64,000 nucleotides of DNA from Bacteroidales bacterium (GTDB lineage: Bacteria > Bacteroidota > Bacteroidia > Bacteroidales > VadinHA17): assembly GCA_020201035.1 (NCBI GenBank), contig JAIVHO010000002.1, forward strand, positions 1 through 64,000, written 5' to 3'. Under the pieces are notes generated by a model that searched no databases, was not told the DNA's origin, and saw only the letters and a list, made by a program, of their open reading frames with translations. The position numbers were made by a program, and so were the translations under genes. This document shows, piece by piece, positions 1-64,000 of the stretch; the first letter of the stretch is position 1, and the number at the start of each line of letters is the position of its first letter.

Positions 1-207
1 TCCAACCTCCATGATATCAATCTCTTTAGGTTGCAGCGTTAACAACCCTCCGTTGATAAAGATATGTCGCGACTCCCCGATTGCTCCGTTGGTAGAGTGG
101 TAATGATCTCCCACCTCACTGTTGTAGAGCGTGAGCGACCCGTCAAGCGTCTCCCTGAAGGAGATGCTCTGTAATATGTCTTCTCCTTTATCCGGTTTTT
201 CTGCCAT
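1..207 (-). CDS. mnmD: tRNA U34 methyltransferase MnmD, N-terminal part (cut by window edge)
   Basis: The first 69 residues of a protein are read leftward from an ATG at 205-207 and continue off the window. The segment DGSLTLYNSEVGDHYHSTNG followed by AIGESRHIFINGGL is the typical start of the MnmD/DUF752 methyltransferase, and the last visible residues (PKEIDIMEVG) lead into where the SAM-binding FGTG motif should come. The family methylates 5-aminomethyl-2-thiouridine at the wobble position of tRNAs. The catalytic part is outside the window, so only the family can be given. It is separated from the downstream metal-efflux operon by a repeat-filled gap. Confidence 0.8.
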   Translation of the reverse strand, partial: MAEKPDKGEDILQSISFRETLDGSLTLYNSEVGDHYHSTNGAIGESRHIFINGGLLTLQPKEIDIMEVG

Positions 208-281
208 TTATAAACTGCCAGTTAGTATCTAATCTGTGGTTCTTTACTCCGCGTTTTTTCCGCCAGAGCTTTCCGTTACTC

Positions 282-495
282 TTTTCCGTCAGTCTGTTTC
301 GCCGCTAATTCCCTTCTGTCTTTTCCGTCAGTCTGTTTCACCGCTAATATCCTTCAGTTTTTTTTACCAGTCTGTTTCACCGCTAATTACCTTCTGTCTT
401 TTTTTCCAGCGGTTTCGCCGCTCATACCCTTCAGTTTTTTCCGTCAGTCTGTTTCGCCGCCAATTCCCTTCTGTCTTTTTTACCAGCGATATTCC
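282..495. repeat. Intergenic imperfect tandem repeat, ~39-bp unit, about 5 copies
   Basis: The unit reads roughly TTTTCCGTCAGTCTGTTTCR followed by CCGCTAATWCCCTTCWGTY. Copies start near 282, 321, 360, 399 and 437, and a truncated one ends near 495. Copies differ at a few positions and in T-run length. The repeat fills most of the 372-bp gap between mnmD and the tolC-type gene (208-579). I see no convincing gene in it; the rightward open frame that crosses it simply reads the repeat. Confidence 0.85.
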
Positions 496-579
496 TTATG
501 TCATAATAATCCCGAAAGTTAATAAATTATGGGGTTGGAACGGCTTTTCCTTTCAATGTTGACAGGAGAACCTGGGGTT

Positions 580-1776
580 CTACCATCTGTGATCCCATAT
601 TGCCGACAGCAGCAGTATTTTCTCTCTCTCCAGATCCAGAATTACCTCCTCCACAGCCCAATAGTCCTGCAGTCCCGCCAAATATTCAGTCAGTGTGATA
701 GCACCTGTTTGCAGGCTGATATCGAGCAGTTTTCCCGCTTCGCTGCCTTCTGCATAATCTCTTACCTCCTTCAGATTGGCGCTGACTGCCTCAAAGGCAT
801 TCAATAGTGACAATGTCTCATTTTCAAGTCGTGTCATATCAGCTGCTGCCTTTGATTTCTCCCATTCAAGGGCTGCTCTGGCGGCACTCACATTACCGCT
901 CTTTTCCCAGAGCGGGATTGAGAGTCCTGCCATTGGGCCTATAAACTCCTCGCCGGCAACAGATTCAGAGCTGTACCCCACTGTTACCCGGGGCAAACGT
1001 GAGGTTTTGCTGACCTTAAGTCCGGCATCTGCTTTTTCCACCTGCATCCTGTTAACAGCGAAACCGGGGTGCAGCTCTCTCTTCTCCTTCAACAACTCTT
1101 CCCTGTCGGCAACAGGAAACACCGGATACTTATCTCCTGTAATCAGCTGACTGTTATTTCCGCTTATATAGTTGAGGTGAATTGCTATCGAGGAGACTTC
1201 TCCCCTGAGGCCGGCAAGTTCAGATCTGAGGGTTACGGCTTCAGCCGTTACCCTGTTGAGTTCCAGTATTGTTGCTTCGCCATTATCCACCATCAGGGAA
1301 TATGCCATTACAAGCTTCTCCATATTTCGAACCCTAAGTTCTGCCACATCTATCCTCTTTAGCAGCGCTATATATTCAATTACACTGTTGCCCGCATCGG
1401 CTAAAATCTCTGTTTCAAGCTGCCTGCTCATTGCAATGGCCAGACTCAGATCGCTGCGTTTCAATTCTGCAATCCTGCCATAGATAGTAGGAAAATCAAA
1501 GGATTGTGAAACTGACCATGTCCTTTTTATTCCGGAGCCTTCCCTGGTGCCGGGGTGCCATCCTGCTGAAATATCCGGACCGGAAGGATAAAGGCCGGTG
1601 CGTGATTCAGCGCGGGATGCTGCATCGAGTTTTTCCAGCGATTTAAGCGCAGGATGGTTTGTCTTAACCGAATCAATAAACTGTGCCGTATCCTGTGCTA
1701 CTCCTCTCTGCACCAGGAGAGTGATGCAGATCATAAGAAATATTCTTTTAGTAATCATGATAGCTTTATTTTTCAT
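580..1776 (-). CDS. TolC-family outer-membrane channel of a heavy-metal efflux system (CzcC/CusC-like)
   Basis: A 398-residue protein with an N-terminal signal peptide (MITKRIFLMICITLLVQRGVAQ, best read from the internal Met at residue 7 or the first Met) followed by the alternating coiled-coil and strand pattern of outer-membrane efflux proteins. The family forms the trimeric outer-membrane duct that accepts cations from the RND pump through the adaptor. It is the last gene of a leftward operon and overlaps the pump gene by 4 bp (ATGA), so the two are very probably translationally coupled. The substrate cannot be told from this protein alone. The family usually runs 400-460 residues, so this is a slightly short but complete member. 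Confidence 0.85.
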   Translation of the reverse strand: MKNKAIMITKRIFLMICITLLVQRGVAQDTAQFIDSVKTNHPALKSLEKLDAASRAESRTGLYPSGPDISAGWHPGTREGSGIKRTWSVSQSFDFPTIYGRIAELKRSDLSLAIAMSRQLETEILADAGNSVIEYIALLKRIDVAELRVRNMEKLVMAYSLMVDNGEATILELNRVTAEAVTLRSELAGLRGEVSSIAIHLNYISGNNSQLITGDKYPVFPVADREELLKEKRELHPGFAVNRMQVEKADAGLKVSKTSRLPRVTVGYSSESVAGEEFIGPMAGLSIPLWEKSGNVSAARAALEWEKSKAAADMTRLENETLSLLNAFEAVSANLKEVRDYAEGSEAGKLLDISLQTGAITLTEYLAGLQDYWAVEEVILDLEREKILLLSAIWDHRW

Positions 1777-4700
1777 TGAGTACTCTTTTTACCTTTCCTG
1801 TTTATCAGAAAGTAAACAGTGGGAATCACAAAAATATTGAGCAGTGTGGATGAGAGCAGGCCGCCAAGAATAACCACTGCCATAGGACTCTGTATCTCAT
1901 TGCCGGGTTTATCACCACCCATGGCCAGCGGAATCAGAGCCAGTGCTGCTGTAAGAGCTGTCATCAGAATGGGATTAAGCCTGTCGGCTGACCCGATTAT
2001 AATCCTCTCTTTCAGATTTTTAACAGAATGGCGTAGCGATTCATATCTTGATACCAGCAACAGACCGTTACGGGTTGCTATACCAAAAAGGGTAATAAAA
2101 CCTATTATTGAAGGAATACTCAGTACTCCTGATGAGATTTTAAGGGCAAAGATTCCACCTATAAGGGCAAGGGGAAGGTTCAGCAATATTATCAGCGCCA
2201 GCCTTGTATTATGGAACTCCTGATAAAGTATGACAAAGATAAGTACCAGGGCAATAAGTGAGGTTACCAGTAGCCTTCTGGATGCAGAAGCAGCACTCTC
2301 AAACTGTCCGGAATACTCGATAAAATAGTTTTCGGGCAGGGTAACATGTTCCTCTATCCTCTGCTCTATGTCATCAACAACGCTCCCCACATCACGGTCG
2401 GCAACATTCACTGAAACCACTATCCGTCTTCTGACATTCTCCCTGTTAATTGCATATGCTCCTGCCGAGGATTCAACAGAGGCAACCATTGAGAGGGGAA
2501 TCTTATTACCGTATCCTGTATCTATCATGGCATTCCTGATGGCATCAGCACTTGAGCGCGACTCTTCATTGTATCTCAGAACCAGTGGGAAGCGGCTGTC
2601 TCCCTCAAACATATCAGATACCTTTTCACCGGCTATTGCTGTCTTAATAAAACCTGTGAAGCTTGTCAGGGGGATACCATACCTTGAGAGCATCTCCCTG
2701 TTGGCCCTGATCTTGAGCTGAGGGGCTTCGGTCAGTTGTTCTACCGTAAGGTCTCCTATACCATCTATATCAACTATCTCATCTCTTATATTATTTGCTG
2801 TCTGATAAAGGGTATTGAGGTCGTCACCAAAAATCTTAATCGCTATATTGGCTTTTGTCCCGGAAACCATATGGTCCATTCTGTGAGTTATGGGCTGTCC
2901 AACCTCAACACTTACCCCGGGGATTCCGGAGAGAGCCTCTCTGACATCTGCAAAGAACTGTTCACGACTGCGCTCCCCAAGGGTGAAAGGAACATCCATC
3001 TCTGACACGTTTTCACTGAAGGAGTGCTCTGCCATCTCTGCTCTTCCTGTTTTGCGGGCTACGCTGATCACTTCAGGAAACTCCATAATGGCCCGTTCAG
3101 CCATTGCTGCAGTGCGTGCCGACTCTTCCAGATTTGTTCCCGGTGAAGAGGCGAGGTTGATGGTAAGGGCTCCTTCATTAAAAGGTGGCAGAAAGGTATT
3201 GCCCAGTGTAAAAAAGAGCAGTGCTGCCACTGCCAGACCCAGTGCTGATACACCTGTAATCACCCTGTTCCTGTTCAGGCTTTTAGACAGAAGGAACCGG
3301 TAGAGGCGGGTCAGGTTTCTTTCAACCCATGATCCTTTTGCTCTCTGCCTCAGCCGGCGGTTCCCTGTAAGCAGATAGCTGCACATTACCGGTGTAACAG
3401 TTACCGCCACCATTAGTGATGCAAACAGTGATACAATAAAGGATATTCCCAGTGGCTTCAGCATCCTTCCTTCAAATCCTTCAAGGAAGAAGAGAGGCAT
3501 AAAGGTTATTATTATTATCAGCGTGGCATTAAGGATTGAGGGCCTTATCTCTACTGAAGCTTCATATATCACCTTCAATGGTTTCTCCCGGTCACTTTTG
3601 GGCAGCACCGCATTCTGCCTCAGTCGTTTATATACATTCTCCACATCAATGATAGCATCATCTACCAGTGATCCTATTGCGATGGCCATCCCTCCAAGGC
3701 TCATGGTATTGATGGTATACCCAAGCAGGTGCAGAACCACTATTGAAAAGAGAAGGGAGAGGGGTATGGCAAGGAGAGAGATGATTGTGGTACGTACATT
3801 AAGCAGGAAGATAAAGAGGATGACAACCACAAATATTCCCCCTTCAGCTATTGCCCTTAGAACGTTTCTGACAGATGTATTGATAAACTCTGCCTGATTA
3901 TAGATATCGTTGTGCAGGGTGTAGGTTCCGCCTGAGTTTTTGCCTATATCTTCAAGGGCACTGGTAATATCACCGGTTAGCTTAACTGTATTTACCCCGG
4001 GCTGCTTTGTGATGTTTATAAGAACAGCATCCATTCCGTTATAGGAGGCTGCACCTATTCTTGGCGAAGCCCCTGCTTTAACTACTGCAACATCCCTTAT
4101 CCTTACCGGTTCACCGTTATGAAAACCTGTTACAGAGCTTCCAATCTCCTCAGGATCAGTGGTACGGGCCATTCCGCGGATAAGGTAGATATTACCATAT
4201 TCATTGATAAATCCACCTGCTGAGTTCTCATTTATCCCTCTGGCAGCTTCTGCAAGCTCCTCAAGGGAGATGCCGTAGAAATTCATCCTGTAGGGATCGG
4301 CCAGAATCTGGTACTCCCTGGCATCTCCTCCGATAGTTGTTACCTGTGAAACCCCGGGAATTGAGAGCAGTCTCGGCCTTACTGTCCATTCGGCAACTGT
4401 TCTGAGGTCAGTGGGTGAGAGGGAATCAGAGCGCAGACCAATTATCATCATCTCACCCAGAAGTGATGACTGGGGAGCTATCACCGGGTTACCTGCTCCC
4501 AGGGGGAGCTCTTCGGATACCTGTATCAGTCGTTCCGTAATGGTCTGCCGGGCATCATAGATATCTGTTTCCCAGTTAAATTCGGCCCATACAATAGAGA
4601 AGCCCATGGAGGAGCCTGAGCGGACCCGGCGCAGTCCGGTTGCACCATTTACAGCCGTCTCAATGGGGAAAGTTACCAGTTTTTCAACCTCTTCTGCGGC

Positions 4701-4868
4701 CATTCCGGGAGCCTGGGTCATTATTACTACTGTGGGAGCGGTAAGTTCCGGGAAGACATCTATATCCATATCGGAAGTGATAAATCCTCCGGCAACCAGC
4801 AGAATCAGCGCTCCGATAACTACCGTTATTCTGTTTCTTAGTGAAAAACCAATTATCCTGTTAAGCAT
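1773..4868 (-). CDS. CusA/CzcA-family heavy-metal efflux RND pump
   Basis: A 1031-residue inner-membrane RND transporter of normal length. A first membrane helix lies at about residues 10-30, then a large periplasmic pore loop, a block of helices at about 335-490, a second pore loop and a final block at about 860-1020. The helix-4 motif GSLVDDAIIDVENVYKRL has paired acidic residues of the kind that carry protons in this family. The late motif FGIATRNGLLLVSRYESLR is typical of the heavy-metal (HME) branch rather than the drug (HAE) branch. It should export a divalent or monovalent metal from the periplasm and possibly the cytoplasm, driven by the proton gradient. The His-rich adaptor upstream suggests Zn, Co, Ni, Cu or Ag, but the metal is not determined. 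The gap to the adaptor gene is 16 bp, consistent with one operon. Confidence 0.9.
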   Translation of the reverse strand: MLNRIIGFSLRNRITVVIGALILLVAGGFITSDMDIDVFPELTAPTVVIMTQAPGMAAEEVEKLVTFPIETAVNGATGLRRVRSGSSMGFSIVWAEFNWETDIYDARQTITERLIQVSEELPLGAGNPVIAPQSSLLGEMMIIGLRSDSLSPTDLRTVAEWTVRPRLLSIPGVSQVTTIGGDAREYQILADPYRMNFYGISLEELAEAARGINENSAGGFINEYGNIYLIRGMARTTDPEEIGSSVTGFHNGEPVRIRDVAVVKAGASPRIGAASYNGMDAVLINITKQPGVNTVKLTGDITSALEDIGKNSGGTYTLHNDIYNQAEFINTSVRNVLRAIAEGGIFVVVILFIFLLNVRTTIISLLAIPLSLLFSIVVLHLLGYTINTMSLGGMAIAIGSLVDDAIIDVENVYKRLRQNAVLPKSDREKPLKVIYEASVEIRPSILNATLIIIITFMPLFFLEGFEGRMLKPLGISFIVSLFASLMVAVTVTPVMCSYLLTGNRRLRQRAKGSWVERNLTRLYRFLLSKSLNRNRVITGVSALGLAVAALLFFTLGNTFLPPFNEGALTINLASSPGTNLEESARTAAMAERAIMEFPEVISVARKTGRAEMAEHSFSENVSEMDVPFTLGERSREQFFADVREALSGIPGVSVEVGQPITHRMDHMVSGTKANIAIKIFGDDLNTLYQTANNIRDEIVDIDGIGDLTVEQLTEAPQLKIRANREMLSRYGIPLTSFTGFIKTAIAGEKVSDMFEGDSRFPLVLRYNEESRSSADAIRNAMIDTGYGNKIPLSMVASVESSAGAYAINRENVRRRIVVSVNVADRDVGSVVDDIEQRIEEHVTLPENYFIEYSGQFESAASASRRLLVTSLIALVLIFVILYQEFHNTRLALIILLNLPLALIGGIFALKISSGVLSIPSIIGFITLFGIATRNGLLLVSRYESLRHSVKNLKERIIIGSADRLNPILMTALTAALALIPLAMGGDKPGNEIQSPMAVVILGGLLSSTLLNIFVIPTVYFLINRKGKKSTQ

Positions 4869-4884
4869 AATAAGATCTTTTGGA

Positions 4885-6201
4885 TTAATGAGTATGAGCT
4901 GCGGGAGCAGATGAGTTAAGTGACATCTTTATCTGGTAGGCGCCTTCGCTGACTATTACTTCACCCGCTGATAATCCGTTTTCGGCTATTGTGTGGATAC
5001 CATCGGTTGCCCCCGGAGTAAAATATCTCTTTTCAAAAACACCTTCACTTGTTTCAATAAGAAGATATTTTTTTCCATAATCCTCGAGAATGGCAATATT
5101 TGGAATCACCAGTGCATCCTCAATTGTTTTGCCCAGCAGCCAAACATCTGCAAACGATCCGGGAATCAGATCATCTGTGAAATCAAATCTGAAGTAGACA
5201 GGGATATAGAATGAGTTGTCACTTGTGCTTCTGCCGTAAGAGAGCCTTGAGCCGCCCATCTCATCAATTGAAAAAACCCTTTCACTGTATCCGGGTGAAA
5301 ATCTTGCCCCGGTGATATCTTCAGCCATTTGCATCATTGTGTGCGGCATATCAGCTTTCAGAATCATATTATGTCTTATTGTAAGAACGGCAAGGATCCT
5401 GCCTGCCTCAACAAGCTCTCCCTCCCTTACTGTTATGTCCTTTATAAATCCTTCATGGGGTGACACCACTGTAGTTAAGTCGCTCCCTGAATTGGAGCGG
5501 TAGCTGTTAAATAGTGCCGTGGCTACAGAAAACTCATTTTTGATGCTGTTATAGTGCTCTGCCGTGATAAGCTTCAAGCCTATCAGGGAGTCGGCGCGCT
5601 GCATATCTGCCTCAGTCTTTATATAATTGGCTTCAGCTCTGGCATACTCTACATCCCTGCTGTTTCCTGTGATATTTTTTCCTGAGAGCGTAAACAGGGA
5701 AGTTCCCTTTTCAATCTTTACTCCCGGGAAAAGAAAGTGATCGGTAAATTCAATTATCCCCGGGGTGCCGGCTGTTATTGCAACCTCATCCCTGCTGTCG
5801 ACCATTATAATCCCGCTTGTTCTTATCACGGCGTTAAAGGGAATTTTCTTAACTGTATAGAGGGTATGAGGTACAGTGTGGGTATGCTGCTCCGCTGATG
5901 CCTGATCCTGATCATGTGTTTCTCCGTCGGTGTGGTCATGTGTTTCTCCGTCAGTGTGATCATGTGTTTCTCCGTCGGTGTGGTCATGTGTTTCTCCGTC
6001 GGTGTGGTCATGTGTTTCTCCGTCGGTGTGATCATGTGTTTCTCCGTCGGTGTGGTCATGTGTTTTTCCGTCGGTGTGACTGTGATCTGATGCTTCAGTA
6101 TGAGTATGTTCTCCATTCTCAGTGTGGCTATTGCCTGCAGGTGAGTTGCATGCAGCTGTTAATGCAGCCATTACAGCTACTAACAGTAATCTGTTAATCA
6201 T
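4885..6201 (-). CDS. Efflux RND periplasmic adaptor lipoprotein with a His-Asp tandem-repeat N-terminus
   Basis: A 438-residue membrane-fusion protein. It starts with a lipoprotein signal (LTAAC lipobox; lipidated Cys about residue 18). Residues about 35-95 are seven tandem copies of HTDGETHD (first copy HTDGKTHD), and the usual CusB/CzcB barrel, lipoyl and hairpin architecture follows. The C-terminus is again His-containing (AAHTH). The adaptor bridges the inner-membrane pump and the outer-membrane channel. In the family, short N-terminal His stretches bind the transported metal, so the repeat would be a multi-site metal sponge (inference). The repeat is encoded by a 24-bp DNA unit and its copy number could vary between strains. 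It is the second gene of the leftward operon. Confidence 0.88.
   Translation of the reverse strand: MINRLLLVAVMAALTAACNSPAGNSHTENGEHTHTEASDHSHTDGKTHDHTDGETHDHTDGETHDHTDGETHDHTDGETHDHTDGETHDHTDGETHDQDQASAEQHTHTVPHTLYTVKKIPFNAVIRTSGIIMVDSRDEVAITAGTPGIIEFTDHFLFPGVKIEKGTSLFTLSGKNITGNSRDVEYARAEANYIKTEADMQRADSLIGLKLITAEHYNSIKNEFSVATALFNSYRSNSGSDLTTVVSPHEGFIKDITVREGELVEAGRILAVLTIRHNMILKADMPHTMMQMAEDITGARFSPGYSERVFSIDEMGGSRLSYGRSTSDNSFYIPVYFRFDFTDDLIPGSFADVWLLGKTIEDALVIPNIAILEDYGKKYLLIETSEGVFEKRYFTPGATDGIHTIAENGLSAGEVIVSEGAYQIKMSLNSSAPAAHTH
5911..6080. repeat. In-frame 24-bp tandem repeat in the efflux adaptor gene
   Basis: Seven near-identical 24-bp units, read on + as CATGTGTTTCTCCGTCGGTG plus TGGT, encode HTDGETHD on the - strand. 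Differences between copies are a few single-base changes (GTGTGATC for GTGTGGTC; one TTTTTCC for TTTCTCC, giving Lys for Glu). The unit length is a multiple of three, so copy-number change would keep the gene in frame. Confidence 0.95.
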
Positions 6202-6281
6202 GATATAAATATTTTAGTTACAGGTAAAGAATTGCCGTTCAGTTGAACAGCTTACTGGAATTGACTGTTGACCATTCGGGG

Positions 6282-6707
6282 TCAGGCGATACGGGGAGGT
6301 CCCCTCAGGGGACTTAAGCTGATAGGCGGGGCAATTACCGGTGATAGTGCCTCAGGTGTGTTAACAGCTGTTATTTGTTGAGAAACGAGATAAACCGGAT
6401 TATCGGTTAAGATTGCCACACCTGTTTCCAGTCCGTGACTCCGGTAAAGTCCGGACGAGAAATGGCAGACAACACTATGGTCATGATTGTGACTTTCCTG
6501 TGAAAAATCAGAGTAAGAAAACGCATCATTTCCCTTGCCTGTCTTAACAGCGGCGGGTGTGATTTGTTCAGGAGACGCAGAGTGTATCAGTGCATGGCAC
6601 TGGTGTTCCGGTGAGCTGTCATGGTTATGTGGTATGGCGTCATGGAGGAAAATTACCATCCAGGCTACCGCTATAATAAAAACCTTTGTTTTGAGAGCTT
6701 TCCGCAT
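6282..6707 (-). CDS. Small secreted His-containing protein heading the metal-efflux operon
   Basis: A 141-residue protein with one N-terminal hydrophobic segment (about residues 8-22) and then IPHNHDSSPEHQCHALIHS, a cluster of His, Cys and acidic residues. A second group (ESHNHDHSVVCHF) follows at about residue 70. I do not recognise a named family, but small His-rich exported proteins often precede CusBAC-type operons in Bacteroidota, and the position (80 bp upstream of the adaptor, same strand) supports a role in binding or sensing the metal. It starts at an ATG preceded by AGGAG at good spacing, just downstream of a Bacteroidota-type promoter. Function is inferred from context only. Confidence 0.65.
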   Translation of the reverse strand: MRKALKTKVFIIAVAWMVIFLHDAIPHNHDSSPEHQCHALIHSASPEQITPAAVKTGKGNDAFSYSDFSQESHNHDHSVVCHFSSGLYRSHGLETGVAILTDNPVYLVSQQITAVNTPEALSPVIAPPISLSPLRGPPRIA

Positions 6708-6730
6708 TTTTTATCTCCTGTTCAGGCTTT

Positions 6731-6760
6731 CAAAGATAGCAAAAGTTATAAATATACAAA
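6731..6760 (-). promoter_or_regulatory. Bacteroidota-type promoter of the metal-efflux operon
   Basis: On the - strand TTTG (6757-6760), an 18-bp spacer and TATCTTTG (6731-6738) match the -33 TTTG / -7 TAnnTTTG pattern of the phylum. The predicted start point lies about 15-20 nt upstream of the ATG at 6707, leaving a short leader with an AGGAG ribosome site. Confidence 0.55.
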
Positions 6761-6873
6761 TGCTCTGTTTGATCGCAGTATTCACGCAGTCAGTGAGATT
6801 AAACCGGATTGTTTAATGTACAACCTGTACCCGGGTACTCATTTATTGTTAACCGGGAGCATTTGATAATTAT

Positions 6874-6881
6874 TACATTTG
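6874..6881 (+). promoter_or_regulatory. Possible -7 element for pabB
   Basis: TACATTTG fits the TAnnTTTG consensus and lies 40 bp upstream of the pabB ATG. No well-spaced -33 TTTG is seen (the nearest TTG is about 25 bp upstream), so support is moderate. The 214-bp divergent gap 6708-6921 holds this element and the efflux promoter. Confidence 0.35.
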
Positions 6882-6921
6882 TGAGATTACTGTATAATTG
6901 GCAACAGAATATTAAACGAGT

Positions 6922-7935
6922 ATGGTGACAGCGGAAGCAATAAAGATCAGGAAGGTGATGAATGAAATGGGAAGAGAGAAACGTCCTTTCTTCTTTATTG
7001 TGGATTTTGAGATGGAAAAGCCAGTGATCTGGCCTCTTGATGCTATCCCTTCATATATTGTTGCCGATATGCCGCTATTCAGCAACATTGAAGGAGAAGG
7101 AGCCGTCAGGCAGGGACTGGCTGCTCCTCGGGAGGCTGCTCCTCGGGAGGTTAAATCGCTGGAGGTTACCCCTGTAGCGTGGGAGAAATACCTGGAGGCA
7201 TACAACAAGGTTCTGGCAGGGCTTAACAGGGGCAACAGTTATCTTGTAAACCTTACATTTCCAACCTCGCTGGGTGGCCGGCCCGATCTGCAGGCAATAT
7301 TTTACGCAAGCAGGGCACGCTACCGGCTGTTGTGGCACGACAGGTTCGTGCTTTTTTCACCCGAGATATTTATCCGGACAGAGGGTAATACCATCTCCTC
7401 ATTTCCCATGAAGGGGACCATAGATGCCTCGGTTCCTGATGCTCAGAGGAAGATCCTTGAGGACAGAAAGGAGGAGGCTGAGCATAATACCATAGTAGAC
7501 CTTATACGGAACGATCTGAGTATGGTAGGAGAGGATGTGTATGTAAAAAGGTACAGGTATATCGACAAAATCAGAACATCGGATCGTGAACTGTTGCAGG
7601 TGAGTTCGGAGATCTCGGCCCGATTGCCTGATGACTGGAGGGAGCATCCCGGCGACATAATTATGCCTCTCCTCCCGGCCGGATCGGTCAGCGGAGCTCC
7701 AAAAAAAGAGACTCTCAGAATAATAGGTGAATCGGAGATGGCATCACGCGGATGGTTTACCGGGGTTTTCGGGGTGTTTGACGGTGAAAGGATTGACAGC
7801 GGTGTGATGATCCGGTATATTGAACATAATGAGCATAGCTATGTTTACAGAAGTGGGGGAGGTATCACCGCATTGAGTGATCCGCACAAAGAGTACAGTG
7901 AATTAATTTCCAAGGTTTATGTCCCTGTTGGTTGA
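6922..7935 (+). CDS. pabB: Aminodeoxychorismate synthase component I
   Basis: A 337-residue chorismate-binding enzyme that aminates chorismate to 4-amino-4-deoxychorismate for folate synthesis, with ammonia supplied by a glutaminase partner (possibly shared with TrpG). The motif FPMKGTID carries the Lys that is characteristic of PabB, whereas the TrpE encoded at 47-48.6 kb has PIAGT at the same place, so the two paralogues can be told apart. EAEHNTIVDLIRNDLS and GSVSGAPK are conserved active-site motifs. It is shorter than E. coli PabB (453) because the N-terminal regulatory half is reduced, as is usual in Bacteroidota. Near residue 70 a 15-bp duplication gives AAPREAAPRE. It overlaps pabC by 17 bp. 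Confidence 0.88.
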   Translation: MVTAEAIKIRKVMNEMGREKRPFFFIVDFEMEKPVIWPLDAIPSYIVADMPLFSNIEGEGAVRQGLAAPREAAPREVKSLEVTPVAWEKYLEAYNKVLAGLNRGNSYLVNLTFPTSLGGRPDLQAIFYASRARYRLLWHDRFVLFSPEIFIRTEGNTISSFPMKGTIDASVPDAQRKILEDRKEEAEHNTIVDLIRNDLSMVGEDVYVKRYRYIDKIRTSDRELLQVSSEISARLPDDWREHPGDIIMPLLPAGSVSGAPKKETLRIIGESEMASRGWFTGVFGVFDGERIDSGVMIRYIEHNEHSYVYRSGGGITALSDPHKEYSELISKVYVPVG

Positions 7936-8521
7936 AACAATTAAGATAAATGACGGGGTTGCTGTTAACCTGCCTTACCATGAGAGCAGGCTCAACCGTA
8001 CACGACGTGAACTGTTTGGCGCCTCCCCTGATATTGACCTTTCGCGGACTCTCCTGATACCTGCCTTTGCAGGTAAGGGTTTGTTTAAGTGCAGGATAGA
8101 ATATAATGACCATATCAGGAAAATAGAGTTTAATCCCTATAAGTTCAGGACAATCAGAACACTCAGGATGGTGGAGGCGGGTGACCTTGACTACAGCTTT
8201 AAATGGGTTGACAGGTCAGGTATCGAAAAACTGCTGGAACAGAAGGGTGAGTGTGATGATATACTGATGGTAAAGGATGGGAAGTTGACGGATACCTCCT
8301 ATGCAAACATTATTTTAAGAGGGACGGATAACCGGTGGTACACTCCGTCTGAGCCCCTGCTTAAGGGAACCAGGCGTGAATGGCTTTTAGATAACGGTAT
8401 AGTGAAAGAAAGAGAGATTACACCTGCGTCACTAAAGAGGTTCCGGGAGCTCCGCCTGATTAATACCATGATGGATATTGAAGATAGCGCGAGCATAGCA
8501 GTAAGGGCTATATGCTTCTAA
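7919..8521 (+). CDS. pabC: Aminotransferase class IV, probable aminodeoxychorismate lyase
   Basis: A 200-residue fold-type IV PLP enzyme that most likely cleaves aminodeoxychorismate to 4-aminobenzoate and pyruvate, the step after PabB. The segment LDYSFKWVDRS contains the probable PLP Lys. GKLTDTSYANI and PLLKGTRREWLL match the conserved phosphate- and substrate-binding loops of the class. It is shorter than classical PabC (about 270), as is common for this phylum. The 17-bp overlap with pabB on the same strand supports the pairing. A branched-chain or D-amino-acid transaminase role is less likely given the size and neighbour. Confidence 0.82.
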   Translation: MSLLVETIKINDGVAVNLPYHESRLNRTRRELFGASPDIDLSRTLLIPAFAGKGLFKCRIEYNDHIRKIEFNPYKFRTIRTLRMVEAGDLDYSFKWVDRSGIEKLLEQKGECDDILMVKDGKLTDTSYANIILRGTDNRWYTPSEPLLKGTRREWLLDNGIVKEREITPASLKRFRELRLINTMMDIEDSASIAVRAICF

Positions 8522-8543
8522 TGCCTTTTCAGGCATCTAACTA

Positions 8544-8590
8544 CCCTGCCGGGGCCTGTGGCCTGGCAGGTTGGGCAACAACTTTTTTGC
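8544..8590. terminator. Hairpin between the converging pabC and 8.6-kb genes
   Basis: CCTGCCGGGGCC and GGCCTGGCAGG can pair around a 3-4 nt loop (8545-8570), followed after about 12 nt by a T6 run. A smaller perfect hairpin (ATGCCT-TTTC-AGGCAT) lies immediately before it at 8521-8536, overlapping the pabC stop. The site separates two converging genes and may act in both directions. Confidence 0.4.
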
Positions 8591-8599
8591 GTAATATCA

Positions 8600-9022
8600 T
8601 TACCTGAATTTAGACTGCAGGCGTTTGATATTTTTCACCGGCCAGTTGTATTCTTCTTCCCTGTAGGTGAATGTGAGTCGGTCCGGGCCTCCGGTACTTT
8701 CATAATCATAATTCTCGACCATTGAAAAATCTGTTGCCAGGGTTGCCTTAAGAGTGACAGTTCCATCATTGGTGACTGTTGTGACAGGTACTGTAAGTCC
8801 CCTGAAGGTAATGGATTGAAACAGTACAAGTGAATCTGCATCTGTAACTACCACCGTAAGATCGGTGCCTCGTTCACCGTTTGAACGTGTCCAGCTCTGG
8901 TAGCTGATATCCTTTACTGTGAACAGGTCATGGTTGCTTTCACTTTTTACAGTACACCCTTTTCCTGAAGCCATGATTCCCATTATTATGATCAGAGGTG
9001 TAAGTGCTATTTTTGTTATCAT
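8600..9022 (-). CDS. Secreted protein of unknown function
   Basis: A 140-residue protein with an N-terminal hydrophobic export signal (about residues 3-19) and a Cys at residue 23 in an atypical lipobox context (GKGC), so lipidation is uncertain. The rest is beta-rich with alternating hydrophobic residues (DLTVVVTDADSLVLF; TFTYREEEYNWPVKN), suggesting a single small beta-sandwich. I do not recognise a family. It is a single gene flanked by a converging pabC and a repeat-rich gap. Confidence 0.6.
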   Translation of the reverse strand: MITKIALTPLIIIMGIMASGKGCTVKSESNHDLFTVKDISYQSWTRSNGERGTDLTVVVTDADSLVLFQSITFRGLTVPVTTVTNDGTVTLKATLATDFSMVENYDYESTGGPDRLTFTYREEEYNWPVKNIKRLQSKFR

Positions 9023-9104
9023 TTCTTTCAGTTTTTATTGTTTATCCATTTTCAAAACAAATCATATAACTTTACTGTTCCAAAAACCATGCTAATTTTA
9101 TCCG

Positions 9105-9410
9105 GTGGTCTGCCCAGTCTGCCCCGGGGAGTCTGCCCCGGTTGGTTGCCCGGTTGGTTTCCCTGAGGCTGCCCCAATTGGCTGCCCGGTTGGCTGCCCG
9201 GTTGACTGCCCTGAGGCTGCCCCAATTGGCTGCCCGGTTCACTGCCCTGAGGCTGCCCCGGTTGGCTGCCCGGTTGGTTTCCCTGAGGCTGCGCCGTTTG
9301 ACTGGGTTTTTGGCTGACTTGGTGAACTGCCATGTTGGCTGCATTTCTGGCTGCCATAGTGAACTGCCATGTTGGCTGCATTTCTGGCTGCCATGGTGGA
9401 TTGCCTTCTC
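9105..9410. repeat. Low-complexity tandem repeat with 12-bp period
   Basis: About 25 units of a 12-bp motif built on GGTTGGCTGCCC / TGAGGCTGCCCC / AATTGGCTGCCC, ending in two longer 37-bp copies (GAACTGCCATGTTGGCTGCA plus TTTCTGGCTGCCATRGT). The tract fills the middle of the 582-bp gap between the 8.6-kb protein and the S41 protease. Because 12 is a multiple of three, frames of 70-120 codons stay open on both strands, but their products are pure repeats ([10 protein letters not shown] or [10 protein letters not shown] types) without domains, so I do not call a gene. The remainder (9411-9604) is AT-rich leader for the S41 gene. Confidence 0.85.
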
Positions 9411-9604
9411 AGGGGCTGTCATTTGTAGCAGCCTGCTTCCGGAGGATGCAGCGCGGACTAATGACGGAATATTTCATTTTATTTATTTATTATGTTCATT
9501 TAGGTAAAATTATAATTGAATATGCTAAAATTGTATTGTCTTTGGGCACATTTTTTGATATTGATTGTTATAGATTTATAATGTTGGACTAAGAAAATAA
9601 AGTT

Positions 9605-11083
9605 ATGATAAGATACAGATATTTTGTCGTGGGAGCCTTTCTTTTTATTACCCTTTTTGCCGGGTGCAAAAAGAAGGTTGAACCTGTGCAGAATGAACCT
9701 GTGCCATCTGAGATAAGCCGTTTTGTATGGAACGGACTAAATGATTACTATCTGTGGTACAAGGATGTTGATAAACTCTCGATGGATTATTTTGAAGATA
9801 CTGAGGGTTGGTACAAGTACCTCAACACTTTTGGCAGTGACCACGAAGGGCTTTTTTATGATCTTTTAAACCAGTATGGGATCATTGACAGGTTCTCATG
9901 GATAGTTGATGACTATGTAGCCCTGGAAAACTCCTTTTCCGGTATATCAAAGAGTACGGGGCTCGACTTCAGGCTGGTGAGGTTTTCAGGTTCAGATGAT
10001 ATCTTCGGCTATGTGCGATACGTTGTTCCTGGTTCTCCTGCCGACAATGCAGGGATAAAGCGGGGCGACCTTTTTATGGAGGTTGATGGTCAGCAGCTGA
10101 CACTTACAAACTATACTGATCTTCTTTTCGGCCAGGATGATTTTGTGCTGGGGATGGCGGAGTATAATGAGCTTCAAAACAGTATAGGATATAACAGTGT
10201 TGATCATTCACTTACAGCTGTTGAGCTGCAGGAGAATCCTGTACACTACAGTACTGTAATTGATATTGGAGGAGTTCCCACAGCCTATCTGGTCTATAAT
10301 TCCTTTACCTCAGATTTTGACTTTGATCTTAATGACCTTTTTGGGTCATTTGTCTCAGATGGTGTACAAAGGCTTATTCTTGACCTGCGATATAACGGCG
10401 GCGGTTCCATTCAGAGCTCAATTTACCTGGCAAGCATGATATACACCACTGAAACCAGCAAAGTGTTCAGCAAGGTTCAGTATAATGACAAGCTGCAAAG
10501 CTACCTGCAGAATGAATACGGAGCAGACTATTTTGACTATAATTTTGAGAATACACTATACGCTACGGACGAGCATGATGCTGCTGCTCTTAATTCATTG
10601 GGACTTACTGAAGTATATATTATTACGCTTAGTGGCACTGCCTCAGCAAGCGAACTTGTCATAAACGGTCTGGAGCCTTATATTGATGTTATTATTGCCG
10701 GTGAAACTACTACTGGTAAGAATGTCGGATCCATTACAGTTAAGGATTACACATCTTCAGGCACCATTAACCCGAACCATAAGTGGGCCATGCAGCCTAT
10801 TGTGCTGAAGATTGCCAATTCGGTCGGATTTGGCGATTATACATCGGGGCTGGTGCCTGATGTATCAGCTTCTGAAAATTATCTTAACCTGCTTCCATTC
10901 GGTGATCCTGAGGAGCCAATGCTCAAAACGGTTATTGAGTATATTACCGGCACAACAACAAAAAGCATCAGCGCCTGGCAGCCTGTTGAGGGTATCGATT
11001 ATGAGGTGGTTGCTGATTCAAGGGATTTAAGACCATTTAGCAGGGAGATGTATATTGAGAATTTCCCGCCATTAAAGAAATAG
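9605..11083 (+). CDS. S41-family C-terminal processing-type peptidase, lipoprotein
   Basis: A 492-residue protein with a lipoprotein signal ending LFAGC (lipidated Cys about residue 21), so it sits in the periplasm or on the cell surface. A PDZ-like segment (YVVPGSPADNAGIKRGDLFM) lies at about residues 140-160. The S41 catalytic core follows, with the serine in GTASASELV (about residue 347) and the general-base Lys in TTTGKNVGS (about 371). LILDLRYNGGGS is the usual strand-loop before the active site. The family trims exported proteins and peptides. It stands alone on its strand between a repeat tract and a converging HAD gene. Bacteroidota carry many such lipoproteins of unknown substrate. 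Confidence 0.88.
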   Translation: MIRYRYFVVGAFLFITLFAGCKKKVEPVQNEPVPSEISRFVWNGLNDYYLWYKDVDKLSMDYFEDTEGWYKYLNTFGSDHEGLFYDLLNQYGIIDRFSWIVDDYVALENSFSGISKSTGLDFRLVRFSGSDDIFGYVRYVVPGSPADNAGIKRGDLFMEVDGQQLTLTNYTDLLFGQDDFVLGMAEYNELQNSIGYNSVDHSLTAVELQENPVHYSTVIDIGGVPTAYLVYNSFTSDFDFDLNDLFGSFVSDGVQRLILDLRYNGGGSIQSSIYLASMIYTTETSKVFSKVQYNDKLQSYLQNEYGADYFDYNFENTLYATDEHDAAALNSLGLTEVYIITLSGTASASELVINGLEPYIDVIIAGETTTGKNVGSITVKDYTSSGTINPNHKWAMQPIVLKIANSVGFGDYTSGLVPDVSASENYLNLLPFGDPEEPMLKTVIEYITGTTTKSISAWQPVEGIDYEVVADSRDLRPFSREMYIENFPPLKK

Positions 11084-11260
11084 GGGTTGATGGTTTAATC
11101 CTGAAAATCTGACAAACATTATGTGACAGCCTGGAAAGCAGTCCCGGCTTCAGAATAATTAAGCAGAGTATTCCCTTAATTTTGGTATGTGCCGGGTAAC
11201 CGGCCCGGTTATCTGCACCGGAACCGGAGTATTTTTACTGTGAGATTTTTGTTACTGGTG

Positions 11261-11869
11261 TCAGAGGTTGTACCAGTCCGACTTATACCATGATCTTACA
11301 TCCACCGGTATCATCCCCGCCTTTTCAGCTGCCTCAATGCCAAGTTCACCATCCTCAAAAACCATTATTGATGAGGGGTTTATGTTCATCATTTCAGCAC
11401 ATTTCAAAAATGTTTCGGGGTGAGGCTTGTGGTTGGTAACATCGTTTGCCGTTACAATGATATCAAAATATTTTCTGAGTCCGGTAACTTCAAGAGTGCG
11501 TTCCACTGCCTCACGGTGACCACCGGTACCAACGGCCATTGGCAATGAATTATGGTATTTGCGTACTATGTCTGCTACAGGTTCCACAGCCTTTACCTGA
11601 TCCTGAATTGAGTAGAAGCCTTCATTTTTTTTAAGCAGGAACTCCTTTACATCAACCTTATCAGACATACCCTGTTCCTCAAGAAGTATTGATGCTATCT
11701 TCCACGCAGGAGTTCCTGTATGATTCCTGAGAAATGATGTCGTAAATTTTATTCCGAAATGGCCGGTGGCATAGATCCATGCTTTAACATGCAGTGGCAT
11801 TGAATCTGCGAGTGTACCGTCAAGATCAAATATCAACCCCTTTGTTTCTGGTGTTAATTCAAAATTCAT
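11261..11869 (-). CDS. HAD-superfamily phosphatase (beta-phosphoglucomutase / fructose-1-phosphatase-like)
   Basis: A 202-residue HAD hydrolase with all four motifs: FDLDGTLADS (nucleophile Asp and acid/base Asp), VGTGGHR (Thr/Ser position), KPHPE (Lys) and VFEDGELGIEAA (acidic pair). A small helical cap lies between residues 25 and 80. It should dephosphorylate or isomerise a small sugar phosphate. The subfamily resembles YqaB and beta-phosphoglucomutase; exact substrate unknown. It follows transketolase on the same strand but is separated by a terminator-like hairpin, so co-transcription is at best partial. Confidence 0.82.
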   Translation of the reverse strand: MNFELTPETKGLIFDLDGTLADSMPLHVKAWIYATGHFGIKFTTSFLRNHTGTPAWKIASILLEEQGMSDKVDVKEFLLKKNEGFYSIQDQVKAVEPVADIVRKYHNSLPMAVGTGGHREAVERTLEVTGLRKYFDIIVTANDVTNHKPHPETFLKCAEMMNINPSSIMVFEDGELGIEAAEKAGMIPVDVRSWYKSDWYNL

Positions 11870-11894
11870 TTTTATGATTTATTTCAATGATAAT

Positions 11895-11920
11895 ATAAAA
11901 GCCGGCTGTTGCCGGCCTTT
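11895..11920 (-). terminator. Terminator after transketolase
   Basis: On the - strand AAAGGCCGGC-AACA-GCCGGCTTTTATA forms a strong 6-8 bp GC stem followed by T-rich sequence, between the transketolase stop (11950) and the HAD start (11869). Confidence 0.65.
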
Positions 11921-11949
11921 ATTACTCCTGTTAATTGTTAAAGATTTGA

Positions 11950-13983
11950 TCAGAGGTTTAGAAATTCCTTTACCATGAGGTAAACATTTTCACCTGTAAA
12001 CCCGAATTCCTGATCAAGAACCGTGTATGGTGCTGAGTACCCAAAATGATTGAGACCATACACCATTCCGCTGTCCCCTGTGAGACCTCTGAGGGTTACC
12101 GGTAGACCTGCTGTTAGTCCGAATTTGGGAATGTCAGCCGGAAGCACCGAGTTCCTGTACTCACTCGTCTGGCGTGAAAAGAGTCCTTCCGATGGTACGG
12201 AGACAATCCTGATGTTCAGGTTATTCCTTTCACGCAATAGCGCAGCTCCCTCAACAAGTGTGGCTACTTCTGAGCCGCTTGCAAGCAGTATAACATCCGG
12301 TTTTTCTTTGCTCTCTTCAACTATATAGGCACCTCTGCTGCTCTTCAGCGCTTCTGTGAATCTGTCGCCGTTAGCGGGCAGGTCAGTGATATTCTGTCTT
12401 GAGAGAATAAGGGCTGTTGGTGTCGACTGGTTTTCCAGTGCCATTTTCCATGCTGCGGTTGTTTCTGCAGCATCTGCCGGTCTCAGTACCAGCATGCTGT
12501 TTTCACCCTTGTGGTTTTTGAGATGTTCCATCAGCCTGATCTGGGCTTCCTGCTCAACGGGCTGATGTGTTGGTCCGTCTTCACCTACCCTGAAGGCATC
12601 ATGGGTCCATACATATTTCACCGGGAGTCCCATCAGCGCTGCAAGCCTGACAGCAGGCTTCATATAGTCTGAGAAAACGAAGAAAGTGCCGCAAACAGGT
12701 ATTACCCCTCCATGCAGTGCCATTCCGTTCATTATTGCAGCAAGAGTAAGTTCTGACACTCCTGCCTGCAGAAACTGTCCGGTAAAGTCGCCTTTGGTGA
12801 AATGGCTTGTCTTCTTCAGGAAGCCATCTGTCTTGTCTGAATTGGCAAGGTCAGCCGATGATACTATCATGTTTTCTATCATTCCGGCATATTGCCCCAG
12901 TACAGTTGCTGATGCAGCTCTGGTTGCTACGGACGGTTTATGTTCAATTTTGCTGTAATCAATCTCCGGCAGTTCACTTACAAAAAAGCTTACCAGCTTA
13001 TCCTTTAGTGCAGGGTTTTTTGATGCCCACTCTTTTGCCTCCTCATTTATTAAAGCTATTTCCCTTCTTTTTTTGTCGAGAACATCAGTGTAAAAATCAG
13101 CAACATCATCGAATATTTTAAATGGATCTTCCGGGTCACCTCCAAGGTTTGTCACCGACTTTTCAAACGAACCTCCCGCAGCGCTTACCGGTTGACCGTG
13201 GGTTGATGTCTTGCCTTCAAAGCTGTTACCGTTGTCATCAACAAGTCCTTTACCCATTACCGTTTTACCGATAATAAGTGTTGGTCTCTCTTTCTCCTGG
13301 ATTGCATTATCCAGAGCTTTACGTATCTGATCCTGGTCATTGCCATTGATGGAAATTACGTTCCAGTTCCATGCTTTGTACTTGGCAGCGGTATCCTCGG
13401 AGGTCACTACACTTGTTTCAGTTGAGAGCTGAATATCGTTGGAGTCGTAAAACATCACCAGATTGCTAAGACCCAGGTGTCCGGCAATGCGGCCTGCTCC
13501 CTGTGAAATCTCTTCCTGAATACCCCCGTCCGAAATAAAGGTAAAGGTCCGGTGACTCATCCATTCGCCGAATCTGGCAGCAAGGAACCTCTCGGTAATG
13601 GCAGCACCTACTGCCATTGTATGTCCCTGTCCGAGCGGACCTGAGGTATTTTCTATTCTCCTTGCTACATCTGCTTCGGGGTGACCCGGTGTAGGACTGT
13701 CCCACTGTCTGAAATTCTGTAACTCTTCAATAGTGAAGTTATTTGTAAGGGTAAGGACAGAATAGAGCATTGGCGACATATGGCCTGGGTCAAGGAAGAA
13801 CCTGTCCCGGTTTATCCATTCGGGATTATCAGGATCAAACCTGAGATACTCTGAAAACAGGATATGGATAAAATCGGATCCTCCCATAGCACCTCCGGGA
13901 TGACCTGATTTTGCCTTTTCAACCATCGCCATTGACAATATCCTTATATTGTCAGCTGCCCTTTCATTAACATTTTTTGCCAT
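11950..13983 (-). CDS. tkt: Transketolase
   Basis: A 677-residue full-length transketolase of the non-oxidative pentose phosphate pathway, transferring two-carbon units between sugar phosphates with thiamine diphosphate. Visible motifs are KSGHPGGAMG (N-terminal substrate loop), FISDGGIQEEISQGA (ThDP/Mg binding region) and GEDGPTHQPVEQ (active-site loop of the pyrimidine domain). I start it at the ATG at 13983 (MAKNVNERAADN). The longer frame would use a TTG lying inside the predicted -7 promoter element. A terminator-like hairpin follows the gene. Confidence 0.95.
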   Translation of the reverse strand: MAKNVNERAADNIRILSMAMVEKAKSGHPGGAMGGSDFIHILFSEYLRFDPDNPEWINRDRFFLDPGHMSPMLYSVLTLTNNFTIEELQNFRQWDSPTPGHPEADVARRIENTSGPLGQGHTMAVGAAITERFLAARFGEWMSHRTFTFISDGGIQEEISQGAGRIAGHLGLSNLVMFYDSNDIQLSTETSVVTSEDTAAKYKAWNWNVISINGNDQDQIRKALDNAIQEKERPTLIIGKTVMGKGLVDDNGNSFEGKTSTHGQPVSAAGGSFEKSVTNLGGDPEDPFKIFDDVADFYTDVLDKKRREIALINEEAKEWASKNPALKDKLVSFFVSELPEIDYSKIEHKPSVATRAASATVLGQYAGMIENMIVSSADLANSDKTDGFLKKTSHFTKGDFTGQFLQAGVSELTLAAIMNGMALHGGVIPVCGTFFVFSDYMKPAVRLAALMGLPVKYVWTHDAFRVGEDGPTHQPVEQEAQIRLMEHLKNHKGENSMLVLRPADAAETTAAWKMALENQSTPTALILSRQNITDLPANGDRFTEALKSSRGAYIVEESKEKPDVILLASGSEVATLVEGAALLRERNNLNIRIVSVPSEGLFSRQTSEYRNSVLPADIPKFGLTAGLPVTLRGLTGDSGMVYGLNHFGYSAPYTVLDQEFGFTGENVYLMVKEFLNL

Positions 13984-14016
13984 TATATAAATCTTTGATT
14001 CTTTTAATTCAGATTG

Positions 14017-14048
14017 CAAAAATAGTAAAAAGAGAGCACGCCTGCCAA
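14017..14048 (-). promoter_or_regulatory. Promoter of transketolase
   Basis: On the - strand TTG (14046-14048), 21 bp and TATTTTTG (14017-14024) match the Bacteroidota promoter pattern. Its position about 35 bp upstream of the ATG at 13983 decides that start over the upstream TTG. Confidence 0.55.
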
Positions 14049-14085
14049 TAAAATATTGATCAGTGGAACTGTTTGAAAAGATAAT

Positions 14086-14679
14086 TTAAAGGGACTCGAT
14101 ACCCTTCAGGAGATCGGTTACTCTTGATATATCACTGATTATTGACTCTACGGATCTGGTGGCACCAGAGATAGCATCAATATTCCTTCCCGATTCAATT
14201 TTTTTATCTCCATTGTAACCCGTGAACTGTTTGAGCCAGCCTCTGGATGTTATCTCCATACCATGAGTTGCCTGATAACTAAGGATGTTGATTTTCTCAA
14301 CGGATACTGATTCCCCGAATATTATCATATAGTCAAAGTATTCAGATCTTTGAATCCCGTTTTCTCCTTTTCCTGTACTGCAGCCGCTGGCAGAGCAGGT
14401 AAATACCCTGCCGGAATAGATAAATCCCTTCTTTTCTCCATTTATTTTTATCACTGCAAAACGATCACCTGATCCCCCTCCGGAAATCATATTACCAATA
14501 TACTCAATTACAGGTACCCCCTCCTTTTTACCAAAGTGAGAGGTTACCTCCTTTTCAATTCTCTTTACGTAAGCATCAGGGAAACAGTAAGAGTCCGTTT
14601 CCGAATTGTTTCCGAAACTTACGGCTGCTCCGGAGTGCAGGAGCGCCAGAGTCATTATTATAATCAGGTTTTTTGCCAT
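14086..14679 (-). CDS. Exported FMN-binding domain protein
   Basis: A 197-residue protein with a cleavable signal peptide (about residues 1-22) and a C-terminal FMN_bind domain. The motif DAISGATRSVESI has the Ser/Thr-Gly-Ala-Thr sequence at which ApbE covalently attaches FMN in this family (as in RnfG/NqrC). A Cys pair (TCSASGCS) at about residues 95-101 is unusual and could be a redox disulfide. It likely carries electrons in the periplasm, but no Rnf or Nqr genes are nearby, so the partner is unknown. It follows the porin gene on the same strand at 122 bp, suggesting a shared transcript. Confidence 0.8.
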   Translation of the reverse strand: MAKNLIIIMTLALLHSGAAVSFGNNSETDSYCFPDAYVKRIEKEVTSHFGKKEGVPVIEYIGNMISGGGSGDRFAVIKINGEKKGFIYSGRVFTCSASGCSTGKGENGIQRSEYFDYMIIFGESVSVEKINILSYQATHGMEITSRGWLKQFTGYNGDKKIESGRNIDAISGATRSVESIISDISRVTDLLKGIESL

Positions 14680-14801
14680 TTAATTCATCTGTTATTGTAT
14701 TATTATACAGCATATTGTGGGTTGCCGCATATTGAAATGTGTAATAATTTTCTATATAGCATCGTGGTACTCCGACTTATGGCATTTTCACTAAAATACC
14801 A

Positions 14802-16007
14802 TCAGAACATTATACCTATACCGGCATTAAATGTTTTACTGAATGAACCGGCTGATTCTGGTTTTGTCAGCTGGATATCACACTTGATAACAGCTCCGTT
14901 GCTGAGTCTTATGCCTGCACCGGTTGTAATAATTGTTTTATGGTAGCTGTTATTAGCTGTTAATGACTCATCTACCCTGTGATGGGTATTATAGTTTGAG
15001 TAGCGGATAAAGGGAATAAGTTCATAGTCTGCTGCTTCAATGCTTCTGAAAAGGTTATAGGAAGCTTCAATGTAATATCCGGTCATCTGACTTCCGAGGT
15101 CGTTGGAAATGCCGGTCTCGCTAGTAAAACTGTTGTAACGGTCACTGTTTGATATAATAGTATAATATAGCTGACCTCTGAGACTTAAACCTCCCCTTGT
15201 AAACCTGCCGTCGAGCCCTGTCATGGCAATACCCACAATTGACGAATCGGCTCTGGCAAGTGCTGCTTCATCTTCCCTGCTGATACCGTTAAACAGGGAA
15301 GAGGATGTCTTGCCAAAATATCCTGAAACTCCAAGATTGAGTCCTCTTATGCCGAAGTATTCTGTTTTAAAGGTGAAGTTGGGATGGCTGATAAATGATT
15401 CTGCCCCTTTCTGCCGGCCTTTCCGTAAGCCGCTTGAACCATTGAGTGTCCCGCTTCCGTTATAACTGTTGAAACCGTTAACCAGATATGCCTGATACTT
15501 TATGGAAGGGGCAAGGAGCACACCGGTAAAACCAAAACCTATCTCTCTCCATGTGGTAGGTGCCAGGTAACTGTCAATCACGGGTCGTTCTACGCCATTA
15601 TAGGTGGTTGGTTCGTGGAACTCATTTATGATGCCCATAGGTATCAGCATAAGACCACCTCTGAAATTGATACCATCGGTTATCCTGTGCTGCAGAAACG
15701 CCTGTTCTACATATACCTCTGTTACATGCTCAAATTCTATCTCTGTGACAAATGATGTACGTTCAGAAAAGTTATAGCCAAAGAGCATTACCAGCCTGTG
15801 TATATCGAGCTTCCCGTTGTAGCGTGTATCACTGCCAAATGGCTGATTATAGTCTATCTGTGCATATCCGCCTATGGTAAGCCTTCCATCGGAAGCGAGG
15901 AGGTTATCGGCACTGTTGTTGTATAAACTGTTACTGTGCCCGCTTTCCTGTGCCGTGCTGATCAGTGTTGTCAGCAGGGCAATAATAAGAGTTGCTGTTT
16001 TTTGCAT
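14802..16007 (-). CDS. Outer-membrane beta-barrel porin
   Basis: A 401-residue protein with a signal peptide ending near STAQ. Its body consists of amphipathic strands with alternating aromatics (TIGGYAQIDYN, FNAGIGIMF), and the last residue is Phe, as expected for BAM-assembled barrels. It resembles the phosphate-selective porin O/P-like group of Bacteroidota without clear specificity. Segments such as GRQKGAESFISHPNFTFKTE look like barrel-plus-loop. It sits between the hemerythrin-LuxR regulator and the flavinylated protein gene, all leftward. A joint role in respiration of, or defence against, a small molecule is a guess. Confidence 0.72.
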   Translation of the reverse strand: MQKTATLIIALLTTLISTAQESGHSNSLYNNSADNLLASDGRLTIGGYAQIDYNQPFGSDTRYNGKLDIHRLVMLFGYNFSERTSFVTEIEFEHVTEVYVEQAFLQHRITDGINFRGGLMLIPMGIINEFHEPTTYNGVERPVIDSYLAPTTWREIGFGFTGVLLAPSIKYQAYLVNGFNSYNGSGTLNGSSGLRKGRQKGAESFISHPNFTFKTEYFGIRGLNLGVSGYFGKTSSSLFNGISREDEAALARADSSIVGIAMTGLDGRFTRGGLSLRGQLYYTIISNSDRYNSFTSETGISNDLGSQMTGYYIEASYNLFRSIEAADYELIPFIRYSNYNTHHRVDESLTANNSYHKTIITTGAGIRLSNGAVIKCDIQLTKPESAGSFSKTFNAGIGIMF

Positions 16008-16094
16008 TGTGATTATATTAAATTAGATTAATTAAAAACAATGCAAATCTACCCCGTCTGGCCGACAGATGAAATCCCTAAAAGTTGGTATTTT

Positions 16095-17120
16095 TCAGAT
16101 CAGATCCTCGCTCCTTATATCATCGGGGTTAATTATGCCCTCAATTATCGCATAAACGGTAATGCCGGGGATAGATCTTATGCCCAGTTTTGCGGTAATA
16201 TTTTTTCTGTGAGTTATCACGGTGTGGTTGCTGATAAAGAGTATGTCTGCTATCTCCTTTGTTGAATACCCTGTAGCTACCAACCTTATAATCTCCCTTT
16301 CACGCCGGGTAATGGCGCCCCGCTTTTCCCCGGTCTTTCTGTTTTTGCCCGGTGAAGTTTCAGAAGTGCGAATGTTTCTCCTTCCGGCCCTTCTTGCCGG
16401 TGATGATATATTCCCCTCTTCCGGTTTTGAACCGTATCTTCTTTCAATGGCTTTTACAGAGGGTACAAGAATTTTATCCTCAAGTCGGGCATGGTCGGTA
16501 ACATCTTCTTCGAATCTGGCAAGCGAAAAGAAAAACTCATTACATAAATTCTGATCATAACCCGGGCCGAGGTTTTTTATCAGCAGCATTCTGAGATCAG
16601 AAAGCTTTTCCTCAACATTTGAGTGTTCAGCCTCAAACCGGGATATTCTGTAACCGGAAGGGGTCTGTTGACCTGATGTCAGTTGAAGGGCATATGGGAA
16701 GACCCTTTTCTCCTCATCTTCGATATGGTCAAGCAACTCCTTCTTGTACTGTATATAAAATTTATTGATAAGGGAAAGATCAGAGCAGTTCTCCTTACAG
16801 ACAGACATCATCTTTCTGAACAAAAGGTCCAGCTCAGGCAGTATATATTCAATATAATAGTTGTGGGTTTTTCTAAGGTAGTCGATTATCATATCCGGCG
16901 CAAAGTGTGGTGTGTCAATCTCGGGATGATAATCCTTATGGATAAATATGTTTATTACCAGAAGAAAAAAATCAGGATTAATGCCACTCTCCGCACAGAT
17001 CGCTTCAACGTTCCTGACGCCGTCACCCAGGCCTGTTCCGAACCTGTTAAGCAGCGGAAGAATATTGTAGTCGGCTGCAATAATCTCCGATACAGTTGAA
17101 TTTTTATTAAAGAGTTTCAT
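16095..17120 (-). CDS. Hemerythrin-domain LuxR-type regulator with RIC-like N-terminus
   Basis: A 341-residue fusion protein. Residues about 1-60 resemble the N-terminal domain of the RIC/ScdA iron-centre repair proteins, but the usual Cys-Cys is absent (LLNRFGTGLGDGVRNVE). Residues about 80-220 are a hemerythrin-like four-helix bundle with His and acidic ligands (RKTHNYYIEYILPE, LLDHIEDEEKRVFPY, EAEHSNVEEKL, VTDHARLEDKILVP). Residues about 275-340 are a LuxR HTH (REREIIRLVATGYSTKEIAD, HTVITHRKNITAKLG). A di-iron site that senses O2 or NO and controls DNA binding is the natural reading. I start at the ATG at 17120 rather than a TTG 18 bp upstream. Known relatives occur in Bacteroides; target genes are unknown, the downstream porin/FMN pair being candidates. 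Confidence 0.85.
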   Translation of the reverse strand: MKLFNKNSTVSEIIAADYNILPLLNRFGTGLGDGVRNVEAICAESGINPDFFLLVINIFIHKDYHPEIDTPHFAPDMIIDYLRKTHNYYIEYILPELDLLFRKMMSVCKENCSDLSLINKFYIQYKKELLDHIEDEEKRVFPYALQLTSGQQTPSGYRISRFEAEHSNVEEKLSDLRMLLIKNLGPGYDQNLCNEFFFSLARFEEDVTDHARLEDKILVPSVKAIERRYGSKPEEGNISSPARRAGRRNIRTSETSPGKNRKTGEKRGAITRREREIIRLVATGYSTKEIADILFISNHTVITHRKNITAKLGIRSIPGITVYAIIEGIINPDDIRSEDLI

Positions 17121-17148
17121 ACGTTGATATGTCTGCAATTTTAAAATT

Positions 17149-17256
17149 ATTCTCCGGCTTCACCTTATTCTCCGGCTTCACCTTATTCTCCGGCTTCACC
17201 TTATTCTCCGGCTTCACCTTATTCTCCGGCTTCACCTTATTCCCCGGCTTCACCTT
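17149..17256. repeat. Six perfect-length 18-bp tandem repeats
   Basis: Five identical copies of ATTCTCCGGCTTCACCTT and a sixth with one change (CCCC for CTCC) occupy exactly 108 bp, 28 bp upstream of the hemerythrin-LuxR start and in the divergent gap before the PAS cluster (17121-17484). Near-identity of copies indicates recent expansion. Neither strand reads the repeat in frame with the flanking gene. Confidence 0.97.
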
Positions 17257-17312
17257 TAAGCAAGGTATACTGTGCCGGAACTTTAATTACGAATGAAATA
17301 AATATTGCTAAA

Positions 17313-17327
17313 TACGTTGCAAACGTA
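17313..17327. promoter_or_regulatory. Palindromic operator-like site upstream of the PAS cluster
   Basis: TACGTT-GCA-AACGTA is a perfect 6-bp inverted repeat with 3-bp spacer in the divergent regulatory gap. It has the size of a dimeric regulator site, possibly for the LuxR-type protein encoded next to it (inference). Confidence 0.35.
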
Positions 17328-17484
17328 AACTGTTTTTACTCAATTTGCATTATATTGAGAGTTGTTGTTTCTGCTTGTCTCAGCTTTTATCCATAGCAGG
17401 ACATAATGAACCTGAAAATGATATTAAAATTATATTTCTTTTTCAATGAAGAATCCGGACAACGATAACCAAAAAGAGGTTTAA

Positions 17485-19146
17485 ATGAGCAATGAGGTTT
17501 TTCTTAAGCATCTGGCTGAGGTAGGTGATGATCTTATTTACAGGTATGAACTGACTCCTGAGCGGGGCTTCTCATATGTCAGCAGATCCGCACTCAATTT
17601 TACCGGATATAGCAGGGATGAGCACTATGCTGATCCGGATCTCGGGTTTAAACTGGTGCACCCTGATGACAGGCATCTTCTTGAGAGGTTAGTAGAAAAC
17701 GGGGCAGATAGCAGGATTGTTCTTCGCTGGATTAAAAAGGATGGAACCGTAGTTTGGGCAGAGCAGCGTAATGTTATTGTTTATAATGACAAGGGTATGG
17801 CTGTTGCAATAGAGGGAATAGCAAGGGATGTTACGGATAAGATGAGAGCTGAAAGTATGCTTAAGGAAAGTGAAGCCAGATACCGCACCATCTTCGAGAA
17901 CACCGGGACTGCAATAGCTGTTTTTGAAAATGACGGCACCATTTCACTTGCAAGCAGCAGTTTCGAGGAGTTGTCAGGATACCAAAATGATGAGGTTCTC
18001 AACAAAATGAAGTGGATGGATTTTGTAGTTGAAGAGGATATTGAGTGGATGATGGGGCAGCATAAACTGAGACGATCCGACACCCTGGCAGCCGTAAAGG
18101 AGTATGAATTCCGGCTACGTGACAAAAGCGGTGAAATTAAGTATGTTAATATACATATAGATATTATTCCCGGCACAACAAAGAGCATAGCGTCAATGAT
18201 TGATATTACCGAAAGGAAACATGCGGCTGAGAGGCTTGAACATTCGCATGACCTTATGCGGTATATAATTGAGCACGCAAATAGTGCGGTTGCTGTTCAT
18301 GACAGGGATTTGAGATATATATATGTAAGTCAGCGCTACCTTGATGCATACAAGGTTAAGGATCGCAATATAATAGGGAAACACCATTATGAGGTATTTC
18401 CGGATCTTCCGCAGAAATGGAGAGACGTTCATCAGGAGGCCCTGAAGGGGAATGTTACCCGGTCCGATAGGGACAACTATCCCAAAGCCGATGGTTCCGT
18501 TGAATGGACCAGATGGGAGTGCAGGCCATGGTATGAGGCTGACGGATCGATAGGCGGATTTGTTATATATACTGAGGAAATAACCGAGTGGGTTGAGGCA
18601 GAGGATAAACTGAGAAAGAGTGAGGAGAAATACCGGCTCATGGTGGAGAATCAGACTGATCTGATTGTAAAGGTAGACCCGGAAGGGAGGTTTCTTTTTG
18701 TAAGTCCTTCCTATTGCCGGATGTTTGGCAAAAGTGAAAAGGATTTGCTGGGAAGTAACTTTATGCCATCTGTGCACAAGGATGACAGAGAGTCAACTTC
18801 TGAGGCAATGAAGGATCTTTTCAGGCCACCACATACTGCATATATTGAGCAAAGGGTCGCAGGTTCGGAAGGATGGCTCTGGGTTGCCTGGGTGGATACG
18901 GCTATACCCGATGATCAGGGTAATATTAAGGAAATTATTATGGTAGGGCGTGATATCACCGATCGGAAGAAGGCGGAGATTGAACTGCAAAATAAAAATG
19001 AGGAACTGGAACGGTTTAACAGGATGATGGTTGACAGGGAGAACAGGATGATCAGTCTTAAGAAGGAGGTGAATGGACTCCTGACAGAGCTGAACAGAAC
19101 AAAAAAATACAGATCACCTGATGATGTGGACGAGGCAGACAGATAA
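17485..19146 (+). CDS. Multi-PAS signalling protein without kinase domain
   Basis: A 553-residue cytoplasmic protein with no signal or membrane helix and four PAS/PAC modules at about residues 8-118, 130-250, 258-375 and 383-500. Each ends in a PAC-type motif (GIARDVTDK, SMIDITERK, YTEEITEW, VGRDITDRK). The C-terminal 50 residues form a helix containing ELERFNRMMVDRENRMISLK and ending KEVNGLLTEL, which occupies the place where a histidine kinase would normally start. The same helix type ends the next two genes. The protein therefore cannot phosphorylate anything itself and is probably a sensory or scaffolding partner for the kinases downstream. First gene of a six-gene co-directional set. Confidence 0.85.
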   Translation: MSNEVFLKHLAEVGDDLIYRYELTPERGFSYVSRSALNFTGYSRDEHYADPDLGFKLVHPDDRHLLERLVENGADSRIVLRWIKKDGTVVWAEQRNVIVYNDKGMAVAIEGIARDVTDKMRAESMLKESEARYRTIFENTGTAIAVFENDGTISLASSSFEELSGYQNDEVLNKMKWMDFVVEEDIEWMMGQHKLRRSDTLAAVKEYEFRLRDKSGEIKYVNIHIDIIPGTTKSIASMIDITERKHAAERLEHSHDLMRYIIEHANSAVAVHDRDLRYIYVSQRYLDAYKVKDRNIIGKHHYEVFPDLPQKWRDVHQEALKGNVTRSDRDNYPKADGSVEWTRWECRPWYEADGSIGGFVIYTEEITEWVEAEDKLRKSEEKYRLMVENQTDLIVKVDPEGRFLFVSPSYCRMFGKSEKDLLGSNFMPSVHKDDRESTSEAMKDLFRPPHTAYIEQRVAGSEGWLWVAWVDTAIPDDQGNIKEIIMVGRDITDRKKAEIELQNKNEELERFNRMMVDRENRMISLKKEVNGLLTELNRTKKYRSPDDVDEADR

Positions 19147-19225
19147 CTATAAACACTGATCACCGGACATGGGTGACCTGCGCGGGGTGAAAGTCTCGGG
19201 GATCAGGGATAAATGAATTTTAATT

Positions 19226-20227
19226 ATGGAAACTTCGTATGACCTCATTATGCTGATGCTAAACCTCTCCCGATTGGATGATAAGGGAGAAGTGAAGGAA
19301 CTTTTCACCGGGGGAATGAGTGAGATTTTTAAACCTGTCGGATTTGACTATTCCGATAAGGCAGGGAGTGAGGTTAAGGATTTCTTTGAGGTCAGAACCC
19401 TCTTATCACAGTATGGCTACGTGAGGATAGATAATCCGGAATCACTCTCTGGCGAAAGACGACAAATGATTGATAATGCGGTTCAGATGCTGGCAGTGAT
19501 ACTGGAACGACTCGATTTTGAAAAAAGACTTAAGGAAGAGCGCGATTCTCTGGAGAAAATTGCTGAGGAGAGACTGTTGGAGCTGAAAAAAAATATTAAG
19601 GATCTGCACCGGTCGCGAAATGCATCCCTTAACCTGATTGAGGATATGGAAGAGGAGATTGCCAAACGTATAAGTTATGAGAAGGATCTGGCTGAAAGCG
19701 AAGAGAAATACAGGCTTATCCTGGATAACAGTTTTGATGCAATCCTTCTTACGGTTCCGGATGGTACAATACTAAGTGTTAACAAGGCCGCATGCAAGAT
19801 GTTTGGAATGACTGAGGAAGAACTTATAAAGGGGGGGAAGGATGCAATCCTTGATCCTGATAATCCCGGTCTCACTGATATGCTGAGTGAAAGGAGCAAA
19901 AAAGGGAAGATCAAGGGTGAACTCATTTTCAGGCGCAGCGATGGAACCAGATTCCCCGCAGAGGTTTCAACATCTCTTTACTCAGACAGCAAGGGGGAGA
20001 TACGGTCAAGTATGATTATCAGTGATATAACCGAAAGAAGAGAAACGGAGAATAAGGTTAGTAAGCTTAGAGAGCAACTCCGTCAGGAGCTTGATCAGAA
20101 GACTCTGGAGTTGAGAGAAAGGATTACAGAACTTGAGCGGTTTCAGAAGGCAACGATAGAACGGGAATTCAGGATTAAGGAGCTGAGGGATGAGGTTGCA
20201 AAACTGAAGGCGGAACAGGGAGTTTAA
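19226..20227 (+). CDS. PAS protein with short N-terminal GAF-like region, no kinase domain
   Basis: A 333-residue soluble protein. Residues about 1-105 form a compact domain ending in the GAF-like tail RQMIDNAVQMLAVILERLDF. A coiled coil follows to about residue 155, including ASLNLIEDMEEEI, then one PAS domain (about 158-270, ending SDITERR). A C-terminal helix (ELERFQKATIEREFRIKELR) is followed by DEVAKLK. This helix matches those of its neighbours in place of a kinase. The segment RSRNASLNLIEDMEEE recurs in modified form in the histidine kinase at 21.8 kb, suggesting shared ancestry. Gap to the previous gene 79 bp. Confidence 0.8.
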   Translation: METSYDLIMLMLNLSRLDDKGEVKELFTGGMSEIFKPVGFDYSDKAGSEVKDFFEVRTLLSQYGYVRIDNPESLSGERRQMIDNAVQMLAVILERLDFEKRLKEERDSLEKIAEERLLELKKNIKDLHRSRNASLNLIEDMEEEIAKRISYEKDLAESEEKYRLILDNSFDAILLTVPDGTILSVNKAACKMFGMTEEELIKGGKDAILDPDNPGLTDMLSERSKKGKIKGELIFRRSDGTRFPAEVSTSLYSDSKGEIRSSMIISDITERRETENKVSKLREQLRQELDQKTLELRERITELERFQKATIEREFRIKELRDEVAKLKAEQGV

Positions 20228-20259
20228 TTGTATACCGAAAACCTGTTATAGTTTATATT

Positions 20260-21750
20260 ATGAGATATGCCTGGAAAAACAGATCAGTGTGGATAAAGAT
20301 ATCCGTTGTGTCTGTTATAGCTGTAATGGTGATCGCTGTAACAGGACTGGCAGGTTACCTTCCCGGGTTTACTGCTCCGGGCAGCGTAAAGGAAGGTTAT
20401 ATTCCTATGGCACCTGCAACCTCAATAGGATTTATTATTTATGGGGTTGTGATACTGGTCCTTTTAATCAGAAGAGAGGATAATGATCCGGTCTGGCTAC
20501 CGGCATTTCTTTCCGGAGTGGTAATGCTTTTTGGAATTCTGGAAGTCGCAGGATTTCTGACCGGTCTGGACCTGAGCCTCGAAGACAGGTTGGTTCCTGA
20601 GATGGGGCATCTGGGAGGAATCCCCGTTGCAAGGATGTCTCCCGCTACTGGCGCTGTATTAGCAGTGACAGGGCTTATTATGTACCTGAAAATATTTGAT
20701 AATAGGTTGAGACGGTTTTGCCGGAGTATCGAGCTTCTATCTGGTATACTGATACTTATGGTAATGATTTATGGAGTTCTTTTTTCACTCGCTTACCTCT
20801 ATAGAAGACCTTTGCTATACGAAGCGGGTGAAGTAATACCGATGGCTGAAACTACAACATGGGGGGTGGTTTTGATGTCAGTATCCCTGCTGGCATTGAG
20901 GGAGAGATTATATCCGATGAAACTGCTTACAGAAAATACAACCCGCGGATATCTTCTGAGGTTTATTCTTCCTCTTGCTATTCTGGCAGTTTTGTCCGGA
21001 GGAGTTACAGCTTTCTTATCATTGCAGATATTTAAAATTAATCCGGCTTTTATTTCAGCTTTCTTGTTAATAATCGTGATAATAATTGCAGGGATATCAG
21101 CTACAGTTATGGCTCGTTATCTGGGTGGTTTAATAGATATGCACAGGAGCAAAACTACCAGGACTGAAAAAGATTTGATAATTAGTGAGGAACAATATCG
21201 CACACTTTTTGAGACTATGGCAGAAGGTGTGGTATATCAGGATTCAGGGGGAGAGATAATTTCTGCCAACCGTGCGGCATCGGAGATTCTGGGTCTTACT
21301 ATAGAGCAGATGAAAGGAAAAAGCTCAATTGATCCGGAATGGAGGGCTGTTGACAGAGAGGGGAATGAGCTTCCAGGTGAAATGCATGCTGCAATGATGG
21401 CCCTGAGGACAGGTAAAATAGTTGACAACTTTATTCAGGGGATATTTAATCCGCAGAAGAAGGATTATGTATGGATTATCGTAAACTCGATTCCACAATT
21501 CAGGAAAGGGTCAGATAAACCATTCAGGGTGTTTTCAACATTTCTGGAAATCACCAGACGCAAGAAGGCTGAAGATGAATTGCAGATTCTTAAAAGCAAT
21601 CTTGAAAAGGAGGTAGCAACGAAGACCCGGGAGCTTAATGAAAGAATCAGGGAACTGGAGCATTTTCACGAGGTTACGATTGAAAGGGAACTGAGAATGG
21701 AGGAGTTAAGGAAGGAAATAGAATTATTGAGAAATCAACCTCCTGAATAG
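20260..21750 (+). CDS. Membrane-anchored PAS protein without kinase domain
   Basis: A 496-residue protein whose first half (about residues 10-290) contains roughly eight hydrophobic helices forming an integral-membrane sensor region of no named type. One PAS domain follows (about 312-430, from SEEQYRTLFETMAEGVVYQD to EITRRKKAE). The C-terminus is a coiled coil ending ELEHFHEVTIERELRMEELR plus KEIELLRN, the third occurrence of the shared helix. It could report a membrane or redox signal to the downstream kinases by hetero-oligomerisation (inference). Gap to the previous gene 32 bp. Confidence 0.78.
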   Translation: MRYAWKNRSVWIKISVVSVIAVMVIAVTGLAGYLPGFTAPGSVKEGYIPMAPATSIGFIIYGVVILVLLIRREDNDPVWLPAFLSGVVMLFGILEVAGFLTGLDLSLEDRLVPEMGHLGGIPVARMSPATGAVLAVTGLIMYLKIFDNRLRRFCRSIELLSGILILMVMIYGVLFSLAYLYRRPLLYEAGEVIPMAETTTWGVVLMSVSLLALRERLYPMKLLTENTTRGYLLRFILPLAILAVLSGGVTAFLSLQIFKINPAFISAFLLIIVIIIAGISATVMARYLGGLIDMHRSKTTRTEKDLIISEEQYRTLFETMAEGVVYQDSGGEIISANRAASEILGLTIEQMKGKSSIDPEWRAVDREGNELPGEMHAAMMALRTGKIVDNFIQGIFNPQKKDYVWIIVNSIPQFRKGSDKPFRVFSTFLEITRRKKAEDELQILKSNLEKEVATKTRELNERIRELEHFHEVTIERELRMEELRKEIELLRNQPPE

Positions 21751-21787
21751 ATGGTTATTTTTAAAATATCTCTTTATAATTGATTGA

Positions 21788-24004
21788 ATGATAATGAATT
21801 TGATAATAAAACATCTGGTTTCAATTGGTATATTGGTGAGCTGTTTTGCAGAGTTAACTGGTGAAGTAACCCTGAACCAGTGGCAAAGGGACACTATAGT
21901 TATAGCTTCAGAACCCGATTACCCGCCATACTGTATGTTGGACGAGAATAATGAACCTGTAGGTTTCTCTGTCGACCTGTTCAGGGCTTCTGCTGATGCG
22001 GCCGGACTTGAAGTGAAAATCAAGATCGGTGTCTGGAGTCAGATAAAAGAGGATCTGGCACATGGGAGGATTGATGCACTGCCACTTGTCGGACGCACAC
22101 CGGAGCGAGAAGATTTATATGACTTTACTATGCCCTATATCTCCCTCCACGGGGCTGTATTTGTAAGGAAAGGGACTGATGATATTAACTCCGTTGAAGA
22201 TCTGAAAGGGAAGGAGATAATTGTTATGAGAGGGGATAACGCTGAAGAATTTGTGAGGCGCGAAAAAATAAGTGACCATATAATTACCACAGCTACCTTC
22301 GAAGAGGCATTCAGGCAGCTCGCAGCAGGCGAGCATGATGCCGTGGTCATTCAAAGAGTGGTGGGGCTTACTCTACTGGATGAGCTCAGGATAAAATCTG
22401 TTGTACCTCTTGGCTTTCAGATACCACAGTTCCGGCAGGATTTCTGTTTTGCTGTGAAAAAAGGTGATGAGATTCTCCTTGAACGCTTAAATGAAGGCCT
22501 GTCAATTATTATTGCAAATAATGCATATGAAACAATACGGAATAAATGGTTCGGTCCGGTTGTTCATACCGGGATGTCTGCCAGGCAGGTAATCCGAATA
22601 ATCCTTTTCGTGATTCTGCCACTTGTTATGATTCTGATTATTCTGTGGATAATATTCCTGCGTCATGAGGTGGTCAGGCGGACAGCTAATCTGAACCTTG
22701 AGATTGAGCACCATCAGATGACAATGGCAAGGCTCGAAGATAACCAGAGGACCCTCAAAGAGAGCGAAGAACAGATAAGGCTGCTTCTGAATTCAACGGC
22801 TGAAGGGATTTTTGGTATTGATAACAGTGGGGTTTGCACATTTATCAATAATTCAGCCCTTGATATACTGGGTTATCTGTCACCGGAAGAGGTGACGGAC
22901 AGCGACGTGCATAAACTGATCCATCATTCACATACAGACGGATCATCATTCTCCAAAGAAGATTGCCTGATCTTTAATGCGCTGAGGGATGGAGGGAAGG
23001 CATACACTGACAGTGAGGTTCTGTGGAAAAAAGACGGCTCCCCTTTTGAAGCAGAGTATTTTTCCTATCCAATCAGGAACGAAGATAAGATTACCGGGGC
23101 GGTAGTAACCTTCTGGGATATTACAGAAAGAAAAAAAGCAGAAAGGGAACTGCTGGCACTGAAAAACAGTCTGGAACAGATCATTGAAGAGAGGACCGCG
23201 GAACTTAACAGTCAGGTACAGAAGCTCAACAGGAGCCAGACTGCAATGCTTTACCTTGTTGAGGATCTGAATAGTATATCGTCAGAACTGAAGGAGGAAC
23301 GCAGAAAGCTGGAGTATTCAAACAGTGAGCTTGAAGCATTTACCTACTCTGTCTCCCATGATTTGAGAGCTCCTCTTCGGGCAATTGACGGATTCTCAAA
23401 ATTCCTGATGGAAGATTATTATGAACGTTTGGATGATGAGGGGAAAAGATATATTAACACTATAAGAGCTAATGCTTCAAAAATGGATCAGCTGATACTC
23501 GATATGTTGAACCTCTCACGCATATCCCGTGCAACAATCTCAATGACAGAGGTTGATATGGGTGCCATTGCTGAATCCATTTACATGGAAATTGCAACTG
23601 AGGAGGAGAAGCAACAGTTTGAGGTGTCAATAGAAAAGGGCCCGGTTGTAAAATGTGACGCGGCACTGATAAAGCAGGTGTGGCAGAACCTGATTGGTAA
23701 TGCTTTAAAGTATAGTTCCAGATCAGACCTTAAAAGGATTGAGATAGGTCACAGAAAGGAGAATGGTGAGGTGATATGGTCTATAAAAGATCAGGGGGCA
23801 GGATTTAATCCCGAGTATAAGCATAAACTCTTTGGCGTATTCCAGAGGCTTCACAGAAGCGATGAGTTTGAAGGTACCGGGGTTGGCCTGGCGATAATTC
23901 AAAGGATAATTCAGAGACACGGAGGAAGAGTATGGGCTGAAGGGGAAATTAACAGGGGTGCAACTTTTTCATTTGCATTACGGGTAGAGGATGGCGATAG
24001 TTGA
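21788..24004 (+). CDS. Sensor histidine kinase with periplasmic solute-binding domain and PAS
   Basis: A 738-residue membrane kinase. A signal/anchor (about 5-22) precedes a family-3 solute-binding domain (about 35-255; IVIASEPDYPPYCMLDENNE, GFSVDLFRA). A membrane helix (about 268-290) is followed by a PAS domain (about 325-455). A coiled coil with SQTAMLYLVEDLN leads into HisKA with the phospho-acceptor in FTYSVSHDLRAPLRAIDGF (His about 524), then an HATPase with NLIGNALKY, KDQGAGF and GTGVGLAI. It should bind an amino acid or similar small molecule outside the membrane. The HisKA subtype is the one commonly paired with Rcp1-like regulators, and such a gene follows directly. Confidence 0.9.
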   Translation: MIMNLIIKHLVSIGILVSCFAELTGEVTLNQWQRDTIVIASEPDYPPYCMLDENNEPVGFSVDLFRASADAAGLEVKIKIGVWSQIKEDLAHGRIDALPLVGRTPEREDLYDFTMPYISLHGAVFVRKGTDDINSVEDLKGKEIIVMRGDNAEEFVRREKISDHIITTATFEEAFRQLAAGEHDAVVIQRVVGLTLLDELRIKSVVPLGFQIPQFRQDFCFAVKKGDEILLERLNEGLSIIIANNAYETIRNKWFGPVVHTGMSARQVIRIILFVILPLVMILIILWIIFLRHEVVRRTANLNLEIEHHQMTMARLEDNQRTLKESEEQIRLLLNSTAEGIFGIDNSGVCTFINNSALDILGYLSPEEVTDSDVHKLIHHSHTDGSSFSKEDCLIFNALRDGGKAYTDSEVLWKKDGSPFEAEYFSYPIRNEDKITGAVVTFWDITERKKAERELLALKNSLEQIIEERTAELNSQVQKLNRSQTAMLYLVEDLNSISSELKEERRKLEYSNSELEAFTYSVSHDLRAPLRAIDGFSKFLMEDYYERLDDEGKRYINTIRANASKMDQLILDMLNLSRISRATISMTEVDMGAIAESIYMEIATEEEKQQFEVSIEKGPVVKCDAALIKQVWQNLIGNALKYSSRSDLKRIEIGHRKENGEVIWSIKDQGAGFNPEYKHKLFGVFQRLHRSDEFEGTGVGLAIIQRIIQRHGGRVWAEGEINRGATFSFALRVEDGDS

Positions 24005-24103
24005 ACTGTGTGACCTGAGCAGAGGCTTTTCTTCAGTTAAGTATGCAGAATTTAATTTACTATATTTGCTCCGGACATGTAGACCAGACTAATAAATTGT
24101 TTT

Positions 24104-24547
24104 ATGGAAAATATGAACGAGGTTGAAATACTGATTGTGGAGGATAATCCCAATGATGCGGAGATGGCGCTTCGTGCACTGAAAAATAACAACCTTACAA
24201 ATCAGGTACTGGTGGTTGGTGACGGAGAAGAAGCACTTAATTTCCTTTTTGCAAAAGGGAAATATTCAAAAAGAAACCAGGCGACCCGTCCAAAAATGGT
24301 ATTGCTGGATCTTAAGTTGCCAAAGGTAGACGGACTCGAAGTTCTGCGTAAAATAAAGAGTGATCCTGCAACCAGAATGATCCCTGTAATCGTGCTAACT
24401 TCATCAAAGGAGGAGAGTGATATTGTTGAGAGTTATAGGCTTGGCGTGAACAGTTATATTGTTAAACCTGTGGATTTTGATAAATTCGTTGATGCGGTAA
24501 GGGAGTTGGGACTATACTGGCTTCTTCTGAATCAAAATCCTTCCTGA
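24104..24547 (+). CDS. Single-domain response regulator, Rcp1-like
   Basis: A 147-residue receiver domain with no output domain. The acidic pocket is in [13 protein letters not shown], the phospho-acceptor Asp is in LLDLKLP (about residue 68), the Thr/Ser is in VLTSSKEE and the Lys in YIVKPVDF. The ND-rich loop and length are typical of regulators that serve phytochrome-like kinases. It is the probable phosphotransfer partner of the kinase 100 bp upstream, with output by protein contact rather than DNA binding. Confidence 0.9.
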
Positions 24548-24688
24548 CTCAAGAGTGGGAGTTGAATCACGCGGTTACTTTTCCAGAAGTTCATCCTTAG
24601 GACATGAAGACACAATTTAAATTTTCACCGGATCAAAGGTTTCCCGAAGGAGTCTTACGGGAGCTTATATCCTGATAGGGGTTAACGT

Positions 24689-26632
24689 ATGTCACCTGAA
24701 AAAAGAAAAATAAAGATTCTGTTTGTGGAAGACCTGCCTTCTGACGTTGAGCTGGCACTACGGGTAATAGCAAGGGAGAATATACCCTTTACCCATATTG
24801 TTGCTGATACCGAGGATAAGTTCAGGGAGGCACTGGAAAACTTCAGGCCTGATATAGTGGTTTCAGACTATTCTATGCCCGCTTTTGACGGGATGAGTGC
24901 ACTTAAGATCACCCTTGCATCAGGATATAATATACCCTTTGTCATGCTTACAGGTTCCATGAATGAGGAGACAGCCGTTGAATGCATGAAAGCCGGAGCA
25001 AATGACTATGTTATTAAGGAACATATAAATCGCCTGCCTTATGCAATAATTGAGGCTATTGAAAATAACAGAATCCGCATAGAGAGAGATCAGGCAGAAA
25101 AAACGCTTCGACTTCTGAGCCGGTCTGTTGATCAAAGCCCGGTAAGCATTGTTATTACCGATAGCAACGGGATGATAGAATATGTTAATCCCACTTTTTC
25201 AGTTCTTACAGGTTACAGCTTCGACGAGTCAATCGGAAAGAAGACAAACATTGTTAAATCGGGCCAACATCCTGAAGATATTTACAGAAATTTGTGGGAT
25301 ACAATAACGCAGGGACACGACTGGAGTGGTGAACTGATTAATAAGAAAAAGGACGGTACACTCTACTGGGAGAGTGTGATGATATCACCCATATTTGATA
25401 GCGAGGGGGAAATAACACACTTTGTGGGTGTTAAGGATGATATTACGGAAAAGCGACAGATGGTAGAGGAACTGACCAGGGCAAAGGAGAAGGCAGAAGA
25501 GAGTGACCGGCTTAAATCAGCCTTTCTTGCCAATATGAGTCATGAGATCAGAACCCCGATGAACGGGATAGTTGGCTTTATTGATCTTCTGCAGTTTCCG
25601 GATCTGACCAGTGACGAACGGGCACAGTACTTTTCGCTGGTAAAAGAGAGTACCAATCGCCTTATGATTACTATCGATAATCTGATGGAGATATCCAGAA
25701 TTGAAGCGGGACAGGAGAAAATTCACTTTTCCGATTTTAACCTTTATGAACTGCTTCAATACTATCATGGATTATATAAGCCGGAAGCAGAGATAAAGTC
25801 CCTTGAACTTCTGATTCAGTCAGATATTCCGGAGAATATGCTGATAACTGGTGATAAGAGTAAGCTGGGATCAGTTTTTTCAAACCTGATAAACAATGCA
25901 ATTAAATTCACTTCAATAGGGAGTGTTGAATTTGGATGTAAAATTGTTCCCGGCAAGAGACTGGCGTTTTCTGTACGGGATAGCGGCCCGGGTATCCCGG
26001 CTGAAAAGCATGACATTATCTTTGAAAGATTTACTCAGGCCGAGAGCGATTTAAACCGGCCTTATGAAGGTTCCGGTCTCGGCCTCTCTATTGTGAAGGC
26101 ATATACAGAGATGCTTGGGGGGAAAATTGAGGTTAAATCCGCACCTGGTGAAGGTAGTGAGTTTATTGTGACAGTGCCGCTGATGATCTCGGAAAATCCG
26201 GAAACAGCAGTAGCGGGCAAGGATACCGGGAGTGTGAGTAATGAAGCGTCTGATAGAAAAGCCGGCAGTGAAACCAATGCATTGATTCTTGTTGCTGAAG
26301 ATGATGAAACAAGTATATCCTATCTTGATAAGATACTTGCTGATAATAAGTTCAGGGTTATTATTGCCCGTAACGGGGCTGAGGCTGTTAAAATGTTTGA
26401 GCAGAATCCTGATATCAGTATTGTTCTGATGGATATTAAAATGCCTGTGATGGATGGTCTGGAGGCAACCAGGCGTCTACGTAAAATAAACGACAAAATT
26501 CCGATAATTGCCCAGACAGCATATGCACTGCCTGCTGAAGCTGAATCGATTGCCGCCGCCGGATGCACTGATTATATCTCAAAACCTACCAACCGGACCG
26601 ATCTTATCGCGCTTATAAATAAATACCTGTAG
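24689..26632 (+). CDS. Hybrid histidine kinase REC-PAS-HisKA-HATPase-REC
   Basis: A 647-residue cytoplasmic kinase. An N-terminal receiver (about 8-120, Asp in VVSDYSMP about residue 59) is followed by PAS (about 138-255), HisKA with His in NMSHEIRTPMNG (about 283) and HATPase with NLINNAIKF, VRDSGPGI and GSGLGLSI. A C-terminal receiver (about 532-645, Asp in VLMDIKMP about 579) ends the protein. The N-terminal receiver suggests it takes phosphate or a binding signal from the upstream modules. No transcription factor is encoded in the set, so the final output is not visible here. Confidence 0.9.
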   Translation: MSPEKRKIKILFVEDLPSDVELALRVIARENIPFTHIVADTEDKFREALENFRPDIVVSDYSMPAFDGMSALKITLASGYNIPFVMLTGSMNEETAVECMKAGANDYVIKEHINRLPYAIIEAIENNRIRIERDQAEKTLRLLSRSVDQSPVSIVITDSNGMIEYVNPTFSVLTGYSFDESIGKKTNIVKSGQHPEDIYRNLWDTITQGHDWSGELINKKKDGTLYWESVMISPIFDSEGEITHFVGVKDDITEKRQMVEELTRAKEKAEESDRLKSAFLANMSHEIRTPMNGIVGFIDLLQFPDLTSDERAQYFSLVKESTNRLMITIDNLMEISRIEAGQEKIHFSDFNLYELLQYYHGLYKPEAEIKSLELLIQSDIPENMLITGDKSKLGSVFSNLINNAIKFTSIGSVEFGCKIVPGKRLAFSVRDSGPGIPAEKHDIIFERFTQAESDLNRPYEGSGLGLSIVKAYTEMLGGKIEVKSAPGEGSEFIVTVPLMISENPETAVAGKDTGSVSNEASDRKAGSETNALILVAEDDETSISYLDKILADNKFRVIIARNGAEAVKMFEQNPDISIVLMDIKMPVMDGLEATRRLRKINDKIPIIAQTAYALPAEAESIAAAGCTDYISKPTNRTDLIALINKYL

Positions 26633-26639
26633 TCCAGGA

Positions 26640-26725
26640 CCCGTCCCCGGACTCTACTCACTCTCCTCACGCCAGCCTCACTCTCCGCGCTCCGGCCTCA
26701 CCATCTTCACTCTGGCCTCACGCAA
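26640..26725. repeat. Degenerate intergenic tandem repeat
   Basis: Imperfect copies of a 25-30 bp motif (CTCACTCTCCNCGCTCCGGC, CTCACCATCTTCACTCTGGC, CTCACGC) lie directly after the hybrid kinase stop. The tract is C-rich on + and contains no gene. Confidence 0.6.
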
Positions 26726-26759
26726 CCAGTTTCTGTAATATTATTGTAATAAAACCTTA

Positions 26760-26801
26760 ATGGTTCTTTAACCATCATGATATAACCGCACCATACATTT
26801 G
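26760..26801 (+). promoter_or_regulatory. Promoter region of the beta-helix lipoprotein gene
   Basis: TACATTTG (26794-26801) fits the -7 TAnnTTTG consensus. A perfect inverted repeat ATGGTT-CTTT-AACCAT (26760-26775) lies where a -33 element or activator site would be. No clear -33 TTTG is present, which fits activator dependence (inference). Confidence 0.4.
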
Positions 26802-26856
26802 CAATGTGAATATGTTAATAATTAAATTTTAAATAATTCAAATTGTGAAACAAGTA

Positions 26857-28572
26857 ATGAAAAAAGGATTGATTTCAGTAATTGCCGCGTTTATCGTGGT
26901 ACTGACAGGGTGCGAAAAAGAGTATGCTCCTCCAACTTTATCAACACCTGCAGCTCAGACTGTGGAAGTGGGAGCATCAGTGGATCTTACATTTAATTTT
27001 ACAGCAGACGGGGGATTTAAGTCCTCAATGGTCAGTGCAGTCAACGGAACTGCAATGGTTAAAACTGATGGTGACAATGGTGATGCTTCAGGAAATGTGG
27101 TTGTGACCTTTACTGCAGGTAACACATCCGGAGCAGGCTCGGTTACCCTGACAGTAGCTGATAACGAGGATCAGACAGCTTCATCAACTGCTGTGTTTAC
27201 AGTATTTGAGGAGGGTGCTCCTGAGCTTACAGCACCTGCAAACGCAGATGTGGAAGTGATTGAATCAGTTGACATGGTGTTTTCCTTTAGTGCTGAAGGC
27301 GGATACGGTTCAGCTTCGGTTACTGCCAACAATGGTACTGCCGTAGTAAAAACAGAGCCTGCAACAGGTTCAGCAAGTGGTAATGTGACTGTAACATTTA
27401 CAGCATCACGCCAGGCCGGAGCCGGGTCGGTGGTTCTTACTGTTGTTGATGAAAATGGTAAGTCGGCTCTTGCAACCGGAGTACTGAATATTGTTAATGT
27501 CCCTACAATATCGGTAACTGACAATATTGATGCAAATGAAACATGGGAGACTGGTAATGTATATATCCTTGAAGGACGTATATCAGTGCTTGATCAGATA
27601 ACCCTGACAATTGAGCCTGGTGTTGTGATAAAAGGACGTGAAGGCTCAGGATCAAATGCAACAGCACTCCTGATTGCCCGCGGTGGAAAACTGATGGCTG
27701 AAGGAACAGAGACATCCCCCATTATATTTACCTCGGTAGCTGACCAGATACTTCCCGGTGAGATTGAGAGTCCGAATCTTGATCCTACACTTAATGGCCT
27801 GTGGGGCGGACTATTGATACTTGGTAAAGCTCCTATTTCAGCTGATGCTATTGCTATTGGTATTGAGGGAATTCCGCCATCAGACCTTAACGGACTCTAT
27901 GGAGGTGATGATGAGGCTGATAATTCAGGTATAATTAAGTATATCTCAATAAGGCACGGTGGTGCCAATATAGGCGAGGGAAATGAGATTAACGGACTTA
28001 CACTCGGAGGTGTTGGTTCAGGTACAGTGATCGAAAATGTGGAGATCATTGCCAATCAGGATGACGGTATTGAGTGGTTTGGCGGAACAGTTAGTGTTAA
28101 GAATGCCATCGTATGGAATACTGGTGATGACGCCATTGATACTGATCAGTCATGGGCAGGTACACTTGACAACTTTATTATAGTGAATCCGGGTGATGAG
28201 TGTTTTGAGCTTGACGGTCCTGAAGGGTCAATGGCTGCAAAACACATCATTAAGAACGGAACGGTTTACGCCGGTGATGCTGAAGGACTGGTAGATAATG
28301 ATGCCAACTCATATCTGGATATGGATGGTGTCTATTTCTTTGGTCTGATGGCCGGACAGGACTTTGATGAGTTGCCAACTGTCTATAGCTGCACATTTTC
28401 TAACCTTGAAGTTACACTACCTGCCGGAACAGTAGTAACAGATTTCTTTAAGGGCGGAAGTGATCAGTTTGTAACTGTCGTAGCAGAAGGTGCAAACACG
28501 GTGGGTGCCGATCTGACTAAATTTCAGGGATGGTCCTGGGCTCAGGTATCAGGTGCATTGAATGGTTTCTAG
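26857..28572 (+). CDS. Surface lipoprotein with two Ig-like repeats and a beta-helix domain
   Basis: A 571-residue lipoprotein. I choose the ATG at 26857 (MKKGLISVIAAF, lipobox LTGCEKE) over a GTG 12 bp upstream. After the lipid anchor come two about 95-residue repeats that share EVGASVDLTFNF / EVIESVDMVFSF and GSVTLTVAD / GSVVLTVVD, probably beta-sandwich domains. From about residue 225 a right-handed beta-helix-like domain follows (GRISVLDQITLTIEPGVVIK, NGLTLGGVGSGTVIENVEI, WNTGDDAIDTDQSW). Similar lipoproteins are often found beside TonB-dependent receptors in Bacteroidota, as here, so a substrate-capturing partner role is likely but not proven. Confidence 0.75.
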   Translation: MKKGLISVIAAFIVVLTGCEKEYAPPTLSTPAAQTVEVGASVDLTFNFTADGGFKSSMVSAVNGTAMVKTDGDNGDASGNVVVTFTAGNTSGAGSVTLTVADNEDQTASSTAVFTVFEEGAPELTAPANADVEVIESVDMVFSFSAEGGYGSASVTANNGTAVVKTEPATGSASGNVTVTFTASRQAGAGSVVLTVVDENGKSALATGVLNIVNVPTISVTDNIDANETWETGNVYILEGRISVLDQITLTIEPGVVIKGREGSGSNATALLIARGGKLMAEGTETSPIIFTSVADQILPGEIESPNLDPTLNGLWGGLLILGKAPISADAIAIGIEGIPPSDLNGLYGGDDEADNSGIIKYISIRHGGANIGEGNEINGLTLGGVGSGTVIENVEIIANQDDGIEWFGGTVSVKNAIVWNTGDDAIDTDQSWAGTLDNFIIVNPGDECFELDGPEGSMAAKHIIKNGTVYAGDAEGLVDNDANSYLDMDGVYFFGLMAGQDFDELPTVYSCTFSNLEVTLPAGTVVTDFFKGGSDQFVTVVAEGANTVGADLTKFQGWSWAQVSGALNGF

Positions 28573-28600
28573 AATAAAGATTTTACAACCAGACAAGACT

Positions 28601-28626
28601 CGCAGCATATTGATGCTGCGGGTTTT
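28601..28626 (+). terminator. Hairpin between lipoprotein and receptor genes
   Basis: CGCAGCAT-ATTG-ATGCTGCG is a perfect 8-bp stem followed by GGTTTT. It lies in the 84-bp gap between two co-directional, probably co-functional genes. The weak T-run suggests partial termination, lowering receptor relative to lipoprotein, or an mRNA-stabilising stem. Confidence 0.5.
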
Positions 28627-28656
28627 CATATTAATAACAGATTAACAAATATTAAA

Positions 28657-31551
28657 ATGTACTTACTAAAATTTAAAGTTGCATTTATTTTTCTTTTCTT
28701 CTTTCAGCTGATTCAGGCACAGGATGGTACTATCAGGGGTTCCATTTTTGATAACTCTACCGGTGAGACAATGATAGCGGTTACTGTGGCAGTGGAAGGA
28801 ACATCAACAGGTGCCTTCACAGATCTTGATGGTACTTTCAATATTAAAGTTCCTCCGGGGACATATAACCTGCTGGTATCCTTTGTATCATTCGAGACAA
28901 TGACCGTCAGTGACGTTACTGTCACAGCAGGAGAGGTGACGCTTCTTGAGAACCTCTATATGGCGCCATCTACGGTAGAGCTTTCGGAGGTTACTGTTAC
29001 AGGAACCATGGGCCGCAATAATGAAAATGCAATGATGGCAATAAGGATGAAGTCGCCGGCAGTACTCGATGGAATTTCATCAGCCAACTTCAAAAAGATG
29101 GGTGATTCAGATGCTGCCTCTTCAATACGCAGGGTTACCGGGGTTTCGGTTGAAGGAGGAAAATATGTGTATGTTCGTGGATTGGGCGACCGTTATACCA
29201 AGACCATCCTGAATGGGGTTGATATCCCGGGTCTTGATCCGGACAGAAATACAATGCAGCTGGATATCTTTCCTACAAGTATTATTGATAATATAATGGT
29301 CTATAAATCGTTTAGTGCCGAGCTGCCGGCCGATTTTACAGGCGGAGTGGTTGATATCTCCATTAAGGATTTTCCGGTCGAGAAAAAAGGGAATATAACT
29401 CTGGGGACTAGCTATAATCCTGATTTTCATTTTAATAATGATTTTCTTACCTATAAGGGTGGAAAAACCGATTTTCTGGGTTTTGACGACGGCACACGTG
29501 ATATTCCGGCCATTGATAATCTTCCCTTTTTTGTTGAAGTGCTTGGTGATCCTCAGGGAGAAACAGGACAGAGATTCAGGGAGGTGCTTGAGTCCTTTAA
29601 TCCAACTATGGCTGCTATTCAGCAGAGGTCGCTCGCCGATTATAATTTCGGAGCCTCTTTTGGTAATCAGAAGCCACTGAAGAATGTTACCCTGGGTTAT
29701 AACTTCGGTTTCTCATATAAAAGCAATACAGAGTTTTATAAGAATGCCGAATATGGTCGTTACGGCCTGTCAGGTGATCCGGATGTAACAGATATGGAGG
29801 TCCGTGAATTTCAGAAGGGCGATTTTGGGGTAAGCAGTGTACTTATGAGCGGACTGGCCGGATTTGCCATGAAAACCATGAAATCAAAGTTCAGGATCAA
29901 TATGATCCATATGCAGAATGGGGAATCAAAAGCCGGTGTGTTTGATTACAGGGGATCAGATCAGGGTGCTGTCTTTGATGCAGTGCAGCATAACCTGGAA
30001 TACAGTGAACGATCACTTACCAATGTTCTGATCGATGGTAAGCATACATTTGCAGATGCAGGCCTTGATATTGTCTGGAAACTCTCGCCTACCTTGTCAA
30101 GAATAAGTGACCCTGATGCACGTTTCGTACGGTACGTTACTGATAATGGCAATTATAGGATTAACACCGAAGGTGGATTCCCTGAGAGGATATGGAGAGA
30201 CCTGACAGAGATCAATCTGTCAGGAGTGCTGCATTTTATCAAGGACTACAAATTCAGGGGAAATGGAGCAAAACTTAATTTCGGAGGAGCATATACCTTT
30301 AAGGAGCGTGATTTTGTTATCCGTAAATTCGCCCTTAATGTGCGTAATATCCCGCTAACGGGAGATCCCAATGAGCTTTTCAGACCGGAGAATCTATGGC
30401 CCTACAATGACCAGATAACCAGAGGCACAACCTATGAGGCTCATTTTGTTCCCAATAACCCCAACCAGTTTAATGCTGTGGCAAACTATGCTGCAGGTTA
30501 CCTGTCAACAGAGGTGGAACTATTTCCTAAATTCAATGCCATTGCAGGAGTAAGGGTGGAGAATTTTGTTCAGTATTATACCGGTCAGGACCAGCTGGGA
30601 ATAAATGTTCTTGACAATGATAAGGTATTGGATAATCTCGACATTTTCCCGACGCTCAACCTGATATACAATATTACAGAGAAACAGAACCTTAGATTTG
30701 CCTATGCCCGCACAACAGCCCGACCGTCATTTAAGGAGATGTCCTATGCAGAGATATCTGACCCAATCAGCGGGCGTACATTTATCGGTGGCATGTTCCG
30801 CGATGCCGATGATGTTGCAGGAATTGAGTACTGGGATGGTAAACTGGTAAGTTCATATATCCATAATTTTGACCTTAGGTGGGAGCTCTATCATGGTCTC
30901 GGTCAAATGGTCTCCGTCAGTGGATTCTACAAGAGATTTATTGATCCTATTGAGATAATTCAGTATGCATCACAGACCGGTACCTTTCAGCCCAGGAACG
31001 TAGGTGACGGACAGGTTCTGGGAGTGGAGTTGGAATTCAGACAGAATATGGGTTCCGTGAGCAGCAGCCTTGAAGGACTAAGTATTCACTCAAATGTCTC
31101 GGTAACACGCTCACGGATTGAACTGGGAATGACAGAATACCTGTCGCGTATCGAGAATGCCCGAACCGGCCAGGTTATTGATAACTACAGGGTAATGGCC
31201 GGCCAGGCACCATATATCGTTAATGCAGGTATATCATATACCGGTAAAGATGAAGGATTTCTTAAAGGATTTGAGGCCGGATTGTACTATAATGTGCAGG
31301 GAACAACACTTCAGTACGTTGGTATTGCAGACCGTCCGGATATTTATACCCTTCCATTCCATGCCCTTAACTTCACAGCATCCCAGACTTTTGGCAGGGA
31401 AAAACGAACCAACCTGAGCTTTAAGATTGATAACCTCCTCGATGATGAGAAGGAGTCTGTTTTCAGATCTTTCAATCCTACCGACCAGTTTTTCACCCGG
31501 CTTGAACCCGGAATTACTTTCCATCTGAAATTGAGTTATTCATTATTCTAA
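28657..31551 (+). CDS. TonB-dependent receptor with carboxypeptidase-like N-terminal domain
   Basis: A 964-residue outer-membrane receptor. A signal peptide (about 1-21) is followed by a CarboxypepD_reg-like domain (about 24-105; GTIRGSIFDNSTGETMIAV). A plug (about 130-240; SSIRRVTGVSVEGGKYVYVR and GLGDRYTKTILNGVDIPG) precedes a long 22-strand barrel ending in Phe. It should import a substrate into the periplasm with TonB energy. It is not a SusC in the strict sense: no SusD gene lies nearby and the partner is the beta-helix lipoprotein upstream. The substrate cannot be read from sequence. Confidence 0.92.
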   Translation: MYLLKFKVAFIFLFFFQLIQAQDGTIRGSIFDNSTGETMIAVTVAVEGTSTGAFTDLDGTFNIKVPPGTYNLLVSFVSFETMTVSDVTVTAGEVTLLENLYMAPSTVELSEVTVTGTMGRNNENAMMAIRMKSPAVLDGISSANFKKMGDSDAASSIRRVTGVSVEGGKYVYVRGLGDRYTKTILNGVDIPGLDPDRNTMQLDIFPTSIIDNIMVYKSFSAELPADFTGGVVDISIKDFPVEKKGNITLGTSYNPDFHFNNDFLTYKGGKTDFLGFDDGTRDIPAIDNLPFFVEVLGDPQGETGQRFREVLESFNPTMAAIQQRSLADYNFGASFGNQKPLKNVTLGYNFGFSYKSNTEFYKNAEYGRYGLSGDPDVTDMEVREFQKGDFGVSSVLMSGLAGFAMKTMKSKFRINMIHMQNGESKAGVFDYRGSDQGAVFDAVQHNLEYSERSLTNVLIDGKHTFADAGLDIVWKLSPTLSRISDPDARFVRYVTDNGNYRINTEGGFPERIWRDLTEINLSGVLHFIKDYKFRGNGAKLNFGGAYTFKERDFVIRKFALNVRNIPLTGDPNELFRPENLWPYNDQITRGTTYEAHFVPNNPNQFNAVANYAAGYLSTEVELFPKFNAIAGVRVENFVQYYTGQDQLGINVLDNDKVLDNLDIFPTLNLIYNITEKQNLRFAYARTTARPSFKEMSYAEISDPISGRTFIGGMFRDADDVAGIEYWDGKLVSSYIHNFDLRWELYHGLGQMVSVSGFYKRFIDPIEIIQYASQTGTFQPRNVGDGQVLGVELEFRQNMGSVSSSLEGLSIHSNVSVTRSRIELGMTEYLSRIENARTGQVIDNYRVMAGQAPYIVNAGISYTGKDEGFLKGFEAGLYYNVQGTTLQYVGIADRPDIYTLPFHALNFTASQTFGREKRTNLSFKIDNLLDDEKESVFRSFNPTDQFFTRLEPGITFHLKLSYSLF

Positions 31552-31581
31552 TATTTTTTGTTAGTAAGTGGTTAGTTATCA

Positions 31582-31611
31582 GGCATCCCCCGCGGGGGAT
31601 GCCTTTTTTTT
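31582..31611 (+). terminator. Rho-independent terminator after the receptor
   Basis: GGCATCCCCC-GCGGGGGATGCC forms a near-perfect 10-bp GC stem followed by eight T residues, 30 bp after the receptor stop. Confidence 0.88.
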
Positions 31612-31833
31612 ACGCCTGCGACTGAAAGGAGCAGGCTTTTCCATTCCGGAGATTACGCCTGCTCCTTTCAGTCGCAGCCTTTCCGTTCCGGAGATTACGT
31701 CTGCTCCTTTCAGTCGCAGGCTTTCCCTCTTTGGAGATTACTCGTCACTTTGTTCCTCGTGATCTCTCTATCGCTTTCAGCTTTGGAGATTACGCCTGCT
31801 CCTGTTGTCTCAGGCGTGATCTCTGAGGGGGTG
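31611..31833. repeat. Hairpin-bearing repeat array with one inverted unit
   Basis: A roughly 42-bp unit, TTTCCNTTCCGGAGATTAC followed by GCCTGCTCCTTTCAGTCGC and AGGC, is repeated imperfectly. Each unit can form a hairpin (GCCTGC ... GCAGGC). In the first unit (31614-31636) the stem-loop is the exact reverse complement of the one at 31657-31677, so the loop is inverted relative to its flank. The last two units form longer stems (GAGATTACGCCTG with CAGGCGTGATCTC). The array fills much of the 417-bp gap between receptor and tRNA-Pro. The rest (31834-31930) holds small stems only. Confidence 0.8.
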
Positions 31834-31930
31834 GATTCAAGCAGAAAAGTCTTACAGCAAACATTCGTTTGCCTGTGGGCTCTTCCGTTTCTTCGCTTAT
31901 GAAAACGATGTTTTCAACGCTTTAAAACGG

Positions 31931-31961
31931 AAAAGCCCTACCGCTATGCGGTAAGGCTTTT
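31931..31961 (-). terminator. Terminator of tRNA-Pro
   Basis: AAAAGCC-N-TACCGC-TAT-GCGGTA-AGGCTTTT forms a long near-perfect stem just 3' of the tRNA on the - strand and ends in TTTT. It could work in both directions. Confidence 0.7.
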
Positions 31962-31968
31962 CTGTTTG

Positions 31969-32042
31969 TCGGGGTGGGGAGATTCGAACTCCCGACCTCT
32001 TCGTCCCGAACGAAGCGCGCTGCCTGGCTGCGCTACACCCCG
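31969..32042 (-). tRNA. tRNA-Pro(CGG)
   Basis: On the - strand the 7-bp acceptor CGGGGTG/CACCCCG, D arm GCGCAGCCAGGCAGCGC, anticodon arm CTTCG-TTCGGGA-CGAAG and T arm with GGTTCGAAT-type loop (GTTCGAATC) are all present. The anticodon is CGG (proline). No CCA is encoded, as is usual in this phylum. It stands alone with its own promoter and terminator. Confidence 0.95.
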
Positions 32043-32053
32043 CTTAAGGGCTA

Positions 32054-32083
32054 CAAAATTAACCAATCCATTCTAATCACAAA
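32054..32083 (-). promoter_or_regulatory. Promoter of tRNA-Pro
   Basis: On the - strand TTTG (32080-32083), 18 bp and TAATTTTG (32054-32061) match the Bacteroidota consensus, placed about 12 bp upstream of the mature tRNA end. Confidence 0.55.
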
Positions 32084-32540
32084 ATCTTTTCTCATGATAG
32101 ATTGTTTGATGCCTTAAATTTGGCCGGAATACTCTTTACTGCTTCAAAGACCTTTAATATCCAATTTGTTCGTACCCTCTGTTACTTCTGTAATCAACTC
32201 CTGTACTTATGTTAAATTTTACCTGCAACAAAGAAATTATGTTCTGATATGCAAGATGCGTTTCACATAATGCGATACGCAAGTTGTAAAAAATATACGC
32301 TGATACGTTGACACGAAGTGAGCCTGTCACCGACCCGGGAGAAAGGGAGATAAGAAGAAAGTGATCCTGATAAAGTATAAGGAATTAATTCAGTAACTTA
32401 TTCACCTGAAAAAATGGTTGAGGAGAGGATGATAAACACTGAGAAATATGATACGCCGGGAAACGAATAAGGAGAATGAGGAAGTAAAGAGAATGTGGAA
32501 GAATCCGGAGAAAGGTAAAATGTAAAGGAAAGAGTAAAAG
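32084..32540. other. Intergenic stretch without recognised gene
   Basis: This 457-bp stretch separates tRNA-Pro from the broken M1 peptidase gene. The last 200 bp are strikingly purine-rich on + (GGAGAAAGGGAGATAAGAAG and similar). I see no domain-bearing frame, RNA gene or clear promoter. Confidence 0.5.
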
Positions 32541-34096
32541 ATGAAGAAAATGCTAAGGATAAATAAAATGAGAAAAATTACTGTTATTCTGTTGCTGCTG
32601 TCATCTCTGATACATCTTACTGTCTTTGCAGGAAACAGTAAGCAAAACAGTTCAATTGATGTTGTTAATTATAAATTCCGGCTTACTTTATCAGATGCAA
32701 CTGACCGGATTACAGGCGAAACCACGATTGTGATGACACTTATAAGCGAGGACGATTCATTAAGATTTGATCTGGTAAACAGCAATCCCGACGGAACAGG
32801 AATGAGGGTTGATTCAGTTAAGGTCAACACTGCGAAAGTGACCTGGAACCATACCAACAACAGATTGTCCTGTAAAACACCGGCCGGAACCAACACGGGT
32901 GACACTATTAAATTAACGATCTGGTATAAAGGTATTCCTGCCGATGGACTGATTATTTCTGAAACAAAATTTGGCAGGAGAAGCTTTTTTGCTGATCACT
33001 GGCCCGACAGGGCAAGTAACTACCTTCCCTGCGTCGACCATGTGTCTGATAAGGCTGCGGTTGACTTTATCATTACTGCACCTGATCACTACACAGTTGT
33101 TTCAAACGGTCTCCTGATAAGTGAAGAACCAAGATCCGGAGGATATAAAATGAGCCACTGGAGCGAAAAAACTCCCCTGCCTGTAAAGGTAATGACATTC
33201 GCGGCAGCAGATCTGGATAAACAACTTGCCGGATCAGTGAATGGCACAGAGGTGTGGTCTTATGTCTACCCTGAAAACAGGGACGAGGGTTTCTATGACT
33301 ATGCCGTGGCTCTTGTACCTCTGAATTACTACACCTCACTGATAGGTCAGTATCCGTTTCCCAAACTGGCCAATGTGCAGTCCCGGACCATCTACGGTGG
33401 ACTGGAGAATGCAGGATGTATATTCTATTCCGAAAATTCGGTTACTGGTACCGGACGCTCGGAGGGACTGATAGCCCATGAAATTGCCCACCAGTGGTTC
33501 GGTAATTCAGTAACCGAGGCCGACTGGCACCATATATGGCTTAGTGAGGGATTTGCAACGTACCTTACATCAATGTACTGGGAGATGAGGCTGGGAGAGG
33601 AGAGACTGAAATCGGATATGAAAAATGCCCGCAACAGGGTGCTGAGATCAGCCCGTAATAACCCTTCTCCGGTTATTGATACAACAATTACCAATTTGAT
33701 GCACCTCCTTAGTGCCAACTCCTATCAAAAAGGGGCGTGGGTACTTCATATGCTGCGGAACAGAATAGGGGACAAGGCCTTTAGATGGAAGAGGTGAGTG
33801 GCCAGGATCTGCAACAGTTCTTTTATCAGTGGCTTATGATTCCTCAAAATCCGGAGCTGAAAGTAACCTGGAACTATGATATAAGGAGCAGGAAAGCAGT
33901 TATAACTGTTTTGCAGATGCAGGAACATATTTTCAATTTTCCACTGGAGATAAGCCTGGTTTCAGGAGGGGATATTTATACTGTCAAAACCGAAATATCC
34001 CTGAGAGAAACTCACATTTCTGTTGACTCCACTGGACCACCTGATACAGTTATCCCCGACCCCAATGTAAAACTTCTCTTTCACCAGGTACAGTGA
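32541..34096 (+). pseudogene. M1-family aminopeptidase disrupted by an internal deletion
   Basis: The first 418 codons (to the stop at 33795-33797) encode a signal peptide, the M1 N-terminal domain, the GGLENAG exopeptidase motif, the zinc site HEIAHQWFG (about residues 312-320) and its downstream Glu in WLSEGFATYL. The frame then runs GDKAFRWKR-stop. The C-terminal part starts in another frame at 33785 (MEEVSGQDLQQFFYQWL) and reads on to 34096. In intact relatives about 24 residues (the KGIRxYY...NALTxDFRxV stretch) lie between GDKAF and MEEVSG. Here they are reduced to 2 nt, so roughly 70 bp were lost and the frame shifted. Both sides are otherwise clean. The truncated N-terminal product keeps the zinc site but probably cannot fold properly. 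Confidence 0.8.
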
Positions 34097-34167
34097 TGGG
34101 AAGAGGCTGAAGTTGGTGCTATGATAAAGTAAGATATCAGATGTGAATTTATCAGCATGCCATTAAG

Positions 34168-34631
34168 TTACCTGTTAAGGATGTTGCAGAGCTCCTGATT
34201 TACCTTACGGATTCTTTCACCATCAAGCTTTATTGCTTTTCTGTCATAGGTCATGAGACCGTTTACCTCTATCTCAACATCAGTTGTCTGGGTGTATACC
34301 GCGGCAGAGTAGCCGTATGGAATAAGCTTCTTCAGTTTTTCGGCCAGATTAACATATGCATCCGTTGCTTCATCAGAGGTTTTATACTGTACGTAACCCC
34401 AGTTACGCGACTGCCATTGTGGTGAGCGGTCGCCGCTGGGCGTATCCTGCCATACCAGAATCCTTTCACGGTCACAGTGGTAATACCATCGAGCCGGCTC
34501 AACCTTAACATGTTTACGTATCATGTTAAAGCCCATACTGTCTTTATACGTTCTCCTGCAGGCTGCCACTCCTGTGCGACTGCAGATCCTAAGATGAGTG
34601 TCACGGACAGTAATATAAAGACTCTTTTCAT
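34168..34631 (-). pseudogene. Glycoside hydrolase family 2 (beta-galactosidase-like) remnant with large internal deletions
   Basis: Reading leftward, an ATG at 34631 begins a good signal peptide (MKRVFILLSVTLILGSAVAQ) and EWQPAGERIKT, the usual GH2 start. Near 34545 it jumps, out of frame, to MGFNMIRKHVKVEPARWYYH followed by LVWQDTPSGDR, which normally lies about 300 residues further on. Near 34410 it jumps again, in frame, from SPQWQSR to NWGYVQYKTSDEATDAYVNL. The end, SAAVYTQTTDVEIEVNGLMT and YDRKAIKLDGERIRKVNQ, is the conserved C-terminus of this GH2 group. The segment with the catalytic acids is gone, so no activity can remain. The residual parts have no stops. Confidence 0.82.
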
Positions 34632-34773
34632 TCGTTTGGAATTTTTTAATTACCCGACAATAATTTTATCAAAAAATGGGAACCGGATTCAACCTCTTCT
34701 CTCGCATATGAAGAATTAATCTTCTTCTGTGGTGATATCGCAGGTCATTTTCTGGCCGACCCTTGAAATCATA

Positions 34774-36393
34774 TTATCTTGGTTTTGGCAGAACCCCGGT
34801 TCTCCAGGCCCATCTTTCCCAGTCATCCTTCATCTCCTTTACAAGCTGCGGATACTCTGCGGCAAGATTATTTGTTTCACTCCGGTCCTTTTCCATATCA
34901 TACAGTTCCCAGTCACGATTTCCCAGTGATACCAGTTTCCAGTCTCCCTTGCGGATATATTTGTTGCCTCCATGTTCAAAATAGAGGGCCTCCCGGTCAA
35001 TGGGTTTATTCTCTGCCGCAGCGCCCATCAGGCTTACTCCTTCAAGTGGTATTATGGCATTGCCGTTGTAAAGCTCAGGATATTCTGCGCCTGTAACCTC
35101 CAGTATTGTTGCCATAATATCTATTATTCCGGATACCTGTCGGCGCAGTGCGTTGCCTTCATTTAACCTCTCTGGCCAGTGCATTATCAGTGGTGATGCC
35201 ACTCCGCCCTCATGACCGTAATGCTTATACCATCTGAAAGGAGTATTGCTGAGGTTCGCCCATTCGGTGCTGTAGCTTGTATAGGTGGAGTCGGGTCCCG
35301 GAATAATGGAAGGATCGTTCCCAAATATGAGTTCAACACCGTCAAATGTATGTGTTGGACCATATCTTTTTATCCATTCTGTCTCTGTGTTCCATCCTTC
35401 GGCGCATCCGCCGTTATCTGCCAGAAAGAATATCAGGGTGTTCTCTTTCATACCATTATTCTCCAGCGCCTCAACAATGCGTCCGATTCCCTGATCCATA
35501 ATATCAACCATGGCGGCGTATGTTGCCATTCTCCTTCCCTGCCACTCCTTTTCCGGAACTGAATCCCAGGGCATAACTCTTCTGTCGCGCTCTGAGAGTA
35601 GGATATCATCTCCGATAATTCCTGACTCCTTAAGTCGGATCATCCGCTCATCCCTCAGCTTGTCCCATCCTGCGCTGTAGAGATCCTCATATTTATTTAT
35701 TTCTTCCTCTGGTGCATGCAGTGGCCAGTGCGGCGCTGTATAGGCCACATATAGGAAGAAAGGGTCATCCTTGTTTTCTTTTCCATGATCATTGATAAAC
35801 AATGCCGCTGTATCCGATATTGCGTCGGTATAATAGAATCCGGGTGTTGCCTTAACAGGGTCATTCATCCAGGTAAGCGTTCCCGGGTCATAAAAACTGC
35901 CCGCTCCGGTAATGGTTCCGTAATACCTGTCAAATCCCCTCTGTAAAGGCCAGTTACTCTTGTCGTCAGGCGTTGATGACCTTGCAACATGCCATTTTCC
36001 CGACATATAGCTTTTGTATCCAGCCTCACCCAGGGCCTCGGCAATGGTTACGTTGTTCCGGCTTATTTCACCTGAATAACCTCCATCCCGTATCACCCCG
36101 TCAACCATCCCTCCCAGTCCGGTCTGATGAGGGTATAGCCCGGTGAGAAGCGCTGCCCTGGAGGGACAGCAACGTGCATTGTTATAGAATTGTGTAAACC
36201 TGATACCCTCGGTGGCGAGGTTGTCGAGATTGGGTGTTGAAATTTCGCCTCCATACGATCCGATATCCGAAAAACCCATGTCGTCAGACATTACAATAAT
36301 GATATTAGGCCTGTTATCCTTCCGGGTATTATTGCCACATCCTGTCATTAAAACTGCCAGGATGGATATAGTTACTATCCGAAGTGCTTTCAT
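34774..36393 (-). CDS. S1-family sulfatase, lipoprotein
   Basis: A 539-residue arylsulfatase-type enzyme with lipobox LMTGC (Cys about residue 19). The metal-binding start is NIIIVMSDDMGFSDIGSYGG. The formylglycine signature is CCPSRAALLTGLYPHQTGLG, whose Cys at about residue 75 must be converted by an anaerobic maturase that is not in this window. HWPLHAP and LFFLADNGG are further active-site segments. It removes sulfate esters, probably from a sugar or glycan given the GH127 and GH2 neighbours. Its start is 7 bp after the GH127 stop, so the two were one transcript. The protein is complete although both flanking glycosidases are broken. Confidence 0.9.
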   Translation of the reverse strand: MKALRIVTISILAVLMTGCGNNTRKDNRPNIIIVMSDDMGFSDIGSYGGEISTPNLDNLATEGIRFTQFYNNARCCPSRAALLTGLYPHQTGLGGMVDGVIRDGGYSGEISRNNVTIAEALGEAGYKSYMSGKWHVARSSTPDDKSNWPLQRGFDRYYGTITGAGSFYDPGTLTWMNDPVKATPGFYYTDAISDTAALFINDHGKENKDDPFFLYVAYTAPHWPLHAPEEEINKYEDLYSAGWDKLRDERMIRLKESGIIGDDILLSERDRRVMPWDSVPEKEWQGRRMATYAAMVDIMDQGIGRIVEALENNGMKENTLIFFLADNGGCAEGWNTETEWIKRYGPTHTFDGVELIFGNDPSIIPGPDSTYTSYSTEWANLSNTPFRWYKHYGHEGGVASPLIMHWPERLNEGNALRRQVSGIIDIMATILEVTGAEYPELYNGNAIIPLEGVSLMGAAAENKPIDREALYFEHGGNKYIRKGDWKLVSLGNRDWELYDMEKDRSETNNLAAEYPQLVKEMKDDWERWAWRTGVLPKPR

Positions 36394-36399
36394 AGTAGT

Positions 36400-38143
36400 T
36401 TATTCAGAGGGTTTAAAATAGATCATATATCTTTTGTCGAAAAGCCTGTAGAAGGGAATGAAGGTAAGTGAATCGCCTGAGCCGGAGGCAGCGGTAAAGA
36501 TATTGTTTACTGATGATGAAAAGTCAGTTGAGGGATTCTCACGATCCGATATCCTGACCGTTGGGATCACTGCCTGTGCTACATCCATATAGGGGCCGTA
36601 TCTTCCGTATACCTTCTCCTGTGTCAGTGAAGTGTCAGAGAGCTCCGCTGCCATCACAACAGGTCCGTATAGAAGAGCCAGGTTCTTGTGATCTGCCGGG
36701 AGTGATTCAAGGTGAAGCTCCATGGGCAGGGTAAGGGTTACCAGATCACCATTTTTCCATATGCGGTCAATTTCCAGATAACTGCCTGGTGAGGCAAGGG
36801 TAGTCACCTCTTTTCCGTTGATAGTAACCGTGTAATCTCCACCAGACCAGGAGGGGATTCTGACAGAGAGCATAAAGGATGCAGGAGATCCCGTTTCAAT
36901 CCGTATTGAGGTGCTTTCCCCGTCCGGGAAACTTGTCTCCTGGGTAACTGAAAAACCTGATCCGGGGATATTTAATGATGAGGCAATAAACTGGTTTATA
37001 TAGAGCCTGTTATTACCGGTCATATAGATTGATTCTCCTGTGCGGGCAAAATTTTCCATGCCTGAGCCTGTACAGCACCAGAACGAGTTTTCAGGAGTGC
37101 TGAAGGTTTTGTAATATCCTGCCTCCATTGGCACATAGTACATGGTCATACGACTGTCAGGATGCTGGGTGGGCAGTATGCCGTTCCACAGTGCCTTCTC
37201 ATAGTAGTCCATATACCCGGCTGTTGGGTTGGCCCTGAAGAGATGCTTTGTCAGCTTAAGCATATTGTAGGTGCAGCATGTCTCATGACTGGTAGGGCCC
37301 AGCTCGGTATGCATATGAAACGGCTCACTGTTCCAGTGTTCGCCGTTGCTGGTTCCTCCTGTAACCCAGGAGCGTGCCGTAGTTACCTGATTCCAGAACC
37401 ATTCTGCCATTCGGTACGACTCTTCATTGCCGGTAACCTCGTAGTGGCGCATCAGGCCTACCACATTAGGAATAAAGGAGTTGGAGTGCTGCCCTTTCAG
37501 GCTGTCGCGATACCACCGGATAGGCCTGAAATAGCTCTCCTGGGTGAACATACCGGCAAGTTCGAGGTACTTTGTATCATCCGTGCTCCAGGGCCTGACT
37601 GTTTCCCAGCAGTTGGTAGCTGTCATAGAGTCCGGCCATAATCTTGTGAAGCGTATAGTAGGGTGCCCATACCTCCTCCATCCTTTCAGCGCGGTCAATA
37701 AACTCCTCTGGGAAGGCAGACAGATAGCCATTGCCGTTTCCTGTCTGGCACTCTGCCAGTGAGTTCACTATATAGTTAACCCTCTCCAGCAGAAGAGAGT
37801 CGCCCGTGGCCAGAAACATCATTGCACAGGCAGAGAGATAATGGCCTGTGGTATGACCCCGCAGTTCCCGCTCTTCCCACCCCAGGTAAGCGGGTGCAAT
37901 GGTATCCAGTCCTGCATTAAGCCTGAAGTGATGGAGGAGTCGGTCCGGATCCAGTTCAAGGAGGTAGCTGTGTGTGCGCTCCATGGCGACTTTAAACGGG
38001 CCGTCAAGTAGCGTTATCTGATCGTAGTCAGGGTATTGCGGATCTCCTGCGAAGAGACGTGATGGCTCTGTGGTGCAGGAGCCAATTATTAAGATGGCTG
38101 CAATCGCGGGGAGAAGTGGTTTAATTTTTGTCAGGTTATTCAT
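36400..38143 (-). pseudogene. GH127 (DUF1680) beta-L-arabinofuranosidase-like gene with internal deletion and frameshift
   Basis: The N-terminal part (ATG 38143, lipobox IIGSC) reads to WAPYYTLHKIMAGLYDSYQL and stops at 37577 just after GNSQALEHG. The rest of the gene continues in a second frame from about 37586 as DDTKYLELAGMFTQESYFRP to 36400. Family members have about 45 residues between GNxQALE and the GDxKYL segment, including a GGMNE-type motif. They are missing here, and the loss is not a multiple of three. The second part keeps the zinc and nucleophile Cys region (SHETCCTYNMLKLT, FWCCTGSGMENFA) and the acid/base region (VTGGTSNGEHW). The gene is therefore probably inactive, unless assembly error created the join. 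Confidence 0.8.
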
Positions 38144-38214
38144 TTCGTCAGGTTATTTTAATTGTCAGGCTTTTCATGCTATTGGTTTCCTCTATTGCTG
38201 GTGTATTATCCAGT

Positions 38215-38330
38215 TGCTGTCTTCTTTAGCTGGTTCTTTCTATTGCTTGTGTTCCTCTCTAGCTGACTTCCTCTCTAGCTGACTTCTCTTCTCTTTATGG
38301 TTTCTTCTCTTTCTGGTTCTTACCTCTGGT
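38215..38330. repeat. Short intergenic repeats, ~16-bp unit
   Basis: Two adjacent copies of CTCTCTAGCTGACTTC and several weaker relatives (TTTAGCTGGTTC, TCTTTCTGGTTC) lie in the 253-bp gap between the metallophosphoesterase and GH127 genes. I see no gene there. Confidence 0.6.
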
Positions 38331-38396
38331 AATGGATTGAGAGTCCGGTAGTATCCTTAATCAAATCACTTTCAGGAAAAAAAAGCGTTACTGATT

Positions 38397-39431
38397 TTAG
38401 TTTCGCCGGTTAACAGCCTTGCTGTTAATAAGTTCAAATCCCTTGATATCTGTTGAATATATATGCATTGAATCATTCTCAAAATCAAGGGTTAGGAACC
38501 TTCCGGTCTTTTCACCTGCCTGGGGTGATCCGGCACTCCATACATCTATACCTTTCCACTGGTAGTGCTCGATTGCGTGATCATGGCCGTGAAAGACCGC
38601 TGCTATATTATAATCACGGATGACATTGTAAAAACGCTCCTGCTCAGCTTCTGTCCACCAGAGCAGGCTGAACCCATCCCATCCGTAATGAAAAAAGAGT
38701 ATTACCGGCTGGTCGGGATGCTGAAGATTATTTTTGAGGTCAGTTTCCAGGAAGGCAAGACTCATCTCGGGATCCCTGAAGCTCTCATGGAAATAGTGGC
38801 ACCATTCACAGTCAGGATCCCACTCCAGTCCGGGATAGATTCCCAGGGCAGCAAAATGCACCCCCGATTCATTCCAGCTGTAGTGAAGATCATTTTCTGA
38901 CCTGTTGATACCTTCCCTTGCAAGGTTTCTTTCCCGTATTCCGGATCTTACCACGCCGTCAATGTTCCCGTCATGATTCCCGGGAATCTCATAAACCGGA
39001 TATTTTAGATCAGCTTCACCTGTCATGCCAAAGTTTCTTGTATACCTGAGCCACTCATCCTCCCTGCCGTCCTGGGTAAGGTCTCCGAGTACAGCAACAA
39101 ATTTTATATCTCCGCCTTCCTTGACACCGCCTCCATTTGTCATCTCCCCGTCATCCTTAACATCTTCTCCAACTGTCATCTCCCCGTCATCCTTAACATC
39201 TTCTCCAACTGTCATCTCCCCGCCAACATTTATCTCAGCACCCTCCCTGTATGTGCCCATACTGTTTATCCTCCGGATAACCGAGTCGATAACAACTTCC
39301 CTTACATCCGTTGAGTCATAGTGGAGGTCACTCAATATTATAAATGAGAAGTTGGTGCTTCTGTTGCATGAACTGATGGCCAGAAGAATTATGGTCATCT
39401 GCAGGATCAGTTTAGCAGGATGGTGTTTCAT
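38397..39431 (-). CDS. Calcineurin-like metallophosphoesterase, lipoprotein
   Basis: A 344-residue protein with lipobox LAISSC and the five metallophosphoesterase motifs: LSDLHYD, VLGDLTQDG, IPGNHDG, FFHYGWD and FHGHDHA. A two-metal centre would hydrolyse a phosphate mono- or diester in the periplasm; the substrate is unknown. Between the first and second motifs (about residues 62-100) there is an acidic low-complexity insert made of tandem TVGEDVKDDGEM units, absent from usual family members. It sits between two sulfatase genes in a leftward catabolic set, 253 bp from GH127. Confidence 0.87.
   Translation of the reverse strand: MKHHPAKLILQMTIILLAISSCNRSTNFSFIILSDLHYDSTDVREVVIDSVIRRINSMGTYREGAEINVGGEMTVGEDVKDDGEMTVGEDVKDDGEMTNGGGVKEGGDIKFVAVLGDLTQDGREDEWLRYTRNFGMTGEADLKYPVYEIPGNHDGNIDGVVRSGIRERNLAREGINRSENDLHYSWNESGVHFAALGIYPGLEWDPDCEWCHYFHESFRDPEMSLAFLETDLKNNLQHPDQPVILFFHYGWDGFSLLWWTEAEQERFYNVIRDYNIAAVFHGHDHAIEHYQWKGIDVWSAGSPQAGEKTGRFLTLDFENDSMHIYSTDIKGFELINSKAVNRRN
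39141..39212. repeat. In-frame 36-bp tandem repeat in the metallophosphoesterase gene
   Basis: Two identical 36-bp copies (CATCTCCCCGTCATCCTTAA followed by CATCTTCTCCAACTGT) with partial copies on both sides encode the acidic TVGEDVKDDGEM repeat. A unit length divisible by three keeps the frame. Confidence 0.92.
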
Positions 39432-39552
39432 GGTTTAGTGTCTTAATATTTATCGTGCGCAGTTGTTTTCCTCAGCGGTTGGTTCCCTCATCAGTTGTTT
39501 TCCTCAGCGGTATCCAGCTGAATTGTTATTTATTTACGTTTTTAATAAAATG

Positions 39553-41517
39553 TCAGTTGCCTTCGTGCAGATTTACTGTAAGTTCAATTATTTCTCCGTT
39601 AAAGGTTTCACCGTTATTTAAAGCCCCGGCTATAAGTGGAGCACTCTGCCCTGCTATGCCTGCATTAAGAGTACCGGTAAGATATTCTGGTCTGCCGGGT
39701 TGAAGAGGTTTAGGCCATTCTGTCTGCCAGATGCCGGCTTCTTTGCCGTTAACCTTCAGCAATAGTCTGCCGTCACTTCCAAGGTTAACCTCTATCTCGC
39801 TAACATTGCCGTTATTATCTATCAGCCTGAATGTTTCATCATTGCCCCACGTCCGGAAGGCAGCAAAGAGGGTGTTTTCACTAAAGAAAAGAGCAAAACC
39901 GTGCGGCCCCTCCCGGTGGGTGATCAGGGGGCCTGACAAGCGGGCAGCGGGTTTCAGTTCAGCCCTCAGGGTAAATGATTTTCCTCCGAACGCCGGGCAT
40001 TGATTGCCCCGCACAGTTTCTCCCTGCTGCAGTGATACAGCGAGGGGTAACTCTGCCACCGACGGGGCATTCTCATACCCTTCCCTTAATGTTGGATCTA
40101 TACGGTAGAGATATTCACGGAGATCATCTGTCACCTCTGAGTATGCCGGATCAGCGGCAATATTATTAAATTCACCGGGGTCCTTTTTCCTGTCATACAG
40201 ATCCGATTCCCTGAACTGACGGTACATACCGAACTTATAATCCTTTGTGACAACTGCCGTATTACCTATTATTTCAATTACTGCACTATCCCGGGCTTTC
40301 TCTTTCCCTGTAAGTACGTTGTAGAAGCTCTCTCCCTCCAGTCGCTCCGGCTTAACGCCCCCGGCAAGGTCAACCAGGGTGGGGAAGAGGTCAACGTGTG
40401 ATGTGAAACCTTCTACGCTGCCTGGCTTCAGTACCCCTGGCCACCAGACAACAAAGGGTACATGTGATGAACGCTCATAATGAGTGCCTTTGTGTATCTG
40501 GTCGTGGTCACCAAGATGTGCCCCATGATCCGAGGTGAATATTATTATTGTGTTCTCAAGCTTGCCATTCTCTTCCAGTTTTTCCATCAGCCTTTCAATC
40601 TGGCGGTCTATCCAGGTCAGACCTCCGTAATGTCCGGCCCTTATCCTGTGAATATATTCCTCCCTCCGTTCAGGATACATATCTATCCGGTCAACTACTT
40701 TTCGTGTATAGTTGTATCGGGTTATTGTATGTGCATACGGTTTATTCTCCAGTTCGCCTTCAACATACCTGGCAGCAGGAAGTTCCCTTTCAAGATAGTA
40801 ATCCATAAACTCAGCCGGAGGATCCCATGGGTTGTGCGGACCGTTGAAGGAGACCCACAGGAACCATGGATCATCAGGGAGGTTGCCATCCTCAACATAC
40901 CTTACACTCTGTTCGCCAACATAGTAATCTATATCAAGTGTATCATCCATGGGCCAGTAATATACCCCGTGGAGATCAGTGCTGTCCTGCCAGGAGAGAT
41001 AATCGAATCGTGTTTTCCCGGCCGCTTTCAGATAGTAGTAATAATCATCTTTTTTAAGAGTGTCATGGGCACTGTTGCCCTGGGCATCGGCAATTATCCT
41101 TTCGTCAAAACCGGCCATCCTGTCCCACGGACTGAAATGCATTTTCCCTATGCCAATCGTTTTATAACCTGCCCTTTTCAGCTCTTCCATCAGGATGGGT
41201 GAATCTTCGGGCAACCATCTGCCTCCGTTGTCCCACAGGCCGTGAGTGTGCGGATAGGTTCCCGATACTAATGTGTAGCGCGAAGGCATACATACCGGTG
41301 CTGTGCAGTAGTGATTTTCAAAAACAATTCCTTCGTTGCTTAACCTGTCAAGCGCAGGCATATCAAGTACAGGAGTCAGTTGGGGAGTGTCTTCCCAGGC
41401 CTGATAATCGGTGGTGATAAAGAGGATATTCGGTTTTTCAGGCAGGGTTTTGACGCAGCCTTGCAGCAGTATTAAACTGATAAGCGCAGCAGATGGGATT
41501 AAAAGCCTTTTCAGCAT
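39553..41517 (-). CDS. S1-family sulfatase with extra C-terminal beta domain, lipoprotein
   Basis: I start at the ATG at 41517 (MLKRLLIPSAALIS, lipobox LQGC); the longer frame would use a GTG that only adds ten residues before the signal. The 654-residue protein has NILFITTDYQAWED, the formylglycine signature VCMPSRYTLVSGTYPHTHG (Cys about residue 77), GIGKMHF and FTSDHGAHLGDHDQIHKG, as in choline-sulfatase-like and heparan-type S1 enzymes. From about residue 500 an added domain (GKSFTLRAELKPAARLSGPL, DGRLLLKVNGKEAG) looks like a concanavalin/LamG-type sandwich that may bind carbohydrate. It begins a leftward set with the metallophosphoesterase, GH127 and the other sulfatase. Confidence 0.88.
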   Translation of the reverse strand: MLKRLLIPSAALISLILLQGCVKTLPEKPNILFITTDYQAWEDTPQLTPVLDMPALDRLSNEGIVFENHYCTAPVCMPSRYTLVSGTYPHTHGLWDNGGRWLPEDSPILMEELKRAGYKTIGIGKMHFSPWDRMAGFDERIIADAQGNSAHDTLKKDDYYYYLKAAGKTRFDYLSWQDSTDLHGVYYWPMDDTLDIDYYVGEQSVRYVEDGNLPDDPWFLWVSFNGPHNPWDPPAEFMDYYLERELPAARYVEGELENKPYAHTITRYNYTRKVVDRIDMYPERREEYIHRIRAGHYGGLTWIDRQIERLMEKLEENGKLENTIIIFTSDHGAHLGDHDQIHKGTHYERSSHVPFVVWWPGVLKPGSVEGFTSHVDLFPTLVDLAGGVKPERLEGESFYNVLTGKEKARDSAVIEIIGNTAVVTKDYKFGMYRQFRESDLYDRKKDPGEFNNIAADPAYSEVTDDLREYLYRIDPTLREGYENAPSVAELPLAVSLQQGETVRGNQCPAFGGKSFTLRAELKPAARLSGPLITHREGPHGFALFFSENTLFAAFRTWGNDETFRLIDNNGNVSEIEVNLGSDGRLLLKVNGKEAGIWQTEWPKPLQPGRPEYLTGTLNAGIAGQSAPLIAGALNNGETFNGEIIELTVNLHEGN

Positions 41518-41680
41518 AGCGGCAGAAAATAAATGTTTATAATACACTTATATATATCATTGCTAAGATATGATTTTTTGATGATAGGTAAAAAGTTTTT
41601 TTAAGGGCCGGTATTGGTTTCAATGATTACCTGATCGGCATAGGATTTCCGGCAGGATATCAAAGGCTGGTGGTTTAGTA

Positions 41681-41765
41681 GTTTTGCCGGCAGGCAGAAG
41701 TTTACCGGGGGGCAGAAGTTTACCGGCGGGTTGAATTTTACCGGCAGGAACTGTCTTGCCGGCAT
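41681..41765. repeat. Degenerate ~19-bp tandem repeat downstream of trpA
   Basis: Copies of GCAGGCAGAAGTTTACCGG with substitutions lie just after the trp operon end. The last part (CCGGCAGGAACTGTCTTGCC GG) can fold into a stem that might help terminate the operon. The 289-bp gap 41518-41806 holds no gene. Confidence 0.65.
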
Positions 41766-41806
41766 AAATTATGGAATGACGGGGGTGTGTTATACTGGTT
41801 ACCAGA

Positions 41807-42592
41807 TTAAATATGTTCCGGTGACAGCAACGAGGTTACAAATTCGCGGGTTGTAACCCGTATATCCCGGCTTTTTTCCAGGGCTTTGATATAGCCGCTG
41901 CCGGCAATTGCGCCTGCTGCGTATTGGCATGCGGTTGCAAATGTTGCATGGTTTGATATACCGAAGCCTGCTATCAGCGGGTTTTTCAGATTCATGCTGC
42001 TTACTCTTTTAAAGTACTCTTCCTGTGATGCATCGAAACTTTCCCTGCTGCCTGTTATGCTCCTGGAGGAAACCATATAGAGAAAGCCTGTTGCAAGATC
42101 ATCGAGCTGATGTATTCGTTCTTCAGTGGTATCCGGGGTTATCAGGAAAACTGATCTTAGCCCTGCTCCGTGGAAAATATCTCTGTACTCCCTGATAAAT
42201 ATGTCTGGTGGCAGGTCGGGAATAATAAATCCGTCAATGCCTGCATCATTACATGCATGGCAGAATTTTTCCGGACCGTACTGCAGCACCTGGTTAAAAT
42301 AGCCCATAAAGAGTACCGGTTGTTGAATGGACTTTCCTCCTTCCCTGACCTGTTCAAAGTAGAGGTTCATGTTGATACCGTTTTTCAGTGCTTCTTCACT
42401 GCTGTGCTGTATTGTTTTACCGTCTGCCACAGGGTCTGAGAAGGGCATACCGGCCTCAATCATATCAGCTCCTGCTTCTTCAGCAGCCCTGATAATCTCT
42501 GCTGTACTTTGCAGGTCGGGATAGCCTGCAGTAAAAAATAGTGACAGAATATTCTTCTGTTTCTTTTTAAAGAGAGCGTCAAGTCTGTTCAT
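41807..42592 (-). CDS. trpA: Tryptophan synthase alpha chain
   Basis: A 261-residue TIM-barrel subunit that cleaves indole-3-glycerol phosphate to indole and glyceraldehyde 3-phosphate and channels indole to TrpB. The catalytic Glu and Asp are in MIEAGMPFSDPVADG. FIIPDLPPD and LIAGFGISN are the usual loop and phosphate-binding segments. It is the last gene of the leftward trp operon, 25 bp after trpB. Length is normal. Confidence 0.96.
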   Translation of the reverse strand: MNRLDALFKKKQKNILSLFFTAGYPDLQSTAEIIRAAEEAGADMIEAGMPFSDPVADGKTIQHSSEEALKNGINMNLYFEQVREGGKSIQQPVLFMGYFNQVLQYGPEKFCHACNDAGIDGFIIPDLPPDIFIREYRDIFHGAGLRSVFLITPDTTEERIHQLDDLATGFLYMVSSRSITGSRESFDASQEEYFKRVSSMNLKNPLIAGFGISNHATFATACQYAAGAIAGSGYIKALEKSRDIRVTTREFVTSLLSPEHI

Positions 42593-42617
42593 CCTCTTGT
42601 ATTTTGTTTCAATTATC

Positions 42618-43832
42618 TTATTGGTGTGATTTTCCTCCGTTATGCTCTTTAATATACTTCAGGTAGGCTTCCATATCCTTATCGCCACGCCCTGATAGGT
42701 TAATAACCACTGTCTGGTCAGGAGTGAATTTTCTTTTCTCAAGAAATGCAAGTGCATGAGCCGATTCCAGGGCGGGGATTATTCCTTCAAGTTGCGTCAG
42801 CAAAAATGCAGCATCCATGGCTTCCCTGTCTGTGGCATGTTGAAAATTTACCCGGCCCTTCTGGTGGAGGTGTGCAAACAGGGGACCTATACCCGGATAA
42901 TCGAGTCCGGCCGAAACGGAGTAGGGTTCTGTAATCTGCCCGTCAGCATCCTGCATAACCACTGACAAACAGCCGTGTAATACTCCCGGCCTGCCAAGGG
43001 CTATTGTTGCTGCCGACTCTCCTGAGTCTACCCCATGGCCTGCTGCTTCTACTGCTATCAGTTCAACTTCCGGATGTTGGAGGTAATGGAAAAATGCTCC
43101 GGCTGCGTTGCTCCCTCCTCCCACACAGGCAATAACCGCATCTGGCAGGGGATTGCCGTTGTGCTGTTCAAGTTGTGCTTTGATCTCTTCACTGATAACT
43201 GACTGAAACCGGGTAACTATATCGGGGTAGGGGTGTGGCCCAACTATAGATCCGATAATATAATGGGTGTCGCACGGATTACTTATCCAGTCGCGCAGCG
43301 CCTCATTGGTTGCATCCTTCAGTGTTTTGTTGCCTGAATGCACAGGGACAACTGTTGCTCCCAGCATTTTCATCCTTTCAACGTTTGGTTGCTGTCGGGC
43401 CACATCAAGTGCGCCCATATAGACAACGCATTCGGTTCCGGTTAAGGCACATACTGTTGCCGTTGCCACACCGTGCTGTCCTGCGCCAGTTTCGGCAATA
43501 ATTCTTTTTTTGCCCAGGTGTCGGGCCAGAATGATCTGGCCAACAGTATTATTTATCTTATGCGCTCCTGTATGGTTGAGGTCTTCACGCTTCAGAAAAA
43601 TATTGGTGTTATAGTAATCTGATAGTCTGCCTGCACGGTATAGCGGACTGGGCCTGCCCACGTAGTCGCGCAGCAAACCGGTAAACTCCTCCCGGAACTC
43701 CCGGCTGTCGGTAATTTCCCGGTACCTGTTCTCAAGTTCCTTTAAATTGGGATACATCATCTCAGGTATATATGCTCCTCCGAAGCGACCGTAAAAACCG
43801 TTGTTATCAACTTCTCCTGTCACCTTATTCAT
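42618..43832 (-). CDS. trpB: Tryptophan synthase beta chain
   Basis: A 404-residue PLP enzyme that condenses indole with serine. The PLP Lys is in REDLNHTGAHKINNTVGQ, the phosphate loop is CVGGGSNAAGAF and the catalytic Glu lies in IAETGAGQHGVATAT. It is of the TrpB1 type that pairs with TrpA. It overlaps trpF by 8 bp. Confidence 0.97.
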   Translation of the reverse strand: MNKVTGEVDNNGFYGRFGGAYIPEMMYPNLKELENRYREITDSREFREEFTGLLRDYVGRPSPLYRAGRLSDYYNTNIFLKREDLNHTGAHKINNTVGQIILARHLGKKRIIAETGAGQHGVATATVCALTGTECVVYMGALDVARQQPNVERMKMLGATVVPVHSGNKTLKDATNEALRDWISNPCDTHYIIGSIVGPHPYPDIVTRFQSVISEEIKAQLEQHNGNPLPDAVIACVGGGSNAAGAFFHYLQHPEVELIAVEAAGHGVDSGESAATIALGRPGVLHGCLSVVMQDADGQITEPYSVSAGLDYPGIGPLFAHLHQKGRVNFQHATDREAMDAAFLLTQLEGIIPALESAHALAFLEKRKFTPDQTVVINLSGRGDKDMEAYLKYIKEHNGGKSHQ

Positions 43833-44457
43833 TGCGAATACTGTTTATAAAATTATTTACTGCAGTGGCATCCTTTATTCCCGGGGATGTCTCAAAGCCA
43901 CTGTTAATATCAATTCCGGCAAAAGATTTATGGCTGAAACCTATTATTGCCTCTACGTCTTCCGGCGATATCCCTCCGCTTATCAGGAAAGGTGTGTTAC
44001 CATTGTACTGTTTAAGTATCTCCCAGTTGAATTTTTTGCCGCTTCCTCCATAACCGGCAGAGGAGGTGTCAAACAGGAAGAGATCACATATGGCGCTGTA
44101 GGGCTCAACATCCGGAATCGTGTTACCTGATATCCTGAAAGCCCGGATAAGAGTTATTTTCTCTTTTTTTATGTTGCGGCAGTATTCCGGGGATTCATCA
44201 CCATGTAACTGAACAGCCTGAAGGTTGTGCCGCTTAACTATTGCCCTTACCGTCTCCTCCCTTTCATTTACAAAGACGCCGGTTTTTTTTATTGTCTCCG
44301 GCATATCGGAAGGAAGATCAGGGAATTGGTCATCCCCGACGTACCTTGGAGATCCCGGAAAGAAAATAAATCCCATATAATCGGGTAGGGACTCAGCCAC
44401 TTCCTTAATATTGCCGGTAAGGGTCATTCCGCAAACTTTTACAATAAGGCTATTCAT
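43825..44457 (-). CDS. trpF: Phosphoribosylanthranilate isomerase
   Basis: A 210-residue TIM barrel carrying out the Amadori rearrangement of phosphoribosylanthranilate. The catalytic Cys is in VKVCGMT and the Asp in LFLFDTSSAGYGGSG, with phosphate binding by FLISGGISPEDV. A monofunctional protein, separate from TrpC. It is separated from trpC by a 160-bp gap filled with simple repeats, which is unusual inside an otherwise overlapping operon. Confidence 0.94.
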   Translation of the reverse strand: MNSLIVKVCGMTLTGNIKEVAESLPDYMGFIFFPGSPRYVGDDQFPDLPSDMPETIKKTGVFVNEREETVRAIVKRHNLQAVQLHGDESPEYCRNIKKEKITLIRAFRISGNTIPDVEPYSAICDLFLFDTSSAGYGGSGKKFNWEILKQYNGNTPFLISGGISPEDVEAIIGFSHKSFAGIDINSGFETSPGIKDATAVNNFINSIRNE

Positions 44458-44462
44458 CTTTT

Positions 44463-44600
44463 GATGCTTTTTATCTTTTGATGCTTTTTTGTTCCGATGT
44501 TTTTCTGTTGTGGTGTTTTTCTGTTGTGGTGTTTTTCTGTTGTGGTGTTTTTTTGTTGCGATGTGTTTTTATTGCGAAGTCTTTTTTGTTCCGATGGTTT
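44463..44600. repeat. Simple repeats between trpF and trpC
   Basis: About three full copies of the 16-bp unit GTTTTTCTGTTGTGGT plus degenerate TTTTGATGC and TTTTGTTCCGATG copies. On the transcribed strand the tract is A/C-rich and probably unstructured. It is the only long gap within the trp operon. Confidence 0.85.
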
Positions 44601-44617
44601 TTACTTATAGAGGCTTT

Positions 44618-45421
44618 TCATTTTGCAGTTTTTTTTAGAAGGGCAAGTTCACTGATAAAATTTTCCAGCTCTTCCGTCGGTTGGGGATGTCTCATAAAGC
44701 GCTCTCCCATAAGGAAGCCACTGAACCCTGCCTCACGGAGACTGTGAACCTCTTCGGGTTTGTTAAGGCCACTCTCTGTTATCCATATCCTGTCCCGGGG
44801 CAGAGAAGCAGCCAGTCGGGCCGACAGGCCGGTATCTACGGTGAAATCTTTAAGGTTGCGGTTGTTAACGCCTACATAGTCAATTTGTTCGGTGATATGG
44901 TCAAGCTCTTCTGCGCTATGGATCTCCAGGAGTGTCTGCAATCCCAGTGAGCGCGCCAGAGAGGCCAGGGTACGGATTTCTGCCGGGGTCATAAGGGCTG
45001 CTATCAGAAGTATAATATCTGCACCAATGCTTTTCGATTCAATAACATGGTATTCAGATGTGATAAAGTCTTTTCTCAGGAGTGGCAGGCTCACATGTGA
45101 TCTCACTGCTGTGAAGTCATCTGCGGAACCGCCGAACCATTTCTGCTCCGTAAGTACGGATATGGCAGAAGCTCCTGCTTTTGCATATCCTGAAACCACG
45201 GGAGCGGGATCTTTTATATCATTGATTATCCCTTTTGAGGGTGATTTGCGTTTGAACTCTGCTATAATACCTGATGCTCCGGGATCTGCGAGAGCATCAG
45301 ACAGTGATATGGTTTCGCGGGTAAAAAGGGCACTCTTTTCCAGTATCGCATATGGAGTTTGGGCGGCTCTTGAGTTAGCAGCCTCTCTGGCATCAGCAGC
45401 TATTGTTTCAAGGATATTCAT
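44618..45421 (-). CDS. trpC: Indole-3-glycerol phosphate synthase
   Basis: A 267-residue TIM barrel that closes the indole ring. The conserved IIAEFKRKSPSKG loop carries the catalytic Lys; LLRKDFI, LLEIHSAEEL, GVNNRNLKDF and ITESGLNKPEEV match the other phosphate and active-site segments. It starts within the last codons of trpD (4-bp ATGA overlap), so translation is coupled. Confidence 0.96.
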   Translation of the reverse strand: MNILETIAADAREAANSRAAQTPYAILEKSALFTRETISLSDALADPGASGIIAEFKRKSPSKGIINDIKDPAPVVSGYAKAGASAISVLTEQKWFGGSADDFTAVRSHVSLPLLRKDFITSEYHVIESKSIGADIILLIAALMTPAEIRTLASLARSLGLQTLLEIHSAEELDHITEQIDYVGVNNRNLKDFTVDTGLSARLAASLPRDRIWITESGLNKPEEVHSLREAGFSGFLMGERFMRHPQPTEELENFISELALLKKTAK

Positions 45422-46410
45422 TGCATTGAGATTAGTTTGTTCAGTGACTCCAATGCTCTTCCCGAGTCAAGGGATTCTGTTGCCATCGCGAAAGTGTCAG
45501 TCAGACTCATTTCAGGATAATAGCATTTGAGTGCAACGGCAGAATTTGCCAGTACCACGTTCCTTTGGGCTGTAGTGCCCTCTCCCTCTAAAATATTCCT
45601 GAAGATGCGCGCCGATTCCTCCGGTGTTGATCCACCGGCGAGATCTTCGGGCTTTAACTGCGGAAGAAGGAACGTTTCAGGGCCCAGTAATAATTCGGTA
45701 TGGCCCGACAGGTACTTAAATGGTGAGGTGAGTGATACTTCATCATATCCGTCGAGTGAATGGATAATTATATACTCCTTGCCGCCAGTCTGGTATAGAT
45801 AGTTATATAATCTGGCTACGGCCGGACTGAAGACACCTACCATCTGTTTGTCAGGAAATGCCGGATTCACCATTGGCCCCAGCATATTAAAAAAGGTTTT
45901 GACCTTCAGACTCCGTCGGACAGGTACCACATTTTTCATGGCGGGATTGAAGAGGGGGGCATGCATAAAGCATACTCCTGTTTTTTCAAGTTCCCTTTTC
46001 AGCTTGTCGTTATCTGCCGAGAATCTGTAACCGAGCAACTCCATCACATTGGATGAACCACACGAGGAGGATACTGCATAATTGCCATGCTTGGCTACCA
46101 GGGCGCCTGCTCCGGCAGTGATAAAGACGGCGATTGTGGATATATTGAATGTATCCTTGCCGTCGCCGCCCGTTCCGCAGAGATCAATAGTATCAAAACC
46201 GTTCAGATCAACCCGCCTGCAGAGGTTAAGCAGTGCGTCCCTGAAGCCTGACATCTCATCAACAGTGACTGCTCTCATCAGGTAGACCGTTATAAAGGCA
46301 GCTATTTCAGGATCACTGTAGCTGCCACTTGCAATGTTTGTAAGTACCTCTTCAGCTTCACTTTTTGTAAGTGTTTTATGGTCAAAGAGATGATTGAGAA
46401 TTTTTTTCAT
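45418..46410 (-). CDS. trpD: Anthranilate phosphoribosyltransferase
   Basis: A 330-residue enzyme that joins anthranilate to PRPP. The PRPP/Mg motif is DLCGTGGDGKDTFNIST; KHGNYAVSSSCGSSNVMELL and FMHAPLFNPAMKNVVPVRR are the anthranilate channel motifs. It is not fused to a glutaminase. It abuts trpG with a TAATG stop-start and overlaps trpC by 4 bp. Confidence 0.96.
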   Translation of the reverse strand: MKKILNHLFDHKTLTKSEAEEVLTNIASGSYSDPEIAAFITVYLMRAVTVDEMSGFRDALLNLCRRVDLNGFDTIDLCGTGGDGKDTFNISTIAVFITAGAGALVAKHGNYAVSSSCGSSNVMELLGYRFSADNDKLKRELEKTGVCFMHAPLFNPAMKNVVPVRRSLKVKTFFNMLGPMVNPAFPDKQMVGVFSPAVARLYNYLYQTGGKEYIIIHSLDGYDEVSLTSPFKYLSGHTELLLGPETFLLPQLKPEDLAGGSTPEESARIFRNILEGEGTTAQRNVVLANSAVALKCYYPEMSLTDTFAMATESLDSGRALESLNKLISMQ

Positions 46411-47033
46411 TATATCCTGTTTCTGCTTATTGGTTCAATCACATTTAGTGTTGGAGCAGGTACCCCAAGCCAGTTTGCCATTATATGCAACCCCTCGGGG
46501 GTCATAACAGACTCCGGGTGAAACTGGAGTCCGTGCAGATCATACAAGGTATGCCTTATTCCCATTACCAGTCCGTCAGCACTGAGTGATGTTACCTTAA
46601 GTGATTCACCGAGTGAAAGGGGATCCACAACCCATGAATGGTAGTGCCCAACTGTAAGCTCGGGGCCAATATCCCGGAAAAGATATTCATCATTGTCGGT
46701 TACCCTTGTTTTACCCGTTATTCCGTGAAGCACTGATTCGAGGTTGATAAGTTTTCCCCCGAAGACTTCAGCTATAGCCTGATGCCCCAGGCAGATGCCA
46801 AGAATGCTTTTGTCGGAGGCATACCTCCTTATTACTTCCAGAGTTATCCCTGCTTCCGATGGTATTCCTGGTCCGGGTGAAAGAAGGATACGGTCATATT
46901 TCTCAAGATCCTCCACCACTGCTTCATCGTTTCTGATCACATCAGGTTTTGATCCGGTCAGTATGCGGATATATTCAACCAGGTTATAGGTGAATGAATC
47001 ATAATTGTCAAGCACAACTGTACTGTTCATCAT
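46410..47033 (-). CDS. trpG: Anthranilate synthase glutamine amidotransferase subunit
   Basis: A 207-residue class I glutaminase that provides ammonia to TrpE. The catalytic Cys is in GICLGHQAIAEVFGG, and the His and Glu in LQFHPESVMTPEG. HSWVVDP is a conserved loop. It may also serve PabB, since no second glutaminase accompanies pabB here (inference). It starts at a TAATG overlapping the trpE stop; a second ATG follows immediately and could be used instead. Confidence 0.95.
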   Translation of the reverse strand: MMNSTVVLDNYDSFTYNLVEYIRILTGSKPDVIRNDEAVVEDLEKYDRILLSPGPGIPSEAGITLEVIRRYASDKSILGICLGHQAIAEVFGGKLINLESVLHGITGKTRVTDNDEYLFRDIGPELTVGHYHSWVVDPLSLGESLKVTSLSADGLVMGIRHTLYDLHGLQFHPESVMTPEGLHIMANWLGVPAPTLNVIEPISRNRI

Positions 47034-48577
47034 TATATGTTTTTAGCAATAGTTACTGCCCTGCGCAGGGCTCCCAGTTTATTGTTTACCTCATTTAATT
47101 CAGTGGCAGGATCAGAACCGGCAACAATTCCGGCACCTGCCCTGTAAATAAGGGTGTTGTCTTTGCTCAGGAAGGTTCTTATCATAATGGCATGGTTAAA
47201 ATCACCGTTAAAACCAATAAAGCCTATCGCTCCGCCGTAGAAGCTCCTTCTGTCTGATTCAATACTGTTTATAAGCTGCATTGCCCTGTGTTTGGGCGCA
47301 CCCGTTAACGTTCCGGCCGGGAATGTGGCTGCCAGCATATCAATTGAATCGGTCTCCTTGTTGAGAACACCCGATACGGTTGAAACCATATGGATAACAT
47401 GCGAGTAGTACTGAATCTCACGCAATGATTCTATCTTAATATCAGAAGCATGCCGTCCAAGATCATTTCTGGCAAGATCAACCAGCATGATATGTTCCGA
47501 GTTTTCTTTTGGGTCATCCATAAGCTTAAGGGCAAGTTCCTTGTCGCTGGCGTCATCCCCGGTGCGCCTGAATGTGCCCGCAATGGGATTTATTGTTGCC
47601 TTCCTTTTTTCTACTTTAAGGTGTGCCTCTGGTGATGAGCCGAAGATGCGGTAATTGCCGTAATCAAAATAGAAGAGGTATGGTGAGGGGTTCACCGAGC
47701 GCAGACTGCGGTAAACATTAAACTCATCACCCCTGAATCTGAGTGAAAACTTTCTGGAAAGCACAATCTGTAGTATATTTCCCCTGAAACAATGCTCTTT
47801 CCCCTTTTTAACCATTTCCATAAACTCCTGTTCACTGATGCCTGCCTTCTCATCGTCAATGGTATCAAAACTGTATCCGGGGATATTTCGGTTGGCAATA
47901 AGTGATACAATGGAATCACTGTTACTTTGCTCACCCTCTGACAAAAACTCGGTTATGGTAAGCTCATTCCTGAAATGATTGATGGCAATAACATACCTGT
48001 AAAGGGTATAAACCATATCCGGAATGCTCTCTTCCTGTTGGGCATCTCCCTTTATATCTGTTTTTTCAAAATAGCGTACCGTGTCATAGGAGGTATAGCC
48101 AAAGAGTCCGGCAAAGGGTTGGGAGGTATCATCACCTTCAATCTGAAATGCCCCTGAAAAGCTTCTGAACAACTCCTTCAGATCAGGGTGCACCGGATTG
48201 GGTCTTTTAGGATCGTGGTTCTTCGGAGCATTGTTCTTCAGATCGGGGTCATTCAAGTCTGAGTTTTTCAGATCGTGGTTCTTCAGGTCTGTGCTTTTCA
48301 GGGTGGGGGGGTGCAGATTTTTACCCTTTATACCGGGTGTGAATCTCTTTTCCTCACCGTCAGGGAAATGGTACAACACCTCCCCGTTATCCAGAATAAA
48401 CCAGGCCTGCGGCTTGAGGCAGATAAAGGAGTAGCTGTCACTTGCTGCGTGATAGTCTGAACTCTCCAGAAGGAGGGAGTTGGGGTATATATCGCGTGCC
48501 TTAAGATATATGCTTACCGGTGTTACCGTATCGGCAAGTATTTTTCTGCTGACTGTTCTTATTTTGTACCTCTTCAT
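47033..48577 (-). CDS. trpE: Anthranilate synthase component I with internal low-complexity insert
   Basis: A 514-residue chorismate-binding enzyme that makes anthranilate. NPIAGTFRRTGDDASDKELA has the PIAGT form of TrpE (PabB has Lys here), and LVDLARNDLGRHA and GTLTGAPKHRAMQLI are active-site motifs. LLESSDYHAASDSYSFIC near residue 40 matches the tryptophan-feedback LLES-type site. Residues about 92-135 are an insert of repeated DLKNHD/DLKNSD/DLKNNA/DPKRPN units, encoded by a 15-bp tandem repeat, not found in usual TrpE. The start is an ATG with AGGAG nine bases upstream. A leader peptide and attenuator precede it. Confidence 0.95.
   Translation of the reverse strand: MKRYKIRTVSRKILADTVTPVSIYLKARDIYPNSLLLESSDYHAASDSYSFICLKPQAWFILDNGEVLYHFPDGEEKRFTPGIKGKNLHPPTLKSTDLKNHDLKNSDLNDPDLKNNAPKNHDPKRPNPVHPDLKELFRSFSGAFQIEGDDTSQPFAGLFGYTSYDTVRYFEKTDIKGDAQQEESIPDMVYTLYRYVIAINHFRNELTITEFLSEGEQSNSDSIVSLIANRNIPGYSFDTIDDEKAGISEQEFMEMVKKGKEHCFRGNILQIVLSRKFSLRFRGDEFNVYRSLRSVNPSPYLFYFDYGNYRIFGSSPEAHLKVEKRKATINPIAGTFRRTGDDASDKELALKLMDDPKENSEHIMLVDLARNDLGRHASDIKIESLREIQYYSHVIHMVSTVSGVLNKETDSIDMLAATFPAGTLTGAPKHRAMQLINSIESDRRSFYGGAIGFIGFNGDFNHAIMIRTFLSKDNTLIYRAGAGIVAGSDPATELNEVNNKLGALRRAVTIAKNI
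48185..48310. repeat. In-frame 15-bp tandem repeat in trpE
   Basis: Degenerate copies of TTCTTCAGATCGTGG (15 bp, sometimes paired as 30 bp) encode repeated Asp-Leu-Lys-Asn-X on the - strand. It inserts about 40 polar residues into the N-terminal half of TrpE without breaking the frame. Confidence 0.88.
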
Positions 48578-48634
48578 TCTTTTTATCTCCTGTTATTTGT
48601 CGGGGTCGACGGTGAACTTTCTGTTACAACTATG

Positions 48635-48665
48635 AAAAACGGCTTACCGTGAGTACGATAAGCCG
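48635..48665 (-). terminator. trp attenuator terminator
   Basis: On the - strand CGGCTTA (48659-48665), a 12-nt loop, TAAGCCG (48640-48646) and TTTTT (48635-48639) form an intrinsic terminator 58 bp upstream of the trpE ATG and downstream of the leader peptide. Its 5' arm and its loop are both complementary to the antiterminator segment at 48693-48706. Confidence 0.85.
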
Positions 48666-48692
48666 CTAAAATTTATATTATCAAATAACAAA

Positions 48693-48706
48693 CAGCTACC
48701 TCACGG
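48693..48706 (-). promoter_or_regulatory. Antiterminator segment of the trp leader
   Basis: On the - strand CCGTGAGGTAGCTG overlaps the leader stop codon. CCGTGAG (48700-48706) pairs perfectly with CTCACGG (48647-48653) in the terminator loop. TAGCTG (48693-48698) pairs with CGGCTTA (48659-48665), the 5' arm of the terminator, with one bulge and one G-U. The two helices are collinear, so forming them excludes the terminator. Confidence 0.75.
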
Positions 48707-48757
48707 ATCTATTATTTCCCTGAGCCACCACCAGTTTGTATTGATTGTAAAATCCAT
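48701..48757 (-). CDS. trpL: trp operon leader peptide with three consecutive Trp codons
   Basis: An ATG at 48757 opens an 18-codon frame, MDFTINTNWWWLREIIDP, ending in TGA at 48701-48703. The three adjacent TGG codons (48725-48733) are the sensor. A ribosome waiting there for charged tRNA-Trp would leave the segment 48693-48706 free to form the antiterminator. A ribosome that reaches the stop would cover that segment and let the terminator form. The frame lies just behind a good Bacteroidota promoter and directly upstream of trpE, with a GCAGGG that may help ribosome binding. The symbol is given by function; the sequence is not related to E. coli TrpL. Confidence 0.85.
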   Translation of the reverse strand: MDFTINTNWWWLREIIDP

Positions 48758-48778
48758 TTTCTATTTTGTTTGACCCTG

Positions 48779-48811
48779 CAAATATAAAGCATATTTATTG
48801 TTGTAAACAAA
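48779..48811 (-). promoter_or_regulatory. Promoter of the trp operon
   Basis: On the - strand TTTG (48808-48811), 21 bp and TATATTTG (48779-48786) match the phylum consensus fully. The start point should fall about 10-15 nt upstream of the leader ATG at 48757. The 308-bp gap 48578-48885 is explained by this promoter, the leader and the divergent SDR upstream region. Confidence 0.7.
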
Positions 48812-48885
48812 TTCATGTGAAATTGTTTACAGATTTTTTACCTTGTGTCACGGATTGTTAACTGTTTTTAAATAAAAATATAAAA

Positions 48886-49650
48886 ATGATAAAGCCGGTA
48901 AACAGATGGTCGTTAGAGGGAAGGATAGCTCTTGTAACGGGAGGTTCCAGGGGCATAGGAGAAGGAATAGTTCATGAACTTGAATTGCATGGTGCATTAG
49001 TTGTTTCGGTGTCAAGGAGCGCTGTTACTGTTACAGGAAAAGGGATAGAAGAGAGGAGCGGTTTGCCTGATGGTGCTGATATCAGCACGAAGGAGGGATG
49101 CAAAAAGGTTTATGATTTTATTGAGAAGCGGTTCGGTAAACTTGATATACTTGTAAATAATGTGGGTACCAACATCCGCAAAAAGGCTGAAGAGTACACA
49201 GAGGATGAGATAGATTTCCTGCTGGATACTAATTTGAGGTCGGCGGTCAGGTTAAGCCGCAGCCTTTTTCCCCTTCTTGCTGAATCAGGGAATGCCTCTG
49301 TTATCAATATCAGTTCGGTGGCCGGACTGACCCATCTGAGGACGGGATTTGTTTATGGTATGACCAAGGCAGCTATGGTGCAGCTGACAAAAAATCTTGC
49401 CGGGGAGTGGGCCGGTAACGGCATCAGGGTTAACTCTGTAGCTCCATGGTATATAAATACACCTTTGGCCCGACAGGTGCTGAATGATAAGGAGTATCTT
49501 GGCCGGGTTCTGGGCCGTACACCGCTGGGAAGGATTGGCGAGGTGGAGGAGGTAGCATCACTGGTGGCATTTCTCGCAATGCCTGCAGCTTCCTATATCA
49601 CAGGCCAGGTGATAGCTGTTGATGGTGGATTTATGATTAACGGCTTCTGA
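48886..49650 (+). CDS. SDR-family oxidoreductase (tropinone-reductase-like)
   Basis: A 254-residue classical short-chain dehydrogenase. The nucleotide loop is [13 protein letters not shown], the NNVG motif is present (ILVNNVGTN), the catalytic Ser-Tyr-Lys are in [22 protein letters not shown], and [14 protein letters not shown] and [12 protein letters not shown] complete the fold. The overall pattern resembles plant and bacterial tropinone-reductase-like enzymes, but the substrate is unknown. It is transcribed away from the trp operon from a shared 129-bp region. Confidence 0.88.
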
Positions 49651-49702
49651 AAACGAATAAAGGAATTCGTAGCATCACCTGTTTATTTTCGGGAGACCGG
49701 AG

Positions 49703-49757
49703 TGTTACTGAGACCTGTCTGCTACTGAGACCTGTCTGCTACTGAGACCTGTCTGCT
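49703..49757. repeat. Three 17-bp tandem repeats at the 3' end of pdxB
   Basis: Three copies of TACTGAGACCTGTCTGC in a row. The copy nearest the gene encodes the last residues and stop of PdxB (ADRSQ), so the repeat appears to have grown outward from the coding end. Confidence 0.93.
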
Positions 49758-50872
49758 ATATTGAAGCCCAGCTTCTCGAGTACCAGGCAGAGGTTTGGTA
49801 AGCTGTCGCTTCCCGTTACCCTGAAGCCGGAGAATTCCCTTCTTACCGGATAGCTGTTCCTGATCTCTTCAAACAAACCGGGTGAACTCCTGAAGTTATT
49901 ACTATCCTTCTCTATATCATATGCTGCCTTAATAACAGCATTAAGAGTTTCAGGTATCTCCCTGTTAACAGAAAGGGAAATCTCAAGTTCCCCCGGGAGT
50001 GGTTCGGGAGTTTTGATCAAACTACTGTCAAGGTTGAAAAAACCGGCTACGTCTTTTATTATCATCAGGGCGGCATTGCGCTTGCCCTCAAGGGAATAAC
50101 CTGCGATATGCGGGGTTGCAATATCGCACATAGCAACTAATTCAGCGTCGGCCCGCGGCTCCCCCTCCCAGGTGTCGATCACTGCCCCTGCTACTATGTT
50201 TCTGCAAATAGCATTCTTGAGTGCCTCCTCATCAATCACTCCTCCCCTTGAGCTGTTTATAATAATAGTTCCTTTTTTTAAGGAGCTGAAAAAGTTTCTG
50301 TTACCCAGATGCCGGGTAGGATATGCCCCGTCTGAAGTAAGTGGTGTATGGAAAGAAATTATATCTGATTCAGCAGCCAGCCTCTGAAGTGAAACAAAAC
50401 CCTCCCTGCCTTCGGTCTCTTCCCTTGGCGGATCATTTACCAGTACCTTCATCCCGAGTGCTAACGCAGCCTTAATAACCTTTTTTCCCACGTTGCCTGC
50501 TCCCACTATCCCAACTGTTGTGCCCTCAGGAGTTTCTCCGTACAGTTTTGTAATATGCACCAGTGCAGACGTGATATACTGCATTACTGCACCTGAATTG
50601 CATCCCGGAGCATTTACAACCCTGATGCCCACGCTTTCACACCATCTGGTATCTATATGATCCATTCCTATGGTGGCTGTTCCGATAAACTTCACAGTTG
50701 TATCTTTCAGCAATGATTCATCACACCTGGTCCGGGTTCTTATTATTAAAGCATCATGATGAGACAACTTATCACGCGTAATCATTCCGGCAGGCAGGTA
50801 TGTAACCTTTGCAACGGGTTCCAGCAATCCGCGCAAAAATGGTATGTTGCTGTCGGCCAGAATACTGATCAC
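49739..50872 (-). CDS. pdxB: Erythronate-4-phosphate dehydrogenase
   Basis: A 377-residue D-2-hydroxyacid dehydrogenase that oxidises 4-phosphoerythronate in the DXP-dependent pyridoxal phosphate pathway. The NAD loop is VGIVGAGNVGKKV. The catalytic Arg lies in INSSRGGVIDEEAL, Glu in VIDTWEGEP and His in IATPHIAGYSLEGK. FIGTATIGMDHIDTRW plus the about 90-residue C-terminal dimerisation extension distinguish PdxB from SerA. Translation starts at GTG (50870-50872); no in-frame ATG is available nearby. Confidence 0.9.
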   Translation of the reverse strand: MISILADSNIPFLRGLLEPVAKVTYLPAGMITRDKLSHHDALIIRTRTRCDESLLKDTTVKFIGTATIGMDHIDTRWCESVGIRVVNAPGCNSGAVMQYITSALVHITKLYGETPEGTTVGIVGAGNVGKKVIKAALALGMKVLVNDPPREETEGREGFVSLQRLAAESDIISFHTPLTSDGAYPTRHLGNRNFFSSLKKGTIIINSSRGGVIDEEALKNAICRNIVAGAVIDTWEGEPRADAELVAMCDIATPHIAGYSLEGKRNAALMIIKDVAGFFNLDSSLIKTPEPLPGELEISLSVNREIPETLNAVIKAAYDIEKDSNNFRSSPGLFEEIRNSYPVRREFSGFRVTGSDSLPNLCLVLEKLGFNIADRSQ

Positions 50873-51110
50873 TTCATTAGGTTTATTGGCTTAATACAAC
50901 CGGTAAATCTGGTGCAAGTTACAATTTTGCCTGCTTTATACTGCCCGTGCAGATTACATTTTCATAACTCCTGTGATATTTTGCTCTCCTTGTTGAATTA
51001 ATCTACAAGTATTTTAAACTACAGTGCTGAGCAAGCCTGCTCCGGCAGGTTTGTTTAGACTTGATATAAATTGGGAAAACATGATTTTTGCTGGGTTTTT
51101 CGCTTTTAAG

Positions 51111-51128
51111 CTGTTATACTTTTAACAG
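51111..51128. promoter_or_regulatory. Rex-like palindrome upstream of the hydrogenase operon
   Basis: CTGTTATACTTTTAACAG contains TGTTAT-ACTT-TTAACA, one mismatch from the TGTTAA-N4-TTAACA core of Rex operators. It overlaps a -7-like TACTTTTA (51117-51124), 46 bp upstream of the hydC ATG. Repression by a redox sensor when NADH is low would fit an NADH-oxidising hydrogenase (inference). Confidence 0.4.
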
Positions 51129-51173
51129 TTAATTACGAAATGACATTATGTTAATTATAAAAACCATTCAGAA

Positions 51174-51638
51174 ATGTATCAAACAGACAATTTAGTGAAG
51201 GAGCTTGTTGAACTTCACGGTGCGGGCAGGACAAGCCTGATACCTATTCTGCAGGGAATTGTGGAGAAGTACAATTACCTTTCAGACGATGCTATGGTGG
51301 AGGTTGCAAAAGAGCTTGATCTGTCGGCTGCCGAAGTATATGGTACAGCCTCTTTCTACTCTTTTCTCGACATTAAGCCAAGGGGTAAATATGTAATAAG
51401 GGTTTGCAAGACCATAACCTGTTCAATGAAGGGTAAGATGGAGGTAATTGAGACCCTGGAGGATATGCTCAAGATTAAAGTTGGAGAAACAACCTCAAAC
51501 GGCAAGTTCACACTCCTGGAGACAAACTGCATGGGATGGTGCCATAAGGCTCCCGCCATGCTTATCAATGAGATACCTTACACTGAGCTTACTACCGAAA
51601 AGGTAGTAAAAATTATTAAGGACTACATGCACCAATAA
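51174..51638 (+). CDS. hydC: NADH-linked [FeFe] hydrogenase, NuoE-like subunit
   Basis: A 154-residue thioredoxin-like [2Fe-2S] protein of the 24-kDa NuoE family. The four cluster cysteines are in CKTITCSMKG and ETNCMGWCHKAP. The helical N-terminal domain (residues 1-70) includes AAEVYGTASFYSFL. It passes electrons between the flavin subunit and the hydrogenase. First gene of a three-gene rightward operon, 14 bp before hydB. Confidence 0.92.
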   Translation: MYQTDNLVKELVELHGAGRTSLIPILQGIVEKYNYLSDDAMVEVAKELDLSAAEVYGTASFYSFLDIKPRGKYVIRVCKTITCSMKGKMEVIETLEDMLKIKVGETTSNGKFTLLETNCMGWCHKAPAMLINEIPYTELTTEKVVKIIKDYMHQ

Positions 51639-51652
51639 AACAGGAGATTAAT

Positions 51653-52813
51653 ATGGAAACAAGAAAGATAACAAAAGTAGATCTTATTTTTGAGCACATT
51701 GATCCAAGGGAGGTGCTTGTAAAGGCTTATAAGCTAGGCAGTGAGGGTATTATCCAGGAGATGCTTGATTCAGGAGTAAAAGGCCGCGGCGGGGCAGGAT
51801 TCCCAACAGGAATGAAGTGGAAATTCTGTGCTGCAGAGCCGGAACCTGAGAAGTATATCGTCTGTAATGCTGATGAGGGAGAACCTGGCACCTTTAAGGA
51901 CAGGGAGATACTTGACAGGGTATCGTACAAAGTATTTGGCGGAATGGCGATTGCTGCAAGGGCTGTTGGAGCCAGGAGGGGATATGTTTACCTGAGGGGT
52001 GAATATAAATTTCTTATGCCACAACTTCTTATGGAGCTTGATGGATTTCATAAGATGATAGATGAGATCGGATATGATTTCAGAATTGAGTTCAAACTGG
52101 GAAGCGGCGCATATATTTGCGGAGAAGAGAGTGCACTTTTTGAATCAATTGAAGGTAAGAGGGGGGAGCCCAGAAATAAACCACCTTACCCGACTAAATG
52201 CGGACTTTTCGGTAAACCAACGGTTGTTAATAATGTTGAGACGCTGGTAAATGCTGTTATCATAATTAAATACGGTTCTGAGAAATACCGCAGTATGGGA
52301 ACCCAGTTCTCAACAGGGGCAAAAGTGTTTTCTGTATCCGGTGATACTCCTACACCGGGTATCTATGAGCTGGAACTCGGAATGACATGTCTTGAGTTTG
52401 TAAAGGAGTTTGGTGATGGTGATGCCAAGGCGGTACAGGTTGGTGGAGCTGCCGGCTTCTGTGTTCCCCGAAAGGCATTTGCCAAAACAATAATCGGCTT
52501 TGAAGGAGTTCCTACCGGTGGATCTATGAAACTCTTTAACAGTTCAAGGTCAATGTATAATGTACTGCATAACTACCTTGATTTTTTTGCTGAAGAGTCA
52601 TGCGGGCAGTGTACCCCGTGTCGTATTGGTACCCAGCAGCTTCTGAGGGGTGTGGAGGCTGTAAAGAGAGGCGAGATGAAGTCTGCTTACCTAAATGAAC
52701 TGGTCAAACTTGCTGAGACAATGAAGATCTCATCAAAATGCGGATTGGGTCAGTCAGTTGGAAATGCCTTTAATTCCATTGTTGAAAACTTCAGGGAAGA
52801 GATCATCTATTAA
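51653..52813 (+). CDS. hydB: NADH-linked [FeFe] hydrogenase, NuoF-like flavin subunit (minimal form)
   Basis: A 386-residue NADH- and FMN-binding subunit. GRGGAGFPTGMKWKF, NADEGEPGTFKDREI and GAYICGEESALFESIEGKRG are the nucleotide-binding segments. ESCGQCTPCRIG with the later SSKCGLG binds the [4Fe-4S] cluster. It lacks both the N-terminal thioredoxin-like [2Fe-2S] domain and the C-terminal ferredoxin domain of the roughly 600-residue HydB of characterised bifurcating enzymes. It is thus close to the NuoF core alone. It lies 11 bp before hydA. Confidence 0.93.
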   Translation: METRKITKVDLIFEHIDPREVLVKAYKLGSEGIIQEMLDSGVKGRGGAGFPTGMKWKFCAAEPEPEKYIVCNADEGEPGTFKDREILDRVSYKVFGGMAIAARAVGARRGYVYLRGEYKFLMPQLLMELDGFHKMIDEIGYDFRIEFKLGSGAYICGEESALFESIEGKRGEPRNKPPYPTKCGLFGKPTVVNNVETLVNAVIIIKYGSEKYRSMGTQFSTGAKVFSVSGDTPTPGIYELELGMTCLEFVKEFGDGDAKAVQVGGAAGFCVPRKAFAKTIIGFEGVPTGGSMKLFNSSRSMYNVLHNYLDFFAEESCGQCTPCRIGTQQLLRGVEAVKRGEMKSAYLNELVKLAETMKISSKCGLGQSVGNAFNSIVENFREEIIY

Positions 52814-52824
52814 AACCGTAAGAA

Positions 52825-54621
52825 ATGAAAAAAGATAAAATGATTAATCTCACAATAAACAGCAACCCTGTTGCGGTCCCTGAAGGATGGACAGTATTGC
52901 AGGCTGCCGAGAAACTAAATGTAAGAATTCCCACACTGTGTAACCACCCTGACCTTTGTGTAGCAGGTAATTGCAGGGTATGTGTTGTGGAACAGAAGGA
53001 TGCCAGAACACTTATTGCATCCTGTTCACAACCGGCAACGGAAGGAATGGAAATCATGACCAACACTCTAAAGGTCAGGAATGCCCGCAAACATATTGTG
53101 GAGCTGCTTCTCTCGGAGCACCGGGCCGACTGTACCAAGTGTTATCGTAATCAGAACTGCGAACTTCAGGCTCTTGCAAATGAATTTGCTTTTGGAGACC
53201 ACCTGTTCCTTGATCTGGTAGGCGAACATGAACATCTTATTGACCGTACATCGGCTTCCATAATTAAGGATGACAGTAAGTGTATACGCTGCCAGAGATG
53301 CGTTCGTACATGTACTGAACTTCAGAAGGTATCAGCCATTGCGGTAAGTGGTAAGGGTCACGAACAAAAGATATCTACTTTTCATGACAGGCCAATAAGT
53401 CACGTGGTATGTACCAATTGCGGTCAGTGTGTTAACAGATGCCCAACAGGAGCCCTTACAGAGAAGACCTATATTGATCATGTATGGGATGCCATATATG
53501 ATCCTTCCAAAAAAGTGATTGTTCAGACAGCACCCGCCGTAAGGGTAGCTCTCGGTGAAGATCTGGGTTATGACCCGGGTGAAAGGGTGACCGGCAAACT
53601 GGTATCAGCACTTCGGCAGCTTGGCTTTGATTATGTTCTGGATACCGACTTTTCCGCTGACCTCACCATAATGGAGGAGGGTACCGAACTGCTGACCCGA
53701 CTGAAAAAAGCTCTGGTTGATGGTGACAAGGAGACCTCACTGCCAATGTTTACAAGCTGTTCTCCCGGCTGGATCAAGTTTATTGAACATAAATACCCTG
53801 AGCTTCTTCCTAATCTCTCAACGTGCAAGTCGCCCCAGCAGATGTTCGGAGCACTCGCAAAAACCTATTTTGCAGATAACGTAAAGGTTGATCCTGAAAA
53901 TATTGTATCTGTTTCAATTATGCCGTGTACTGCAAAGAAATTTGAAGCCAACAGGCCCGAGATGAGGGATAGCGGATATAAGGATGTCGATTTTGTTCTT
54001 ACCACAAGGGAGCTGGCGATTATGATCAAACAGGCAGGGATCGATTTCAGAAGACTGGATACCTCTAACTATGATTCAGTAATGGGTGAGTCAACCGGTG
54101 CTGCTGTTATTTTTGGTGCCACAGGAGGAGTAATGGAGGCCGCTCTCAGAACGGCATATGAAATAGTTACCGGCAAAGAGGTGCCTTTTGAGAATATCAA
54201 TATTATGCCTGTAAGGGGAATGGAAGGCGTTAAGGAGGCTACCATTAAAATTGAAGGTTGTCTTAAGGAGTGGAGCTTCCTTGAAGGAGCCGAACTTAAT
54301 GTTGCTATTGCTCACGGACTCACAAATGCTGATAAGGTAATGAGTGCAGTGGCCCGGGGCGAGGCAAACTACCATTTTATTGAGATAATGGCATGTCCCG
54401 GAGGTTGCATAGGTGGTGGCGGACAGCCGATACCCACAAGTACTGCAATCAGGCAAAACAGGATTGATGCCATTTATGCCGAGGATATGTCAATGGCTAT
54501 CAGGAAGTCACATGAGAATCCTGAAGTGGTGGCGGTATATAAGAATTTCCTTGGTGAGCCTAACAGCCATAAGGCACACGAATTACTTCATACCCATTAC
54601 GTTGAGCGCATGAGGTATTAA
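52825..54621 (+). CDS. hydA: [FeFe] hydrogenase catalytic subunit
   Basis: A 598-residue iron hydrogenase. An N-terminal [2Fe-2S] domain (CNHPDLCVAGNCRVC) is followed by the His-Cys3 cluster (HRADCTKCYRNQNC) and two [4Fe-4S] motifs (CIRCQRCVRTC, CTNCGQCVNRCP). The H-cluster signatures are TSCSPGWIKF (about residue 309), MPCTAKKFE (about 365) and MACPGGCIGGGGQP (about 522). With HydB and HydC it would interconvert NADH (perhaps with ferredoxin) and H2, a major electron sink in fermentation. The maturases HydE, HydF and HydG are not in the window. The TSCSPGW variant is that of NAD(P)-linked hydrogenases. Confidence 0.95.
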   Translation: MKKDKMINLTINSNPVAVPEGWTVLQAAEKLNVRIPTLCNHPDLCVAGNCRVCVVEQKDARTLIASCSQPATEGMEIMTNTLKVRNARKHIVELLLSEHRADCTKCYRNQNCELQALANEFAFGDHLFLDLVGEHEHLIDRTSASIIKDDSKCIRCQRCVRTCTELQKVSAIAVSGKGHEQKISTFHDRPISHVVCTNCGQCVNRCPTGALTEKTYIDHVWDAIYDPSKKVIVQTAPAVRVALGEDLGYDPGERVTGKLVSALRQLGFDYVLDTDFSADLTIMEEGTELLTRLKKALVDGDKETSLPMFTSCSPGWIKFIEHKYPELLPNLSTCKSPQQMFGALAKTYFADNVKVDPENIVSVSIMPCTAKKFEANRPEMRDSGYKDVDFVLTTRELAIMIKQAGIDFRRLDTSNYDSVMGESTGAAVIFGATGGVMEAALRTAYEIVTGKEVPFENINIMPVRGMEGVKEATIKIEGCLKEWSFLEGAELNVAIAHGLTNADKVMSAVARGEANYHFIEIMACPGGCIGGGGQPIPTSTAIRQNRIDAIYAEDMSMAIRKSHENPEVVAVYKNFLGEPNSHKAHELLHTHYVERMRY

Positions 54622-54643
54622 TTTCATCCCATAGTTAACAGAG

Positions 54644-54679
54644 AGAGGGCTGCTGTCATTGTACAGCAGCCCTCTTTTT
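54644..54679 (+). terminator. Rho-independent terminator of the hydrogenase operon
   Basis: AGAGGGCTGCTGT-CATTGT-ACAGCAGCCCTCT is a perfect 13-bp stem followed by TTTTTA, 23 bp after the hydA stop. Confidence 0.92.
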
Positions 54680-54742
54680 AGTGCGCCCGGGCATGGACGA
54701 GAACTATTTTATCTTACTCCTGCCCGATTATCAAGCAGGATT

Positions 54743-55318
54743 TTACTGATTCAGCTTCTTAAGAAGCCACACTATATTGGCTCCCAGGGTTCTCATGGTC
54801 TTTATGCCCTCAGCATCATTCGCAACATCACCCTTATCCCCGCCAATGCCAATGTTCCAGTAGGATGAACCGGGTATGATCATCTCATTAATCTGAAAAA
54901 AGTGATTTATGGTGTCAAAAGTGTGAATGCCCCCCTCTCTTCTTACTGCCACAACAGCAGCTCCGATCTTACGGCGCAGGGGATTGCCTGCTGCCCTGAG
55001 AGAATAACCCGCAACATCAAGCAGAGCCTTCGTTTCAGCCGTAACATCTGTAAAATAGACCGGTGAACCTATAATTATAGCGTCTGCCTTTACCATCTTT
55101 TCAATTACCTCATTGAGCAGGTCATTCTTTATGTGGCATCTTCCGTCCTTCTCTTTTTTGCATTTCATGCAGGCGGTACAGCCATTTACTTTTTTAGCTC
55201 CAATACGTATAAGTTCACATTTAATGCCCTCTTTCTCAATTACAGACAATACCTCTTTCAAAAGATATTCAGTGTTTCCGTTCTTTCTGGGACTTCCGTT
55301 TATTGCAAGTACATTCAT
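54743..55318 (-). CDS. Flavodoxin-like NAD(P)H-dependent FMN reductase / iron-sulfur flavoprotein
   Basis: A 191-residue flavodoxin-fold protein. The FMN phosphate loop is INGSPRKNGNTEYLL, a four-Cys motif (CTACMKCKKEKDGRC) is typical of the iron-sulfur flavoprotein subgroup, and IIIGSPVYFTDVTAETKALLD is the second flavin-binding segment. It probably moves electrons from NAD(P)H or ferredoxin to small acceptors. It converges with the hydrogenase operon and is not part of it. Confidence 0.85.
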   Translation of the reverse strand: MNVLAINGSPRKNGNTEYLLKEVLSVIEKEGIKCELIRIGAKKVNGCTACMKCKKEKDGRCHIKNDLLNEVIEKMVKADAIIIGSPVYFTDVTAETKALLDVAGYSLRAAGNPLRRKIGAAVVAVRREGGIHTFDTINHFFQINEMIIPGSSYWNIGIGGDKGDVANDAEGIKTMRTLGANIVWLLKKLNQ

Positions 55319-55351
55319 AATATCACTGTTTTGGTAGTTTTGATCATGGTC

Positions 55352-55402
55352 TCGTCATGGTCTCATCAGGGTGTCATCAGGATGTCATCAGGGTGTCAGA
55401 TC
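55352..55402. repeat. Short 11-12 bp tandem repeat
   Basis: GGTCTCATCAGGG, TGTCATCAGGA, TGTCATCAGGG and TGTCAGATCATC follow each other. The tract starts at the tail of the broken membrane-protein gene and runs into the flavodoxin upstream region. Confidence 0.7.
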
Positions 55403-56193
55403 ATCTATGCTCGGTGCAGCAGCATCATTTCGCCTGCTATCATTTGTATCATCTTCCCTTTTATAATCTGCGTAGAGATCTTCTACCGTTACCCTGCCGT
55501 TTTCACCACGGCCTGATTCCACCATAATCTCCTCCTCGATTCCCTCTGTAATGGGATCATTACAATTGCTGACAGGATAAGGGAGATTATAAGAAGAATT
55601 ATGGTGAAGAGCGCCACAAAGCCCATATTGGTCCAGAAACGGCGGTGTCCGAGGGTGAATATTCTTGAAAGAGTATCACCTATGGTTCTGTTCTCAATCA
55701 TCATTACAGGTGCTGTTAAGGCAAAGAATATCATTGCGTACAGAGCCGCGAAAACTGCTCCGATAATAAGTATCACAACACCCAGCATCAGGGCAACCAT
55801 GGTCAGCACGGAAAGAATAATATATACAGCCAGTACCGGGAAAAGGTAACGGGTTGTAACTTTAATTATATCTGCTGACAGATCACTCTCAGGGCTGAGA
55901 GGTCTGACAATAATAAAATACTGCAGTATTATGGTAAAATAGAGCCCTGTTACAGCAACAAGCAGATATCTCCATGCCATTGGCTTCATTGCAGCCACCA
56001 TTTCGGCCGGATCTGTTGTGCCCTGAAGTCCGGATATGTCAATCCCTGCCGACATGAATGAGGTGAGGAGGGAAGATACCAGAGATATCCCGAAAAGGGG
56101 CAGAAACCATCTCCTGTAAAACTGAGAAATCTCGTTAAAGGCTATATCAATATTGTATCTCTTTTTTAACGGATGGTTGTCAATGTCTGTCAT
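55388..56193 (-). pseudogene. Multi-helix membrane protein, probably frameshifted near its C-terminus
   Basis: From the ATG at 56193 a frame of 234 residues encodes a polar N-terminus and about six membrane helices, resembling the GDPD-membrane-domain/DUF4013-like proteins of Bacteroidota. After the last helix (LILSAIVMIP) the frame abruptly becomes basic (LQRESRRRLWWNQ) and stops at 55489. In another frame the DNA from about 55556 to a TGA at 55388 reads DPITEGIEEEIMVESGRGEN, then GRVTVEDLYADYKREDDTND and a DDLTP end: an acidic, coherent, protein-like tail. I infer that a deletion or indel near 55556 joined two frames. Alternatively the tail belongs to a separate lost gene. Function of the intact protein unknown. 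Confidence 0.5.
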
Positions 56194-56228
56194 TATTAAA
56201 ATTTTATGATTGGGACAAAATTAGTCAA

Positions 56229-59162
56229 TTAATCAAGCAGTTCAAGCATCTCCTCAATATCGAGATCCGAAAAGGGATTATTGGATCCGGTAAATGTCTC
56301 AGCGAGTTTTGATTTCTTCTCCTGCAACCTTAGAATCTTCTCCTCTATGGATCCGGTGGAGATAAACCTGTATACAAAAACACTCTTCTCCTGACCAATC
56401 CTGTGTGCCCTGTTCAAAGCCTGCATCTCAACCGCCGGATTCCACCACGGATCAAGTATAAACACGTAATCAGCAGCAGTAAGATTGAGGCCAACACCAC
56501 CGGCTTTCATCGAGATCAGAAAAACACGGCAATCGGGATTGTTCTGGAAGGAGTTTACGATCTTCTCACGGTTTGTGCTTTTTCCTGTGAGTGTTGCATG
56601 TCTGATGGACTTTCTTCTGAGCAGATCGCCCAAAAGATCCAGATGTTTTACAAATGATGAGAAAATCAGGATTTTATGGCCCTCTGAGAGAATGTTCTCA
56701 ATATCCCCGGTAACGGTATCAAATTTTCCTGAACGGTCAGGGTAATGGGGGTCTGACAGCAGGGGATGGTTTGATAAAAGGCGAAGTCTCATCAGACCCT
56801 GCAGAACAACAATAGATTTTTTATCATCTGCAACCCCTTCATTGACATCAGTGATAAGATTTCGTATTGCCGACTTCTCCTCATCATATAACTTCTGCTG
56901 CTCATCGGTCATATCACAGAAGACAGTCTGCTCGGATACAGGTGGAAGATCTGATGCTACTTCAGACTTGCTCCTTCGCAATATAAAGGGCCTGATAATC
57001 TTCTGTAATTTCTCCTCCTGCTGTACCGACTGTTCTTTTTCAATTGGTCTGGCAAACTCCTTCCTGAACCATGCAAGAGATCCAAGGAGACCATTATTAA
57101 CAAAGTTAAGCTGTGTCCACAGATCTGTAAGGGAGTTCTCTACCGGAGTACCAGTGAGCACAAGCCTGTGGTCAGACTGAAGTCTTGAGACACTTTTGTA
57201 CAACTGTGAGGCAGGATTTTTTATCACCTGACTCTCATCCAGTATAACATAATGAAAGTGAAAACGTGAAATAAATTCAATGTCCTGCCTTACGGTATGA
57301 TAGCTTGATAAAATAATATCATACCTGCTGAATAGGGAGGTATCCTTTCTGCGGTTCATCCCCTGGTGACAGTGTGTCTTAAGTGAAGGCGTGTAGAGCA
57401 TAACCTCCTTCTCCCAGTTATAAACCAGCGAAGCGGGCACAATGATCAGAGAGGTGAGCTTTGCACTGTTCTCCCTGAAAAGAGTCATCTGACCTTCTGA
57501 GGTCTTCTCCGGAGGCTCCGTTCTGGCGTTCCGGTTATAAAGAAGCATAACAAGTGTCTGAAGAGTTTTTCCCAGACCCATATCATCAGCGAGGCATCCT
57601 CCAAGGTTGTTATCCTGCAGAAAGAGCATCCAGCTTACCCCGTTGACCTGATATGGTCTTAACTCCGCATTTACCTCCCCGGGAATTGTTACCTGTGGTA
57701 GTGCACCAGGAAGTACCAGCTTCCCCAGCGCATCACAACTCCGGCACTCGTCCCCGCTGAAGGCCTCATTAAGCAGGGCAAAATGTTGTTTCTGCACCTT
57801 CAGGGTATCTCCTTCAGGAGTTCCCAGTTCCAGCAGATTCCTGTACTTCTTAAACCACTCTTCAGGCAGTATAAAAACTTTACCGTCAGGCAGAGTAAAT
57901 TCTCGGTTACCATCAATGATATTTCTCCGGAATGTTAAAAAGGGGAACTCAGTATAGCCTATCAGCACCATAGCTTTAAGATCAAACCAGTCAATACCCG
58001 TTTCATAATTGATAGTTAACTCAACCCGGTCAAACAGATATACCTTGTCAGCACTGCCCTGTCTTATGGAGAATCCCGATTTCTCAAGCTCAGGATATAC
58101 GGTGTTAACCTGCTCGACCAGACTATAAAATTCGGTTTCGGGATCTTCACTGTTGCCTGTTGCTGAATAATTCACTCTGTCGTCACTGAAAAACCCAAGT
58201 TCCAGAAGCAGATTATGGGTCTCTTCTTCCCATGGGGTGTCGCGGTAGTACTTTTCAAAACGGTAAATGCCGTTAATCTTTTTCAGTCTTGTGAAGCTCG
58301 TTGACCGGGAGTTGCTGAATATCTCATCCTCCTCATACCTGAAACTGACAATTATAACCGGTGAGTTTCTTATTCCCCTCTCAATAGTAAGGATTCTTCT
58401 TTTCTCCGCTACTATATGGTCTATCCTGAATCCGGTTGCCTCAACCCTGTTGCTGTTAACAATGTTCCTGATAAATCCTGAAAAGTATCTCTCTTCATGA
58501 CTGGATGGTATCCTGATGCTCTTTTTTGTAAGAAAGGGTTTGAGCTTTGATCCCTCCATATCCTTAACCTCGGTTATTATATCATTATGCCTGATTATGC
58601 ACGGACTGTTGCAGATGATCTCCATATCCTGGTTCACAAGGGGCAGAGGTTTATCCCTTAATGAGATCTGCAATTCATATCTGATAACATCATCTTCCCT
58701 GATAAACCTGAACAGTGGTTCTGCATTTACCGGTTCAACGATCAGAAGATCTTCACTGTGTAAATTGACTGTCCTGGTTTTCTGCCTGTAGACAGGGACA
58801 CCATATGATCTTACAATGCCTGTTATCAGCGCCAGCTTTTTTTCAATATATGGTCTGATATGATTGACTAATCTCTCCTCGGTTACCCTGTCAAGAAACT
58901 GCATCACATTTTTCTCCCTTGAGAATAACCTGAAAAGATACCTGTCTGAACAGGAGTTGGCAAGGTTGATTATCTCCAGTTCATGTTCTGTAATTTCATT
59001 TATAGTATCGGGAGAGGCATATGGGGAAAGAGACTCTTCAGGGGTAAGATAGCTTCTCCCTTCAAGCCCGGTGACCATATAGGGAATTAACAAAGACCCC
59101 CACATACGGTGGGTGGTCAGGATCAGAGCAAAACTCCTTGTAGTGTCTCTTATTTGTGCCAA
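56229..59162 (-). CDS. SNF2-family DNA-dependent ATPase / helicase
   Basis: A 977-residue Swi2/Snf2 protein. The N-terminal half (about 1-490) is a family-specific region without zinc-binding SWIM cysteines. The helicase core has Walker A ADDMGLGKTLQTL (about residue 525), DESQ box VILDESQVIKN (about 641), VLTGTPVENS, and the C-terminal motifs SMKAGGVGLNLTAADYVF and NRAHRIGQEKSVFVYRF. Such proteins remodel or translocate on DNA, but their role in bacteria is poorly defined. Translation seems to start at TTG (59160-59162), since the conserved FALILTTHRMWGSLLIPY stretch begins upstream of the first ATG. It is divergent from dinB with 110 bp between, a possible shared stress-response promoter region. 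Confidence 0.9.
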   Translation of the reverse strand: MAQIRDTTRSFALILTTHRMWGSLLIPYMVTGLEGRSYLTPEESLSPYASPDTINEITEHELEIINLANSCSDRYLFRLFSREKNVMQFLDRVTEERLVNHIRPYIEKKLALITGIVRSYGVPVYRQKTRTVNLHSEDLLIVEPVNAEPLFRFIREDDVIRYELQISLRDKPLPLVNQDMEIICNSPCIIRHNDIITEVKDMEGSKLKPFLTKKSIRIPSSHEERYFSGFIRNIVNSNRVEATGFRIDHIVAEKRRILTIERGIRNSPVIIVSFRYEEDEIFSNSRSTSFTRLKKINGIYRFEKYYRDTPWEEETHNLLLELGFFSDDRVNYSATGNSEDPETEFYSLVEQVNTVYPELEKSGFSIRQGSADKVYLFDRVELTINYETGIDWFDLKAMVLIGYTEFPFLTFRRNIIDGNREFTLPDGKVFILPEEWFKKYRNLLELGTPEGDTLKVQKQHFALLNEAFSGDECRSCDALGKLVLPGALPQVTIPGEVNAELRPYQVNGVSWMLFLQDNNLGGCLADDMGLGKTLQTLVMLLYNRNARTEPPEKTSEGQMTLFRENSAKLTSLIIVPASLVYNWEKEVMLYTPSLKTHCHQGMNRRKDTSLFSRYDIILSSYHTVRQDIEFISRFHFHYVILDESQVIKNPASQLYKSVSRLQSDHRLVLTGTPVENSLTDLWTQLNFVNNGLLGSLAWFRKEFARPIEKEQSVQQEEKLQKIIRPFILRRSKSEVASDLPPVSEQTVFCDMTDEQQKLYDEEKSAIRNLITDVNEGVADDKKSIVVLQGLMRLRLLSNHPLLSDPHYPDRSGKFDTVTGDIENILSEGHKILIFSSFVKHLDLLGDLLRRKSIRHATLTGKSTNREKIVNSFQNNPDCRVFLISMKAGGVGLNLTAADYVFILDPWWNPAVEMQALNRAHRIGQEKSVFVYRFISTGSIEEKILRLQEKKSKLAETFTGSNNPFSDLDIEEMLELLD

Positions 59163-59272
59163 CTGAGATATCCGGTTTTAACAATCCTGCAATAATGGTT
59201 AAGTTTAGGGAGAAATCAAAGCGTATTTTGCCACATTTTTAACAATTTTACCGGGTCAATAATACTCCTGAC

Positions 59273-60337
59273 TTGAAGCTGGTGATACATATAGACATGG
59301 ATGCATTTTTTGCGTCGGTAGAGCAGAATGATGATCCCTCACTGAGGGGCAAGCCGGTTGTTGTAGGGTCACCATCAGAGCGGGGAGTAATTGCAGCCGC
59401 CAGCTATGAGGCCCGAAAGTTCGGAGTGCGGTCAGCAATGCCGGCCCAGGTGGCCTGCAGGCTCTGTCCTGATCTGATATTTGTCAGGCACCGGAAGGAG
59501 AGATACCGGGAAGTCTCGGACATAGTCTTTAAACAGTTTTACCTGTTTACATCAAAAGTGGAGCCCCTTTCAGTGGATGAGGCATTTCTGGACGTATCGG
59601 ATTGTTGTGCAGATCTTTTGTCGGCACGGGATCTTGCTGTTAGAATAAAGGAGGCAATCATGAAGGAGACATCCCTCTCTTCATCGGCAGGAATTGCATG
59701 CAATAAGTTTCTGGCCAAAATGGCAAGTGATATGGAGAAACCTGACGGATTAAAGGTTTTAACACCGGAGGAGGCAACGCTCCTTATTCCGGAACTACCG
59801 GTGGATAAATTTTATGGAATAGGAAAGGTTACTGCAGAAAAGCTTCACAGGTACGGTATCCATACCGGAGCAGATATGGTTGAAGCCGGACCCGATTTTC
59901 TGCATCGTAATTTCGGTAAGTCAGGTTCATTTTATTTTGATATGGCTCGGGGGATAGACAACAGGGAGGTGGAGTGTGGACGGGAGCGCAAGTCGATAGG
60001 AGCAGAACTAACATTTGAGAAGGATTTAACAACTCTCTTTGGAATTATTGCTGAACTTTACCGTATTGAACAGGAACTGTGGCGAAGGGTTGAGGAAAAC
60101 GGGGCTGCAGGCCGCACCATTACCCTTAAAGTGAAATATGATGATTTTAAACAGATTACAAAAAGTATTACAATTGATACCCCGGTAACTGATTTTCATA
60201 CTCTTCACGGGAGAGTGACAGACCTGAGGAAATCGGTTGATTTTTCAAACAGGAGGATAAGGCTTATGGGGGTTACAATTTCGAATTTTGGTTTGGATGA
60301 TAAACCGGGCAAACAGTTACTGATATGGAAGAAATAG
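59273..60337 (+). CDS. dinB: DNA polymerase IV (Y-family)
   Basis: A 354-residue translesion polymerase. The metal site is IHIDMDAFFASVEQ plus SVDEAFLDVSD (about residues 99-109), with IAAASYEARKFGVRSAMP in the fingers, a thumb with helix-hairpin-helix (YGIGKVTAEKLHRYGIH) and a little-finger domain. The start is an unusual TTG at 59273, chosen because the family begins two to four residues before HIDMD. A GTG at 59282 is the alternative. A C-terminal clamp-binding peptide is possible at the end (KQLLIW). It overlaps the GNAT gene by 13 bp. Confidence 0.93.
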   Translation: MKLVIHIDMDAFFASVEQNDDPSLRGKPVVVGSPSERGVIAAASYEARKFGVRSAMPAQVACRLCPDLIFVRHRKERYREVSDIVFKQFYLFTSKVEPLSVDEAFLDVSDCCADLLSARDLAVRIKEAIMKETSLSSSAGIACNKFLAKMASDMEKPDGLKVLTPEEATLLIPELPVDKFYGIGKVTAEKLHRYGIHTGADMVEAGPDFLHRNFGKSGSFYFDMARGIDNREVECGRERKSIGAELTFEKDLTTLFGIIAELYRIEQELWRRVEENGAAGRTITLKVKYDDFKQITKSITIDTPVTDFHTLHGRVTDLRKSVDFSNRRIRLMGVTISNFGLDDKPGKQLLIWKK

Positions 60338-60867
60338 AGAGTCATGGAAATAGAAGAGATTCAGAGAGTGTGATAATAAGAGTTGCAACGCCCGGGGACC
60401 TCGGGGCTGTGGATGATATATACAGCTACTGGATAAAATCGGAGTGTTCCACAGCTGACAGGATACCCTATTCCCGTCAGGAGAGAGAGGAATGGTTTGC
60501 CTCTCATCCGCCTGATACCTTCCCTGTTTTTGTTGCTGAATCAGGTGGGGCAGTGGCCGGTTATTTCAGCTTTTCTCCCTACCGCAAAAGGAGGGAGGCA
60601 CTGAAATATGTAGCTGAGATAAGTTATTTTGTCTCCCCTGAGTGGATGGGAGCCGGAGTGGGAACAAAGATGATGAGCCATGGGTTAGCCGTTGCTCCCG
60701 GTCTGGGGTTCAGAACACTGGTGGCAATCCTGCTGGAACACAATACGGCAAGTATTGCTCTGCTGAATAAATTCGGGTTTGAAGAATGGGGAAGAATGCC
60801 AGGGATAGTGGTGTTTGACGACAGGCATTATGATCACCTCTTTTATGGGTTGAAGCTGGATCATTAA
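60325..60867 (+). CDS. GNAT-family N-acetyltransferase (phosphinothricin acetyltransferase-like)
   Basis: A 180-residue acetyl-CoA-dependent transferase. IRVATPGDLGAVDDIYSYWI is the N-terminal strand-helix, YFVSPEWMGAGVGTKMMSHG contains the acetyl-CoA loop (motif A) and NTASIALLNKFGFEEWG is motif B. The order and spacing resemble the Pat/Bar and YncA group, which acetylate small amines. It overlaps dinB by 13 bp and so is probably co-transcribed with it. Confidence 0.85.
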   Translation: MEEIESHGNRRDSESVIIRVATPGDLGAVDDIYSYWIKSECSTADRIPYSRQEREEWFASHPPDTFPVFVAESGGAVAGYFSFSPYRKRREALKYVAEISYFVSPEWMGAGVGTKMMSHGLAVAPGLGFRTLVAILLEHNTASIALLNKFGFEEWGRMPGIVVFDDRHYDHLFYGLKLDH

Positions 60868-60875
60868 TTTATTAT

Positions 60876-60910
60876 TTTGCCTGCTGGGAATAATTAATTT
60901 TGTACTTTTG
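60876..60910 (+). promoter_or_regulatory. Promoter of tRNA-Ser
   Basis: TTTG (60876-60879), 23 bp and TACTTTTG (60903-60910) fit the phylum consensus except for a slightly long spacer. The -7 element ends 11 bp before the mature tRNA. Confidence 0.45.
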
Positions 60911-60921
60911 AGCCCCTGTCA

Positions 60922-61008
60922 GGAGAGATGCCGGAGTGGTCGAACGGGGCGGTCTCGAAAACCGTTGTCCTGCTTGCGGGACCGGGGGTTCGAATCCCTC
61001 TCTCTCCG
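60922..61008 (+). tRNA. tRNA-Ser(CGA)
   Basis: Acceptor GGAGAGA/TCTCTCC, anticodon arm GCGGT-CTCGAAA-ACCGT with anticodon CGA, a long variable arm (TGTCCTGCTTGCGGGACC) and T arm GGGGG-TTCGAAT-CCCTC identify a serine tRNA reading UCG. Discriminator G, no encoded CCA. Confidence 0.96.
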
Positions 61009-61023
61009 CTTTAATAATTAATA

Positions 61024-61056
61024 GAAATCCCGTTTTCCCGGGATTTCTCATTTTTT
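61024..61056 (+). terminator. Terminator after tRNA-Ser
   Basis: AAATCCCG-TTTTC-CCGGGATTT forms an 8-bp stem followed by CTCATTTTTTA, 16 bp beyond the tRNA. Confidence 0.75.
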
Positions 61057-61096
61057 ATTGCTTATTTTGTTAGAGTTAACCCAAAATTTTAATAAC

Positions 61097-63190
61097 GTGA
61101 AAAAACTACTATTCCTAACATCAATTATTCTCATTGCCATGAATGCATGCAGTGAAAAGGGTAAGGAGACGAATCCCTTCTTCAGCGACTACAACACACC
61201 GTTTGAGGTACCTCCGTTTGATAAGGTTACAGCTGAACATTTCGTTCCGGCCTTTGAAAAGGGTATGGCTGATCATAAGGCGGAAGTGGAAGCTATCCTC
61301 TCATCTTCAGAGGAGCCCACCTTTGAAAATACAATTGTAGCAATGGACCTGTCGGGTGAGTTGCTTAACAAGGTAAGTTCAGTGTTCTTCGGACTGAGCT
61401 CGGCAAATACCTCTGCTGAGCTGCAGGAGATACAGATGAAGATAAGCCCGGAATTGTCTGCCCACAGTGACGCTATCTCACTTGATCCGCGCTTTTTCGA
61501 AAAGGTGAAGGCTGTTTATGATAATCGCGATAATTTTGATCTTACTACAGAAGAGGCATATATACTTGAGAACCTCTATAAGGGTCTTGTTCGCCAGGGT
61601 GCTGATCTGCCTGAGGATAAGAAGAATGAACTGAAGGCATTTAACCAGGAACTCACTGTCCTTGGGGTGAAGATCAACCAGAATGTACTGAAAGAGATTA
61701 ACAGCTTTCAGATGGTTATAGAAGATGAAGAGAATCTGGCCGGATTGCCTGAATCAGTTAAGAACGGTGCAGCGGAGGCAGCAGCAGCGGCCGGAATGGA
61801 AGGGAAATGGCTTTTTACAACGCAAAAACCCAGTATGCTGCCGTTCCTCACATATGCACATAACAGGGAACTCAGAATGAAGCTGTATGACGGGTATCTG
61901 ATGCGCGGTGATAATAACAACGAAAATGATAATAAAGAGTTGCTGGCCAGTATGATGGAGATCAGGGCAAAGCGTGCTGAACTTCTGGGGTATCCAACCC
62001 ATGCGCACCTGGTGCTCGAGTCAAGAATGGCAAAGGAGCCGCAGAATGTATATGACCTGCTTGATCAGCTATGGGCGGGTGCACTGCCTGCTGCAAAGCG
62101 GGATCTGCTGGAGATGCAGGCAATTGCCGACAGGGAAGGGGCGGATTTTAAAATTGAGTCCAGCGACTGGTGGTATTATGCCGAAAAACTGAGAAAAGAA
62201 AAGTATGATCTTGACGATAATGAGTTAAGACCCTACTTTGAGCTTGAAAATGTTATGAACGGAGCATTTGCAGTTGCTACAAATCTTTACGGAATAACCT
62301 TCACTGAGTTGACGGATGTTCCCAAACCACACAGCGAAGCTGTTGCGTTTGAGGTTAAAGAGGAGAATGGTGAGCATCTGGGAGTTCTCTATCTTGATTT
62401 TCATCCACGTGAGAGCAAGAGGCAGGGAGCATGGTGTGGCAGGTACAGAAGCCATAAGGTTAAGGATGGTGAAGAGATAACCCCTGTTGTGACCATGGTG
62501 ATGAACTTTACAAGGGGAAGCGGCGATGTTCCATCACTTCTATCCCTGGATGAGGTTGAAACTCTTTTCCATGAATTCGGACATGCACTGGATGGACTGT
62601 TTGCTGAAAACAGTTACGGTTATTCATATGTTGCGAGGGACTTTGTGGAGCTGCCCAGCCAGATTATGGAGCACTGGGTGACCCTGCCGGAGGTGCTTGA
62701 TATATATGCAAAGCACTACGAAACAGGTGAGGTTATTCCTGATGAACTGGTGACCAGGATCAGAAACAGCAGCCTCTTTAACCAGGGCTTTATCAAGACT
62801 GAATTTCTTGCTGCATGTTATCTTGATATGGCATATCATACCGTTGCCGCGGGTACAGACATCACTGTCTCAGAGTTTGAGGAGGAAGCTCTCGACAGGA
62901 TAGGCCTGATTGATGAGATTGAACCACGATACAGGAGTACCTATTTTACTCATATCGTTGGAGGGTATGATGCCGGTTACTACAGCTATGACTGGTCGGC
63001 AGTTCTCGATCATGACGCTTTTGAAGCATTCAAGGAGAACGGCATATTTGACAGAAATACTGCTGATAAGTTCAGAACAAATATACTTGCGAAAAACGGT
63101 ACTATGGATCCAATGGAGATGTACGTCGCATTTCGCGGACAGGAACCTTCAATTGAGCCTCTGCTGAGAAACCTTGGTTTTTTGGATTAG
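61097..63190 (+). CDS. M3-family oligopeptidase / peptidyl-dipeptidase, lipoprotein
   Basis: A 697-residue zinc peptidase of the thimet/Dcp family. I start at the GTG at 61097 (MKKLLFLTSIILIAMNACSE), which gives a clear lipoprotein signal (lipidated Cys about residue 18). The longer frame from a TTG lacks one. The catalytic motif is LFHEFGHALDGLF (about residue 491), with the family block YSYVARDFVELPSQIMEHW after it. The end segment YYSYDWSAVLDHDAFEAF is also typical. It degrades small peptides in the periplasm or on the surface, consistent with peptide use alongside the M24 enzyme downstream. Confidence 0.92.
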   Translation: MKKLLFLTSIILIAMNACSEKGKETNPFFSDYNTPFEVPPFDKVTAEHFVPAFEKGMADHKAEVEAILSSSEEPTFENTIVAMDLSGELLNKVSSVFFGLSSANTSAELQEIQMKISPELSAHSDAISLDPRFFEKVKAVYDNRDNFDLTTEEAYILENLYKGLVRQGADLPEDKKNELKAFNQELTVLGVKINQNVLKEINSFQMVIEDEENLAGLPESVKNGAAEAAAAAGMEGKWLFTTQKPSMLPFLTYAHNRELRMKLYDGYLMRGDNNNENDNKELLASMMEIRAKRAELLGYPTHAHLVLESRMAKEPQNVYDLLDQLWAGALPAAKRDLLEMQAIADREGADFKIESSDWWYYAEKLRKEKYDLDDNELRPYFELENVMNGAFAVATNLYGITFTELTDVPKPHSEAVAFEVKEENGEHLGVLYLDFHPRESKRQGAWCGRYRSHKVKDGEEITPVVTMVMNFTRGSGDVPSLLSLDEVETLFHEFGHALDGLFAENSYGYSYVARDFVELPSQIMEHWVTLPEVLDIYAKHYETGEVIPDELVTRIRNSSLFNQGFIKTEFLAACYLDMAYHTVAAGTDITVSEFEEEALDRIGLIDEIEPRYRSTYFTHIVGGYDAGYYSYDWSAVLDHDAFEAFKENGIFDRNTADKFRTNILAKNGTMDPMEMYVAFRGQEPSIEPLLRNLGFLD

Positions 63191-63212
63191 ATTAAGCCGG
63201 AAACAGAATGAT

Positions 63213-63246
63213 ATGCTGCCCTGAACACCAGGGCAGCATTTTTTTT
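63213..63246 (+). terminator. Terminator after the M3 peptidase
   Basis: TGCTGCCCT-GAACACC-AGGGCAGCA is a perfect 9-bp stem followed by eight T residues. Confidence 0.92.
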
Positions 63247-63382
63247 GCATAAGATGTTTTTTAGCCTGTCTTTTTACGGTCAGAAAACCGTCTTATTGTA
63301 TATCTTCGGTGAGCGGTTAAGTTTTCTGGAATAGCCGGCAGTAACAGAAATATCAACCTTCAATAATAATAAAACAGAAATA

Positions 63383-64000
63383 ATGAAAACCACCAGAAGA
63401 AAGTTTATGCTGATGAGTGGAATGGCCCTCACAGCTCCGGCCTTTACCGGTCTGGTAAGCTCATGCTCAGGTGCTGAGGACATGTCACTGGAAAATTTAA
63501 CGCATGGAGTAGTTCCGGTTGATGGTTCAGATTATGCGATGCGCCTGGGGAAACTACTTGCTTCCATGGAAAGGAGCGGGATAGAGGCCCTTTTTATTGA
63601 AGGAGCCACCAATCTGAAGTACTTCTTTAACGTCTCCTGGTGGCAGAGTGAACGGGTTTTTGGTGCAATTGTAAACCTTAAAAGGGAACCGGTATGGATA
63701 TGTCCCGCTTTTGAACTTGAGAGAGCATCCGAGATTATTCCTGAAAACCACAGGATAGTAACATGGGAGGAGCATGAGTCGCCATACAGACTCTTTTCAT
63801 CCATTGTGGGAGAACTGGGATTACAGGATGCAGCAATAGGAATGGGCCCCTTTGTCAGAAGCTTTATCTCTGAGGGGGTAAGAAGGGAACTTCCTTCCGG
63901 ACTGGTGGATGGATCTGATTCTGTTAACAGGGTAAGAGCCATTAAGAGTGAAAAGGAGATCGCCTATATGGAACTGGCCAATAATATTACCAAGAGAGCA
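63383..64000 (+). CDS. M24-family Xaa-Pro peptidase, N-terminal part (cut by window edge)
   Basis: From the ATG at 63383 206 codons are open to the window end. The start MKTTRRKFMLMSGMALTAPA is a twin-arginine-type signal, followed by LVSSCSGAED with a possible lipobox. It should therefore be exported folded. Residues about 50-190 (MRLGKLLASMERSGIEALFI and VNRVRAIKSEKEIAYMELAN) match the creatinase N-terminal domain and the linker into the M24 metal domain of prolidase-like enzymes. The catalytic pita-bread domain lies beyond the window. It follows the M3 peptidase after a strong terminator, so it is separately transcribed. Confidence 0.82.
   Translation, partial: MKTTRRKFMLMSGMALTAPAFTGLVSSCSGAEDMSLENLTHGVVPVDGSDYAMRLGKLLASMERSGIEALFIEGATNLKYFFNVSWWQSERVFGAIVNLKREPVWICPAFELERASEIIPENHRIVTWEEHESPYRLFSSIVGELGLQDAAIGMGPFVRSFISEGVRRELPSGLVDGSDSVNRVRAIKSEKEIAYMELANNITKRA

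Follow-up and report, generated by a model that had tools for sequence, protein, structure and literature searches.

The E. coli trp leader, trpL, follows a strand 1-2-3-4 logic in which tandem Trp codons lie in strand 1 and the terminator is formed by strands 3 and 4. In Bacteroidetes, a cis-regulatory candidate named Bacteroid-trp was published in 2010 (Weinberg et al., PMC2864571), is listed in Rfam under the title 'Bacteroidete tryptophan peptide leader RNA' (RF01692), and is noted ahead of the trp operon of Flavobacterium psychrophilum (PMC6414381). Our literature search found no detailed study of trp attenuation in Bacteroidota. Here we describe the region upstream of trpE in a 64 kb stretch of Bacteroidales DNA, referred to as the window. 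With a probability of roughly 0.95, it carries a Bacteroid-trp-type transcription attenuator mediated by the ribosome; we infer its regulatory behaviour from sequence, predicted folding and comparison with relatives.

Results

Architecture of the trpE leader

The leader occupies the − strand of the gap that separates trpE (48577) from a divergently oriented SDR-family gene (48886, + strand), and a reading of the sequence located every element named in the initial annotation on that strand, upstream of trpEGDCFBA. The putatively controlled operon, trpE-trpG-trpD-trpC-trpF-trpB-trpA (41807–48577, − strand), was assigned from open reading frames and NCBIfam matches, and the closest named relatives of its TrpE are from Bacteroidota. 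This TrpE contains a repetitive insert, LKSTDLKNHDLKNSDLNDPDLKNNAPKNHDPKRPNP..., at 48180–48310 (residues about 90–132), and family TrpE matches mostly start downstream of it. Another chorismate-binding enzyme, possibly pabB- or menF-like, is encoded elsewhere in the window (7183–7914, + strand).

As had been proposed, a Bacteroidota-type promoter, TTTG-N21-TATATTTG, is present at 48811–48779 on the − strand, with TTTG at 48811–48808 and TATATTTG at 48786–48779; in most relatives TTTGC is retained at a comparable spacing 5′ of the leader ATG. Transcription would start near 48773–48770. The 18-codon leader peptide frame, MDFTINTNWWWLREIIDP, likewise reads as described (48757–48701, − strand), running from the ATG at 48757 to a UGA stop (TGA, 48703–48701), with three adjacent Trp codons, UGG-UGG-UGG, at 48733–48725 in the peptide context NWWWL. 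Amongst 1487 short ATG frames (up to 40 aa) in the window, it is the sole frame containing WWW.

Folding and a terminator scan of leaders place an intrinsic terminator, CGGCUUAUCGU ACUC ACGGUAAGCCG followed by UUUUU, at 48665–48635 (− strand), with the hairpin at 48665–48640 and the T5 tract after it. The terminator and its T5 before trpE had been correctly recognised, but the stem had been drawn too short: because the loop-side UCGU and ACGG also pair, the minimum free energy (MFE) fold gives a stem CGGCUUAUCGU/ACGGUAAGCCG of 11–12 bp closed by the loop ACUC. The leader fold has a z score of −3.84. A terminator scan paired with a sigma-70 scan, which does not cover Bacteroidota promoters, overlooked this terminator.

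A segment overlapping the leader stop codon, CCGTGAGGTAGCTG / CCGUGAGGUAGCUG (48706–48693, − strand), forms the 5′ strand of a predicted antiterminator, identified from duplex energy and alignment. It is able to pair with both the loop and the 5′ arm of the terminator, as the initial annotation had claimed, in a duplex of −18.3 kcal/mol that none of 100 shuffles matched. The MFE fold also predicts a 1:2 (anti-antiterminator) hairpin at 48745–48680 (− strand), pairing AUCAAUACAAACUGGUGG.. with ..AGCUGUUUGUUAUUUGAU, where the initial annotation had seen no separate 1:2 pause hairpin. RF01692 has its consensus stem between the same two regions, and the Rfam alignment also predicts the stem in the window, with some non-standard pairs; in alignment A1 the consensus on the two sides of the hairpin is UAUACAAAU and AUUUGUAUA. 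Swapping the stem partners gave a modest difference (own −13.4 kcal/mol, swapped −12.2 kcal/mol). Given this predicted hairpin, the layout is that of a full E. coli-like 1-2-3-4 scheme, and the earlier view of a design simpler than that of E. coli does not hold.

The trpE leader thus shares its strand logic with E. coli trpL (Rfam Trp_leader) while being unrelated to it in sequence, as first noted, and Trp_leader had no match in the trpE leader region. Unlike in trpL, the stop codon of the leader is itself part of strand 2.

Relation to RF01692

RF01692 aligns over its full length (model positions 1–131) at the trpE leader, which is the best match genome-wide, with a score of 28.0 bits against a gathering cut-off of 49 bits. 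At the gathering threshold, Rfam returned two tRNAs only; weak matches in the region to GibS, microRNA families and XIST were below cut-off and were taken as chance. Among 117 family genomes, one match exceeded the RF01692 cut-off, and 42 genomes had a match at E ≤ 1.

The locus has three traits of the Rfam family: a short frame with adjacent Trp codons (NWWWL), a predicted consensus stem from the Trp-codon region to a segment past the stop, and a site ahead of Bacteroidota genes for tryptophan biosynthesis. Shared with Bacteroid-trp are thus the phylum, the site before trp genes, the Trp-rich leader frame, and a 1:2 stem with the Trp codons on its 5′ side followed by a terminator, whereas the peptide and loop sequences differ. 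Four above-threshold Bacteroid-trp loci (L162–L165) are laid out in the same way; at their stop codon stands GUCGUAAG or GUCGUGA, and the terminator loop matches it. The Rfam model itself stops inside the terminator 5′ arm and includes neither terminator nor antiterminator. Judged by its predicted anatomy and its place, the trpE leader is a divergent relative of RF01692 that scores below the formal cut-off; the initial annotation knew of no detailed description of this leader type for the group, which had in fact been catalogued in 2010.

Conservation and covariation across the family

The leader was compared with trpE upstream regions of those family genomes in which TrpE matched strongly. 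A Trp-rich short frame precedes trpE in all 48 other family regions with enough upstream DNA, a count that leaves out the sole fetched region without such a frame, which is interrupted by a contig end (G096). The frames take the forms WWW, WRWW and WCWW, with SWWGWW in one group of genera. More widely, a frame with clustered Trp codons lies within 500 bases upstream of trpE at 73 of 74 loci from named Bacteroidota genomes. Automatic detection of a stem followed by T found a terminator in at least 44 family leaders; in three others (G080, G060 and G048) the stem is visible and the T-run rule failed, and G016 was left out of this test.

Two departures from the common form were observed. One genus group (L051, L052, L055 and L057; genomes G024, G016, G017 and G023, respectively) has a deviant leader, MNY.NRNN.WWGWWTWIN.RDR.TL.C, with the variants SWRGWW in G016 and WCWCLW in G023, and its terminator differs as well where detected (ACCUCCCGG...). 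At another locus (L053, genome G021), two consecutive Trp-rich frames, NWWWH and AWWWQW, each with a terminator, lie ahead of one trpE, which suggests a doubled attenuator.

The alignment check proposed at the outset also bore out covariation in both stems, counted on an alignment of 29 leaders. The terminator covaries strongly across relatives, with 98.6% of cells paired and both-side changes in 10 of 12 pairs. The antiterminator core, formed between the leader stop codon and the terminator loop, covaries too: 83% of cells are paired, with both-side changes in four of seven pairs. Leaders with a UGA stop mostly carry UCA in the loop, and those with UAA mostly carry UUA. Taken as a whole, the antiterminator had a covariation score of 0.177, higher than any of 500 shuffles or any slid register; kinship alone can beat shuffles without any structure, so more weight falls on the slid registers and on the swap test. 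In the swap test, 2:3 duplexes averaged −14.1 kcal/mol with their own partners, −11.3 kcal/mol after partners were exchanged among genomes and −8.6 kcal/mol when shuffled. In its outer half, where AGCUG meets the 5′ arm, the antiterminator is paired in just 44% of alignment cells, and its exact form therefore varies. Antiterminator and terminator are mutually exclusive and both conserved, as are, in a frame predicted to be translated, the regulatory codons for the amino acid of the pathway.

Proposed mechanism and alternatives

In the proposed mechanism, transcription would begin near 48773 and a ribosome would start on the 18-codon leader. With charged tRNA-Trp in short supply, this ribosome would stall at UGG-UGG-UGG and cover strand 1, blocking the 1:2 hairpin and leaving strand 2, the stop-codon segment, free to pair with the emerging strand 3 (terminator 5′ arm and loop), so that polymerase would read through into trpE. 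When Trp is plentiful, a ribosome at the stop codon would cover strand 2 and the 3:4 terminator would form; with no translation, the 1:2 hairpin would form and termination would follow likewise.

Folding of the window leader was computed for a transcript that ends once the loop is complete, with the ribosome-covered stretch masked; the footprint was assumed to reach 12 nt past the initial base of the codon in the A site. The antiterminator probability was 0.97 whichever Trp codon occupied the A site and 0.00 for a ribosome at the stop codon, in line with the switch first proposed, in which a stalled ribosome frees the segment and one at the stop codon covers it. At the same length and without a ribosome, the 1:2 hairpin had a probability of 0.73. 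Once the full stem is transcribed, the terminator dominates the equilibrium fold in every ribosome state, and the switch must therefore be kinetic, operating during transcription. A decision during transcription is established for other attenuators.

The terminator is separated from the trpE ATG by about 60 nt, a spacing that could also fit a leader acting mainly in translation, by masking the trpE start, or via an RNA-binding protein, for example TRAP, with the Trp codons incidental. We regard this as very unlikely, given the strong terminator with its U tract, the phylum-wide conservation of the Trp codons and the position of the antiterminator on the stop codon; moreover, our reading of the leader saw no run of TRAP-like GAG/UAG repeats. 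That a WWW frame and a hairpin precede trpE by chance might seem compatible with the sub-threshold Rfam score, but we reject it as having a negligible probability, already refuted by the comparative data: the frame is conserved in all complete relatives, two alternative stems covary, and no other short frame in the window contains WWW.

Ribosome-mediated trp attenuation is strongly supported as the predicted mode of control by conservation, covariation and position. The interpretation in the initial annotation stands in this respect, and falls in two points, the simpler design and the undescribed type.

A second leader before trpB2

Many RF01692 matches in relatives precede not trpE but a solitary trpB2, encoding a TrpB-like enzyme of about 450 aa, with leader peptides such as MKIGNLYNWWWRSS. 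The genome of the window has its own, MIKGHNWCWHGKKNITVSNAVML, on another contig (G000 contig C29, L078:1337–1408) with trpB2 downstream; the leader region including its terminator spans L078:1337–1470, and a strand, CUGUGAGC, is able to pair with the terminator loop. Leaders built like the one at trpE, with Trp codons, terminator and antiterminator, precede a solitary trpB2 in the window genome and at least 14 family relatives (L005, L058–L062, L064–L066, L068, L070 and L072–L074), and RF01692 misses them or scores them under its cut-off. Among the RF01692 matches outside trpE that were read, others were set aside as chance: those in G002, G083 and G085, with unrelated genes downstream and without a Trp-rich frame, and one in G008, also without such a frame. 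Our literature search found no description of a Trp leader before trpB2.

Discussion

These comparisons add support, from covariation in both antiterminator and terminator, to a leader class that is only partly modelled in Rfam and most of whose members in this family RF01692 misses at its cut-off. The lineage probably has two separate Trp attenuators of the same design, one at the trp operon and one at the solitary trpB2, and at trpE the stop codon itself would be the switching strand, coevolving with the terminator loop. The leaders before trpB2 suggest that these bacteria regulate TrpB2 as they would a gene of tryptophan biosynthesis.
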